Below are positions 1-64,000 of a DNA stretch of 64,000 nt, piece after piece. The stretch lies in contig WHVD01000012.1 in NCBI GenBank assembly GCA_015178975.1, forward strand, positions 434,001-498,000, given 5' to 3'. The stretch comes from Hysterangium stoloniferum (taxonomy: Eukaryota > Basidiomycota > Agaricomycetes > Hysterangiales > Hysterangiaceae). Positions within the stretch are counted from its first letter, which is position 1, and every line of letters begins with the position of its first letter. A model generated the notes under the pieces. It saw only the letters and a list, made by a program, of their open reading frames with translations. It ran no database searches and was not told the origin of the DNA. Both the position numbers and the translations under genes were made by a program.

Positions 1-1
1 T

Positions 2-205
2 ATTGCAGGAGTGTCGGCTGGTCAGGAAGTGCTATGGTTGCGAAACTTATTTGAGGAATTGGGATATCCTCAAAAGACTGCATCCACTTTGTATCTTGAC
101 AACCAATCTTCTATTGCAGTTGCCAGAGATCCTGAACATCATGGCCATATGAAACATCTGGACTTGAAAACATATTGGTTAAGGAGGATATCTGAAAACT
201 ATTAA
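2..205 (+). pseudogene. Ty1/Copia RNase H fragment, cut by left edge
   Basis: The frame is open from the window edge to a TAA at 203-205. It reads like the C-terminal part of a Copia polyprotein RNase H domain: a GQEVLWLRNLFEELGYP helix, then LYLDNQSSIAVARDPEHHG (the YxDNQSAI...NPxxH pattern) and MKHLDLKTYWLR, equivalent to the family's TKHIDIRYHFIRE. In a live element RNase H removes the RNA strand of the RNA:DNA hybrid during reverse transcription. Nothing after it looks like the end of a Copia element, so it is probably a relic; the 5' part lies outside the window. Confidence 0.75.
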
Positions 206-984
206 GTATACCAAATTCTAATATACTCTAAAGGTCATTTAAACATCTGAGATGTGATTCAAACATAATTTGGTTTTTAAAACTTTTTGAAAGTTTTAAA
301 CTCTCTCATACATTACAAACTCAAGAATCTTTCTGGACACAAGTAGACAATAAAAAAAATTAGTAGTTTGAAACACTAATACTTTTAAAAAATAGATACC
401 TTTAAATAGTCCATTCCATGCATATGTATATCATTGGCACCTCTAAATACATATGTATTACTTCAGAATAGATCTGTCAATCTAAACAGATTTCTACTTG
501 ATTCAACATACCCAGAATATATAGGGGGTTTTACTTAATAAAGACAGCTGTGGTATGAAAAATTTCCAATAATATTTTACATATTTTACAGGGAAATAAC
601 TACATTACAACTTTTAAAAAACAAGTACTAATAAAAGTATTAGTAGACATCTGTAAAAGGAAGGAAATTATATACAATAGAATTTGTTAAATAACTATGG
701 GTTGTATAAGATGTAATATGGAGAACTATTTCTGATGGTTGTTTTTTGATGATATAATTGTTTCAGAATAGATATCACTATTTAAAGATGGAGTTTTGTA
801 AAAATAAGACTTTTATTAGTAAATATTTGAGATTATAGTAATTATAAACACCCTCCTAAGCTGAAGCCAAGTCCTACTGGATTTCCCACAGGTTTCCCCA
901 GAAACCCTCCATGTACACACCCTTAACAGTATTTTCTGACTAAGACTCGCAGATTGTTCAATATACCACCAAGAAGAAAAGCAC
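206..984. other. AT-rich stretch without recognisable gene
   Basis: Strongly AT-rich DNA with many short A and T runs and stops in all frames. It lies between the Copia fragment and the Gypsy pol relic. I see no LTR pair, tRNA or coding exon. It may be the degraded flank of either element. Confidence 0.6.
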
Positions 985-3697
985 ATGCACAGGCATCATT
1001 ACCTGGACTGTCAACTCTTCATTCCCCACTTCCCAGCCAGACACTCACAAACCAGCCAGATGCCACAGAAGAAGCCTGTATCAAATAAGTCCTGGAAAAC
1101 CAGGATGAATCTGAGCATGAGGATGAGTCCGTGGCCCCCAACAAGGGCAAGGGTGTCATTGCCTCTCCACGCATTCAAGAGCTTACCCATCTCAATGCAT
1201 CTGCTCTTTCGCATTCTGATTCATTTTTTCGTTAAACTTAAGTCTAATATGATCCCAAAATTTGTTTTTTCAGCTCTTATAGATTTCGGCTCGACTCATT
1301 GTTTTTTAGATACAAAATTCATGCAAAAAAATTTGTTGTCAACTTATCCAATTAATCCCGTTGGCCTCAGCCTCTTCGATGGCACAAGTAATTTGGTTGT
1401 TACCCAAGCTTGTGATTTATCCATCTGTTTCCTGTGTGGAACAACTCAATTGGTCACTTTCTATGTGACCCAGTTAGACTCGAGTTGCTCGGTGGTCCTA
1501 GGACACAACTGGCTTACCCGCTACAATCCATTGATTGACTGGATAACTAACAGTATAACATTCCGGACCACCGTGGCAGCTGAGGAAACTGTTCCTGTCA
1601 TGGCATCCACAGCACCCATGGCCTTCCTGGCACCTGCAGTCTCGAGGACTCCTATGATCCCTATGGCACCCATAGCTTCCCCAGAACCCACAGCACGTCC
1701 GTCTATTTCTCTGATTAATGCTGCAACTTTTATTAGGGCTACAAAAATGGACAGGTCCCAGGCGTTCACTATCAACTTAAAAATTGATGAAGCAACTGTA
1801 CGTTTTTCAACCCCGGTATCTGAATCTGAGCAAGCCACTGACCTAGAAGGTGTCCCGGAGAAATATCATGACTTTGCAGATGTTTTTAGCAAGCGGATAG
1901 CTGACCGGCTTCCGCCCCACAGAGAATACGACTTAAAAATCGATCTCGAAGATGGCACCCAGCCACCCCTAGGACATATCTACCCACTCTCGTTCACAGA
2001 ACTTTCCGCAATCTGTGATTTCCTTGATGAACATTTCTCCATAGGTTTTATCAGACCCTCAAAGTCTCCTTTTGGAGCACCTGTTCTGTTTGTCAGAAAA
2101 AAGGATGGATCCCTTCGACTATGTGTTGGTTTCAGAGGCCTCAATGCTATCACCAAAAAGGATAAGTATCCACTCCCACTTATATCTGATCTGCTTGATG
2201 CTCTGCAGAATCCCCGGATTTACACCAAAATAGATCTCAAACACGCCTATCATTTGGTCTGGATTGCCACGGGCAATGAATGGAAAACCACTTTTAGAAC
2301 CCATTATGCGGCCTTTGAGTGGTTGGTGATGCCCTTTGGACTCACCAATGCTCCGTCTGTTTTTCAGCGTTTTATCAACAACATTTTCTCTGACATGCTC
2401 AATGTATGTGTTATTGTTTACTTGGACGACATTCTTATCTACTCTGAGGACCCCGCAGAACACAACAAACAAGTCCATGATGTTCTCTGGAGACTCAGAC
2501 AACATAGTTTATCCATGAATGATAAAAAATGTACTTTTAACACGGACTCAGTGGAATACCTGGGTTTCATCATCGGACCCGATGGAATGGATGAAACTAA
2601 AGTGCAAGTCATCAATGATTAGCCTGAACCCCAAAAAGTCAAAGATATACAATCCTTTCTCGGCTTTGCCAATTTTTACTGTCAGTTTATCCATGGATAT
2701 TCCAACATCACAGTACCCCTTACCTGCCTTATGCATAAGGTTACTCTGTGGAATTTTAATGATAAGTGTCAAAAAGCTTTCAATCTTTTAAAAAATCCTT
2801 TTTCCTCAGCTCCTATTCTGTTGCATTGGAAACTGGACTTCCCGCTCATTGTTGAAATGGATGCCTCGGATTATGTGCTTGGAGCCATTCTGTCTATCCA
2901 GGACTCTGATGGAGAAGTCCACCCTGTGGCTTTTCTGTCCCAGACCTTTACCAGAGCAGAGCTCAACTACAACATTCATGATAAGGAACTCCTGGCACTT
3001 TTTTCAGCTTTCAAAGCATGGCGACACTATTTGGAAGGCTCGGGAACTCCGATTGACGTTGTAACAGATCACAAAAACCTGGAATACTTTTCTACCACAA
3101 ACCTTTTGACCCATTGGCAGGCCCGCTGGTCTGAATATCTATCTGCTTTCAATCTGATTATCCACTTTCGACCCAGCCATCTTGGCGGCAAACCCGAACA
3201 CTTTAACTAGACCATGGGATGTCTATCCTAAAGAGGGGAGCAACGACTATGCCATGGTGAACCCGCACAACCTGAAACCTATTTTCATGAATCAACAACT
3301 TACCACATCGGTCCATGCAACTTTCCTCATCAATCCCATTGTCCATGGAATTATCATTATGGATATCGAGAAGTTACACCAAGATATTCTATTGGCAATT
3401 CCGTTAGACCCGATTACTAAAGCTCACCTTGACAATCCCACAGACCCCAATCAACAGTGGTCTCTTGATCAGCATGGTTTCATTAGACTTGATGATCAGA
3501 TCTATGTACCGGACTCCGACGGCCTCCGCCTCAGGATCCTTCAATACAAACATGATCATCCACTCTCAGGACATTTCAGGTACAACAAAACTCTATCATT
3601 AATAAGAAGAGAATATACTTGGCCCGGACTCTGTGGATTTGTTAAGCACTATTGTAAACCTTGCTCTACTTGTCCCCACTTGAAATCTCAGCGACTC
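985..3697 (+). mobile_element. Ty3/Gypsy pol relic, copy 1 (protease-RT-RNase H-partial integrase), inactivated
   Basis: Pol-like coding sequence. A retropepsin-like segment (ALIDFGSTHCFLD) lies near 1275-1315; the usual D-S/T-G triad is DFG here, so the active site looks lost. RT spans about 1960-2600 with the catalytic YLDD box at 2419-2430. RNase H (VEMDASDYVLGAILS) begins near 2850, and the H2C2 zinc finger of integrase lies near 3550-3690. Three lesions are visible: TAG at 2620-2622 where copy 2 (57958-61425) has tryptophan; a +1 frameshift near 3196; and loss of similarity after about 3697, removing the DDE integrase core and chromodomain. LCVGFRGLN replaces LCVDFRGLN of copy 2, and two codons are missing near 2585. 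No gag or LTR was found. Reading starts at 985 only because the frame opens there; the first ~80 codons are not recognisable. Confidence 0.85.
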
Positions 3698-3751
3698 TTA
3701 CTGAAATCCCTGCCAACACTTGGATTATTCAAGGCCCACCTCTTAAGCTAG

Positions 3752-4830
3752 TGAATTAATCAAGTACAAGCACACAAGAAAATCCAATATAAATTATTTT
3801 CTCTATTAATAAATTATTTAAAATATCTATTAATAGTTATAAATAAGTATACAAGAAACCAAAGCTTTATATCAAGTCTCTGCTAAGTTACTGTACATAC
3901 ATATACTCAGCTTCTAGCCCCTGTTCTCAAGGAATAGTTGTTTATTTGCTAAAAGAGTTACATATTGCTCTTTTGAACCTTTCAACAATCAAAATAAGCA
4001 TTGATTTGAATTGTTTAAGCTTAATAGTGCAGCTCATTAATCTATCAGTATTTAAATTACTGAACCTTTGCTTATTTTATTGTTGAAGCTCTGTAACACT
4101 ATAGCATATATTGAGCTATCTGAGAGAAACCCCTAAATACATTACAATTATGAAGAATGTCTACAAAACTATATCTTGCATCTTTGAAGCCATTTTGAGG
4201 TATTCTTGGCAGTCATGACACTGTGTGGCACTTTCCCATGGCCCTAGCTTGAGTGGGTTGGAAAGACTGTCAGGTTTTCCTAAACCAGAGAATCAAAGAA
4301 TGAGAGTGCTGGAGGTGGGGGAGGTGGATAAGCAGGTATTTGTAGAGAGGTCAATAAGCAACACAAGTACACAGGAGGTCAAAGGTTCAAGTTTGGATAA
4401 GGTAAATGTGCAAGTTGCATCACAGTGTGTATATACATATACCAAATGCAGGATCAGAAAATTGGACCATAACACCCCCACCAAGAGAAAAGAGATTCCC
4501 ACTGACAACTGGAAAAATACAGGTTCTCACAGCCAAATTGGAATAGTTCTGTTTGCAAAGCATAAACCAGAACTTGCAGTTGGGCTGCTTAGGACAGTTT
4601 CTGTTGACACAAAAAAGGCCTGAAGGCCAATCAAGAAGCAAATACCATGCTGCCAGGGGTGATACTGTACATATCTGACTCAGGCATTCTTCTGCAGTAA
4701 ATATAAAAAGTGGCACTTGACATTGCTAGACAGTATATACATGATACCATAGATCAATACAAGGAGCAAATTTCTTTGAAGCTGTACAATAGCCCTCAAG
4801 GACACTGAATAAACTCCACCCAACTCAAAT
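3752..4830. other. Non-coding AT-rich flank with a short inverted repeat
   Basis: No convincing gene. A small foldback lies at about 3979-4091: TTCAACAATCAAAATAAGC near the left end is nearly complementary to GCTTATTTTATTGTTGAAG at the right end. A 98-codon open frame on the minus strand (4420-4716) and an overlapping 132-codon plus frame (4225-4623) show no family signature. The minus frame lies downstream of the ankyrin gene and array, so it could be a 3' exon or UTR of that transcript, but its phase does not fit the array's last predicted splice. Confidence 0.4.
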
Positions 4831-4872
4831 TTAACTATTCCTTTTTACAAGTTGAAAAAGTTCATGCTGCCT
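4831..4872 (-). other. Possible terminal exon of the ankyrin/micro-exon gene
   Basis: Downstream of the last recognisable array slot (4923-4925), the minus strand offers a donor GTAAAT, a CTAAAC branch-like site and a TTTTAG acceptor ending at 4873. The exon that follows would read RQHELFQLVKRNS and stop at TAA (4831-4833) in phase 0, the phase of all the array slots. This is the simplest place for the gene to end. It is inference from splice-like signals only. Confidence 0.25.
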
Positions 4873-4916
4873 CTAAAATATGGAGTTTAGACTCAGATTT
4901 TGTGCAAATCAATGAG

Positions 4917-7900
4917 ATTTACTTTCTATTGATTGGAGGGAGGGAGTAGTGAATATTGGGCATGAGAAGAACAGGATGGTACTTACATGCTGATGGACCA
5001 GAAGACCAGGAGGGAACAGGTCAAGACTCAGCCATTGAAGTGTATGGCCTATAAACCAGCACGTACCCCCTGTTGGGAAGAGACCATTACCTTCAGTTTA
5101 CAGTATACATCTGGTGGCACTTACTGTCTGTCAGTTGAGGAGAGAGTGCATTTGTCAGCCTTCCCCATGCAGTATGGATGTGACAGCACTTACTACCTGT
5201 TGTTTGAGGAGTGGAAGGGAGCATTTATCAGCCTTCAGTATGTGGGATGGATGTCACAGCACTTACTCTCTGTTGGTTAAGGAGGGGAAGGGTGCACTCA
5301 TCACCCATCAGTGTGCAGGATGCATGTGACAACACTTACTGCCTGTTGGATGGGGAGGGGAAGGGTGCATTTGTCAGCCTTTGGTGTGTGGGGTGGACAT
5401 CACAGTGCTTACTCTCTGTTGGTCAAGGAGGGTAAGGGAGCATTTGTCAGCCTTTGGTGTACAGTATGAATGTGACAGCACTTACTGCCTGTCAGGTGCG
5501 GAGGCAAGGGAGCATTTGTCAGCCTTTGGTGTGTGGGATGGATGCCACAGCACTTACTCTCTGTTGGTCAAGGAGGGGAAGGGAGCATTTGTCAGCCTTT
5601 GGTGTACATACAGTATGAATGTGACAGCACTTACTACCTGTCAGGAGAGGAGGCAAGGGAGCATTTGTCAGCCTTCAATGTGCAGTATCCATGTGGTAAC
5701 ACTTACAAACTATTGGTTGAGGAGGGGAAGGTAGTGTTTGTCAGCCTGCAGCTTGCACTGGGCATGTACCAGAGCTTACTGACTGTTGGTTAAGGAGGGG
5801 AAGAGAGCATTTCTCAGCCTTGAGCATGTCAGATACATGTGGGGGCACTCACATCCTATCAGTTGAGGAGGGGAAGTGGGCATCCATCAGCCTTCAACAT
5901 GCAATATGCATGTGGCAGCACCTACTTCCTGTCAGTTGAGGAAGGGAAGGGAGCATTTATTAGCCTTCCTTGTGTGGGGTGCATGTGACAGCACTTACAC
6001 TCTATTGGTTGGAGAGGGGAAGGGAGCATTTGTCAGCCATCATGTGCAGTATCATGTGGCAGCACTTACAAACTATTGGTTGAGGAGGGGAAGGGAGCAT
6101 TGTCAGCCTCCAGCATACAGTATGCATGTGGCAGCACTTACAAACTATTGGTTGAGGAGGGGAAGAGAGCATTTCTCAGCCTTCAGCATGCAGTATACAT
6201 GTGGGGGCACTTACATCCTATCAGTTGAGGGGAAGGGAGCATCCATCAGCCTTCAGCATGCAATATGCATGTGGCATGGCAGCACTTACTTCCTGTGAGT
6301 TGAGGAGGGGAAGGAAGCATTTGTCAGCCTGCAGCATGTGGTGGGCATATAACAGGGCTTACTTGCTGTTGGTTAAGGAGGGGGAGCATTCCTCAGCCTT
6401 CAGGATGTGGTGGGCATGTGGGGTACTTACACCCTATCAGTTGCAGATGGGAAGGGAGCACCATCAGCCTTCAGCACACAGTATGCATGTGGCAGCACTT
6501 ACTTCCTGTCAGTTGAAGAGGGGAAGGGAGCATTTGTCAGCCTCCAGCATACAGTATGCATGTGGCAGCACTTACAAACTATTGGTTGAGGAGGGGAAGA
6601 GAGCATTTCTCAGCCTTCAGCATGCAGTATACATGTGGGGGCACTTACATCCTATCAGTTGAGGGGAAGGGAGCATCCATCAGCCTTCAGCATGCAATAT
6701 GCATGTGGCATGGCAGCACTTACTTCCTGTGAGTTGAGGAGGGGAAGGAAGCATTTGTCAGCCTGCAGCATGTGGTGTGCATATAACAGGGCTTACTTGC
6801 TGTTGGTTAAGGAGGGGGGAGCATTCCTCAGCCTTCAGGATGTGGTGGGCATGTGGGGGTACTTACATCCTATCAGTTGCAGATGGGAAGGGAGCACCCA
6901 TCAGCCTTCAGCACACAGTATGCATGTGGCAGCACTTACTTCCTGTCAGTTGAAGAGGGGAAGGGAGCATTTGTCAGCCTTCAGTGTGCAATGTGCATGT
7001 GGCAGCACTTACTTCCTGCCATGTGAGGAGGGAAGGGAGTATTTTTCAGTGTTCAGCATCCAGTCTGCATGTGACAGCACTTACTCTCTATTGGTTGAAG
7101 AGAGGAAGGGAGCATTTATCACCCTGCAGCATGCAGTGTGCATGTGGCAGTACTTACAAACTATTTGTTGAGGAGGGGAAGGGAGCATTTGTCAGCCTGC
7201 AGCATGCAGTAAGCATATAACAGTGCTTACAGCAGCCTATTGGTTAAGGAGGGGGGGAGCATTCCTCAACCTTCAGGATGTGGTGGGCATGTGGGGGTAC
7301 TTACATCCTATCAGTTGCAGATGGGAAGGGAGCACCCATCACCCTTCAGCACACAGTATGCATGTGGCAGTACTTACAAGCTATTAGTTGAGGAGAGGAG
7401 GGGAGCAGTTGTCACCCTTCAGTATGTAGTATGCATGTTTTCACACTTACATCCTATTGGTTGAGGAGAGGAAGGGAGCATTTGTCAACCTTCAGTGTGC
7501 AGTGTGCATGTAGCAGCACTTACCCGCTATTGGTTGAGGAGGGAAAGGGAGCATTCATCAACCTTCAGTGTGCAGTGTGCATGTAGCAGCACTTACCCGC
7601 TATTGGTTGAGGAGGGAAAGGGAGAATTTGTCAACCTTCAGTGTGCAGTGTGCATGTAGCAGCACGTACCCACTATTGGTTGAGGAGGGAAAGGGAGCAT
7701 TTGTCAACCTTCAGTGTGCAGTGTGCATGTAGCAGCACTTACCCGCTATTGGTTGAGGAGGGAAAGGGAGCATTGTCAGCCTTCTGCATGTGGGATGCAT
7801 GTGACAGCACTTACAAGCTATTGGTTGAGGAGAGGAAAGATGCATTTGTCAATGATCACCATGTAGTATGCATGTGGCAGCACTTACAAACTATTAGTTG

Positions 7901-10900
7901 AGGAGAGGAAGGGAGCATTTGTCAACCTTCAGTGTGCAGTGTGCGTGCAGCAGCACTTACCCGCTATTGGTTGAGGAGGGAAAGGGAGCATTTGTCAACC
8001 TTCAGTGTGCAGTGTGCATGTTGCAGCACGTACCCACTATTGGTTGAGGAGGGAAAGGGAGCATTTGTCAACCTTCAGTGTGCAGTGTGCATGTAGCAGC
8101 ACTTACCCACTATTGGTTGAGGAGGGAAAGGGAGCATTGTCAGCCTTCTGCATGTGGGATGCATGTGACAGCACTTACCTGCTATTGGTTGAGGAGGGAA
8201 AGGGAGCATTCGTCAACCTTCAGTGTGCAGTGTGCATGTAGCAGCACTTACCCACTATTGGTTGAGGAGGGAAAGGGAGCATTCGTCGACCTTCAGTGTG
8301 CAGTGTGCATGTAGCAGCACTTACCCGCTATTGGTTGAGGAGGGAAAGGGAGCATTTGTCAACCTTCAGTGTGCAGTGTGCATGTAGCAGCACGTACCCA
8401 CTATTGGTTGAGGAGGGAAAGAGAGCATTTGTCAACCTTCAGTGTGCAGTGTGCATGTAGCAGCACTTACCCGCTATTGGTTGAGGAGGGAAAGGGAACA
8501 TTGTCAGCCTTCTGCATGTGGGATGCATGTGATAGCACTTACAAACTATTGGTTGAGGAGAGGAAAGATGCATTTGTCAATGATCACCATGTAGTATGCA
8601 TGTGGCAGCACTTACAAACTATTAGTTGAGGAGAGGAAGGGAGCAGTTGTCACCCTTCAGCATGTAGTATGCATGTTTTCACACTTACATCCTATTGGTT
8701 GAGAGGAAGGGAGCATTCATTAGCATTCAGGACACATGTGGCAGCACTTACTCTCTGTGAATTGATGAGGATTTGTCAGCCTTCAGCATGTGGTATACAT
8801 GTAATGGCACTTACTATCTGTAGGCAAGGAGGGGAAGAGAGCATTTGTCAGCCTTCAGCTTGCAGTGTGCATGTGGTACTTACCCACTATTAGTTGAGGA
8901 GGGGAAGGGAGCAATTGTCAGCATTCAGCATGCAGTATGCATGTGACACCACTGACTCTTTGTTCATTGAGGAGGGGAAGGGAACACTTGTCAGCCTTCA
9001 GTGTGAAGTATGATGTGGCAGCACTTACTACCTGTCAGTTGAAGAGGGGAAGGGAGCATTTGTCAGCCTTCCATACATGAGATGCATGTGACAGCACTTG
9101 CTCTCTATTGGATGAAGAGAGGAAGGGAGCATTTATCACCCCTCAGCATGCAGTGTGCACATGGCAGTACTTACAAACTATTAGTTGAGGAGGGGAAGGA
9201 AGCAGTTGTCACCCTTCAGCATGTAGTATGCATGTTTTCACACTTACATTCTATTCATTAAGGAGGGGAAGGGAGCATTTGTCACCCTTCAGCATGCAGT
9301 AAGCATGTAACAGTGCTTACGGCCTATTGGTTAAGGAGGGGATGGGAGCATTTGTCAGCCTTCAACATGTAGTATGCATGTGACAGCACTTACAAACTAT
9401 TGGTTGAGGAGAGGAAAGATGCATTTGTCAACCATCACCATGTAGTACATATGCATGTGGCAGCGCCTACCCGCTATTGGTTGAGGAGGGAAACGGAGCA
9501 TTGTCAGCCTTCTGCATGTGAGATACATGTAACAGGACTTACTGCCCATTGCTTAAGGAGGGGAAGGGAGCATTTGTCAGCCTCCAGCATGCAGTGTGCA
9601 TGTGGCACTGCTTACCCACTATTGGTTGAGGAGGTGAAGGGAGCATTTGTCAGCCTTCCATACATGGGATGATGTGACAGCACGTACTCCCTGTTGGTTG
9701 AGGAGGGGAAGGGAGCATTTGTCAGCCTGCAGCATGTGGTGGGCATATAACAGGGCTTACTTGCTGTTGGTTAAGGAGGGGGGAGCATTCCTCAGCCTTG
9801 AGGATGTGGTGGGCATGTGGGGGTACTTACACCCTATCAGTTGCAGATGGGGCACCCATCAGCCTTCAGCACACAGTATGCATGTGGCAGCACTTACTTC
9901 CTGTCAGTTGAAGAGGGGAAGGTAGCATTTGTCAATTTTCCACACATGAGATGTATGTGACAGCACTTACTATCTGTATGTAAGGAGGGGAATGGAGCAT
10001 TTGTCAGCCTTCCATACATGGGATGATGTGACAGCATGTACTCCCTGTTGGTTGAGGAGGGGAAGGGAGTATTTGTCAGCCTGCAGCATGTGGTGGGCAT
10101 ATAACAGGGCTTACTTGCTGTTGGGTAAGGAGGGGGGGAGCATTCCTCAGCCTTCAGGATGTGGTGGGCATGTGGGAGTACTTACATACTATCAGTTGCA
10201 GATGGGAAGGGAGCATCCATCATCCTTCAGCACACAGTATGCATGTGGCAGCACTTACTTCCTGTCAGTTGAAGAGGGGAAGGGAGCATTTGTCAGCCTT
10301 CCATACATGAGATGTATGTGACAGGACTTACTCTCTATTGGTTGAAGAGAGGAAGGGAGCATTTATCAGCCTTCAGCATGCAGTGTGCATGTGGTAGTGC
10401 TTACCACCTATTGGTTGTGGAGAGGAAGGGAGCATTGTCAGCTTTCTGTGTGTGGGATCCATGTGACAGCACTTACTCTCTGTTAGTTGATCAGGGAAAG
10501 GGAGCATTCATTACCATTCATGACACGTGGTAACACTTACTCCCTGTGAATTGATGAGAATTGTTCAGCCTTCAGCATGTGGTATACATGTAACAGCACT
10601 TACTGTCTGCATATAAGGAGGGGAAGAGAGCATTTGTCAGCCTTCAGCTTGCAGTGTGCATGTGGTGGCACTTACAACCTCATGCAATATGTTTCCAGCA
10701 GCCCTTTCTTCCTGTCAGTTAAAAGGGAGCCTTTGTCAGCTTTTGATACATGGGATGCCTGTGACAGTACTTACTCCCTATTAGTTGAAGAGAGGAAGGG
10801 ACCATTTATTAGCCTTCAGTGTGTAGTGTGTGTGGTGTGGTGCTTACCAACTATTGGTTGTAGAGGGGAAGGGAGCATTGTCAGCTTTCTGTTTGTGGGC

Positions 10901-12504
10901 TGAATGTGACAGTACTTACACTCTGTGCATTGATGAGGGGAAGGGAGCATTCATCAGCATTTGGGACACATGTGACAGCACTTACATCCTGTTAGTTGAT
11001 GTGAAGGAAGCATTTGTCAGCCTTTCACTTGCAGTGTGCATGTGGCACCACTTACCCACTATTGGTTGAGTAGGGAAGGGAGCACTTGTCAGCATTCAGC
11101 ATGCAGTATGCATGTGTGGGACCACTGACTCTCTATTCATTGAGGAGGGGAAGGAAGCATTGGTCACCCTTTGGCATGAAGTATGCATGTGACAGTACCT
11201 ACTTCCTGTCAGTTGCAGAGCATTTGTCAACCTTCAGCTTACAGGATGCATGTAACAGCACTTACTACCTTGGCAGCACTTAACCACTATTAGTTGAGGA
11301 GGGGAAGGGAGCAATTGTCAGCATTCAACATGCCTATGCATGTGATATCACTGACTCTCTGTTCATTGAGGAGGGGAAGGGAACACTTGTCAACCTTCAG
11401 TGTGAAGTATGCATGTGGCAGCACTTACTTCCTGCCAGTTGAAGAGTATTTGTTAATTTTCACCATGCAGTATGCATGTGGTGACACTTACTTCCTATCA
11501 GTTGAGGAAGGGAAGGGTAGATTTGTCAGTCTCTAGAATATGCATGTGAAAGCACTTACTGCCTGTTCCTTGAAGTGATTGCAGCATTTGTCAGCCTTCA
11601 GTCTGCAATCTCAATGTGACAGCACTTACTCTCTGCTGGTTGAACAGGGTAAGGGAGCATTGGTCACTCTTCAGCCTATACTATACATGTGGCAGCACTT
11701 ACATACTATTGGTTTTTTTTTTTTGGGGGGGAGCATTCATCAGCCTTTAGGGCAGTATGTATGTAACAGGACTTACTGCCTGTTGGTTGAGGGAAAAGGA
11801 GCATCTGTCAGCCTTTAATATGCAGTATGCATACAATGGCACTTACTTCCTGCCAGTTGAGGAGGGGAAGGAAGCATCTGTCTGCCTTCAGTGTGTAGTA
11901 TGCATGTGGCCATACTTACAAACTATTGGTTGAGGAGAGAAAGGCAGCATTTCTCAGCCTTCAGTGTGCAGTATGCATGTGTGACAGCACTTACTCTCTG
12001 TTGCTTGAAAAGGGGAAGGTAACACCTGTCAACCTTCAGCATGAAGTATGTATGTGGCAGCACTTACTTCCTGTCAGTTGGGGAGGGGAAGGGAGCATTT
12101 GTTAGCCTTCAGCGTGCAGCATACATGTGGTGGCACTTACGTTCTGTCATGTGAGTATGGGAAGGGAGCATCTGTTATCATTCAGCATGCAGTATGCATG
12201 TGGGAGCACCTACTCCCTGTTGGTTGAGGAGGGGAAGGGGCATTTCTCAGCCTTCAGTGTGCTGTATTCATGTGGCGGTACTTACAAACTATTGGTTGAG
12301 GAGGGGAAGGGAGCACTTGTTAACCTGCAGCATCCAGTATGCATGTGGAGGCACTTACAAACTATTGGTTGAGGAGAGGAAGGGAGTGTTTGTTACGCTT
12401 CAGTGTGGGGTACGCATGCGGCGGCACTTACTTTCTGTTGGTTGAGCAGGCAAGGTAGTATTTGTCAGCCTTTCCCGTGTGGTGGGTATGTGGATAGCAC
12501 GCAC
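4917..12504 (-). repeat. 73-bp tandem array: ~105 intron-like units separated by 3-nt variable slots
   Basis: Read on the minus strand, each unit is GTAAGTGCTG..CACATGC.., then an ACTGAAGGCTGAC segment with a CTGAC branch-like site about 31 nt before the end, a C/T-rich tract, and CCAATAG, CCAACAG or CTGAYAG. Exactly three bases follow before the next GTAAGT. Example spacing: introns 12435-12504, 12362-12431 and 12289-12358, each 70 nt, with slots 12432-12434 (AAA), 12359-12361 (TTT) and 12286-12288 (TTT). By hand count about 85% of units keep GTAAGT. Most others are GTACGT, GTGAGT, GTAGGT, GTCAGT, GTAAAT or one GCAAGT; about three lose it. The 3' end is YAG in all but about three or four. 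The slot shows about 26 different triplets and no stop. One slot has six bases (7231-7236). The leftmost three units (slots 4923-4925, 4987-4989, 5067-5069) are diverged and differ in length. Plus-strand open frames across the array are by-products of the repeat. Confidence 0.9.
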
Positions 12505-14514
12505 TGCATTCACATTCTTGTTCAATAGTAGATCAAATAACTCCCGACTCTGTAACCACCCTGCCACATCAAGTGCCGTTCCAAAGGGGAGGCCTATATA
12601 CCACCTTAAATTCTTTCATTGACTGACAGTACACAGCACTTACATGCACAATCTGCCCCCTGCGGATTTTCGTCTAGTAGCAGTTGAACCATCTCCTGGT
12701 CGTTCTTGAGGACCGCAACATGAAGTGCGGTGCCAAAGGGCCCTATTGTGTATCAGCGGTGTTTGCCTTCTAGCTGCAATCCACCTACCGATCAGCGTCA
12801 GATTTGCGGCGTGTACCTCAATCAGGCGGCGAACAATATCACGTCTACCATTTGCTACTGCCGCACAAAGAGCACTACCATAGTCCCCTCCTAGCCTTAA
12901 ATCAGCGAAAGATACTTCCCCTTGCCGGCTCACCACCATTCACCTTCGACATCCACACATGCCTCTTTTTCAATCAGTAGGTCTACAACGTCCTGGTGGC
13001 CCCTCATAGACGCAATCTGAAGTGGTGTTCCAAAATCTCCACCTGAAACATTGGTCCCATTTACGTTATACACATTCATAGACCAAATTTATAGACGTAC
13101 CAGCAGCGTTCACAAATGCACGTCTATTCTCCTCCATCCTGAGAAGAAATTCCACCAGGTCTCGCTTGCCATAATACGCCGCCAACTGAAGAAAGTTTGA
13201 GAATTGCCCTGTAATTGATTTCTGCCGATTGGCCCCGTCATTGACCAGCTGTTCGAGATCTCTTACAATCTCTTTCACCGGCTTTGCCTCAGCGGCAATT
13301 TTGAATACTTGTTCAAATTGCTGCTGAAAGCGTTCTTGAATACCTCGAATTGCATTCCAAGCATCCCGGAGCGGCACAACGAGGAGTAGGAGCGCAAGGA
13401 TCTGACCAAATCCCCATTGGCCTTCCGAGTTGTCGATTTGATTCACCTTGTTCCGACGAAGCGTGAGTTCAACGTCGACAATGAAGAGAAGATTGATGAC
13501 CACAAGGCACGCTAGGCCTACAATCAAGAAGGCAGTGTGAACTGGATGATCTAAATTGGCGGGCGTTTGGGAAGGGGGTGAGATGCGAGATGGGGTCTGA
13601 TTAGATGCTGATGGATCGCTAGGTCCTGGCGGGTATGAATGCTCTGAATTGGTGGGCGTATGAGAAGATACTCTTGGAACACTAGATACCCTAACCGCTG
13701 AGAGGGCTGTCAACGGATCCCAAAGCCGTCTGTGTTGTTTCCGAGAATAGTTATACCCGATATGTAGACCGAGGAAAAAGAGGAAAGGGGGAAGAAGATT
13801 GAAGCCGGGGATGAGAAGAAGAAAATACATCGTCAACGAGAAGATGCGGAGTGGAGTGGAAGAAAAGTTAATGGGGGCTCCAAGCACGGCTAGGGTGGGA
13901 CCGGAATCGCAGAAAATGGGCGTGCCGAAGTTGGCAGGATTGAGCCAAAGCCATATTCCGATGACCGACATGAGAGAGAGGTGAATTGTGCCGAGAGTGA
14001 GTACTGGCACTGCGGTAGCAAGGGAGAAAAGGCTTCGGACAAAGCCCCAAAGGCGAGTGGCTATGGATTGTTGTTCTCCCGCGGCTTCCTTTCGACGAAG
14101 TACATGGGCAATAGGTGACCAGAGAATGACCCGCCAGGCTGACCACGTAGGATCAGTGGGCTTGTAGTCTATGGTGCTCCTCTGATGGGCATAAAGAATG
14201 AACCAGATCCATGTACTTGTATTGTTCATCCAACTGAGATCGAGCACGATGGCGGCGTGGAAACTGGATATGGCAGGACCCTGGCTTCCAGGACCTTTTG
14301 CCAGAATGATGGTGGTAATAAGAATGGAAAATGCGACGGCGAGCATACCAATAGACTGGTCCCTGATACCTGCCAATTCATCTCGAGTGATTTTCTTATC
14401 CCACAAGTAGACGAAAAGGGGTACGAAGCAAAGGAGATTTTGTGTGTAAATGGCAGCACGAACACCGATGCCAGAGATATCTGGATTGGCGGGAAGGCAT
14501 TTGTCGAGGTCCAT
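12505..14514 (-). CDS. Multi-spanning membrane protein with C-terminal ankyrin repeats, one repeat per exon
   Basis: Model: join of 14514-13101, 13042-12944, 12890-12789, 12742-12644, 12593-12505 on the minus strand, 601 codons before the array. The start ATG (14512-14514) begins MDLDKCLPANPDISGIGVRA; the open frame extends 38 codons further upstream without similarity. Exon 1 has about seven hydrophobic segments (including LLCFVPLFVYLW, SIGMLAVAFSILITTIILA, TAFLIVGLACLVVINLLF), a Ser/Pro-rich loop, then the first ankyrin-like unit (FLQLAAYYGKRDLVEFLLR). Exons 2-5 each encode one repeat: GTPLQIASMRGHQDVVDLLI, GSALCAAVANGRRDIVRRLI, GTALHVAVLKNDQEMVQLLL and GTALDVAGWLQSRELFDLLL. Introns are 46-58 nt; exons 1-4 all end in phase 1, exon 5 in phase 0 (...NVNA). 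The final donor GTGCGT opens the tandem array. Ankyrin repeats bind proteins; the partner and role are unknown. Without splicing at 12504 the frame would stop at 12400-12402. Confidence 0.8.
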
Positions 14515-14639
14515 GGTGGTAGTTAGATGGTGGTAGTCAGAAGGGAATGTTGAAAAGATATATCGATCGAAACCCAGATAAAATCTATTTTTGGAGCATT
14601 CAAAGAAGCAGAGCGGACTAAATGGCAACTAAACCCTTT

Positions 14640-15740
14640 GTTCCGAGATTAACGCAAGAAGCACTTTTCATATTCTATCGCCCTATCTGTCGAAATGCCT
14701 GAGATATAGAGTTCGGTTCTGCTTGAAATGTTGCCTCGTGGTCAATACATTACCTTTTTGGGTGTCTTTGGCGGATTTGATAGGGTTGAAAGGCAAAAAA
14801 TGTGGGAAAATGTCAAAGTACGGCCGAATTTGGGAAAGGATATTATAAGTAGGGAGAAACTGTTGGGAATCACCGGAAGACTCCTCCGGACTCAGAAAAA
14901 CGCATATATGCTAGATCGAACTCAGCTTCCGGGTTTGAAATAATGGCATATATGCTGCGTGAAGATCCAGGTAAAAGACCACTTAATATAAGAGAAATAT
15001 TGTCATCTAGTACGATATATATATATAGACTATTGACTGTTAAGTACAATAGCAAGGTAGCAAATTGCTTATGTGTTAAGAACTAAGGGCAAAGGGAGGT
15101 CAAAGTGGGTTAGCTAGGGGACAACGGGAGGGCCAGTTGTCCAAACAATGTGAAAAGATGGAGCTTGGATTCAGTGTATGTGGTGCGCCCTCACACGGTG
15201 TTTGGGGTGCTCCTTATTTCGAGCAAAGACTGAAGAGAAGGAATGAGGTATTTAACAGGTATTTCGGAGGGTCCGATACATCGGAAAACAATACAAAGGG
15301 GTGACTAAACATATAACTGCAGAACGGGGACGGAACACCGTGTGAGATAGGGAGTTCCTTGTTAAAATACTCGAAGAATATCTTAACCTTAGCTTCATCC
15401 ATCATAGCCATATACATTCTTGGGTCCCTTAAGCGCTACATTGTGTATACACGGCTGTGGGCGCTGTGGGCGCCAGGCAGACATTTTTAACCCACCAAAC
15501 CTTGACTTATCTGAGGGCCGCGGGAGATCCCCTCGTCACTGTCGTTTTGACCTAGAAATGATTCTTCTTTAAATAATATATCATCTTGTACACAGCCACG
15601 CTCGTGATAACTTTGGCTTCAGATCCCACAATTCAGCTGCACAGGCGGCCCATCAAACCATTGACGCCTTTCAAATCGAATGAAGTGAAGCGGTAGAGAA
15701 CCCGATGGTTGTATCACGAATCAGCCGTGGCGCTCCTGCC
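14640..15740. other. Intergenic region upstream of the ankyrin gene
   Basis: Contains the presumed promoter of the minus-strand ankyrin gene. Short open frames on both strands (for example 14728-14943 and 15214-15417) show no family signature and I do not call them genes. A short AT dinucleotide run lies near 15015-15030. No TATA box or repeat boundary could be assigned with confidence. Confidence 0.4.
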
Positions 15741-15749
15741 GAATGACCC

Positions 15750-17820
15750 AAGAAACGCCCACATCTAGGTCACGCCCTTGTCTTCGAGCTTCCAAACGCG
15801 AACGCGAAAACCATCCCAACCCTCAGCGTTGCAGCCTCTAATCCTGCGAACACGTCGACCACTGATGCTGCATGTGTCTGCTCTGTCGATGCAGAGCATG
15901 CGGCGTATACATAGTCGCTTTCGGAGCTGGTGAGTCCAGGGGTGTCTCCAGGTAAGGACACCGAGTGGGAGACGATGGTTCTTAGTGTGAGGGAGGCTCG
16001 GGGTGGATTAGAGGACGATATGGGGCGTGTGTGGATGGTGCGATTATTGTCCAGGTGAGTCAGGTCCTGGATAAGAGGAAATAAAGGCTCAATCTTGACA
16101 TTGGAAGACTTGCAGATTTTGAAGAATTTTGAACTAGAGTTAGGGCCACAGGACGTCTTGACTGGTGGCCAGTTTTTCGCGGTCATGAGATTTCTTTGCC
16201 ATGCACAATCTGGTGCTGCTGTAGACGATTCACTGGTATTTGTCCAAGGCAAGTTCAGTTAGGAATCAATATTCGTAACGGGGTAGCAGTCATATCTTAT
16301 TGGCGAAATTTGCAGCGAATCCCGAGCCGTTTTTGCCTGCTTCAGATTCCAAAAGAGCTTTCATCAAATCGGACGTAGCTCTAAGCAGACGTAGCCGCCC
16401 GTCCCTCCACCCCGTCCATCTCTCGAAAGCCACCCAGCAGCAATCACGCCTCCAACAGCATCCCTGTTTACACCGCAACGCTCCACCCAGCACCAGCTTA
16501 AACTCCTTCACCCGGGTCCAGTCCCAGTCCCAGTCCCAACCCCCTAAACCTCCCACAGAACCACCACCCGCATCTTCGAACCCCTTCCGCATCTCACTTC
16601 ATAAACCCCTGCCGCCTTCCCTTTCATCCGCCAGCTCGTCGTCATCATACCACTCGCTACCAAAACATGTAACGCCACCCCTTCCACCACGTAAACCTGG
16701 CTCTTGCCCCCACCCCATTATAGATTTCTCGCGAGATTGCCTGTAGGTTTAGGCTTGTCGTCAAAGTCGTCTTCTACCTATAACCCACCGCTCCCGCCAC
16801 CCCCTACCCCACCTAAGCTGCCAAAGGCGACTTTGGCTGATTAAGCAGAGTTTGCAAACTGCCAAGGGCGTGCAGAGCTTCAAGGATCAAGGAAGTTTTG
16901 GACACGTTAAGTGAGGAGAGGGGTGCGGAAGTGATCAGGAAGAGCGAAATGGGGAGCTCTAACAACACTAATGGGGCGAAAGTTGCTGGTAGTGAGACTA
17001 GGCCTGGGACTATGAGGAGTGTGAGCCCGCCGAAGGCCATTTTATGACGGTGCAGTTGCGCGTATTGGGCTCGGGTCTTCGTCTTCGCCTTCCATCTCGT
17101 CCAATGAGCGGACATCGACTCCACCAGCTGGTATGGTTCCAACCTGCGTCACCCGCCTCCCCGTTAATGACTCGCAGCGCCTTTTGCCAACATCCATCCC
17201 ATCCTACTACTGCGTCCCTTCCTAATCCGCGTCATAGCAAGTCCCTCCATCACCCCAGTCCCGACTCCGCTGCCGCTACTGCATCCCCCTCTCGCCGGAT
17301 GCATTGTCTGCCTTTCCCCGTATCTATACACAGACACGCACGCATTCCCAATCACCATCACCATCACCATCATCATCATCATCTCAATCCCCGTCATTGC
17401 ATCACCAAACGCAGCCGCAACCGCACCCGCAACCGCAACCGCAACCGCAACCGCAATCACCGCCACTCCCCCGACGACCGCCGTCCGGAAAACGTCAAGT
17501 GACCCGTTCCCCCCTTTGCAGATATCGCTGACCAGGATCATCGTCATGGTCGGATCCGAGAACGCGGCGGGGGGGAGGGGTGGAAGCCAGGGAGCGCACT
17601 GAAACATTATTTGTTTAATGAGCTTGATGCGAGGCTGAGGGCGAGTTCGAATCGGGGTCCGAATCCGACTGAGTCTGGGCCAAGCATGATAGATAGATAC
17701 GCACCTTTGCGATGCTCCGTCCCGGCGCTGGGTTTGAGAGTGTACGTGTGCGGGGGCGAGAGGCTGGTTGGTGAGGAGGAGATGGACATGGAGGGGGGCG
17801 ATTGTGATGGTGATGGCTAA
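15750..17820 (+). pseudogene. Decayed proline/serine-rich gene, plus strand
   Basis: Protein-like plus-strand stretches occur in changing frames with stops between them. They include ALVFELPNANAKTIPTL near 15780, DTEWETMVLSVREARGG near 15960, proline-rich runs with PPLPPRKPG near 16680-16710, LIKQSLQTAKGVQSFKDQG near 16840-16895, and ALKHYLFNELDARLRASSN near 17600-17655. Their order and spacing look like one conserved, SH3-ligand-like or scaffold-type protein broken by frameshifts and stops, but I do not recognise the family. A CAACCG-type hexamer run (17411-17460) and a CAT run (17350-17385) give Gln-Pro and His runs. Minus-strand open frames over the same region (17164-17856, 16290-16592, 15770-16252) look like antisense by-products of low-complexity codons. 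An intact multi-exon gene that I failed to thread is possible. Confidence 0.35.
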
Positions 17821-18040
17821 GGGGATGATGATGGACAAAATGTGGACTCTAACCATGACCTAGAGGCGGGTGGGACTTCTTCTCCTCTCTGCCCCTGGTA
17901 TGGGGAGTCAGGGACAGCACATGAACCGGCACCAACGGTACACTGGACATGAGGGAGTATTCGGACAGGATCAGGAGGCAGGGATGGATGGCACAGGGAA
18001 AAAAGATGAACCCTGGGACGATCGTGGATCCTGGTAATGG

Positions 18041-18400
18041 GTGGGTGAGCCTTGCGTGATGTGTCGGTTGTATTACAATGCGGTGCTGGTGGAGGAGGGT
18101 GTGGTGGGAGACATATCTATTTACTTGGTGGGGGGATTTAGCTTTACCGGTTTACCCCCTGGATGGCCAATCAGTCGGTTCCTGTCACATACCGATAAGT
18201 AAGATGTGAGGTATATTGCCACCTACAACTGTGAGCTGATGATATATAATGTATCATGCACCCCCTCCGCAAACATAGTACACATACACCCTCTGTCACA
18301 TCAGCATCGGTAGCTTATAACAGAAGATTAATCTTTCATTATAATAAGGCTTTCTCTAGGTCACATCTTTCCGCAAGTTAACGTAAATGAACCTCACCTG
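18041..18400 (+). repeat. Dispersed repeat, copy A (upstream of the phosphatase gene)
   Basis: About 360 bp that match, in the same order and orientation, 19851-20200. Shared landmarks are GTGAGCCTTGC, GCGGTGCTGGTGG, CCCCTGGATGGC, GAGGTATATTGCCA, ATAGTACAC and CTCTAGGTCACAT followed by a CCTCAC segment. No coding capacity. It is probably a small non-autonomous element or LTR relic. It ends about 70 bp before the start codon of the phosphatase gene, so it may contribute to that promoter. Confidence 0.65.
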
Positions 18401-18472
18401 ATCGATTGCATGAGGCGGTAGGGACCATTATGGACCCATTCCGGGGCTTTCTCTTTCTGACACCACACAACA

Positions 18473-19511
18473 ATGGCTGACGGAGAAGCTCTTCTCTCCA
18501 TTTCTTCAGAGACAGGTCTTGATCAGTCAGCTATTCAACAAGGAACATCCAATGCCTCCCAAGTTGAAGTATCTCCACATGAATGGAAGACCCAGTCCAA
18601 TTCTGAGCATAAAGAGACAAAGTATAAATACGCCGTAATCTCCTTCATCCGTCATGCACAAGTGAGGACTGTGTTTCCCTCTTTTTCTTCTCTTTTTTTT
18701 CTGCCCATTTATCTCCATTTAATAGAGCGAGTCAAATGTCAACCCGCGCGTGGACGCTGGCAAGGCAGATAAATTGACGGCAAAGGGCCAAGACCAGGCT
18801 AGAAAACTTGGCCAAGAATGGGCCAACGTTCGCATCGACACTCTTTGTTCCTCTGACTTTGAAAGAGCAAAGGCGACCGCGCAGGCCATTGTAGATTTTC
18901 ATTCTAGCACGCTGGAATTGAAGAAAACGAGCTCGCTTAGAGAACAAGATCATGGACCAGAAGTCGCACAGCATATGCAACGGGGTGATTTTTACGGAGC
19001 ACAGAGGTTGCGCAGTGGCGGTTACTCACCTGCCAGTGAGGATGGGCGGTCCTATCGTCCACCTGGTGGAGAATCTGCAAATGACGTTGTTTCCCGGGCA
19101 GTCTTGATGCTTCAGTTGGCGGTCCTTGTACTAGGCCGTGAGCTTCCCTCACCTCCTCCAGAGTTGCTTGATAAAGGCCCTCGCGAGCGTCAGCCCGCTG
19201 ACCAACTTCCTGATGGTGTCCCCCATATCGTCTTTGTCAGCCACAATATTCTTCTTGTAGAGCTGTATGAAGCACTACTATCCTGGGAGGCAGAAAAGCA
19301 TCGCTATCTGTGGGTTGATTACCACAATACAGAATGGTATTGGTTGCTTCTTAAACCGTTTTATGCTGTTAATGCATATATCTACAGGTCACGTTTCATC
19401 GTTGGCACAGGAGATAGCCCTTTGGAAAGCCCACAGGGATACTATCAAAAGACTTTCGATTTCGATTTGATCGTTAACTGTCTGAAACCCGTCCATCGCC
19501 GCTTCGACTAG
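18473..19511 (+). CDS. Histidine phosphatase superfamily (phosphoglycerate-mutase-like) protein
   Basis: Two exons, 18473-18661 and 18726-19511, separated by a 64-nt GTGAGG..AATAG intron; the product is 324 aa. The intron splits the active-site motif: exon 1 ends ...VISFIRHAQ and exon 2 begins SESNVN, giving the RHxxS/TxxN phosphohistidine motif. Further family marks are LTAKGQDQARKLG, SSDFERAKATAQAI (the arginine that helps bind phosphate), LREQDHG and VSHNILL, which carries the second catalytic histidine. The fold (branch 1: phosphoglycerate mutases, fructose-2,6-bisphosphatases, many broad phosphatases) uses a phosphohistidine intermediate. The substrate cannot be inferred; the cytosolic architecture lacks a signal peptide. 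The start was chosen because no earlier in-frame ATG gives a sensible extension. The gene is flanked by copies of a dispersed repeat. Confidence 0.88.
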
Positions 19512-19850
19512 AATGTATACTGGTGGTGAGGGTTGTGCTTAGAATGATGACATGAGATAACCGCAATACAACATTTTGATCACTTACTTTTTCCTAATGT
19601 GTTACGTCTGTAAACCGCAGCTGGGATCCTTTCAATGGGAAATTCAATGCGTGAGGTTTTAAGCTTAAGCTGAAGCTATGAGACATTACTATTTATTAAA
19701 CCCCCGCTATTCATGTCGCTCCTTTCAAGACCAGGTCCACATATGATGGCTACTGACTAATTGCGAAGTTAACAGTATTAGTTGAAGGAGGGACAATTTC
19801 CAGTCCAAAGTCTTCTGAAATAATTTGACAATCCAGATATTTTACTGTAA

Positions 19851-20200
19851 CGGGTGGCTGAGCCTTGCATAATGGGTCAGTTGTACCATTATGCGGTGCC
19901 GGTGGAAATGGGTGTGTGGTGTGAGAGATGTCTACCTGATGGGGGGGTTCACTTTTCGCCCCTGGATGGCTAATCGATTGCTGTAACAGGAAGGGTGCAC
20001 TTACGGTGGGAGGGGAAGGGCAAACCGGAAGGACCATGCCATTTTGTAAGATGATAAGTAATATGGGAGGTATATTGCCATCCGCATGAACTTATGACAT
20101 GTAGTGCATCGTACCCCCCCTCGAAAATAGTACACGGCCATCCATAGTTTCCTCTAGGTCACATATTTTTGAAAAGTTGGCATTAATCAGCCTCACTGGA
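19851..20200 (+). repeat. Dispersed repeat, copy B (downstream of the phosphatase gene)
   Basis: Direct-repeat partner of 18041-18400, with a copy-specific segment near 20000-20040. The two copies bracket the phosphatase gene in the same orientation. The rest of 19512-20815 holds no recognisable gene; short open frames at 19750-20037 (minus), 20200-20391 and 20255-20509 (plus) show no family features. Confidence 0.6.
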
Positions 20201-20814
20201 TGGATAACAGACAGGACGATGTGATATCTTTTAAACGGTGGGATGGTAAGGTGAATGCAGGTGGGGAAGGGATGGTGGGTAGTCTACTATGCCGGAGGAG
20301 TGAAGTCATATGTGGTAACCCGGCCAGAATTACACCCATCCCCCACTTTTTCAGACGCGTATTCCATGTCCAGCTTCCCGGACACCTCTAGTATGGCTTC
20401 GGTTTCCTCGACAATGCGGGCGGCCATTCATCGTGGTCCTGCCACATCCAACCCAGCGCACCAGGCATTGTGTCCCTCGCCCACGCCAGCGGGCAATTTG
20501 GTTGATTAAGGTCTCCTCATTGTCCGTCACACAATGTCGGGACGGATACTCTCATGGTTGGGGGAGGGGGAGCGATCGTTATGGATGAAGGGTTTGAAAA
20601 GGGGGTGACATGGAATCTAAGGGAGGTGTGGGCGTTGTTGGTCAGGCGCAGAGTGTACTCGGATATTTTTCTGAGAAGACGATGACAATTGCGTAAGGAG
20701 CGTCGAATCAAAGCATGAAACTTAGCTATGCATTTATTCATTTTCTGTCTGCGATTTTGATGTCAATGGGTTGTAGACAACAGGGATAAATCGCATTGCC
20801 TATAAGGAAGTTCC

Positions 20815-21830
20815 TTCTCCCGATGTTCATTGGTATGGCATGGGTGCCTTATACGCCACAACAAAATGGAATCGCGGAGAGAGGAATACGCACAATAACT
20901 GAAAGGGTGTGGTCTATGTATCTATGTTATACGCATCAAAAATTCCTAATTTTCTATGGTCTAATACCGTAAAAACGATGGCGTACCTTGAAAATCGAAG
21001 CCCCTCCCGCGTGAATGACGGACAAACGCCTCTTGGACGCATTACTGGAGAGAAACCGAATTTGTCGCATTTGCGTATATTCGGAAGTCCTGTTAGCGTA
21101 GCAATCCCTAAGCAAAGACGACTGACAAAAATGAAACTCACGTTCCGAAATGGGCTGAGATCTGGGAAATTGCGTGAAGGAATTCGAAGTTCCATATCAG
21201 CCGAGGAAAAGGGAATTAGAAAATTAAAACATCGAATCTATTGTTTTATCGGCCTTGGGAAAGGGCCCGACCTTAAAGGAGGTATTAAACATGCCAGGAG
21301 AGGAAGGAAGAGTCTGGGAGAGGCAAGACAGGAGGAATGGTAAAATATGATGGATCATAAAGCTTTTGGACCCCCAAAGAACCACCACCGGGGACGCGCA
21401 TTTTGAAGACCGACGGTATGTCGAGGAACGCACAGGAAGGGCGAATTGGTAGGAAGAAAAGTGCGGATCGTTGTTAAGGGATATAGTCAGATTCCCGGAT
21501 TACACTTTAATGAAATGTACGCACCTGTGGGACTCATGTCGAATTCTATTAGCTCTGGGCGACTCTAAAAATTCAGCAATGTAACAATTTGATGTCAAAT
21601 CGGGGCACTTAAACGGGACGATGAAAGAAAGAAAAAGTATGGGTTCGAAGAACCAGAAAAGGAACATTTAGCGCTCCCGTTACTGAAAGCGCTATACGGT
21701 ACGAAACAAGGAGGCAATGGGTGAAGGAAAACTTTATCCGACTTTATGGCCAAAGAACTTACATGGATATATTCCGATTACGACAGTGCCGTGTTCTTCA
21801 AGAACCAGACCCCCCGGTTAAGTACAATTT
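20815..21830 (+). mobile_element. Heavily decayed Ty1/Copia relic (integrase C-terminus and RT)
   Basis: Reading across frames gives Copia landmarks in the correct order: TPQQNGIAERGIRTITER (integrase, near 20853-20905), ASKIPNFLWSNTVKTMAYL and GEKPNLSHLRIFGSPV (20940-21100), then RT pieces near 21475-21800 such as GYSQIPG, FNEMYAPVG, QQFDVKSGHLNGT, LLKALYGTKQGG and LTWIYSDYDSAVFFK. Stops and frameshifts separate almost every block, so it cannot be active. No LTRs were identified. Confidence 0.75.
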
Positions 21831-22069
21831 ACCTTTTTCGCCCCCAAGCATCAATCCCTCTCCTCCCTTCAACCATAAACCATAACATGGAGCTATCTAC
21901 CTCAGACATTCACATCAAATGGCAGGCCAAGACACATTTTACCCTCCACAAGTTGCAGGAATAAACTTGGTTCCTTCAATTCTGCTTACAGATCATCCCT
22001 TTCTCCAAAGCCATTGTGTGCTCACTGTTTGATTTCTTAATGTTGCCCTTTTTCTCACCACCATATTAC

Positions 22070-22980
22070 TCACCTTGCATATCAGGACATTAGTTGGTGG
22101 GCAACTTATGCCCCCTGTTGGAATGGAGTCCATTTCATCTCCCCTTCCCAACCTACCCTCCACATCTTCACTGATGCAGGTGATGCAGGTGGCATCTTTG
22201 GCAACCAACACTGGAGGCATTCCAAGGTTTTTGGAGTTGGAGAACCTTCCAAAAACCCTACTATTTGGCCAAATTTTCTAGGAATTCTTTGAACTGATAA
22301 ATGTTTTGAAAATTTCAGGTTTTCGTAGGATTTTCCAAAGTGGAAAATCATATCTGAAAACTTTAAATATTTGTGTCAAAAAACTCTGACTACTGATGTT
22401 TTCTCAGATTTTGTGATATAAATATTTAAAGTTTTTAGATATGATTTTCCACTTTGGAAAATTCTACTAAAACTTAAAAATTTTGAACAATTTATCAGTT
22501 CAAATAATTATCAGAAAATTTGGCCAAATATTAGAATTTTTGAAAGGTTTTCAAACTCCAAAAACCTTAGGATGCCTCCAGTGCAATGGTTTTCTTGTCA
22601 CATTTCTCATCATTATTCAGGAGCTGACATCCAATTTAAGGAATTTTATGCCATCATTCATGCTATTTTATACTGGGGCCTCATTTCTGAGGCCATCGTG
22701 TTATCTTTCATACTAACAATCAAAATGTACATTCTGCTATCACAAAGCTTTCCATTCACTCATCTCCCAAAATGGAACTCTTGCATCCATTCCTGGGTCT
22801 TGCATCCCAGCTTGCCTTCCTTCCAAAGATAATTCCATTGTTGATGCCACCTCTCACTTTCAATTCACCTTCCTGTTCTCCATCACCCCTAACCTTAACC
22901 TCAAGGCTTCCCCCAAGAGTTGGCATTGCTAGGTTAGCTCTGCTTTTGTTTTTTTCATAATTTTCGGACCTGATGTAGGA
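22070..22980 (+). mobile_element. DIRS-like (tyrosine-recombinase) retroelement RT/RNase H remnant
   Basis: From about 22082 the plus strand reads QDISWWATYAPCWNGVHF followed by LHIFTDAGDAGGIFGNQ, which resembles the RT/RNase H junction of DIRS-type retroelements (DI.WW....WNG.. and the first RNase H aspartate in TDA). Reading resumes after the foldback at 22209-22584 with QWFSCHISHHYS and DIQFKEFYAIIHAILYWG, the next RNase H blocks, then a degenerate MELLHPFLGLASQLAF segment at 22772. So the foldback is an insertion into this relic. The family assignment rests on motif memory only; a hepadna-like or other RNase H source is possible. The stretch 22980-23330 has no clear coding signal. Confidence 0.5.
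22209..22584. repeat. 376-bp foldback (MITE-like inverted repeat)
   Basis: The left arm starts CACTGGAGGCATTCCAAGGT and the right arm ends with its near complement (ACCTTAGGATGCCTCCAGTG). Complementarity continues inward through TTTGGCCAAATTTTC, GAACTGATAAAT and ATTTTCCAAAGTGGAAAATC to a short centre near 22390-22400, giving arms of about 180 bp. It carries no ORF. It interrupts an RNase H-like reading frame, so it has moved. I cannot fix the target-site duplication; CAA is the best short candidate. Confidence 0.8.
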
Positions 22981-23347
22981 CTTAGGCTGCCCAGACCTGA
23001 ATACTGTGTTGAGGTTCTTTTTCTCAAATAAACCTGCAGCTCTACCGAGACTTGTACTATTGCTTCCATTGTCTCATAACAATATCGGGTCTATATGGCC
23101 AAACTCACAGACCACTTCTCCCAGTCTTCCAGCCTTTCTAAGCTCTGCCTCACTTGGGCCGCGCCTGCTGCCATGGATGCCTGTCTGTCACCTGTGGTTG
23201 CAGCTGGCTTCCGCTTTAGACCGCAACATGATGTTGTTCACCAGACTGGAGTGAGAGAAATAATGTGCCTACTTTGCACCTCCTGCCAAATTAGGCAACT
23301 CCGCATCCGAACTATGCAAGTTCTCATGTTGTAATGTGTCACGGTTC

Positions 23348-23428
23348 ACCGTAGCATAGTTTTGCTGGGGGCCTTTCCACCCCCTAGCCCATTGTTGCTT
23401 GAAGCGGGATACAAATATAACAAAAAAA
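23348..23428 (+). mobile_element. Very short 5'-truncated LINE insertion with target-site duplication
   Basis: An 81-bp segment ends in ATACAAATATAAC plus an A-run. It is flanked by a 15-bp direct repeat, AATGTGTCACGGTTC (23333-23347) and AATGTGTCACAGTTC (23429-23443), 14 of 15 identical. The inserted sequence is the inverted equivalent of the 3' end of the LINE at 23624-24456 (GTAGCATAGTTT.., GCTTGAAGCGGGATACAAATAT). An A-tail, 5' truncation and a variable-length duplication are the signature of target-primed reverse transcription. Confidence 0.8.
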
Positions 23429-23623
23429 AATGTGTCACAGTTCGTGACAACACTCACACCGAAGATTTGGAGGGGGAGCACTTGCGGATGTTATCAGAGG
23501 TAAAGTTAAGGCGGGATAATCACATTACTTGCAGATCTACGTTTTATGATTGCGGGATCGACTGAATTTGATCGAAGTTTCTGTGGAAGGACTGCGGTGT
23601 CAAAATGCGTATCACGTGACATA

Positions 23624-24456
23624 GCTTTTTTTTTTTTTTGGTATATTTGTATCCCGCTTCAAGTAACAAGGACTAACTGCGGCCAGGGGCATGGTGTCCC
23701 CACTAAACTATGCTACGGAATTACAAAGTTCCGAGTGAGCTACATGGGTATGAGGGATTTTGGTGGGAGGGAAGCAGTCTGGGTTTTCGGTGTGAGGTGG
23801 GAAGTGGGGGTTGTAGGCACAAAAAGAAAGAGACACAAGAGGATAATACAAGCATGCGAAGGGGATATAAGTACGCGAAAGAAATACAAATAGCTAGAAG
23901 GAGACTTTTCTGTGTCCAGGAGATAGCAGGCGTAGGTCAAGCGGGAGGTCCGTGGCAAGGTAGGGGGCCTCTAGGGTGGGTCGTGAGTCTGTGTGGTTTC
24001 AGGCATGCCAGGTTGGGTCGAAATGGGGTTCTGAGGTCTGTTAGGCTGTTTCGCAAAGGCAGCAGTTTGGCAAATGAACTTAGAAACCGCCCTGAGCCCC
24101 GACTTCGTGCCCAAGAGGAAGGCTAGGTCGAGTCCACGCGAGACCTTGCGCAGGAGGGAGCGGTGTCCTTCAAAGAGGGAGCAGCTGGTGAGGATGTGTT
24201 CGCGCGTCTGGAGAGGTGCGGAGCCACATGGGCAGGCAGTGGAGAGGTTGGGAAGAAAGCGAGAGTAGTACTCCCCAAGGAAGCCATGCCCGGTGATTGC
24301 TTGGATGGACCAGAGCTGAGGCATTCGAGTGCGGTTTGGCGGCCCAATCGCTGCCCCATTTTAACTGAGCGGACTTTGGCCCTTTCCCGGGCCCAAGTGA
24401 TAGTCGAGTACAGTACTGGCCTGGCAGAGGTGCCTGCTTTGCCAGCGTGTCGGCGA
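23624..24456 (-). mobile_element. 5'-truncated LINE (non-LTR retrotransposon) 3' end
   Basis: The minus strand reads the C-terminal end of a fungal LINE ORF2. It includes an RNase H-like piece (RVADTLAKQA in one frame, STITWARERAKVRSVKMG in another) and QAITGHGFLGEYYSRFLP, then a CCHC-like cysteine cluster (ACPCGSAPLQTREHILTSC) and RKVSRGLDLAFLLGTKSGL. Frames change, so it is inactive. It ends with ATACAAATATACC and an A-tail (T-run at 23626-23639 on plus). An 11-bp identical duplication CACGTGACATA lies at 23613-23623 and 24457-24467, fixing both ends of the insertion and showing that it arrived already 5'-truncated. Confidence 0.8.
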
Positions 24457-24519
24457 CACGTGACATAATAGGTCCTGTAGTCGGATTCACTTGACACTGA
24501 CCGACCCAAGTACCGTGGC

Positions 24520-25820
24520 CTAAAATCTTCTACTGAAGGGAATGTGTTCAACCTAACTAATATACCACCTAAACGTGCCCGACTTAATCCTGAAGAGACA
24601 AAACGCGCGGCTTATGTTCCCGATGTGATGCCGACGATGAAAAGATCCTATCGGCGCGAATAGAGCCTCGGCATGCCATGACCCAGATGCCAATGTGTTA
24701 CTGGATGATGGTATGGATGTAGACACAGAATTTACACCTCGTTCCGCGATCCAGAAGCAGAGAAGCACAGGTCCATCATCTTCAAACGACAAAGCCTCAT
24801 CAAAATTTCTGGAAATCCTCCCCACCTCCCCAGTAGCCAAGAGGCTGCAGTGGAATTACTTATTAACCTCGATAATGATTCAAGTGCCGCATCCGACGAG
24901 ACAAATCCCCTCCCAGCAGCCTCTGCACAGCCGTCCCCATCTAAAGCGCGTTCAATTAGTATCATCGCTCGTATCAAGGCTAACGCCGAGATTCAGGCTG
25001 CAGCGCAGGCGCAGCAGGAACGAAATCTATCATTGTTGGGTTCAACGGATGATGGTAGTGACCTTTCTGACCCGAAGATGGATAGTCCTGAGTCGGATGA
25101 GTCGGGTTTGGAACTTGAGTTGGATACCATTGTGAAAAGGTTAGACGCTAGGTGGGTTTTTCTGTTCATCTTTAAAAAAACAGAAAGCGTGCCGATCCAA
25201 CGGACATGTGCTATACAGACTGTCGTCTCCGGCATCCGCCCACACCAATGAAGCCAATACAAGACGGTCCACGCGCCATCTCCCCAACCGAGATGTGAAA
25301 GTGGAATCATTTCGTGACGACTCCCCCCGGCCCACCCACACCTAGAACCGCATTCAAACCCAAACTCAACAGCAACGTCGTATGCCCGCTAGACACACTC
25401 CTCAAAGATAATTGTCGCGAAGAAGCCCGCAAGGCTCGTGTCGAAGGAAAACGCGGTACAAAAGGGTGGGCGGCTGAGGCGTCAGGCTCGGATGAGTCGG
25501 ATATTTCGATTCTGCGGAGAGGAAGCGTGGAGATGATAGAATGTGTGCTCGGAGAAGCTTCTCGAACATGCCTGGTGATGGGAGCGAGGAGCCGCTAATG
25601 GGTGACGAAGCCAGGGAGGCGCTGTCGGACGAGGAGGATGCTGAGGCTGTTGGAATGATCTTGAAGGAGGATGTCGTTGAGGTGGAGAATGGCATGACGT
25701 TTTGCAGTGCAATTGAGAGCGAGATGGTATGTTGTATTCTTTTTGTTGTCTTGATGTTGGGATGTGATGATTGTTTTGGTAACAGGTTGATAGCCATCTC
25801 ATTGCACTCCTCCAAATAAA
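24520..25820 (+). pseudogene. Decayed acidic/serine-rich gene of unknown family
   Basis: Plus-strand pieces in shifting frames look like one hydrophilic protein: LDDGMDVDTEFTPRSAIQKQ (24698 on), KASSKFLEILPTSPVAK, ELLINLDNDSSAASDETNP, KARSISIIARIKANAEIQAA, DGSDLSDPKMDSPESDESG (to about 25140), then VVCPLDTLLKDNCREEARKA near 25378 and an acidic GDEAREALSDEEDAEAVGM near 25600. The composition (Asp/Glu/Ser clusters, basic coiled stretches) resembles nuclear or chromatin proteins, but I do not recognise the family. Stops and frame changes occur without matching splice sites in several places, for example near 24845. A LINE lies just upstream. Minus-strand open frames here are antisense by-products. 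Confidence 0.4.
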
Positions 25821-25834
25821 ATACATCGGGGAAG

Positions 25835-26325
25835 ACAATCCGTTTTTTATGCTGTTGAATAGGTTCTTAGACAATAAAAGTATTGTAGATCCGTGGTTGA
25901 TGTTAAAATATCTTTATAAAGCTCGAGGTAGATTATCAGAAAGCATCTGCTCTAATTGACTCCGAAGTTGTCTTGATCGGCTGTTAAACGGCTCTGCGTG
26001 TCAGGTATACTACTTATCTACTTCATAACATGCGAAGGCTGACATCTTTGTCAGCTTTATCTGCCTCGGAGTCCAGTATCAACTATCCCCGAAAGAAGTA
26101 TCAAGCTTGCCCAAATTTTGAGGAAGCATTCAGAGAAGAACACTGACATTGCAAAGAATTTAAGGGAGCACTCAGGGAGGAACGAGCTTGCGAAGAATTT
26201 GGAGCAGCATTCAAAGAGGACCGCACAGCTTCGCAATGACCTTTTGTGGCTTTTATCGTACTGATTCGACTGTCATAAATATTTTTTAACTGCACCCATA
26301 GTATTCGACACATAACACCCTTGCA
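25835..26325 (+). other. Intergenic DNA with a short helical-repeat coding fragment
   Basis: Mostly non-coding. From 26103 to a TGA at 26262-26264 the plus strand reads IAKNLREHSGRNE followed by LAKNLEQHSKRT and AQLRND, with an earlier QILRKHSEKNT: three imperfect ~36-bp repeats. These look like an amphipathic helical repeat, perhaps the end of an exon. No start codon or splice acceptor could be fixed, so I do not call a gene. Confidence 0.3.
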
Positions 26326-26329
26326 TTAC

Positions 26330-27850
26330 TGTGCACCAAGGCCTTCAACTCTCCCTCTAGAAGTTTCCTCACCCCTCTGGGGAACGGACGGGGAGTTCTC
26401 CTTCACAATGTGCCCCCCAAATAAAATCTCCTGTATAGTTTGCATCTCCAAGGTCCTCAATCAAAGAATTTCCAATACTGCGTGCCGCCCCTCGAATAGT
26501 AGTGACCACGAGATTGTTCGTCGTATTGATTGTGGTACATGATGAGTTTAATTCTCGCAGATCAAGAAAGAAGCGGCAAACGAGAAGGATGGATATGCTG
26601 CAGTTGAGATTAAGAAGTTAGGCGAAATGTGTGCGAAAAATACTTGCCAACGTTCGAAGTTTACACCGAAGTCACTAAATGTGGCCTATATTGGATATGA
26701 GATGAGTGCGCGGTATAGAAATCTCAGGACAAATGATCTTCACTGAGACAAACTTAGAACAAATGTAGGAGTATCAGTTAAAAGGGGGAAAGGTGCGGTT
26801 ATCCCAAACCTTGTTTGTAATTAGGATTTGTAAATTCCATATGAAAATTATGCTAAACAATCAAAATTAAATTTTCATTGACTGATGTCACGTTAATATA
26901 GCACTGACCCAAATCGGAGAACACCTGCAATTATTAATAGTCATAACAACATGTAGACATAAACATCGAGATAACTTACCTTGTTGCATAAGTAAATAGG
27001 TTATAGATCGTTTCCACAATTCTTTAATACCTCTTTGTAGCCGAATCATGCCGATGGCGTGGAACAATGTGGTGAAAAATATGAGCCCATCCAACGTGAT
27101 CGTAAGAGCGGTTGCTGCTGAGTCTATAACGATCATGTCAACTCGAGGTCTCCAGGCATTTGCAATGAACTTCTGTACCCCTGTTTAATGATGTTAATAC
27201 ACAGTCGCGTGGTTATAGCTAAGTGAAGCGAACATCGCCGTACTGGACCCAGAAATACAATCTTCATGGACTATGATAAACTATCACACTCATGGGTATA
27301 CCGGTCCACACATTGCCAATAAGTACACACCACACGGCAGGAGACTTCTCCAAGATATGTGAACAAGATTGGAGGTAAGAGGTATTTGTTAGCCCTGCTT
27401 ATAGCATAAACCATTGCAAGTAATACCCCTGACATTCATCTTGGTTGAGTTTATTTGAGAAAGTAAATGATAAATAGATTAATCACCGTGTACACTGAGC
27501 GTCGCGACAGTGTCCAGAATAAAAAGGGTGTGGAATAGTGCATTACATGTTCTATGGCTAATCAGTAAACAACTAACCTGAGGACTCAAACCACACACTA
27601 TCAACTGCTGTAAGTCAAGGGACATTTTCAGGCCCATCCCATCACGCACCTCTAACGGTTCATCTCCTAAATCAATGGCGACAGAAAATATAAGCTCAAG
27701 TAGGGACAAATATCGGGCGATGATGTACAGCACAGATGCTAGTCTCATCCTACTCTTCCATACGAACTGGATTTCCGCTGGAAGAGTCAAGATTGTATCA
27801 TAACTAAACACAACTGAGATACCCGTCTATATAGTGTGGCAAACAACTGC
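26330..27850 (-). pseudogene. DUF6533-type multi-spanning membrane protein, copy 1
   Basis: Minus-strand exons in order: SYDTILTLPAEIQFVWKSRM...SVLYIIARYLSLLEL (27800-27650, the DUF6533 core seen at the N-terminus of many basidiomycete 7TM-like proteins); a piece reading SCLLISHRTCNALFHTLFIL (27590-27530); remnants of a GVLLA..YAISR-type segment (27430-27250); MIVIDSAATALTITLDGLIF then LQRGIKELWKRSITYLLMQQ (27136-27000); and a C-terminal NNLVVTT..GAARSIGNSL segment ending near 26330. The same exon order occurs in copies 2 and 3. Stops in the last exon and a shifted C-terminus suggest this copy is broken. The function of the family is unknown; the segments are predicted to lie in a membrane. 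It is divergently paired with the LysM relic at 29180. Confidence 0.5.
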
Positions 27851-29179
27851 GAGTTCGTGTAGACAGACCTAGTGTTGCCAAATCGCTGTAAGTCCAAAGC
27901 TTACTGGAAATCTACGGTCAGTGTTGTGTGCGATGAATGGCCTAAGGTAGTTACCCTACAGTTGCTGCTTGAATCTCTGCCACGGATGCCATGTGAGATT
28001 TTGGCAAGTCCCGGTGCTGGGATACTCTTAGCTGCTCAAGAAATTAAACTAACACCATTCTCGGCGCAGTATATGTAGTATAATTGCAGCTCTAGCCAGT
28101 CTCTGGGTCCCAAATATAATAGCTTACGCAATTATGGATTAGAGGCAAAGGTTCGCAGCTACCAGATAATTCATAAACTTGATGAGGGCACTCATTTGAG
28201 TGCCAAAATCTTTCCTTCTGATAACGAATTGCTATCACTTCAGGCTTACACCGCCATCTCTTATGTTCTATCATCAAGTTCCATCTTCCATCTTCCATCT
28301 GTGGCAAATCAGTGACAGAAATCATTATATATGCTGATGCCACGTGTTTTTGCTGCACCGACTTGGTACATATTTGTGGAGTTGATTGGAACTATGGTAA
28401 AGCTGCCTATGCCAAGTGTGTACCCATATACCATTCTGCACCAGTTCTACAGCCAACGGAGATCCTACGGTCAGCGTCACCTATGCAACATACCAGTGCA
28501 AGGCACTCAGCTACATCGGAGTTGTTTCTTGAACAACCGCTCTTTGGAGATATTGGCAAGTCCAGTGCTGGGTCATCGCTAGCTGCTCAGGAAATAAAGT
28601 CCACAGAATTCTCGGTGCAGTATAGGTAGTATGATTGTAAGCGTTCAGTGAGAAGCCAGCCGTAGCTTCAAAAAATGTGAACTTACGCAATTGAAAGGCA
28701 AGGTTGACGACCATGACTGGCGGTCCACCATATCCTGGCACTCAGAATGCCAAGAAACCATTACATAGTTCAATTTGGAAGGTACCCGGGGAAACTTTCA
28801 GGATATGTAAAATTTCCTGCACATTTTCAGAAATTTAAACATTCTTGAGTTTGCAAGAAATCGGCACGAACAGGACAATAAGCACAAGCAACGAACACAG
28901 GGCCAGCTTGAGCCTATCCGGACGCAGTAGCAAAGATAGGGAATATTCCATATTTTCGCCCAAATTTCAGAGGGTATTCTGAGACTGAGAATTTTGAGCC
29001 TCGGTGTTGTGAGAGCGGCTATTTCCTCGAAACAAAAGGGGATTGGCCCAAGTCGGCTGAATTCACGCTCCGCTAGCCTCATTAGGTTGCCTATCCAGTG
29101 GCTAAATACCCGAATTCCCTCAGTCGACTGCATTTTTATGCATCTTTTCACTTTATGATAGTGAGCTGGATGAGATGAA
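27851..29179. repeat. Divergent intergenic region, copy 1
   Basis: Separates DUF6533 copy 1 from LysM copy 1 and is similar to 33341-34926 and 37491-38827. It contains a ~130-bp motif twice (about 28005-28160 and 28555-28700): TTGGCAAGTCC..GTGCTGGG, TTAGCTGCTCA, GAAAT.AA, TCTCGG.GCAGTAT, GTAGTATGATTG and (A/G)AACTTACGCAATT. Open frames on either strand (28092-28358, 28312-28629, 28798-29274) are shared with the other copies but show no family features. It probably holds the two promoters. Confidence 0.5.
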
Positions 29180-30107
29180 ATGCATAGGTTGGAATTCGAT
29201 GCCAGAACGGAAGAGCAAGAGGCTTCTACCAACCCATGGATTGACGTTGAACATAGCCCAGTCGACTTCGACACGCTCGAATCACCACCACCACCACACA
29301 GTTCGCCTGTATCTAAAACAGCAATTGGACATAGACGGTCTCAGACATCGCCTGGTCATCCCTTACGCCCCTCCTTATCAGTCTCCTACAACATCGACGA
29401 CGCTTCTGGATTTGGAACATCGTTGGACTTGCATGAAACACGACCGTCACTTAGACGAGCGATTAAGGCGAGAACCGAGAGTTTTGAGGATGATGCAGAG
29501 ACGGCTTTGGACTGCAAATCGCATAAGGACGCAGAGGACACCAGGGCGAAAGAGACCGAGGTCATTGTACATTATGTATGTCCACCCTGCGATGGCTTGG
29601 CTATTCTTGCTGCTGATTTATACACTCACAAGGTCCGCCCTGGGGACTCGCTTCCCGGCGTTGCACTCAAATACAACGTCTCCCTCGCGGCTCTCAGAAA
29701 CGCAAACAAACTCTGGACAAACGATACCATCCACTTCCGAAAAACAGCTCTACATCCCTATTCGGGCCATCTCTTCGTCGGCGGCCTCGTCATCGGCACG
29801 GTCGAGCCTGGATAGTGCCGCTGAGGGAATGACAGGCGCATGTCACGATACCGGAATGGACGTTAGAAGTGGTCATACCATTTCGTCAGCTGCCCCCAAA
29901 ATCCGACGTGTCCCCGGATTAGAGCTTTCCTCTTTCCGCCGCCGTCTGCGCCACTATCCGCATCACCGTGCCCGAGCCGTCCGGTGGTATCTTGATCATT
30001 CTCCAAACAAGCGCTTCCGAGCCCACCGTCTGCGTTTTCTCGAAATGCCTCCGCATTAGGTCTGGCCAATATTTGGAATGGGGCCAGGGAGGAGATCATG
30101 AGCCGGC
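29180..30107 (+). pseudogene. LysM-domain protein gene, copy 1, frameshifted and truncated
   Basis: Starts MHRLEFDARTEEQEASTNPW, nearly identical to the intact copy at 38828. The same 57-nt intron-like segment follows VIVHY. The LysM core SLPGVALKYNVSLAALRNA is present, then one extra base near 29742 breaks the frame just before LYIPI, so the frame from 29180 stops at 29815. Similarity continues in another frame through the Ser/Ala-rich linker to about 30107, where it ends inside MSRL; the last third of the gene is missing. Not expected to give a full protein. Confidence 0.8.
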
Positions 30108-30114
30108 TTTTCGT

Positions 30115-30440
30115 TGGACGAATTCTCTACGTCAACTGCATTTTTTATGCATCTTCTTCCTTTATGATAGTAACTTGGATGAGATGAAATGCATAGGCTG
30201 CAATTCCATTCCAGACCGGAACCGCAAGAAGCCTCTATCAACCTATTGATGTCAAACACAGCCCAGTCGACACCAGTGGCTTCGACAGGCTCGAATCACC
30301 ACAAAGTTCGCGGATGTAGGACAGCAGTTGGACATTGGCGATTTCAGGTCATTCCCTACGGCCGTCCTTGTCAGTTTCTATTACAAATAGAGAAGTCTCA
30401 GTCGACACGACTAGAATCGACTGAGGTATCGTATCTATGA
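30115..30440 (+). pseudogene. LysM gene 5' fragment (extra partial copy)
   Basis: Directly after the truncated copy 1, the promoter-proximal segment (CTGCATTTTTTATGCATC, TTTATGATAG, GATGAGATGAAATGCATAGG) and the first coding stretch (MHRLQFHSRPEPQEASIN, a diverged MHRLEFDARTEEQEASTN) recur. Similarity fades by about 30440. It is a broken partial duplication. Confidence 0.65.
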
Positions 30441-31799
30441 TAGCATCAGATAATTATAGAATTCTGAACATGAGTCATAACAGTCTCCCATAGTGACGAT
30501 GACGCTTCTGGATTTGTCAATGGAACATGTTGAGGTGTCTCACAAAATCAATTCAGAATCAGCCTCAAACCCATCAACTCCAAATAATCACTGATTGTCC
30601 AGGGGAGGGAAACTGATCAGGAAACGCTTGCTCTTCCTTCATGGTGCCTAGTAGTGGTGGTACCTGCAACAAATATATTAGCCGATTGCAAGCACCAATT
30701 TAGCGTAGTACTACTAAAGTGATCAGTCGATTGTCATTAGCCAAAGAATTACTATTGAGATCTTCAGTCATTCTTCAGGTAAAGATATATTCTCAACCTC
30801 AAGAATCTCGAACATTCACTTTCAGGTCACAAACGGCCTAACCAAGGAGCCTAGTTATCCATTTTGAGTGAATAGCGATCACATGCAATTAAGAGCTTTC
30901 GAGGCCGAAGTCTTTTTAGTCGAGTACTTGAGACTGCCACATATGGAACGGACTTCTGTACGCCCGTCTAATGCTGTTAATGGTTGCGTGGTTCTAGTGG
31001 AGTGAAATGCACAGTTTGCCATTGGTCCCTGAAATACAATCATCATGAACTGCGTCAACCTATCACGCATGAGTATATCGGTCCAGACACATTGCCAACA
31101 AGTAAACACACCACATAGCAGCAAATTCCTCCAAGATATATAAGCGAGATCGGTGTTAAAATGTATTTGGTATCTGTGCTTATAGCATAAACACTTGCCA
31201 GTAATACCCCTGACACCCATCAGTTCGGAAGGTAAATGCTAAATAGATTACTGGGAAAAATATGTTGAAATAAAATCTGGAAGCTCACAACAACCAGAAG
31301 CAAAGACGAGTGTGATTTCCGTTTGACCCTCTGTGTCTCGTATGAGGCAAACGGATAGCGTAAATACAAAAATCTATACTAGTTATATACGCCTTGAGAA
31401 CAATAGACGTATGGCAACAAAAGGTTACGCTGAACAATGGGGTGGCAAATTGCCGGTGTGGCACCTTGTGCATGCTCGCACAGCCCTATATTCTAACAAA
31501 ATACTACAAATAGTGGAAAAATATAGGGTGTAACGTAGAGCATCATAAGGCTGTAATATCATACTTTGACAAATGGAACATCCTCTGGGCCATCTACTGT
31601 ATTCTTCTGAGGTTTGACTCAGCTCAGATTCATTCATTTGTATGATTTTACACTTTTTTGAATGACCAGGTGTTTGATAAATGAACGAATACAAATAGAA
31701 TAATTACTCGACATATGAATTGTGCCCAATGACTTTTTTTTTTGTGGCATCATAAATGCTTTTAACTGCACCCATAGTATTCGACACACAATCCCCTTG
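30441..31799 (-). other. Spacer with a DUF6533 internal fragment
   Basis: At 30875-31260 on the minus strand, a partial copy of the middle exons of the DUF6533 genes is visible (GVRGITGKCLCYKHRYQIH.. to LAYISWRNLLLCGVF and CVWTDI), corresponding to GMSGVLLARVYAISRNNKY..GEVSCHVV..VWTGIP in copy 2. The remainder (30441-30870 and 31270-31600) has no recognisable gene. From about 31604 the sequence matches 35732 onward, marking the start of the second and third duplicated units. Confidence 0.45.
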
Positions 31800-33340
31800 C
31801 ATTACTGTGCACCAAGGCCTTCAACTCTCCCTTCAGAGGTTTCGTCACACCCCGCTGCAGAACGGACGGGGAGTTCTCCTTCATAATGTCCCCTCGAAAT
31901 AAAATCTCCTGCGTAGTTTGCATCTCCAACGTCCTCAACCAAAGAATCTCCAATACTGCGTACTGCCCCTCGGAAAGTAGTGACCACGAGATTGTTCGTC
32001 GCATTTATTGTGTTACATGACGAGTTAAATTCTCGCAGATCGAGAAAGAAGCGGCAAATGAGAAGGGTGGATGTGCTGCAGTTGCCATTAAGAAGTCAGG
32101 TGAAATGCATGCGATAAATACTTGCCAGGCCTCCAAGTTTGTGACGAAGTTGTTAAGTTGGGTCTGCATTCGATTTGGAATGAGTAGGTGTTATGGAATT
32201 CACAGAGGATAAAGGATATTCACGGAAACAAGCTTAGAAGAAATGTAGTAGTATCAGCTAAAAGGAGGAACGGAGCGGCAATCCCAAACCTTATTTGTAA
32301 TTAGCATCTGTAAATTCCAGACGAAAATCACGCTGAGAAATCAAAATCAAAATTTTATCAACTAAAGTCACGTTAATTTAGCACTGACGCAAATCGAAGA
32401 ACACCTGCGATTGATATGGTCATATAAGAACACGTAGATTCAAACGCCGAGATAAATTACCTTGCTGCACAAGTAGATAGGTTATAGATCGTTTCCGCAA
32501 TTCTTTAATACCTCTTTGCAGCCTAATCGTGCCGATGGTGTGGAACAATGTGGTGAATAATATGAGCCCATCAAACGTAATTGTAAGAGCGCTTGCTGCT
32601 GAGTCTATAACGATCATGTCAACTCGAGGTCTCCAGGCATATGCGATCGACTTCTGTACTCCTGTTTAATGATGTTAATACACAGTTGCGTAGTTTTAGG
32701 TAAGTGAAACGCGCAGTTTGATATTGGGCTCAGAACTACAGTCTTGATGGACTATGAGAAGCTACGACACTCATGGGTATACCAGTCCACACATTGCCAG
32801 GAAGTAAACACACCACATGGCAGGAGACTTCTCCAAGATATGTGAATAAGATTGGAGTTAAGAGATATTTGTTATTCCTGCTTATAGCGTAAACCCTTGC
32901 AAGTAATACCCCTGACATCCCTCTTGGTTGAGTTATTTGAGAAAGTAAATGATTAATAGATTAATCACCGTGTACACTAAGCCCCGCGACAGTGTCCAGA
33001 ACATAAAGGGTGTGGAATAGTGCATTACATGCTCTATGGGTAATCAGTAAACAACTAACCTGAGGCTCAAATGGTATCACACACTATAAACTGCTGTAAG
33101 TCAAGGGACATTTTCAGGCCCATCCCACCACGCACCTCTAACGGTGCATTTCCTAAATCAAGGGTGACAATAAATATAAACTCAAGAAGCGATGAATATC
33201 GGGCGATGATGTATAGCACAGATGCTAGTCTGATCTTACTCTTCCATACGAACTGGATTTCCGCTGGAAGAGTCAAGAATGTATCATAACTAAGCAAAAC
33301 TGAGATGCCCGTCTATATGGTGTGGTAAACAACTGCGACT
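31800..33340 (-). pseudogene. DUF6533-type multi-spanning membrane protein, copy 2
   Basis: The clearest exon order of the three copies, on minus: LSYDTFLTLPAEIQFVWKSK then SVLYIIARYSSLLEFIF (33297-33150); SCLLITHRACNALFHTLYVL (33060-32985); GMSGVLLARVYAISRNNKYL (32920-32850) with YLGEVSCHVV and NVWTGIP; YAWRPRVDMIVIDSAASAL with LFTTLFHTIG and KELRKRSITYLLVQQG (32645-32460); and a C-terminal exon with STLLVCRFF-type and NNLVVTTFRGAVRSIGDSL sequence ending ..VEGLGAQ and stop near 31802. Donor and acceptor sites of ~50 nt introns fit between most blocks, but I could not join every exon in frame, so the copy may be intact or recently broken. I infer six to seven membrane helices. Function unknown. 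Confidence 0.5.
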
Positions 33341-34926
33341 TTGTGTAGACAGACCTAGTGTTGCGAAATCGGTGTAAGCCTCGAGCTCACTGCAAACCTA
33401 CGTCAGTGTTGTGTGTGATTAAATGGTATAAGGTAGTTACATTGCAGTTGCTAATTGAATATCTGCCACGGATGCCATGTGAGATTTTGGCAAGTGCCAG
33501 TGCTGGGTCACTGTTAGTTGCTCAAGAAATTAAATTAACAGCATTCTCGGTGCAGTATATGTAGTATGATCGCAGGCGCTCAATGAGAAGCAACTCTAGC
33601 CAGCTTATGGCTTTAGAACATAATAACTTACCCAATTATGAATTAGAGAACGTTCGCAGCTACCAGATAAGCCAGAAACTTGATGAGAGTAGTCTGGGTG
33701 CCAATAATTTCCTTCATATATCAAAGTACCATGACTTCATGATTTCAAAGCACGCTGCCATCTTCCATCAGCGGCAAATCAGTATAATGATACACCTAAA
33801 CTATTTATTCTCATGATGCCACATGCTGGGCATATATTTGTGGATAATTGTGGTAAAGCCACCTTGTATTATGTACCCGTATGCCACTCTGCATCAGGTC
33901 TCCTCCCACAGAGAGAACCGTCAGATGGTTTTCATTCATACCCGTCATTAGCAGGGGCAGTCTGCAGAGGCGTTGCACCCGGTTTTCCGGCCATCTCTTT
34001 TCGTCTTCTTGGTCCTCCTCATCACTGTCCTCTTCTACTCCCTCATCATCAGCAGGGGTTACGGAACCTGGAGAGAACAAATCTGTCTTCACAGTTCGAA
34101 CGTGCCACCTTTTTTCGCCACTCTTATATAATCTTCTCTCGGGCACACCTCTTGCATCACATCTCACGTGTACAAAATAGAATTCTCCATGTTCGAAACT
34201 TAAATATTAAGGTTACTGGACATCCCCGGCCAGTGTTATGTATGCAAACAAAATGGTGTGAGATACTTAGTTTCGCTGCAGTTGCTTCTTCAATACCTCT
34301 CTTTGAAGTTATCTGCAATGAACTCGGATGCCATGTATGATTAAATGGCCTAAGGTAGTTGCTTTACGGTTGCTGCTTGAATATCTGCCACGGATGCCAT
34401 GTGAGATTTTGGCAAGTCCCAGTGTGAGGTCACTCTTAGCTGTTCAAGAAATTAACTTACCAGCAATCTCGGTGCATTATATGTAGTATGATTGCAGGAG
34501 CTCAATGAGAAGCAATTCTAGCATATCTGAACATAATAACTTACGCAATTATGGATGAGAGGCAAAGGTTCGCAGCTACCAGATAAGCCAAGTTTGTAAA
34601 AAATCGGCGCAGGACCATAAGCACAAGCAACGAACACAGGGTCAGCGATTGACCGATTCGCACACAGTAGCAGAGACAGGGAATATTCCATATTTTCTCC
34701 CAAATTTCAGTGGGTATTCTGAGACTGAGAATTTTGAGCCTCAGTCGGTGTGAGAGCGGCTATTTACTTGAAACAAAAGGGGATTGGCCCAAGTCGGCTG
34801 AATTCAAGCTTCGCTGGCCTAATTAGGTTGCCTATCCAGTGCTGCTGGCTAAGTACCCGAATTCCCTCAGTCGACTGCATTTTTATGCATCTTTTTACTT
34901 TATGATAGTGAGCTGGATAAGATGAA
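33341..34926. repeat. Divergent intergenic region, copy 2, with a unique insertion
   Basis: Homologous to 27851-29179 and 37491-38827, with the ~130-bp motif at about 33490-33670 and again at 34410-34590. About 33890-34200 is absent from the other two copies. Its minus strand reads an acidic coding-like stretch (RRLYKSGEKRWHVRTVKTD, then DDEGVEEDSDEEDQEDEKR), so it may be an exon fragment carried in from elsewhere. No complete gene. Confidence 0.45.
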
Positions 34927-35212
34927 ATGCATAGGCTGGAATTCGATGCCAGAGCGGAAGAGCAAGAGGCTTCTACCAACCCATGGATTGACGTTGAACA
35001 TAGCCCAGTCGATATCCGAGGCGTCGACAAGCTCGAATCACCACCATCACACAGTGCGCCTGTATCTAAAGCAGCAATTGAACATAGACGGTCTCAGACA
35101 TCGCCTGGTCATCCCTCACGCCCCTCCTTATCAGTCTCCTACAACATCGACGACGCCTCTGGATTTGGAACATCGTTGGACTTGCATGAAACACGACCGT
35201 CACTTAGGCGAC
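34927..35212 (+). pseudogene. LysM-domain protein gene, copy 2, N-terminal fragment
   Basis: Begins MHRLEFDARAEEQEASTNPW and follows the intact copy through LDLHETRPSLRR. It then jumps directly to the repeated intergenic motif (GAGTTCACAGCATTCTCGGT..) and stops at 35247. The LysM core itself is missing. The jump suggests deletion or unequal exchange between the LysM gene and the intergenic repeat. Confidence 0.8.
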
Positions 35213-35279
35213 GTAATGGAGTTCACAGCATTCTCGGTATAGTATAGTAGGATGACTGCAAGCGGTCAGTGAGAAGCCA

Positions 35280-35665
35280 TGTATCCTGTAAGGCTGTCGG
35301 TATCAGCCTCACTCGGTCAACACAGACAGGACTAAGTTTTCTTTATTTTTACATATCAGTAGGATACAAGGTGAATGTGAGGTTTCCTAGGGAAGAGTGG
35401 GGAAAGGATTAATGGTCAAAGAGAAGATATCCTATCACTATAGGATATGGGGTTTTTATATAGAGTCAAGGTGAATGGGGTGGAAGAACAAGGAACCGCA
35501 TGATCAGGCACAGGGGTGCTACTTAACAATAAAGTGGCGGATCAATGAGTGGCGGATGGGAGAGGTTGGTGATGATGACCGCATGATAAGGCACAAGGGT
35601 GATACCAAGTGGCGGAACAATGAGTGGTTGAAGGTTGGTGATGTGGTAAGGTGGCCAGGCTTACA
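35280..35665. mobile_element. LTR-like insertion (possible solo LTR)
   Basis: About 386 bp interrupt a motif that is continuous in the other copies (GAGAAGCCAGCCGTAGCTTC near 28650 and 38315; here GAGAAGCCA, insertion, then CGTAGCTTCAG). The segment starts TGTATCCTGTAAGG and ends GGCTTACA (TG..CA), and has a TATA-like GGTTTTTATATAGAG near 35450. I could not find a clear target-site duplication, so the exact ends are uncertain. Confidence 0.4.
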
Positions 35666-35970
35666 TATCCCGTAGCTTCAGAATACAATTCCGAATGAAA
35701 CAAGCTCTGACCTGAATCCTTCCGAGGTTTGGCTCGGCTCAGATTCATTTATTTGTATGATTTACACGTTTTTTAAGTGATCAGGTGTTTGATAAATAAT
35801 TAAATACACATATTCATACTCTTGCGCCCTACATATGTTGAATAAATAGAATAATTACTCGAGATATGAACTGTGCCCAATGGCTTTTTATGTGGCCTTT
35901 TTCATACTTATTCGACTATGATAAATGTTTTTAACTGCACCCATAGTATTCGACACATAATCCCGTTGCA

Positions 35971-37490
35971 TTACTGTGCACCAAGGCCTTCAACTCTCCC
36001 TCTAGAGGTTTCCTCACATCCTTCCGCGGAATCGACGGGGAGTTCTTCTTCACAATGTGCCCTCGAAATAGAATCTCCTGTGTAGTTTGCATCTCCGATA
36101 TCCTCAATCAAAGAATCTCCAATACTGCGTACCGCCCCTCGGAAAGTAGTGACCACGAGATTGTTCGTCGTATCGACCGCGTTACATGATAAGTTTGATT
36201 CTCGCAGATCGAGAAAGAAGCGGCAAACGAGAAGGGTGGATACGCTGCAGTTGAGATTAAGAAGTTAAGCGAAGTGCGTGCGATAAATACTTGCCAATCC
36301 TCCAAGTTTGTGCCGATATTTTGAAATGTGGTCTATATTGGATGTGAGATGAGTGCGCGGTATAAAATTCACAGAGGATAAAAGATGTTCACTGAGACAC
36401 GCTTAGAAAAAATGTCATTGGTATCGATGAAAAAGGGAGAAAGGAAGGGTAATTCCAAACCTTATTCGTAATTAGGAGCTGTGAATTCCACATGAAAATT
36501 ACACTGAAAAATCAAAATCAAAATTTCATAAACTAAAGTTACGTTGATTTAGCACTAACGCAAATCGGAGAACACCTGCAATTAATATGATCAAGTCATA
36601 ACGACATGTAGACAAAAATATCGAGATAAATTACCTTGCTGCACAAGTAGATAGGTTATAGATCGTTTCCGCAATTCTTTAATACCTCTTTGTAACCTAA
36701 TCATGCCGATGGTGTGGAACAATGTGGTGAATAATATGAGCCCATCCAATGTAATTGTAAGAACGGTTATTGCTGAGTCTATAACGATCATGTCAACTCG
36801 AGGTCTCCAGGCATTTGCAATGGACTTCTGTACCCCTGTTTAATGATGTTAATACACAGTCGCGTGGTTCTAGCCAAGTGAAACGAACAGTTTCCTACTG
36901 GCCATAACAATACAATCTTCATGGACTATGATAAGCTATCACACTCATGGGTATACCGCTCCACACATTGGCACTAAGTAAACACACCACACGGCAGAAG
37001 GCTTCTCCAATATATGTGAACAATATTGGAATTAAGAGGTATCTGTTATCCCTACTTATAGCGTAAACCCTTGCAAGTAATAACCCTGACATCGATCTTG
37101 GTTGAGTTAATTGAGAAAGTACATGCTAAATAGATTAATCACCGTGTACACTGAGCGCCGCTACAGTTTGGAGAACAGTCAAGGTGTGGTGTAGTGCATT
37201 ACATGCCCTATGGCTAATCAGTAAACAACTAACTTGAGGGCTCAAATGGTACCACACACTATCAACTGCTGTAAGTCAAGGGAGTATATTCAGACCATCC
37301 CACCACGGACCTCTAATGGTTCATATGCTAAATTACCGGCCACATATAATATCATCATAAGTAGTGGTGAATATCGGGCGATGATGTATAGCACGGGTGC
37401 TAGTCTGATCTTGCCCTTCCATACCAACTGGATTTCCGAATGGAGAGTCAAAATTGTATCATAACTAAACAAAACTGAGATACCCGTCAA
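35971..37490 (-). pseudogene. DUF6533-type multi-spanning membrane protein, copy 3
   Basis: Same exon order as copies 1 and 2: FSYDTILTLHSEIQLVWKGK then APVLYIIARYSPL (37470-37370); a HRACNAL-type segment (37215-37150); the GVLLARVYAIS region (37095-37020); MIVIDSAITVLTITLDGLIL with LFTTLFHTIGMIRLQRGIK (36791-36650); FLISTAAYPPF (36265-36230); then NLVVTTFRGAVRSIGDSL and DIGDANYTGDSISR, ending at a stop at 35971-35973. Like copy 2, many splice sites fit, but I did not obtain one unbroken model. It is divergently paired with the intact LysM gene at 38828, so it is the most likely of the three to be expressed. Confidence 0.5.
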
Positions 37491-38827
37491 TAAATATGGT
37501 AAACAACTGCGACAGTGTAGACAGACCTAGAGCTGCGAAAGCCGTGGAAATGTAAATGTTACTGGAAAATGCTACTGTCAGGATGTGTGCAATTATGAGC
37601 AGCGCAAGGTACTTACTTTGCAGTTGCTCCTTGAATAGCTGCTGTTTGAAGATCTGCCACGGATTCCATATGAGATATTAGCAAGCTCCTGGGTTGGTTC
37701 ACTGTTGTACGTTCAGGAAATGAAGTAACAGCATTCTGAGCACATTATAAGTATGATTGCAAGCGCCCAGTGAGATGTAACTCTAGCCAGTCTGTGGCTT
37801 CATAAAATAACAACTTACGCAATTTTGAATGAATGGGCAAGGGTTCTCATCCATCAGATAAGCCAGAAAGCTGATGAGAGTAGAATACTTGACTGGCAAA
37901 CATTTTCCTTTTGACAACGAATTGCCATCACTTCATGCTTGCGCTTGCCATGTTCTATGTTCTATCATCAAGTTCCATCTACTCCATCTGTGGCAAATCA
38001 GTGTATTCATACAGGAATCGTTGCATATGCTGATGCCACATGTTTTCGCTGGGAGTAGAATTGCAACCGCGGTAAAGCGCCTGTAAGTATGAACCCATTC
38101 TGCTTCAGGTCTACATCTTACAATCAGCGTTATGTATGCAATATAACGGTGTAAGGTACTGAGTTGTATTGGAGTTGCTTCTTGAATAACCGCTCTTTGA
38201 AGATATCGACAAGTACCAATGTTGGGTCACTGTTAGCTGCTCAGGAAATAAAGTCCCCAGCATTCTCCGTGCACTATAAGTAGTATGATTGTAAGCGTTC
38301 GGTGAGAAGCCAGGCCGTAGCTTCAAAAAATGTGAACTTACGCAATTGAAAGGCAAGGTTCACGGCCATGACTGGTGATCCACCATATCCTGGCACTGAG
38401 AATGCGAAGAACCCTTAGATAGTTCAATTTGGAAGGTACCCGAGGAGATGTAAAAATTTCCTGCACATTTTCAGAAATTTAAACATTCTTGAGTTTGCAA
38501 GAAATCGGCGCAGGACAATAAGCACAAGCAACGAACACAGGGCCAGAGATGAACCGATTCGCACACAGTAGCAGAGACAGGGAATATTCCATATTTTCTC
38601 CCAAATTTCAAAGGGTATTCTGAGATTGAGAATTTTGAGCATCAGTCTGTGTGAGAGCGGCTATTTACTTGAAACAAAAGGGGATTGGCCCAAGTCGGCT
38701 GAATTCAAGCTCCGCTAGCCTAATTAGGTTGCCTATCCAGTGCTGCTGGCTAAGTACCCGAATTCCCTCAGTCGACTGCATTTTTATGCATCTTTTTACT
38801 TTATGATAGTGAGCTGGATGAGATGAA
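37491..38827. repeat. Divergent intergenic region, copy 3
   Basis: Third copy of the region between DUF6533 and LysM genes, with the ~130-bp motif at about 37680-37850 and 38205-38350. It ends in CAGTCGACTGCATTTTTATGCATC and TTTATGATAG just before the LysM start; this block is conserved in front of all LysM copies and is a good promoter/5'UTR candidate. No gene seen. Confidence 0.5.
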
Positions 38828-40060
38828 ATGCATAGGCTGGAATTCGATGCCAGAACGGAAGAGCAAGAGGCCTCTACCAACCCATGGATTGACGTTGAAC
38901 ATAGCCCAGTCGACTTCGACACGCTCGAATCACCACCACCACCACACAGTTCGCCTGTATCTAAAACAGCAATTGGACATAGACGGTCTCAGACATCGCC
39001 TGGTCATCCCTTACACCCCTCCTTATCAGTCTCCTACAACATCGACGACGCTTCTGGATTTGGAACATCGTTGGACTTGCATGAAACACGACCATCCCTT
39101 AGACGAGCGATTAAGGCGAGAACCGAGAGTTTTGAGGATGATGCAGAGACGGCTTTGGAGTGCAAATCGCATAAGGACGCAGAGGACACCAGGGCGAAAG
39201 AGACCGAGGTCATTGTACACTACGTATGTCCACCCTGCGATGGCTTGGCTATTCTTGCTGCTGATTTATACACTCACAAGGTCCGCCCTGGGGACTCGCT
39301 TCCCGGCGTCGCACTCAAATACAACGTCTCCCTCGCGGCACTCAGAAACGCAAACAAACTCTGGACAAACGATACCATCCACCTCCGAGAAGAGCTCTAC
39401 ATCCCTATTCGGGCCATATCGTCGTCGGCGGCCTCGTCATCGGCCCGGTCGAGCCTGGATAGTGCCGCTGAGGGCGAGACAGGCGCATGGCACGAGACCG
39501 GGATGGACGTTAGAAAGGGTCATACCATTTCGTCAGGTGCCCCCAAAATCCGACGTGTCCCCGTATCAGAGCTTTCCTTTTTTCCGCCGCCGTCTGCGCC
39601 AGTATCACTATCCGCATCACCGAGCCCGAGCCGCCCGGTGGTATCTCGATCATTCTCCAAGCAAGCGCTTCCGAGCCCACCGTCGGCGTTTTCGCGAAAC
39701 GCCTCCGCATTGGGGCTGGCGAATATCTGGAATGGGGCCAGGGAGGAGATCATGAGCCGGCTTTCGTTGGATTCGGCGTGGTCCTCGTCTGATGGGGGGG
39801 GAGACAAGCCCGAGTTTGAACTTGATGTCGTGAGTGGTGGCAAGCGAGGCGGTAAAAATGGTGCCAAGGTGCGGACATCGAGTTTCGGATCTGCGTTGGG
39901 GCTCGACGCGATCCCGTTGGAAGAGACACCGCGCAGCCCGCAGGTTATTAGGACGCAGCAATTACAGCCTAGTGCCGCGATGATAATCCCGGTCTCTCCA
40001 AAGGTTGGAAGGGTAGCGAATGGCGTTGTGTCACCAAGAGTGCATCCACATGTGCGTTGA
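38828..40060 (+). CDS. LysM-domain protein, apparently intracellular (intact copy 3)
   Basis: Open frame of 410 codons, with a probable 57-nt intron at 39224-39280 (GTATGT..GCTGATTTATACACTCACAAG) whose removal gives 391 aa and rejoins the domain as VIVHYVRPGDSLPGVALKY. LysM occupies roughly residues 131-175 of the spliced protein, ending TIHLREELYIPI. The intron length is a multiple of three and has no stop, so a retained intron would insert 19 residues (including CPPCDGLA) near the start of LysM. There is no signal peptide, so this fits the cytosolic LYSMD-like class rather than secreted chitin-binding effectors. The N-terminus is acidic and Ser-rich; the C-terminus is a long Ser/Pro/Arg-rich tail, probably disordered. 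Start ATG 38828; a nearby ATG at 38823 is in another frame. LysM binds GlcNAc-type glycans; the ligand here is unknown. Confidence 0.8.
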   Translation: MHRLEFDARTEEQEASTNPWIDVEHSPVDFDTLESPPPPHSSPVSKTAIGHRRSQTSPGHPLHPSLSVSYNIDDASGFGTSLDLHETRPSLRRAIKARTESFEDDAETALECKSHKDAEDTRAKETEVIVHYVCPPCDGLAILAADLYTHKVRPGDSLPGVALKYNVSLAALRNANKLWTNDTIHLREELYIPIRAISSSAASSSARSSLDSAAEGETGAWHETGMDVRKGHTISSGAPKIRRVPVSELSFFPPPSAPVSLSASPSPSRPVVSRSFSKQALPSPPSAFSRNASALGLANIWNGAREEIMSRLSLDSAWSSSDGGGDKPEFELDVVSGGKRGGKNGAKVRTSSFGSALGLDAIPLEETPRSPQVIRTQQLQPSAAMIIPVSPKVGRVANGVVSPRVHPHVR

Positions 40061-41106
40061 CGCACTCGTTCTTGTGCTGGTTCGCTTTAGTTGCATTTCG
40101 AGTGTCTGTAGGTCGCGTTTGCGTCTCTCCCCCCTCCCATGGTCGCGTTTCTTGATTTCGAAAAGCGGACTGTTTTCTGTAATTTTATCTCCGGGACTCC
40201 GGGTTTTCCACTACGTTTACTTTATTCGTCTAGTTCACCCTCGCTATGTATTCGCCTTCTTCTTTATCACCAGAATAGTAGACTGAATTTGAGCATCTTA
40301 AAGAGGAACCTGCCTTGAGGGGTAACTCTGGGGAATCGTATATTATTGGTTGATATGTTCGAAACTAATAAAATACAAGTGAAATGGGGGCCCGTATTCA
40401 ATATAATGTTAGGAGATCAAGCGTGAGAACCTCCGTCCAGGTTCATGGTATCTTTCACGTCCGCCACCGCAGTTTCTTCTCTTGCGGATTAGCCTTTGGT
40501 ATTGTTAACCCAGTTTTGACATGATATGGTGCCCAAAGCTAGAACCATGCAGTCAAGTGTCAACCACAGGTTCTCTCTGACAATACAGCCCCGAATTACT
40601 AACAAGGATCCTTCGCCTCCTTTTCTCACGAAGTCGCAATCTCCTTTTGATAGCCAGCTTCCCCAGGCTTCTTCGTTGAAAAGGCACTAGGCTTTTTCTA
40701 TGGAAGCTTATTTCTATAGAGTTGTAGCTTTATTAAACATAGAATTTAGCGCCTTGAAATATAGTTCCTGGCACGGAGTTCCTGATATGGAAATCGTATT
40801 GAACGGTCTTATCACTCCATGACCGTACGTCTGCCCAAACAATTTGTCTATGTAACTGCACGACCCAAGGAGGCAAGGACAGCTTATGTTCAGAGTTGTG
40901 ACCAGTCTGACCGGCAGATGCCGGGGGCCCTGTAGATATCACCCATGTCCTTAATTGTTTCGAAAAGGAGGCTAACATCGATGATGTTGTAATTAATTCA
41001 TCGACCGTGACAAGGTACGCCTAACACGCCTACTAAGCTATTCAATCACAAACGACGTGTGTTTCACTATACTTGCGATATTCCCAGCTACCTCTACCTC
41101 TGACTC
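40061..41106. other. Intergenic region with LysM 3' flank
   Basis: Pyrimidine-rich sequence just after the LysM stop and a possible poly(A) region (ACTAATAAAATACAAG near 40365) suggest the 3' UTR. No family-like ORF in the remainder; the open frames at 40020-40286 (plus) and 40733-40978 (minus) have no supporting features. Confidence 0.45.
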
Positions 41107-41799
41107 ATGGGGAAACGAAATGTATCTTTCGTAGGAAAAACCGGTCGACCACAAAGCCTTCTAGCAGCCCTCATTCCCAAGATGACTCGCTGGAGAAACT
41201 ACGCCGTCGTCATATGGTCGCAGAAGGACATGACAATGCTGCAGATGGAGCTGGAAGAGGCGTGGTCGGGCGAGAACTACATGAGGTTCAAGAATCTCCC
41301 CTACAGCCACTCAGACATCCCCGAGCTCATGCGCCGCAAAGTGGGAACGACGATCTGGTCTGATGAGGCGATCCTGGCCCAAGGTGGCGTTGATGGGCCA
41401 TTTGCCACTGAATTGATGGCTTATTTGAGCACCCCTTAGGTATAAAAATCATCCAACGCGGTCCGCCGTATAAATCAAGGCATTGGCATTTCTTCTGGCC
41501 CGATCACCAGACGTTCGTCGAAGAGCTTTCGGACAGAATCATAAACACGTCGGGGCCCTCGATAGACCCTTTGCGACTGCTGGTGTACAAGGCGTCCCAT
41601 GTAGTGAGTGGTTGGGATAAGAAGGGTCCGCCGATGGGTAAGTTGGATTGAAATTATTATGACTGAATCTGGTTCAAATTAATTGTCAGCCGTTACTTTC
41701 GAGGAAGAGGATGACGACACATTGTCGGACGAGTTTATGGGCGGAAAGGAGATGTTACGAGCGTATCCGGGTGGTCCAAATCGCGTTAGGAGAGCTTGA
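41107..41799 (+). CDS. Small conserved-looking protein of unknown function, three exons
   Basis: Model: 41107-41383, 41440-41637, 41690-41799, 194 aa. Introns are 56 and 52 nt with GTGGCG..CCTTAG and GTAAGT..TGTCAG ends. Joining gives ..WSDEAILAQGIKIIQRGPP across the first intron and ..KKGPPMAVTFEEEDDDTLS across the second, both in frame. The start follows an in-frame TGA six bases upstream. Visible features are a basic N-terminus, a Trp/aromatic-rich middle (KSRHWHFFWPDHQTFVEEL) and an acidic stretch near the end. No signal peptide or membrane segment. I do not recognise the family. It lies in the same direction as the next gene. Confidence 0.7.
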
Positions 41800-41976
41800 C
41801 ACGCTCGTATATGTGTACTAATTGCAGCAGTGCCGTTGCTTGTACTAGTAATTAAAGAAAGTAATCCTATCGGCTTATCGTTCCATCGTGTGACAAGTTT
41901 TACATAATATGAGCAATTAATTAGTTATGTCAGCCACATCATCTGCGTTTATCTGAACGACGTGGAAGCGCAAGAG

Positions 41977-43217
41977 ATGGCCAGCTCAAGCAGTCATACT
42001 CACCACAGTGACGATAATAACGACGCTATTTTATTCCCCAAACCACCAGATCTGCCGCCGCCATTATCGGCGGAGCAGTTCAGCGCTGCAGAGCTCGACG
42101 TGCAAGCGTCGCCAGATCCGCCACCCCCATATCCTTTTGGCACTCGCAGTAGTCGAAGAACACGGACCAATCAAGCCAGGCATGCTCGTCGCGCTCTACA
42201 CGCATCCGATGATTCCTACGCGAGTGGTATTACCGTCGAGACTGCAGTGGAGACGGAAACAAGTCCCTTGTTAGGGGGTCGTCCACGTGCCATGTCTCAT
42301 GCCTCCACAACCCATTCTGTGCATTCGATTGCTCAGACGGTGCTGAGTTCTTCGAGAACCGTGCTGTCGCTTTTTCAAGCCGAACCGGACGTTTCGGCGG
42401 AACCCTCGTCGCACCTTCCGATTTTGACGAGAGCACGGCGGTATTTCCGGCCGCTGGTGAGGCGGGCGTACTATGCCGCTCTCTTCCACCTTCTTTTCAT
42501 CAATTTTCCGTATGAGTTGGCTGCGTGGATTTTTCTCTTTGTTGGGACTTTGGTAGGCCTGTCTTTCAGTGCGCTTTCAGGGTGTAGACTCAAGGATATG
42601 TTCGTTAGACTGGTACTACTCTGCTGATAACTCTCCCGCTTGGTGTGATTTTGTGCTTCTTGGATCTCCTCGGCGCGCGTGCACTGGCCCGTGGTGAGGT
42701 TAGTGCGCTGTGGTCCCACGAACTCGCTATCTATTTTAGGCCTGTTCATTTCACTTTTACTGATTAAAAAATACCCCTTCTCATCATAGATTGCATTGCA
42801 AACACGTTTCCATGGTCCTCTGTCAGTTTGCGCACCTAACCCTCCTCATCCCATATTCTCTCGCGACCGCACGCCCGTATCCAATGCAGATGCGCGCGAC
42901 CTCGAGGGCGCCCCACCACCGTCCGTGCGCGAGACAAGCTTCCTCAAACTCACTTTCTCGATGGTACGTCCCGCTAGCCGTCCCGAACACAAACCCTCTT
43001 CACATCTCTATCGCGGCAGTTCCGCGATCCCACGTCATACCAGGCCCTCTTCTACTTCCTCGTCATAAAGCCGGGCATCACCCTCCTGATCGCCATCGCC
43101 ATCCTCATTCTGGTGCCCCCGGCCTTCGTGTTGGTCGTTCCTGCCCCTGCGGTCCTCCGAGCAGTCAGGCGGGTCGGCATATGGCAGGCGGAACTCGCTA
43201 TTGATGCGCTGAGTTAG
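41977..43217 (+). CDS. Conserved fungal membrane protein of unknown function, four exons
   Basis: Model: 41977-42552, 42609-42698, 42790-42963, 43020-43217, 345 aa; all exons join in phase 0. The N-terminal half is disordered, rich in Ser/Pro/Asp, with ETSPLLGGRPRAMSHAS. Hydrophobic segments follow: AAWIFLFVGTL continuing across intron 1 into TGTTLLITLPLGVILCFLDL, then after a loop (FHGPLSVCAPNPPHPIFSR) the pair YQALFYFLVIKPGITLL and AIAILILVPPAFVLVV, ending RAVRRVGIWQAELAIDAL. The paired hydrophobic blocks before a short amphipathic tail suggest an integral membrane protein of the endomembrane system. I recall similar basidiomycete hypothetical proteins but no known function. The start is the first ATG after non-coding sequence; a GTG at 41962 is in frame but unlikely. 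Confidence 0.75.
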
Positions 43218-43475
43218 ATTATTAGTCCTCCTTAAAACTAAAACATTCGTGTGCTTTTAATGCTCTTCATCGTTGGTTCGCGACGCGCTATACCGCTCAA
43301 TGGGGACTTTTTCTTGGGGATACAGTGGTTGTCAGGTCAAATGTAAATCATGGATAGAATGCGTTCATGTGCTCTTGAGCTGTTTGTTCTAGTTCAAAAT
43401 AAATTATTTCGAACAAAACAAAATAAAAATTTGGATAGTTTCCGTTATATATGCTTTAGAAAGAGTTGGCAGTAA

Positions 43476-43576
43476 GCTTCCTTGGCTCAGTTGGTAGAGC
43501 GTCAGTCTCATATTACATATGATGCTGAGATTCGGCAATAATCTGAAGGTCGCCAGTTCGAGCCTGGCAGGGAGCA
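43476..43576 (+). tRNA. trnM(CAU): tRNA-Met (CAU), elongator type, with intron
   Basis: Acceptor arms GCTTCCT and AGGGAGC pair (one G-U type pair), followed by discriminator A at 43576. The A box is TGGCTCAGTTGG and the B box GGTCGCCAGTTCGAGCC, with a perfect T-stem. The anticodon CAT is at 43509-43511. A 28-nt intron occupies 43513-43540, one base 3' of the anticodon, the canonical place for nuclear tRNA introns; removing it leaves a standard 73-nt tRNA with anticodon loop CTCATAA. A run of seven T (43577-43583) is the Pol III stop. Three minor points argue for elongator rather than initiator: T54-T55 intact TTCGA loop, paired first base, and the CAGT..CTG stem. Confidence 0.93.
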
Positions 43577-43583
43577 TTTTTTT
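43577..43583 (+). terminator. Pol III terminator of tRNA-Met
   Basis: A run of seven T directly after the discriminator base of the tRNA. Oligo-T of this length terminates RNA polymerase III. Confidence 0.85.
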
Positions 43584-43880
43584 CTCCATCCACCTTGGTT
43601 CATTTGAGCCTAATTATTTTTAGGCTAGCCCTAGCTATCGCTAAACACTAAATGTATAACTAGCCGACGAAGCACAACGTAGTATATTTTTATTCCTTCA
43701 TATTCACAGTTGAATTATCATGTTAGCGATCACGTGCTACAAACGTGAATCGTGACGAGCTCATCGCGTTCCACGCTCTTTACGTTCGAATACACGCCCA
43801 CCACGACACTGCCTGAACATGCATTCTGTTATGGCTTCAAATTGGTGCTTTGGTGTCATACCTTGATGATTAGCCCTTGA

Positions 43881-46800
43881 ATGCTGATCAAAGTTTGCAG
43901 GCTCCTGGTGTTGTCCTGCGTATCCTCGGTTGTTTTGGCGATATTATATATATTCTATTATAACAGGTTAATGGCGTTGTTGATTGGATATTTATTACGC
44001 TTTAGTTGGTGGAATGGGGGGAGCGACAGGACATGGGTCTCATTGGGTATGACGTATCTTGCAACCCCTGGCGAGATTTTTTCCAACTTAACTGTCAATG
44101 CTGCCTGTCTATAGAAGCCATTCAATTTTCATTGCTGGCTGGGAGGATAATGATAAAGGATTTACGATTTTACTCCAACAATCAGTCGTTCAGAGCTGTC
44201 AAATGCCGGGTGACATGGCGATATTGGCTTTGGCGGACTAGGAGGATAACCGTTGAAGATGATGCGAATGAAGTCAAAGGCACGCATGCAAATGCACTAC
44301 TTTTATATATACCAACTAAACCTCGATTATCATGATTTAAAGGCACTAGACCAACTTCCACCCTTCCCAGCCGCGTGCACATCTCCCTTGAAGGCGTCGA
44401 GTGGCGATTGTACAATCGTACTGCGGCTTACAACGACATACTCTCACAACTCCAGGAGCGGAATGATCAGCCCTCCAATCCACAGAATGGCCGTCGTTCT
44501 TCCGCTTCTGGTCCAAGTCCGGGCGCGACGGCTGCCGATGCCGATGCCGCGGACAATGGATACTCCATTCCCACAACCTTGACAAGTGAACAGCATTATA
44601 TATTTTTTCTACGTGCTTTCTGTGCCTAATTTATTTTATTTTATTTTTTCAGCCGCATCTGACCACTCGTACCCGCCTTCTAAACCTGCGCAAGCCGTCT
44701 ATTCAGGGCTGAGATATTTCCGCGATACAGTCGCGGCATGGCTCGCCGTGCTCAAGCCTAATTTAAATGAAATCCTCCCCGTGGACATCGCAGCCCATCG
44801 CGGTGCTATAGTCTTTGGCAACACCTCGACCCCAAGTGTATTGGTCGCGAAGTTTTTGGACGCACAGGGGTCGTATGGCATCCATCCCGTACGATCATTG
44901 TATTTTCCCCATTCCGTCAGCTCATTTGTGTCAAAACCTTGTAGGCAAGGTCTGCGTATGACAAGTATAAGACTAAGATAGATGCCAAGTTCCAAAGTGT
45001 CAAGTTCGATCTCGAGCGTAACCATAAGTATTCTGGTACGTTGCTGTATCAGGGACGGACGATCTCGAAGCGCTTGGTACCGTATGTGTCAACCCTATCC
45101 TATCCTGATCGACTGATAGCTTAGATCATGTTTATAGCGAGAATTTGTTTTCTCGCCTTTCGTTCGCAGCGTTTGCCCGATCTTGGAACCAGACGATGCG
45201 GGATGAAGTCCAAGACAAGATAGACGACACCCAGGCACGGCTCGAGGCAGATCATGGCAATACCCATGTGAATGACTACGCCATCGCGGAAACCGTCCTG
45301 GAAACGCCGCAGTTCGAGCTGTCGTACTATTGGGACGAGCCGGGCATCGTTCCTATTGTCCAATTGACCGATGCTGCCGCACGACTGGAGACACACGATG
45401 TAGGTAATGGGGACTTGGCCCCTCAGCTCGGGATAGATCTCGTCGTGAACGGCGGCACCGTGCGCTATGGGCCATGGGCGGACCGCCAGCGGTGAGCAGG
45501 CTATCAGCCATGATTATCCCACAGCTCACACGAATGGGTATTAGATTTGAACTGCAGCGTCTTTTTTTCCCGCCCGCGTATCGAAATATCGAGCCGACGG
45601 CCCATCTGCAGCCGGGCGACACGCGCATATATACCGATTTAAAGATATTCGTGGAATTACGCGATACGACTACTTTACATGTACCTTTTAGGGAACCTTC
45701 CAAGGTAGAGAAGACCTACAGGTTTTCTTGTTGTAGAGTGTGCGCTCATTTGTATGACAGGACTGGATGTTCGACGAGGCTAAATCTCCTGGTTATGCAC
45801 GGAAACGACGCGAAGCTGGGTGGCTGGAAGTACACGCCGGTGGTAATTCCACTATACACTACGGTGTACCGTGGATAGCAACAGCAGAAGGCTTCGACAC
45901 GCTTTTGGCGTTGCATTTCGACGATGTGACTGTTCTATCTAGTGTAAACGACATCCGTTTGCTATCTGCACAATCATCCAGGGTGCGTAAATGAATAGCG
46001 TGCATTACTTCCGCGATTAACCGCTGGGCGTATTTTGATCCGGAATAGGTTATCTGTGAATTACCCTCCCCTTTGCGTTGGAATGACCCCCGACAATGGA
46101 CATTTGGCGTCTCATTACAAGCACCAAAGCTCCATCTCCTTAGGGATCACATCAATCTCCTCACTGACCTTGGAAAAGACTGGTCCTCTGGTCCTCCAAG
46201 CGATTTTGACAGGTGGATACCGATGCATTACGTTGCTAATATTACTTTCCAGGACTTTGAGATTAATCTTTACTTGAATGACCATAATATAATTACGCAT
46301 CCACACGCACGAGATGCGAATAGTAAGTTGTCTTATGGCTTGGGGTTGAACGGACTGCGAGACAAGTTATTACAGCGCTTTTGACACTCCGTGGCAAAAC
46401 TCTACGCGGTGGCGTCGATATCCCATCCACTGTCTTCCGACCACAACGCACCAGCATTCCATTTTGGGCTGAAGCTCCGGGTGTAAATTTAGCGTTGACC
46501 TTGCCTAAATGGAATACACATGCCACGTTTGCTTCTTCCAGAATTACTGATTTCGCTCGTATTGGATTTCTACGCGTCAACGGCTCTTTCTCGTACTACT
46601 CTGAGACGATCTCCGAATACATTGAGCAGCTTAAATTGGACATTGTTGTGAGCTTAGGCATATTCTCGGAGTCTGACATGACTTATATCTTTTGTTCAAA
46701 GATGCGCGAAACAGTTTTCCTCTCATTTGGTTGGGTCGTCCGCCAGTTGATGATTGTTCGAGACAACTACTTCGGCAATTTCACCCAATTTTCCACTCTG

Positions 46801-49800
46801 AGCGAATATGTTGCTAAGAAGGAAAATAACATACCGATAGGCGATCCTGTAGAATTGAAATGGAAGGAGGGAAAGGTCTGTAACTCACTCGCTCTTATGG
46901 ATTGATCTTTTCAAACTTTACCATCTTAGTCAAATACTTTGGAAGTTTCCTTGAGTGTACATTGTGAACAATCGGTCGTCATAATGCCGGCCGGACTTCT
47001 GGGATATGAATACTCACTTGACCATACCCTGCACGGCAGTCAACCAGCTTCCCTGGATCCTAAAGGGCTTGGAACATCTGTGATTATACTACAGCCCGAG
47101 CTTGGGATATATTTGCGGACCCATGATCACTCAATGGGTAAAAAACGGTTCAACTGCAACAGATCTGACTCTTACTGACGTGTTTCAATAGAAATGTCAC
47201 TTAACCTCAATCCTATTACCATGTCCGTCGTGGAGGACCTCATGCACAATCTCGCGTATGAACCGTATTTGGCATTGGGACGTCAGAAATTACATATCGA
47301 CGGTCTGTGCCGCTTGCAGGGCGCAGGAAAATATGGTCTAAATTTTTATTTTGATGTTTAGGTATTAGTATTACAGCAAATCGCTTGTTTGGTCCGCAGC
47401 CGAGGACATCTACGTACCTTTGCCTTTGGGAGTTTCATGTAGGTGCATTGTCGGGCGTGGCAACCACAGCGGAATTCCGAGGTCTCACCGCTGCATTGAC
47501 ATCGTTCGGGTCCAATTTTATTGATGCTGTCAATGCGCCAGCCTCAGAGTTCGCGGTGCCGTTAGATCCTGATGGTATGTACTTCTGTAATGTCAATCTA
47601 GTTTGGCGTTATTAATGCACAAATTATAGTTACTTTCTTGAAGATGACGCTTGATTCATTAGACGTAGCTTGGGCTGCCAACAAAGCCGTGTTACAGCTA
47701 AACATGCCCCAGGGGTTAAAGATGGACTACAGCGATCTGGCTGGTAAGATGTATAAAAAGGCCACAGAGATACGAATACCAGAGGGCGTTGTACGTGTAT
47801 TGGTGCCAACAGAAATGCGTCGCGGGTTCTGGTTGGAGGCTGGTTCTGTTCTTTTTGATGCAGCATTGGACATCTATTCTTCGCCTCCCAACTGGCAGGA
47901 AACAGCTAGGATTCAAACGGCGTTTGTGGCTGCGCAAGATGCCCTTACCCGTCGTGCTTGGTTTTTATACCAGAATGCTGCCACACGAGACCCTTCTGGT
48001 ACGTTAAACTTCTTCGATCTCTCTTCGCTGTGTTTTGTCGACTGGGAATATTTTCAGCATATCACGCTTCGATGTTCTTGCCACATCCTTCCTTGCCACA
48101 TCAGCATTCTCGTAAGACTTTTAGTCGTCCCCAGGGTGTGAAGGTGGAACGACCATCCACAATAGTATCAAAAATTGCTGATTCCGATGAGGACGAACGG
48201 ATATCTGAAGCGGATCGGGACGCACGCATAGCGTCAGTAGCTTCCGATCTAATATTTATTTACCCGTTGCTATACAATATTTACAGAAATTCCCGACCAT
48301 CGACACCGTTATTGTCGAAATTCGATGCTGTCGACGGTAACTTGTCTAACTCGGACGAATCCAATAACAGCGACTACAGTGGTGATCTGTCTGATTCCGA
48401 TTCGGATGACGCTGATCAGAGCGAGCGTAAGAACCTGTTTGCTGCCAGCGGGCGATGATTGAGTAGATTTGATATCACAGCTTACCCGAAGACCAACTTT
48501 CCGTCAGAACCTTTTGTCCCCTACTACCGGCATCTCCTGCGACGATTTGAATCACATATGGGTGACACAGTGACATACCGTCCTTTATTTACTTTAGCAA
48601 AGGTAAATACTAGTATTATGAAGACATGACAGTCACTTACAAACTGTTTATAATCCCTAGGATGTACCTGTAACAGCGGACCCCTTCCCCCGGGAGGCTC
48701 CAACGTCATTTTCGGCCCCCCTTTCTAATACTCATGGTTCAAACTTGTATGACTCTTTTATAGCATCGTCGAGTGGAATCTTCCGCAGCACTCGTGTCGA
48801 TGTTTTTCTCACACCGTTATGCCTCTTGGCTACGAGGGAAATTTCTGACGAGATTTATTCTGCTGTGAGCGTCTTCCATTATCCTTCATCTTTCGACCTG
48901 ACAGTTCCCAGACTTCGAGCCTCGAGTTATTCGTAGATTCTATCACGAAGGATTTCCTCAGTGAGGTCTCACCTAAAAAGTATACAGGGTTTGTGAGGAA
49001 AGAATTAGATGCGGGAATTTCCATATTCCGTCTCCGTATATTGCAGAGTCTTATGTCGGCTGACGAAGCTCTCTCCTCAGATTTAGTTAGTCCTCCGTTA
49101 TCTAGTACCACCCCAGTCATCCTGCGGAACTCCCGTATTGTGTCTGATCTCGTCACCACTATCCGCGGATTGGATGCCACATTTTCATCGATTAGCAGCC
49201 CTTCAACATCCAATTCAATTACGTTTCGTGGTACACTGTCTCAGGTTGAGGCTCATCTGGATACTTCGATTCTCCATTTCATATCTCACATGAACCGAAG
49301 TGTGACGACGACTCGCCAGTGCATGTTAACGCTTGGTGGTTCTACTACTGCCACAACACGGAATAATTTTCATCTCAAAATAGGCGATGTTTTTATTCGG
49401 TTTTTCGGAGGTTCATCTTTCGAGATGATGGTTGCAACCTCAGATAACCTGATATTTGTGATTCGAGAGGCACAGAAATTTATCAAGATAAAATCCAGAG
49501 CGTCTCGGGACTTGAGACATCACCAGATCTTGGGTATTATGCAGTTTTGTCGACATACTCCTATTGGCGACCCTCTAACACAGTCGCAACCTTCCTTCCT
49601 CATCCAGACAGGGCGGCCGCAGCGATTACGGTATGATGCTTCTTGGAAGCTTCTCATGTATCTTCGACATTGTCTGCGACTACTCGATACGCGCTATCGG
49701 AAGATTCTCATGAAGCCGGCATCATTAGAAACCCACGTACCACTTACTCCTCAGCAATTCATCGACGTGAATGTGCTTCTTCATGAGAGGCTTTCCGAAT

Positions 49801-52800
49801 GGGGTTATGAACAGCGGCATGAAGAGGTTGCACAACTTCTGTTTATGTCATACTGTTTTAATGCTACAATCACACAAGATCCTAAGTCCAGATCAAAGGT
49901 CATTGAGCCTAACCTTTCGCTGACATTCCACTGTGGAGCTGTTTCCTTTGCAACGTTCGAACATCAATTGTCAGTATCGGACTCATCTAGCAATGCCATC
50001 ACATCAGGGCCGGTTCATATGTCGTATCGATGCAGGACCCAAACCGCCAAACTGTTACCCACTAAGATATCCAGTCTTACCCCGGTGACCTATTACCCAG
50101 AGGTAGAAGCAGCTACAGTTCGACACCATGTCTTCTCTGTTACCAACGATGATATTCGTATCACGATACATCCTAACTTTATTGTATTTCTGCAACGTTT
50201 GTTGCCTCTCCACGGCAAATATTTCCAGCATACATCCAATAGACCTGTCGGAGTGCCTATATCTCTCGATGTCAAAGACCAACCAACAGACAACTACTGG
50301 GAATTATTTTTGGCAACAAAGCAGATTCAAGTTCAAGCTGCAGTAGAAGGGATGGTTCTCGAACTAGGTGTATCCGAAGTCAATCTTGCCATGCCTATGC
50401 TACATGGTATGGCCTCTCGCACCCACTCAAGATCACGCCCGTATACCTCAGGAAGTGGACTCATAAGACTGGCTCAATTATATACCCGAGTTAGACAAGC
50501 GCATGACAAGGCGAATCCTTTCAGTCATGGGGATAAAGAAGCCCTTGCTGGCCTTGTGTTGTCACGCATCACCCTACACCTAGGTGGTAATATCAGAGGG
50601 GATCTACCTCCTTCTATTCATGCCATGCTTGCAATGGAGAGCTTGGTTCTAAGCGTACCGCGTAGCGCTTTGTTAACGTACCAACTCATTGAAGAGTGGC
50701 GAATACAGTACTTACCGTGAGTGCTAATCTTCTTTCGACGCATGACGATAATTAATCGAGAAATGTGATAGAAATATACACCTGATGACTCAGGAGTTGT
50801 TATCGGAGTTGCGGAAGCGCCAACAGACAGCTTCGAAGAACATTTCAAATCAGTCCAGGCTGCGGCCTTCATCCCCAGCAATTGACTTTCAATTTTCAGT
50901 TCAGAGAGTAGGTTCACTGTTTCAAGTCATGCACGGGACATGGTTTTCATGGGATGTTCATAAAATTGTTGGTTTCTTCCGCACTACTGTGACCAGTACA
51001 GCAAATTCGGGTTGTTCCTTTGGGGTGCAACTGGCATCACAGTTAATCAACATTGGGGCGAGACCAGATCATAATACGGGACAGGCCCTAAAAACAATAA
51101 AGATTGCATTACCTTCCTTTCAGGCGTCTGGGAATTACGATGGACTGAAACTACGATCTCATGCTGTCATCGATCATTTTTCTCTAACTCTGAAACCGAA
51201 ATATATGGATGAAATCTTGGTTGTCCAGCACAATTTAGGCACGCACTTCTACGATGTTTTAGATCTCATATCCGAAAATCGTAGTCGCCGAAGAGTCTTA
51301 AAGAGATCCACTAAGGTTTCGGAGCCAATCAAGTATGATGTAGCCTTCATGCTAAGCGGCTTTCGTATTGGCATTGAGGGTCCAACCAGCACGCTGGATT
51401 TGACATCAGCGAAGATGACAGGTACCGCGAAAAATGATGCCAATCTTATTTGGGACTTCTCGGTGTCTAACTTGGCTTTGGCTCTATCTCATCATTCGGC
51501 CGGAATTTCATCACATCCTGAGTTCGACCGCAGTTTAAGATCCGCCTATATGGTCCTTGACGTAAAAACAAGTATCTCGTCGAACATCAGAACAACAGAT
51601 ACTCCTTTGTTGGATGTCCTTCATTTGCAAGTCAGTCGGATGCATGCTGTAATGTCTCCAAATTCTATAGGCGAGTTGGGTGACTTAATTGATCACGTAC
51701 AAGTAAGATAGTGGTAGTGTTCATAATATTTTTACTCATATTTTTCACAGGCAGAAATGCATTTACGACAAGAACAGCGAGCTTTAGAGCTTCAAGAAAT
51801 CAAGCAAAAGACGCAGCGTGTTATACGAGTTTTCGATGTTCAAAAACCGACCGCGTCTTTGCAGCGATCTTCGTCTTTCCTTGATAAGCGTATGGTATTA
51901 ATCGAAGTTGGCGACATCGGTGTTGCTTTTCCGCTAGCCCTGAAAAATGAGATTGAAGTTGACGCAATAGGATCTGTTCCAGCTTTCTTATTGTCCATAA
52001 AGTCCGCCTCATTTTCTATCAAAAGAAATGAGTCTGGTCAAGCTTCAATGGGCCGCCTGTCTTTCCAGTTTGTGAATCAGTACGTTCTCCATTTGGCCTT
52101 TATAAAACTAGAGTGCTTATGTGGTTTTAGATTTGACCAGTCTCAATCTTCCCAATTCGATGGTGATCAACACAAGAGCCGCAATAAACTCCTTTATCCA
52201 GAAATGGAAGCAGCATTTCGTTCATCGACTTCATCAACTACGCGACATTGGCAACTTGCTGCTCGAGTAGATGGCTTTAACTTAGACCTGGATCCTGCAA
52301 TCGTGGATAATGTGTTCAGCTTAATTACTGTATATCGTAAGGGAAAGGAGCGTGTTGACAAACTTACTCGCATGCCATCCACGGAGAAACCAAATCCTCC
52401 GCAAGCCGTTGTTCCAACAGCTTCAATCACGGCCAGCTATCACTCAATAAAAACTTCTCACATTATCATCAATCTAATGTTCCAAGGGGGAAGGCTCTGT
52501 CTTCGTGGCATGGATTCAGAATACCCAAATACGTCACCTCAATACAACGAGTCATCAGACGGGAGCCGAGACTCCGACGCGGAAGAGATCATCATGTTCC
52601 CTTCCATCACTGTATGGGGTGAATACCGTGCAACACCTGCTGCCACCAAACTATCTAGTACTGATGAAGTAGAAAATTCGGCTCTCATATTCAGAAGTCA
52701 GATTTATCCAACGATCAACCGAATAAGGCCCTCGATATTTGCCTTCCTCATAGGTTTTACTGAACGGATTGAAGATCGTTTGGGTCGCGTCGGGTCAGAA

Positions 52801-55104
52801 TCTGCACCATCGACACCGACTATTCCATCTCAGGACTCCGAGATAGACTCCGAAATGCATAGCCCTCATGGTGGCGAATTTTTGTCGCCTGACGTCTTAG
52901 GAGGGATTCAGATCAGTTTTAGCTTACGTATTGACTCATCAAGATTAGAGCTTGACTGCGAATCTGTAGGGGTGATAGCAGCACTTCATTGGGAAAGCGG
53001 AGGCTTTATCGTTACGATCTCCCCGGTGACGCGGACGGCCCAGTTTGTAGGATCCGTGACCGGATTGAAGGTCGACCTCCGTCATACCAGGCACCAGGCT
53101 GGTACCGTGCCGGCAGGCCGTATCGATGCTCGCAACCTTGCCCTTTCAGTCTCTTACTCTCAAAAACGTGATTCGGACGTTGAGCCAGATCATGCCATAT
53201 CAATCGTTTTGGATACCGAGTTCAACACGGAACTCCGGCTGGACAGGTTGCAAGATATTTTAATATTCAAAGCTATTTACATTGATAGACTGCCTGGGAC
53301 TACACCACAAGCAGCTTCCAAGCGCCCTGAGACTTCAGTCAGTAGGGCGACGTCTGGCATACCTGGGTTGACGACTCTGGTTTTGATTCGTGTGCGGCAT
53401 ATTGAATTAAAGGCTGACTTAGGGCATAATGTCGCTTCTGCCGTGATCAATTTGGAGAAAGTTGTTTTTCAAAGTCTACTCACTGGTCGTGTTACAGATT
53501 TCTCTGTATCTATTGCTCAGACAAATATCGATTTGCAAGAAGACCGTCCATTGAATGGGTACATGCGGTTGCCGGACTTCTCATTCACAACTGCACGACG
53601 AAGTGATGTTCGACTGGGGAATAAAGATAGTACAAATAAAATGCTAGAGGTCACCATGGGAAGCGGTCCGTTAGATATCGTACTCCAATCGGAGAAAAGA
53701 ATGTTATTACAGTACCAGTACGTGTTCATCAAACTTCTACCGTCCCTAGTCTAATGTGCGAGTGTAAGTGCCGAACCATTCGATATACATATAGTTGACG
53801 ATTGGACCGCTATCGATTGGAAATTACCTTCAGAAGAACGGACCTTCCACCTTGATTTCTCGGTCATGGGCAAAGATGTTCTTGTCGTAGCAAATCTTCA
53901 GTCAATCCCTCGCATAATAACTCTTCTAGACAAGCTGAAGACAGACCTTCAAGTGCAAATGAATGAGGCTCGGAATTCCCTCGCCGGATCGTCAATAGCG
54001 TATATACCCAAACCTGAAAGCGCTTTGACAGATATGGCCGACGCCATGATACGCTCTGCTCGTTCGAAATTCAGAGATGCGCCAACATTTTCATATGCCA
54101 TTATTCAGCGCATGACATTGCGTCTCTCCAGCTTACGTCTGGCTCTTTTCAAGAACCCCAATGATGGTGAAATGGCTTTATTCCAGGGGAAAGATGTCCA
54201 TGCCGAATTAGAACGAATCATACACTCATTAACTTCGCTCCCAAGCCGCACTCTTAAGTTGGCCTTTTCATCCCTCTATCTGTCGAAGTATTCTTCCTTG
54301 AAGTACCGAGCTGTTGGTGATGAAATCATGGCTGTGCAATGGCTGGACCGTCTTCTCAGAGGGGCAAGCGAATGGACGATCGCTCGCGTTCCTGCGATGA
54401 ACCTTGAAATGAACAGCGATGCAGAATATGAAGGTCCACAAGAGATTTTGCATTACGATCTAGTGGCGACGCCAGACGAATATGTGCAATCGGCGAGCAG
54501 CATATACGTTTCCCTCAACTTGTCGTTATATATTTGGGCGGGAGCGCTCGTTAAAGGTCTGGGGGCAGAGATTGACAAAGCACTGGCTTCAAGTGGTCTC
54601 AATCAGTCCAGCATAAAATACAATGCACCAACTGCAAGCATTCCTTCCCCACAATCTGGTACAGCACCTGAGGAATTAAGAAAGCCAACAGCGACAGTCT
54701 CGCCTACTTCAGCCTCCCCAATGTCAATGAATCCAAAGACTCCGATAATTTCGGGGTCAACCCTCCCTATCAAAGATACTCCTCTCCCGCGAAAATACCA
54801 TGCCCGGTCAGAGACGTCCATTGATTATGGAACGATCCAGCAATTAGGAGAAGCAACTCCAGATGCCAAGTCACCCTGGCTAGGGTTGGAGGAGACCGTC
54901 CCTCCGCGTGTTCACGAATATGCAACACTACCTATGGAGGCCTTGATGAAGGTGCTTTTGGAAGTATATAATAAACAATTGAAGATGCCCTCTAGAATGA
55001 CCTATACAGGTGATTCTCCAGCAGAAAAAAAAGGTAACAGCGGGGCAGACGGAGATAGAGATCGACCCGAGGTCTTGCATACAATCAGTGAGCTATCATT
55101 GTAG
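43881..55104 (+). CDS. CSF1: CSF1 (bridge-like lipid transfer protein, BLTP1 family), ~3,310 aa
   Basis: About 24 exons joined by ~23 introns of 40-68 nt. The first joins are 43881-44046, 44115-44279, 44343-44585, 44653-44888, 44945-45081, 45138-45491, 45545-45703, 45761-45982, 46049-46322; later long exons are about 48905-50717, 50772-51702 and 53770-55104. I threaded every junction without meeting an unavoidable stop. The N-terminus has one membrane anchor (LVLSCVSSVVLAILYIFYYN) followed by NRLMALLIGYLLRFSWW and IQFSLLAGRIMIKDLRFYSN, characteristic of Csf1, then WRLYNRTAAYNDIL, GIDLVVNGGTVRYGPWADRQR and LPKWNTHATF. CSF1 proteins form long hydrophobic-groove rods moving lipids between ER and other membranes; in yeast loss affects cold growth and cell-wall/GPI lipid supply. 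The C-terminus is Ser/Pro-rich, ending ISELSL. Intron 2 (44280-44342) appears to be GC-AG. The start ATG directly precedes the membrane anchor. Confidence 0.9.
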
Positions 55105-55501
55105 GCGGTATAACATAACATCACACGTTCCCATTGCCATCATGGCAATCTCATCATCTATGTAATATACATGGTCGATTTTATGGTATTAATATATAGT
55201 GCTCTCATGGATTATTTTTTACACTGAGCTGACTGAAACATGGTGTTTGATGTATGAATTGGCTGCATGAGGGTTGGCGAAGTAGAGGATTAGATAGGGA
55301 GGTGTCTTAGACACCGGGGATGATGAGCAGAAAATGAATTCTGCAGGTTGGAGGATGGAGGGGTGTGGAATTGTCTCAGAATTATGGTCAAGAAGGTGTG
55401 CAATATCACCACTATCATGGTGGTGGGGGAGCTGATTCTATCACAGAGGTCCAAATGTCAAATAACAGGAAATGAGAAATTCTGAGCATAGGAATAACTT
55501 G
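55105..55501. other. 3' flank of CSF1
   Basis: Contains a likely polyadenylation region (TTAATATATAGTG near 55190) followed by G-rich non-coding sequence with a small palindrome (CACCACTATCATGGTGGTGG near 55405-55428). No gene seen. Confidence 0.45.
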
Positions 55502-56081
55502 TGTTAGGATCCCTACCATTTTGGACCTCTGCAACTTGTTTTTACCTTCATAACCCTCTGGTACTCTGCTATTGGTACCCCCTGCCATAGTATCACTGCC
55601 TGCAGCACCCTCACAACTGTTTCTCTGTAGATTACCTTTTGGGTCATTCTATCCCATCTCCATCCCAATGCTCTCCTGTCACCCATTCTACATGTAAAGA
55701 TTATTTGCCACCTCACAACCTTTGAATACTTGTGTTTCATCACATTTAGTTTTAGTTTGATTCTTGTTTCCTTTCCTGCTTCCCTTGACCCATCGTGACT
55801 TCTTGCTTCCTTGACTGGCCTTCCAATCATCCATTACACTTTTGTATAAAAACCCTATCATGTATGCTATAGTTCTTCAGTTCAAATATCAACTTATATT
55901 ACCCTCTTTCATTCCAAAGTCCCTTTGCTTTGTCCTAATTCTTTTGAAAATGTTGTCAGCCAGCTGCAACTCTTATCCCCATGACCCTTAGCATTTCAGC
56001 CTTCCAATTGATTCAGCTAAGTATCATCTTCAGTCCAAATTGGACTACTTGCTCTTCTTGAAGTACCAGAGCACCCTAACA
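55502..56081 (-). repeat. LTR-like repeat, minus orientation (left arm of a large inverted repeat)
   Basis: About 580 bp bounded by TGTTAGGATCC and CACCCTAACA, which are inverted copies of each other (TGTTAGG..CCTAACA), as in an LTR. On the minus strand a TATA-like GGGTTTTTATACAAAAG lies mid-element. Flanking pentamers ACTTG and GTTTG agree only partly. Similarity to the inverted copy at 56263-56818 extends ~55 bp past the TGTTAGG end, so the repeat unit is larger than this LTR alone. Confidence 0.6.
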
Positions 56082-56262
56082 GTTTGTGTGAGGGTGTAAC
56101 ACATAAGTTGAAGTTAAGCTCCACTTGTTTTGGAGAACTGGACCTTGTGGTTAAGTATAAATACCTGTCAGCCTTCCATGTTAAGATCTAAGCAAGGGGG
56201 GGCCAAGGGGATGGTTTCAGGGGTCCAAAAATGGTGAATCATACTAATTGGGAGGTCTGATT

Positions 56263-56818
56263 CTATAAAACAAGTGGAGCTTGGCTTCAACTTACTGTAT
56301 GTATTTCACCCTCACATGAACTGTTAGGGTGCTTTGGTATTTCAGAAGGAGCAGGTAGTACAAATTTAGACTAAAGACAACACTTAGCTGAATTGACCAG
56401 AGGGCTGAAATGCTAAGGGTCAAAGGGGGTAAGTGTCATAGTTGACCAACAATGTCTTCAAGAGAATAGGAGGATAGTAGAGGGAATTAAACACAAGAGA
56501 GGGATAATCTAAGTTGAGTTTCAAACTAAGGAACTGTAGTGTACATGAGAAAGACTTTATACTAAGTGTAATGGATGTTTGGAAGGCTGATTAGGGAAGC
56601 AAGAGGTCATGACAGGTCAAAAGAAGTATGGAAAGGAACAAAGAACAAACTAGAACTAATAGGATGTAACAAGAGTATTCTAAAGGGTATGAGGTGGCAA
56701 ATAACATTTACACATAGAACAGATGAAGGGAGAGTGTCAGAATGGAGACAGAATGGAATGACTAGAGGGATAATCCACAGTTTCAGAGTGCTGGAATATA
56801 GAGGGTCCATTATGAAGT
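56263..56818 (+). repeat. LTR-like repeat, plus orientation (right arm of the inverted repeat)
   Basis: Inverted counterpart of about 55540-56140, starting AAACAAGTGGAGCTTGGCTTC and continuing through TGTTAGGGTGCTTTGG (56324 on). Relative to the left arm it has an internal deletion near 56785 and ends at about 56818, where the minus-strand RT fragment begins. The unique centre of the palindrome is about 56150-56260. Confidence 0.6.
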
Positions 56819-57957
56819 CCAAAGGGCATTCACCTGAATTGCCACAGTCCTTGATGGGATCTGAAAGTGGTCTTTGGTTTATCTTCTTCTAACATTTCGA
56901 GTTGGGCTAATGTGTCGAAGGAAGATAGGATGTTGGACCCTGAAAGTGCTTGCATGATTTTGGACTGGCATGGCAATGGGAATTTGTCGGGAACTGTGAG
57001 GCTATTCAAATTTCTATAGTCAATCACCACTTTCAGTTTCCCATTATGATAGATGACGAAGGCTGGTGCCCCCCAAGGACTTTTGGACGGTTCGATTACT
57101 CCCTGTTGAAACCAAGTATCCATTTGCTCATCGATGACCTTCCTATTGGCTGGGGAAGTTGGAAACATTGACATTGAAATAGGTTGCACACCTTCTTTCA
57201 ACGGGACATTAACTTTGATGTCTACTTGTCCTAAACACCCATCTACTCCAAAGGCTTGAACATTCTTAGTCAGTACTGACTCTAGGCAGGAGGAAACGTC
57301 AGCAGGAATGTCAGGTCCTAAATTTACCAACTTATGTAGGACCTCCACTTGGAATGTTTCCGTGGTGGTGACTTCTGACATTTTAGGGCCCGCTGGGTCG
57401 AAATCGTCTGCGAGTTCCCATTCTGGAGGCTGTCTGGAAGGTTGAGGATTAAGGACGTGCTCCTCTTCTATTCTCAATAGGCTCTCCACAAGGTGAGCGA
57501 TCTTGGTTGCTGTTGGCTGCATCAATGCTCTCTCGGTTGAAGATCTAGGTGTCTGGGCCCATTTGTTCACGTCGTGAATTAATCCAACAGTTTCCCCTCG
57601 TCAAATGATTCTTGGTGTCAGAGAGGGGTTAGTGAGAGGTATCGTGGTGCATTCCCTAGAGATAGCAGTGGTGGGAGCGGCTAGTATACTCCCATTGTCA
57701 TTCTGCAGCACAACTCCCTCAATTATCCGTTGATCACCAATAAGATCGCCAACAAAAATTGGTACTAGTCGAGCTGATTTGGGCTCTATAGTACAATCCT
57801 GTAAGGCCTGTGTGACTCTTTCAGTACACACCCCTTTGTCTGGTTTGGAAGTCAATTCAGGTGAGTCATTGGCTAGTTCCTCAAGGGGGATCTTGCTAAT
57901 CGAAAAGGCCAAAGACTGTGGCTCCTTGGAGGAACTGGCTGGAATAGACCCCGCCCT
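56785..57957 (-). mobile_element. Second Gypsy-type pol fragment (linker to RT), minus strand, broken
   Basis: Minus-strand reading from 57957: LAFSISKIPLEELANDSPEL, then VGDLIGDQRIIEGVVLQNDN (end of a retropepsin-type region), a stop TGA at 57598-57600 where CGA would continue the frame, then EEHVLNPQPSRQPPEWE and the RT start (VIDEQMDTWFQQGVIEPSKS, PWGAPAFVI, VIDYRNLNSLTVPDKFPLP, KTTFRSHQGLWQF). A further TGA occurs just before MPFGL, after which similarity ends near 56785. The catalytic YxDD box is missing. The sequence differs clearly from the chromovirus at 57958, so it is another family. It is cut at 57957 by that element. Confidence 0.8.
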
Positions 57958-60900
57958 CACAAGTAATTTGGTTGTTACCCAAGCTTGTGATTTACCCATC
58001 AATTTCCCTTGTGGAACATCTCAATTGGTCACTTTCTATGTGACCCAGTTAGACTCAAGTTGCTCAGTGGTCCTAGGACATAACTGGCTTACCCGCTACA
58101 ATCCGTTGATTGACTGGATAACCAACAGTATAACATTCTGGACTCCTGCGGCGACCGAAGAAACTGCACCCGACCCGGTCTCCATGGCACCCATGGCTTT
58201 CCCAGCACCTGCAGTCTCGAGGACTCCTGTGATCCCTACGGCACCAATAGCTTCCCCGGAACACATGGCACCTCCGTCCATTTCTCTGATTAATGCTGCA
58301 GCTTTTATTAGGGCTTCAAAAATGGATGGGTCCCAGGTGTTCACTATCAACTTAAAAATTGATGAAGCAACTGGACATTTTTCAACCCCAGTATCTGAAT
58401 CTGAGCAAGCCGCTGACCTAGAAGGCATCCCGGAGAAATATCATGACTTCGTGGATGTTTTTAGCAAGCGGAAAGCTGACTGGCTTCCACCTCACAGAGA
58501 ATACGACTTAAAAATCGATCTTGAAGATGGCGCCCAGCCACCCCTAGGACATATTTACCTGCTCTCGTCCACGGAACTATCCACAATCTGTGATTTCCTG
58601 GATGAACATTTGTCCATAGGTTTTATCCGACCCTCAAAGTCTCCTTTTGGAGCACCTGTTCTGTTTGTCAGAAAAAAGGATGGATCCCTTCGACTATGTG
58701 TTGATTTTAGAGGACTCAATGCTGTCACCAAAAAGGACAAATATCTACTCCCACTTATATATGACCTGCTCGATGCTCCGCAAAATGCCCAGATTTACAC
58801 CAAAATAGATCTCAAGCACGCCTATCATTTGGTCTGGATCGCCGTGGGCGACAAATGGAAAACCACTTTTAGAACCCGTTATGGGGCCTTTGAGTGGTTG
58901 GTGATCCCCTTTGGACTCACCAATGCTCCATCTGTTTTTCAGCATTTTATCAATGACATTTTCTCTGACATGCTCGATGTATGCGTCATTGTTTACTTGG
59001 ATGACATTCTTATCTACTCCGAGAATCCCGTGGAACATGACAAACAAGTCTGTGAAGTTCTCCGGAGGCTCAGACAACATGGTTTATTTGCAAATGGTAA
59101 AAAATGTACTTTTGACACAGACTCCGTGGAATACCTAGGTTTCATGATGGGACCTGATGGACTCCGAATGGATGAAACTAAAGTACAAGTCATCAAAGAT
59201 TGGCCCAAACCCCGAAAAGTTAAAGATATACAATCCTTCCTCGGCTTTGCCAATTTTTACAGACATTTTATCCGTGGATATTCCGACATCACGGTACCCC
59301 TTACCCATCTTACGCGTAAGGGTACTCCGTGGAATTTTAATGATAAGTGTCAAAAAGCTTTCAATCTTTAAAAAATTCTTTTTCTACAGCTCCTATTCTG
59401 TCGCATTGGAAACCAGACTTCCCGCTCATTGTTGAAACGGACACCTTAGATTATGCACTTGGAGCCATTCTGTCTATCCAGGACTCCGATGGAGAAGTCC
59501 ACCCCGTGGCTTTTCTGTCCCGGACTTTTACCGGAGCAGAGCTCAACTACAACGTTCATGATAAAGAACTTCTGGCAATATTCTCAGCTTTCAAAGCGTG
59601 GCGACACTATTTGGAAGGTTCAGGAGCTCCTATTGACGTTGTAACAGATCACAAAAACCTGGAATACTTTTATACCACAAAACTTTTGACCTGCCGGCAG
59701 GCCCGCTGGTCTGAATATCTATCTGCCTTCAACATGATTATCCGCTTTCAACCCAGCCGTCTCGGCGGCAAACCCGACGCTTTAACTAGACGATGGGACG
59801 TCTATCCTAAAGAGGGGAGCAACAACTATGCAACGGTAAATCCGCACAACCTGAAACCTATTTTCACAAATAAACAGCTTACCGCATCGGTCTGCACAAC
59901 TTTCCTCGTCAATCCCATTGTCCGTGGAATTATCATTATGGATATCGAGAAGTTACATCAAGATATTCTATCAGCAATTCCGCTAGACCCAGTTACTAAA
60001 GCTCATCTGGACAATCCCGTGGACCCCGATCAACCTCGGTGGTCTCTTGATCAACATGGTTTCATTAGACTTGACGATCATATCTATGTACCGGACTCTG
60101 ACGGCCTCCACCTCAGGATCCTTCAATACAAACATGATCATCCACTCTCAGGACATTTCGGGTACAACAAAACTCTATCATTAATAGGAAGAGAATACAC
60201 TTGGCCCAGACTCCATGGATTCGTTAAGCACTATTGTAAATCTTGCACTACTTGTCCCTGCTCGAAATCTCAGTGACACAAGCCATATGGCCTTTTGAAA
60301 CAACTCCCGGTACCGGAACACCCGTGGAATTCTATATCTATGGATTTCATTGAACACCTACCGGATTCCAAAGGCTTTTCTGCTATTCTAGTCATTGTTG
60401 ACAGATTCTCAAAACAAGGTATATTCATCCCTACTTATGATACAATTACGTCCGTGCAGTTAGCAGAACTTTTCATTATCCATGTATTTTCCAAGCACGG
60501 AGTTCCATCCCATGTGACTTCCGATCGAGGATCAGAGTTTGTGTCTCACTTCTTTAGATCCCTTGGAAAATCCTTGGACATGACATTACATTTCACATCC
60601 GGACATCACCCGGAAGGTGACGGACAAACCGAACGCGTCAACCAGACATTGGAACAATACCTCCACATATATTGCAACTACCAACAGGACAATTGGAAGA
60701 CCTTGTTACCACTTGCAGAGTTTGCTTACAACAATGCACCTTCGGCCACTACTGGTGTTTCCCCATTCTTTGCAAATAAAGGATATAATCCAAATATTAC
60801 AGTACATCCAGAACAAAATCTCGCCTCTGCTCATGCTCAAGAGTTCACCACGGACCTCCACGAGCTCCACGAGGAACTCTGGACTGCAATATTGTCTGCC

Positions 60901-61425
60901 CAAGAGCAATACCAACAACATTCAGTGGACAAACACCGGATCCCGCCACCAAACTTCAAGATTGGCAACCGTGTTTATGTCAAAGCTCAATTCTTCCGGA
61001 CTACCCATCCATCAAAGAAGCTTGCTGAAAAATTTTTAGGTCCGTTTGAAATTATCGCACAAGTAGGTTCAGTTTCTTGGACTCTACAGCTTCCAGATAG
61101 CATGTGCATGGTACACCCGGTATTTCATGTTTCTATGTTAGAACCTTGTACTGCTAACACTATCCCGGATCGTGTGCAATCTCCACCTCCTCCTGTCATT
61201 ATTGACGGAGAACCCGAGTTTGAAATCTCACAGATTTTAGATTCAAAAATTGATAAGCATCGATGCACTTGTAAACTGTTTTACTTGGTCAAGTGGGTGG
61301 GTTATGAGGGCACCGATGAAGAGACTTCATGGATTTTGGCCACGGAACTCGGTAATGCCACGGAAATCGTTACTGACCTTCATACAGCTTACCCGCTCAA
61401 ACCTGGACCATTATCTTCTCTCTAA
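57958..61425 (+). mobile_element. Ty3/Gypsy chromovirus pol, copy 2 (protease tail, RT, RNase H, integrase, chromodomain)
   Basis: Matches copy 1 from CACAAGTAATTTGG onward, so the first third of protease and all of gag are missing. RT includes PFGAPVLFVRKKDGSLRL, LCVDFRGLN and the catalytic YLDD at 58999-59010. RNase H includes VETDTLDYALGAILS (the usual second D of DAS is changed) and VVTDHKNLEYF. Integrase has the H2C2 finger, a DDE core (SMDFIEHLPDS, TSDRGSEF, HPEGDGQTERVNQ), a GPF/Y-type module (LGPFEIIAQVG) and a C-terminal chromodomain (FYLVKWVGYEG, EETSWILATEL), ending at 61425. The chromodomain directs insertion to modified chromatin in this clade. Two lesions: a one-base deletion near 59368 and TGA at 60274-60276 where copy 1 has CGA. 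Otherwise this copy is younger than copy 1. Confidence 0.9.
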
Positions 61426-61623
61426 CCGCACTCCGCAGACCCCGTGTTACATTTGGACTCATTTTCATTATTCCCTGTTGCCCTATGTCTCTCTTTGCTT
61501 TTACAGGTTCTGACATGTCTTGTCAAGTCTTTAAGTGGACTCTCTGTGGACTTTGGCTTTGACTTTTATTTTTATGTTTTTTCACGCTTTACTTTTATGT
61601 TCAAATTACTATTAAGTTTGTTT

Positions 61624-62630
61624 CTATTCATCTACATTGATGGGGCTATCTTTTTTCCCCACCTCTTTTTCCACCTCAGCCTTTCCCGCCTCATTCACCT
61701 CCTCAGGTAGCTCCGCGATCTCCGTGGGCACATCCCCCTCATCTGAACTGGCTTCCTCGGAACTCCCGGCCTCTGGCTTGTCATATACAAAGCCGGCATA
61801 CTCCATAAGGAACTTGAAATGGTCCCCACGGAGTGCACGGAGATCGTTCACCATCACCACACTGATCTTGTTGCTCTTCCGGAGCAACTCGTTCTGGGCC
61901 TCTATGCCCTCGGCGATCTGTCCCAAAACCTCCTCCAGACCGGAGTATCTGTCTGACCCGCCATTCTCCCATGAACTGGACCCCACGGCCTGCTCATGAA
62001 CGAGCAAGCACCTCACCTTGAGGTGCACGCACTGGTAACAGCCCGGGCCCCGGCTGGACTTCCAATTGCACTCAGTGTTCTGGTCATTACAACTGGAACA
62101 CCGCGGGTCGTTCTGAGTCGGTAGGCAGACTGGCACTGCCTTCCTTGCTTTCTGTTGACACAGTTAGCTCCACAGTATACCCACGGACCCGAGACTCACT
62201 TTGTTGGGGCTTTCTGGCTCCCCCTCGGACTCGGACTCGACTGCCTTGCACTGAAAATGCCAAGTCAAAAAAAAAAAACGAGAAGTTGAACTATGGGACT
62301 TACCTTTCCTGCAACTACCGCGGCTCTCTCCGCGGCCACCCAGGCTTTCTCAGCCGCTACCCTGGCCTTCTCCGCGGCCACTCACGCAGCCTCCTCCTCC
62401 TCCCTCTGCTTCTGCCTCACAGCCTCTTCCTCCGTGGCCACGGCCGCCTGGGATTCCCTATTCAGGGCCTCCTCGACCTCCCGGGCTTCTGGTTCCGCCT
62501 CTTCTCGCTGTCGCCGTTGCTTGTCCCGCTGCGCCAAGATTTGGGCAGCAGAGAGTGGCGCCTGGTACTGACTGCCCGTGGAGGGCCTGGTGGTTGGCAT
62601 AGGCTTGCGCGGTGTGGGCTTTGGTCCCAT
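61624..62630 (-). pseudogene. Antisense spliced gene for a Zn2Cys6-like protein inside the Gypsy 3' region
   Basis: Minus-strand model 62630-62304, 62250-62200, 62151-61624 with two introns (GTAAGT..TTTCAG, 53 nt; GTGAGT..CAACAG, 48 nt), all junctions in phase 0, 301 codons. The N-terminus MGPKPTPRKPMPTTRPS leads to LSAAQILAQRDKQRRQRE and a long Glu/Ala/Arg coiled coil. One in-frame TGA (62382-62384) interrupts this coil where CGA fits the VAAEKA repeats. Exon 3 encodes C-x2-C-x6-C-x9-C-x2-C-x6-C (CSSCNDQNTEC and CYQCVHLKVRC), the spacing of fungal Zn2Cys6 clusters, then a helical region (LEEVLGQIAEGIEAQNELL) and an acidic tail ending SPINVDE. It lies between integrase and the presumed 3' LTR on the opposite strand. 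I recall similar high-copy hypothetical proteins in Agaricomycetes. DNA binding is inferred from the cysteines only. Confidence 0.75.
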
Positions 62631-62827
62631 GCTATCGATGATGGGGGTAATAAAGAAGAAGAAATTTCTATTTTTTCAAATTTATATATAGGCTCGTCGC
62701 GTTTGAACCTTACCTTCCAGATCACATGACTCTTTGACACATACGTGTAACTGACATGACTTTTGACACATGCGCGTAGCCGACAAGAACCTTATCTAGG
62801 TCTAGAGCCTCTTTGGGACTTCAGCAT

Positions 62828-63045
62828 AAAGGGAGGATACTGTTATGATGAGTATATACATAATCTGTAAGAGTTGAGTCATGTACATGCACGTGACCAC
62901 CCACATTCACCCACATCGATAACCTGGGATAACCCCCACATGATCTGTTAACCCCCATGAGTAAAAATACAAATAAACAAATCACAACAAAGTGTGATCT
63001 CTGTGACACAACGTGTCAATATCACAGTCAGGACACATCACACAC
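62828..63045 (+). mobile_element. Candidate polypurine tract and 3' LTR of the chromovirus
   Basis: AAAGGGAGGATAC (62828-62840) resembles a polypurine tract and is followed by TGTTATGATGAGTATATAC, a TG start typical of LTRs. AT-rich promoter-like sequence and an A-rich segment follow. The end is uncertain: CACATCACACA near 63040 gives a CA end, but no second LTR is present in the window to confirm it. Confidence 0.35.
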
Positions 63046-63072
63046 CCTGCTTCCTGCTTCCATTCTCAACTG

Positions 63073-64000
63073 ATGTCTTCCAGCTCAATCAACCTATCAA
63101 GCCTTCTCAAAGTGGCAGGAGATGACATTATCAGAGCATATCGGACAAAAGTGAGTGTATAAATATTTACGCCTTGGAGTGCAGACAACAGCTAAATTGA
63201 TTGTTAATTCTTTCAGTACTTCACTACTGGTATCATTGAAGCATCTCGCGACTTTCTTTCTAACAAGAATGCTATAAATTGGGTGAATGCTGAAAATTTC
63301 CAGCATTTCATAGTTGAATGGCTCCAGGTTCCCACACCGTGTACTCCACAGATCATCGAGTCTTCAACATCTGCAAGTGCACTTCCATTGAGACAGTATA
63401 AACGACAGCGGGGATCATTAACATCTTCTGAGCATTCAGTGGTGATAGCCAGTAAGCTTCATATTCCCTCCAGATGTTCTTTGCTAATTTTCATGAGATA
63501 AACGACTGCGGAGAGTATCTAGATCTCCTCCTCCAACCACCTGGGTGACCCTAAGTAAGCTTTATATTTTCTCAGTCAGCTCCATTTTTGCTAATATTCG
63601 TTAGATAAATCTACTGGCACACTAGCCAAAAAGCATGCCCGGTATTCCAAACATCAAGCAATGACTGATGCTGGCTGGATACAGATCACATGCCAACAAT
63701 GGGTCAAGCAGCTGGTTGAACTGACAGAAATTCCTATGACCTGGCCAATTCCTATGGAAGGTGAATCCATAGGATATATTCTTGATCTGACCAACAGCGC
63801 CTTCAAATTTATTGATTCCAATGGTAATCCACTCTCCATGGCAGCTATTATTAAGAACAAGGTATGTTCATTCTCATTCTTGATTTTAATATCTTATTAT
63901 TATTATTTATATGTAAGTGCGTTGATGGTTGGGGTGATGGAAGTGGTGGAACCAAAGACGCTGGCCCTGTCGTCTTCCTCCTTGGCAAGATCAAAACTCA
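63073..64000 (+). CDS. Unknown multi-exon protein, 5' part, cut by right edge
   Basis: Exons 63073-63150, 63217-63451, 63498-63554, 63605-63861, 63918-64000+; introns are 46-66 nt with GT..AG ends and all joins keep the frame. The start MSSSSINLSSLLKVAGDDII is the first ATG after the LTR-like region. The protein reads ..EASRDFLSNKNAINWVNAENF, a Ser/Arg-rich exon 3 (NKRLRRVSRSPPPTTWVTL), exon 4 starting NKSTGTLAKKHARYSKHQA with WIQITCQQWVKQLVEL, and GWGDGSGGTKDAGPVVFLL at the edge. No signal peptide. I do not recognise the family; position next to transposon sequence leaves open a mobile-element or expanded basidiomycete-specific origin. The introns on both sides of exon 3 are similar to each other. 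Confidence 0.65.

Follow-up and report, generated by a model that had tools for sequence, protein, structure and literature searches.

The minus strand of the window, the 64,000-nucleotide stretch that was analyzed from the genome of the false truffle Hysterangium stoloniferum, carries a long array of intron-like units separated by one-codon slots. Judging from sequence, this array is probably the 3' part of a gene for a membrane-type ankyrin-repeat protein, with the mini-introns being spliced out and the slots joined into a tail. A first-pass annotation of the same DNA had called about 105 tandem mini-introns with one-codon slots here, and its coordinates and count held up. Reading from 12434 down to 4923, with the first array intron beginning at 12504, 104 three-nucleotide slots were found by a scoring matrix, and a single six-nucleotide slot brings the count to about 105 in all. 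The latter (GCTGCT, 7236-7231) was missed by the matrix and is absent from every slot statistic below. Two further arrays, of 97 and about 25 slots, and one decayed copy were found in the genome. The gene in the window has the following parts.

13101..14514, minus strand: exon 1, with the start codon, a mostly helical hydrophobic (membrane-type) domain and the first ankyrin part, ending in phase 1 (GT..AG gene model, homologues)
12944..13042, minus strand: exon 2, 99 nt, phase 1-1, ankyrin-repeat (gene model, Pfam scan)
12789..12890, minus strand: exon 3, 102 nt, phase 1-1, ankyrin-repeat (gene model, Pfam scan)
12644..12742, minus strand: exon 4, 99 nt, phase 1-1, ankyrin-repeat (gene model, Pfam scan)
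12505..12593, minus strand: exon 5, 89 nt, the last ankyrin exon, ending in phase 0, donor GTGCGT
12435..12504, minus strand: intron 5, homologous to the array units
4923..12434, minus strand: the array, 104 three-nt slots and one six-nt slot between intron-like units (scoring matrix, TRF)
7231..7236, minus strand: the six-nt slot GCTGCT, the only one seen, frame-preserving
4893..4925, minus strand: candidate terminal exon, AAA GTA AAT CTC ATT GAT TTG CAC AAA ATC TGA if it is not spliced further
4589..4600, minus strand: alternative terminal exon, a good acceptor (CAACAG) followed by AAA CTG TCC TAA

By eye, both candidate ends resemble the copies on C542 and C209. The AAA of the first could also be read as one more slot, followed by the donor GTAAAT.

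The annotation had assigned the array to a membrane protein, in agreement with the hydrophobic, helical domain of exon 1. Its AlphaFold model has a mean pLDDT of 76, and strongly hydrophobic stretches lie at about residues 54-72, 169-189, 224-252, and 328-346. A PDB fold search with this model returned no match at E<=0.001. Pfam scanning of the spliced 601-aa protein identified ankyrin families (PF12796, E=7.8e-21; PF00023, E=1.9e-16) together with a non-significant match to DUF5708 and no NACHT domain, and none of the 38 NACHT places listed in the genome overlaps the array genes. The 601-aa part has 202 homologues, with relatives in Mycena, Collybiopsis, and Moniliophthora, and the 120 that were listed include no Hysterangium protein. 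The slot-coded tail gave 68 candidates in a protein database, none of them at E<=10, and inspection by eye of the last 70 residues of those 120 homologues found none resembling it.

The spliceosomal anatomy that had been described for the units was borne out by counting. Canonical splice sites ([CT]AG before, G[TC] after) flank 100 of the 104 three-nucleotide slots in the window; the four broken junctions affect the donor at the slots starting at 11286 and 10711 and the acceptor at 9545 and 8959. Donors are GTAAGT in 76 cases, GTAAGC in 10, GTACGT in 5, and other sequences in 13, and 102 of the 104 acceptors are YAG (TAG 55, CAG 47, broken 2). Most intron-like units are 69-70 nt long (about 70 nt overall). 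In 149 of 216 introns from the three arrays (6 of 222 introns fell outside 50-85 nt and were dropped), a branch-like YTRAY sequence sits at a distance of 15-45 nt from the 3' end, with a mode of 32 nt, as compared with a mean of 55 and a maximum of 71 over 200 rounds of shuffling. The tandem pattern GTAAGT-N45-75-AG-NNN-GTAAGT-N45-75-AG-NNN-GTAAG matched 47 times in the window, every time on the minus strand inside the array; 100 shuffles gave no match. Slot triplets in the window array number 26, as had been estimated, and none is a stop. Per-column entropy across the 216 units also agreed with the claim that just three columns vary freely, more than a homogenizing repeat should permit: it reaches 1.84, 1.89, and 1.53 bits in the slot, while all 70 intron columns stay at or below 1.4.

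Comparison of sister pairs of units indicates that the donor, the AG, and the branch A are under constraint, with the caveat that the donor and AG tests are biased because the units were found partly by those sites. Over 99 pairs, donor columns differ at 11/588 positions versus 193/3192 elsewhere (p=6e-6), the AG at 3/196 (p=0.004), and the branch A at 0/97 (p about 0.004). Neither the three acceptor columns taken jointly (13/294, p=0.30) nor the whole branch motif (28/489, p=0.84) shows significant conservation in these pairs. When the scan was run with the intron middle only, a 3' site went uncalled in 19 of 224 units and a 5' site in 10 of 224. Many of these uncalled sites trace to length variation.

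The array is entered in phase 0 from exon 5, as given by a gene model that is independent of the slots, and every following slot is therefore one whole codon, which upholds the proposal that slots are frame-neutral. Frame 0 contains no stops in 225 slots of the three arrays, whereas reading in either of the other two frames gives 11/222 and 26/222. In simulations on the unit tree, zero stops had a probability of 0.20 when slots changed at the intron rate, 0.038 at twice that rate, and 0.007 at three times. The lack of stops is thus unremarkable if slots change at the intron rate; the threefold rate came nearest to the observed number of distinct slots.

TRF reports tandem repeats of period 73 with higher-order periods of 146, 218, and 364, which would suit a minisatellite grown from the last intron. 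The array, transcribed or not, would then be passed over as one large intron, or the mRNA would end after reading into intron 5. Since the frame of exon 5 runs open for 34 codons into intron 5, an array-free gene end is possible, and the four broken junctions also fit such an origin. Against it, 104 of 105 slots are exactly 3 nt long, variation peaks precisely at the slots, frame 0 is stop-free and in phase with exon 5, and the donor, AG, and branch A appear constrained. We rejected a plain minisatellite as the main reading on the phase, stop, entropy, and constraint tests and retain it as a rival that we consider quite improbable.

For the preferred reading, in which the slots are joined into a tail, intron 5 is likely to have been the template of the tandem duplication; the homologous intron of the C507 copy matches the unit model at E=1.7e-11. 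A segment made up of one ~70-nt intron and 3 nt of exon would have been duplicated in tandem to give about 105 mini-introns with one codon between neighbors. We infer that the array gene is transcribed and that the spliceosome takes the mini-introns out one by one. Removal would have to be sequential because a 3-nt exon has no room for binding at both splice sites at once, and the near-perfect GTAAGT donors would aid this process. With exon 5 ending in phase 0, each included slot would add exactly one amino acid, and full inclusion would extend the C terminus by a tail of about 105 residues in which R, F, E, W, and D are abundant. In principle any donor could be joined to any later acceptor, so that skipping would yield shorter in-frame tails. 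Over evolutionary time the tail would be altered by gain and loss of units and by accelerated, mostly non-synonymous slot change. By analogy with what has been proposed for the Tuber NACHT-ANK genes, it likely serves as a variable interaction or recognition surface on the ankyrin protein.

Alternatively, every slot may normally be included, giving one fixed tail of about 105 residues, with diversity arising only between gene copies or strains by unit turnover and without alternative splicing. Slot order is kept at both array ends between the window copy (C24) and C542, donors and acceptors are mostly strong and give no hint of regulated sites, and a retained intron brings an in-frame stop in 196 of 216 cases over the three arrays, making mis-splicing costly. 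However, a run of a hundred 3-nt exons can hardly be expected to be spliced without some skipping. Fungal-immunity papers also mention alternative splicing of the Tuber microexons. A fixed tail strikes us as rather unlikely.

The slots had been called hypervariable. This is true between units, but at the array ends the slots are largely conserved between gene copies: the slot order KFF[GE][NK]ERFE[AV]Y opens all three arrays, its codons differing synonymously in places (AAA/AAG, AAC/AAT). The first 10 slots differ from the C209 array at 4/30 positions, about the intron level (14%). From the slot-order comparison two C209 junctions with a matrix score <=5 were dropped, one of which (TAT) looks genuine. 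Mid-array units clearly turn over. Slots evolve about 2-3 times faster than the flanking introns, with a significance that varies by comparison, or than the gene's own exons, and nearly always with an amino-acid change. In 65 pairs controlled for the introns on both sides, slots differ at 17/195 positions versus 303/8821 in introns (p=5.6e-4), and all 14 changed slots are non-synonymous. For 47 collinear slots of C24 and C542, 10/141 positions differ versus 44/1797 in exons of the same gene (p=0.0045) and 10/438 at its synonymous sites (p=0.014). Against introns alone, the excess is not significant for these collinear slots (10/141 versus 144/3724, p=0.073) or for the cross-array subset (8/135 versus 220/6077, p=0.16). 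The suggested diversification finds moderate support: slot change is faster in most comparisons, though not significantly so in the collinear and cross-array subsets set against introns.

The excess may also be mutational or recombinational, from hypermutable junctions or conversion of introns without their slots, with no selection for diversity. Among the 14 changed pairs, two show CGG/TGG, which is a change of CpG type, and in single-flank sister pairs 16 of the 36 slots that changed did so at 2-3 bases, as conversion of the introns alone would lead one to expect; the mid-array turnover and the non-significant collinear test against introns fit as well. Set against this, the excess persists with both flanks controlled and after removal of the two CGG/TGG pairs (p=0.004, full intron counts retained), and collinear slots exceed the synonymous sites of the same gene. 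We view such an origin as a serious possibility, albeit not the favored one.

Introner elements are many near-identical introns from one source, dispersed over many genes. The Hysterangium units share that near-identity but lie in tandem in one gene family: at least 103 unit matches were found, all on four contigs and at copies of that family. Schistosome micro-exon genes, strings of very short, frame-preserving exons, had been named as the nearest analogy. They are reported to have exons of 3-81 bp, introns of up to 5 kb, and secreted products (PMC10526429), whereas the array has uniform 3-nt slots, introns of ~70 nt, and an ankyrin protein with a hydrophobic helical N-terminal domain. Other fungal cases, the P450 genes of the basidiomycete Phanerochaete chrysosporium (shortest exon 6 bp; PMC1184071) and Trichoderma Xlr2, a single gene with microexons (PMC11121469), have very short exons but no tandem one-codon-exon array in the descriptions given there.

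Hysterangium is ectomycorrhizal and fruits underground. A much closer system than the schistosome genes is found in another truffle-like fungus, Tuber melanosporum, whose nank (NACHT-ANK) genes are described as having "tens" or "dozens" of codon-sized 3-bp microexons in an expanded family thought to diversify the C-terminal recognition part, and alternative splicing of these is spoken of in fungal-immunity papers (Iotti et al. 2012, via PMC4986451, PMC3689799, PMC9815663, PMC10197012). The Hysterangium gene shares the ankyrin repeats (PF12796, PF00023) and, at the level of sequence, the dozens of 3-bp C-terminal exons, and its array is probably a convergent instance of the kind known from Tuber. 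Family identity was rejected for want of a NACHT domain. What is new here is the other phylum (a basidiomycete rather than an ascomycete), a membrane-type domain in place of NACHT, a larger number of slots (~105 where "tens" have been reported), and an excess of change measured at the slots; by the pattern used, there are three arrays in the genome rather than an expanded family. If the slots are spliced in, this would be a second, phylum-distant case of fungal one-codon-exon diversification in another protein class, and one gene could encode many different protein tails. It would then bear on whether such a device has evolved again and again in the ankyrin proteins of these fungi, on how the spliceosome handles ~100 consecutive 3-nt exons, and on whether fungi diversify single receptor-like genes post-transcriptionally. 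A bolder and, to us, doubtful extension is that truffle-forming fungi of two phyla either evolved one-codon-exon arrays behind their ankyrin repeats separately or passed them from one phylum to the other, as a splicing-based, fast-evolving repertoire generator for interaction tails. In Hysterangium the ankyrin protein would then be membrane-anchored and its slots under diversifying selection, with an array content that is RWRWQWWRFLRWRR-like in the window but VFFVFWRVFFAVAVVF-like in C542, a strong difference between two copies that are maybe alleles.

Because 3-nt exons are seldom called by gene predictors, further cases may be hidden. No further gene family of this kind was found in the genome by the pattern used, which would miss arrays with different donors or with introns that fall outside 45-75 nt. 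Outside the array, C542 runs collinear with the window at 94-99% identity from position 4135 to about 29100, with gaps; the outer flanks differ on both sides, and window positions 50000-52000 have no second copy in the genome. C24 and C542 may be paralogues or alleles. The C507 copy has only the first slots (N F F) before being broken by foreign sequence. C441 resembles the array gene up to exon 3 by eye, and no array was seen there or on C97. A run of four junction-like matches on C201 was taken, by eye, as chance, three of them coinciding with the boundaries of an ankyrin-like exon that is repeated. Of 124 pattern matches genome-wide, 102 fall in the four copies of the array gene family and 21, on C13, C223, C377, and C520, were rejected as arrays because they belong to a 21-bp repeat. 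The single remaining match is on C124.

Running on the minus strand from window position 12434 to 4923 are 104 slots that each measure exactly 3 nt and a single 6-nt slot, a slot being the short stretch, and candidate one-codon exon, between adjacent intron-like units, here mostly 69–70 nt long. This confirms the tandem mini-introns with single-codon micro-exons described by the first-pass annotation: [CT]AG precedes and G[TC] follows 100 of the 104 slots. Over all 104, the donors are GTAAGT (76), GTAAGC (10) and other sequences (18), and the acceptors TAG (55), CAG (47) or a broken site (2). The triple donor-acceptor pattern was matched 47 times in the window and never in 100 shuffles. Across three arrays of this genome, 149 of 216 units carry a branch-like YTRAY motif 15–45 nt before the 3′ end (commonest distance 32 nt); in 200 rounds of shuffled introns the count averaged 55 and never exceeded 71. 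C was the third slot base in only 2 of 205 slots, as expected beside a donor.

Upstream of the array, five exons with consistent junctions were assigned to the host gene:

14514–13101, minus strand, exon 1
13042–12944, minus strand, exon 2 (99 nt, phase 1-1)
12890–12789, minus strand, exon 3 (102 nt, phase 1-1)
12742–12644, minus strand, exon 4 (99 nt, phase 1-1)
12593–12505, minus strand, exon 5, ending in phase 0

Their 601-aa product matches ankyrin families, with no NACHT among the family matches. The exon 1 product contains several strongly hydrophobic stretches and is mostly helical in an AlphaFold prediction (mean pLDDT 76), a model that gave no convincing match in a PDB fold search. 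Of 202 relatives found by search, 120 were listed, and the named ones among these belong to Mycena or to one of a few further genera of mushrooms, which we take to be Agaricales. Ten aligned relatives either stop close to the final ankyrin repeat or continue into additional ones. Judged by eye, no C-terminus among the 120 resembles the slot-coded tail. Exon 1 (window 13101–14514) is 44–62% identical to 30 relatives (46–54% for named Mycena proteins, the highest values being to metagenome proteins) and 39–51% identical, in pieces, to distant relatives on contigs C97 and C201 of the same genome, which lack such arrays. Judged from these comparisons, exon 1 relatives appear patchily distributed, and transfer is possible. 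No Hysterangium protein is among the 120 listed homologues of the gene at 12505–14514; the neighboring translated ORF at 18726–19511 matched a Hysterangium stoloniferum protein (100% over 78% of the query). The array gene may be unannotated, or annotated with a length outside the range of the search.

Array-bearing copies were found on contigs C542 (97 slots) and C209 (24 slots counted, about 25 including one dropped), together with a decayed copy on C507 and a copy lacking the array on C441. The genome-wide total of 124 pattern matches comprises 47 on the window's contig (C24), 41 on C542 (part of them counted directly from its DNA), 13 on C209, one on C507, one on C124 and 21 in a 21-bp tandem repeat (GTAAGTCGGGGGTTGTAGGTT-like) on C13, C223, C377 and C520. 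The last were rejected as arrays, the repeat mimicking the donor-acceptor pattern by chance. A run of four slot-like matches on C201 was likewise taken as chance by eye, three of them lying at the ends of a repeated ankyrin-like exon at about 632660–633206 (within C201:627000–636500; period 155 nt at the first two copies). Collinearity with C542:174882–197609 extends over window positions 4135 to about 29100 (94–99% outside the array, with gaps), and a further 5-kb stretch to the left of the window, C24:429159–434188, is about 98% identical to C542:168264–173259; the block is either a segmental duplication or a second haplotype. Slot peptides start with KFFGNERFEAYR in the window, KFFGKERFEAYA on C542 and KFFENERFEVYR on C209. 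The first two share the end ARARVTGHK, and in mid-array unit gain and loss between copies produce chemically different stretches.

No stop occurs in frame 0 of 225 slots from the three arrays, compared with 11 of 222 in concatenated frame 1 and 26 of 222 in frame 2, and phase 0 is the phase predicted by the end of exon 5. To allow for the shared descent of the units, slot evolution was simulated on the unit tree, giving probabilities of no stop of 0.20, 0.038 and 0.007 when slots changed at 1, 2 and 3 times the rate of introns; the 33 distinct slots observed were closest to the rate 3 simulation (mean 31.5). Retention would bring an in-frame stop in 196 of 216 introns.

With values biased towards constraint because units were detected partly through the sites themselves, donor columns in 99 sister unit pairs differed at 11 of 588 positions versus 193 of 3192 in other columns (p=6e-6), AG alone at 3 of 196 (p=0.004) and the branch A at 0 of 97 (p about 0.004); the three acceptor columns jointly (13 of 294) and the whole branch motif (28 of 489) behaved like other columns. 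When units were located by the intron middle alone, the three arrays yielded 103, 97 and 24. Of these 224, 19 had no called 3′ site and 10 had no called 5′ site, in many cases owing to variation in unit length.

The slot columns, which the first-pass annotation had singled out as hypervariable, have entropies of 1.84, 1.89 and 1.53 bits, exceeding every intron column (at most 1.4). When sister units were paired by the preceding intron only, slot bases differed in 25, 22 and 13 of 99 pairs versus 5.5% for introns, and 35 of 36 changed slots altered the amino acid. Controlling both flanking introns (65 pairs) gave 17/195 for slots versus 303/8821 for introns (p=5.6e-4), with same-array pairs at 9/60 versus 83/2744 (p=1e-4) and cross-array pairs at 8/135 versus 220/6077 (p=0.16). 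At 47 collinear C24/C542 places, slots differed at 10/141; the introns gave 144/3724 (p=0.073), the gene's exons 44/1797 (p=0.0045) and its synonymous sites 10/438 (p=0.014). The first 10 slots compared with C209, the most distant array, showed no excess (4/30, introns between them 14%). The slot array stands, and diversifying change of the slots is likely but not settled; the earlier interpretation as a whole is partly supported. In exons 1–5, pN (0.025) and pS (0.023) are about equal between C24 and C542, and their ratio is lower against C209 (0.083 and 0.124); the near-equality suggests that the membrane-ankyrin part may also be under relaxed or positive selection.

Since intron 5 itself belongs to the array unit family, as demonstrated on C507, the inferred origin of the array is a segment of one intron plus 3 nt of exon that was duplicated in tandem. 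Intron removal is probably sequential, because a 3-nt exon could not hold factors at both splice sites simultaneously; every ligation would add one codon and uncover the next donor, and any number of slots could be skipped with the frame kept.

Iotti et al. 2012 reportedly compared the microexons of Tuber with schistosome micro-exon genes. Papers citing that work (PMC9815663, PMC4986451, PMC10197012, PMC3689799) describe codon-sized microexons of 3 bp, numbering in the tens or dozens, in the NACHT-ANK genes of Tuber melanosporum; splicing these microexons alternatively may vary the part of the protein that serves recognition. For basidiomycetes, short exons are known from single genes such as the Phanerochaete P450 genes (shortest 6 bp), and searches of the open PMC subset yielded no tandem one-codon-exon case. 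As far as sequence can show, the window gene would work like the Tuber genes. It is not one of them, because it lacks NACHT and its host, the basidiomycete Hysterangium stoloniferum (Hysterangiales) rather than a member of the truffle genus Tuber, belongs to another phylum. There is a real chance that the array represents a striking cross-phylum convergence.

Open frames on the plus strand at window 940–3751, presumably the protease, reverse transcriptase, RNase H and integrase parts of a Ty3-type retroelement, end beside the 3′ end of the array, and a minus-strand ORF at 23971–24360 resembles what we take to be the C-terminal portion of an element of LINE type. The usual fungal telomere repeat is TTAGGG. 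Plant-type TTTAGGG telomere-like arrays occur from C209:68568 to the contig end and on C97, C65, C125, C186 and C196, and on C209 and C97 they form the extreme terminus of the contig; on C209 the contig runs out in these repeats soon after its slot array, the two lying within about 1 kb.
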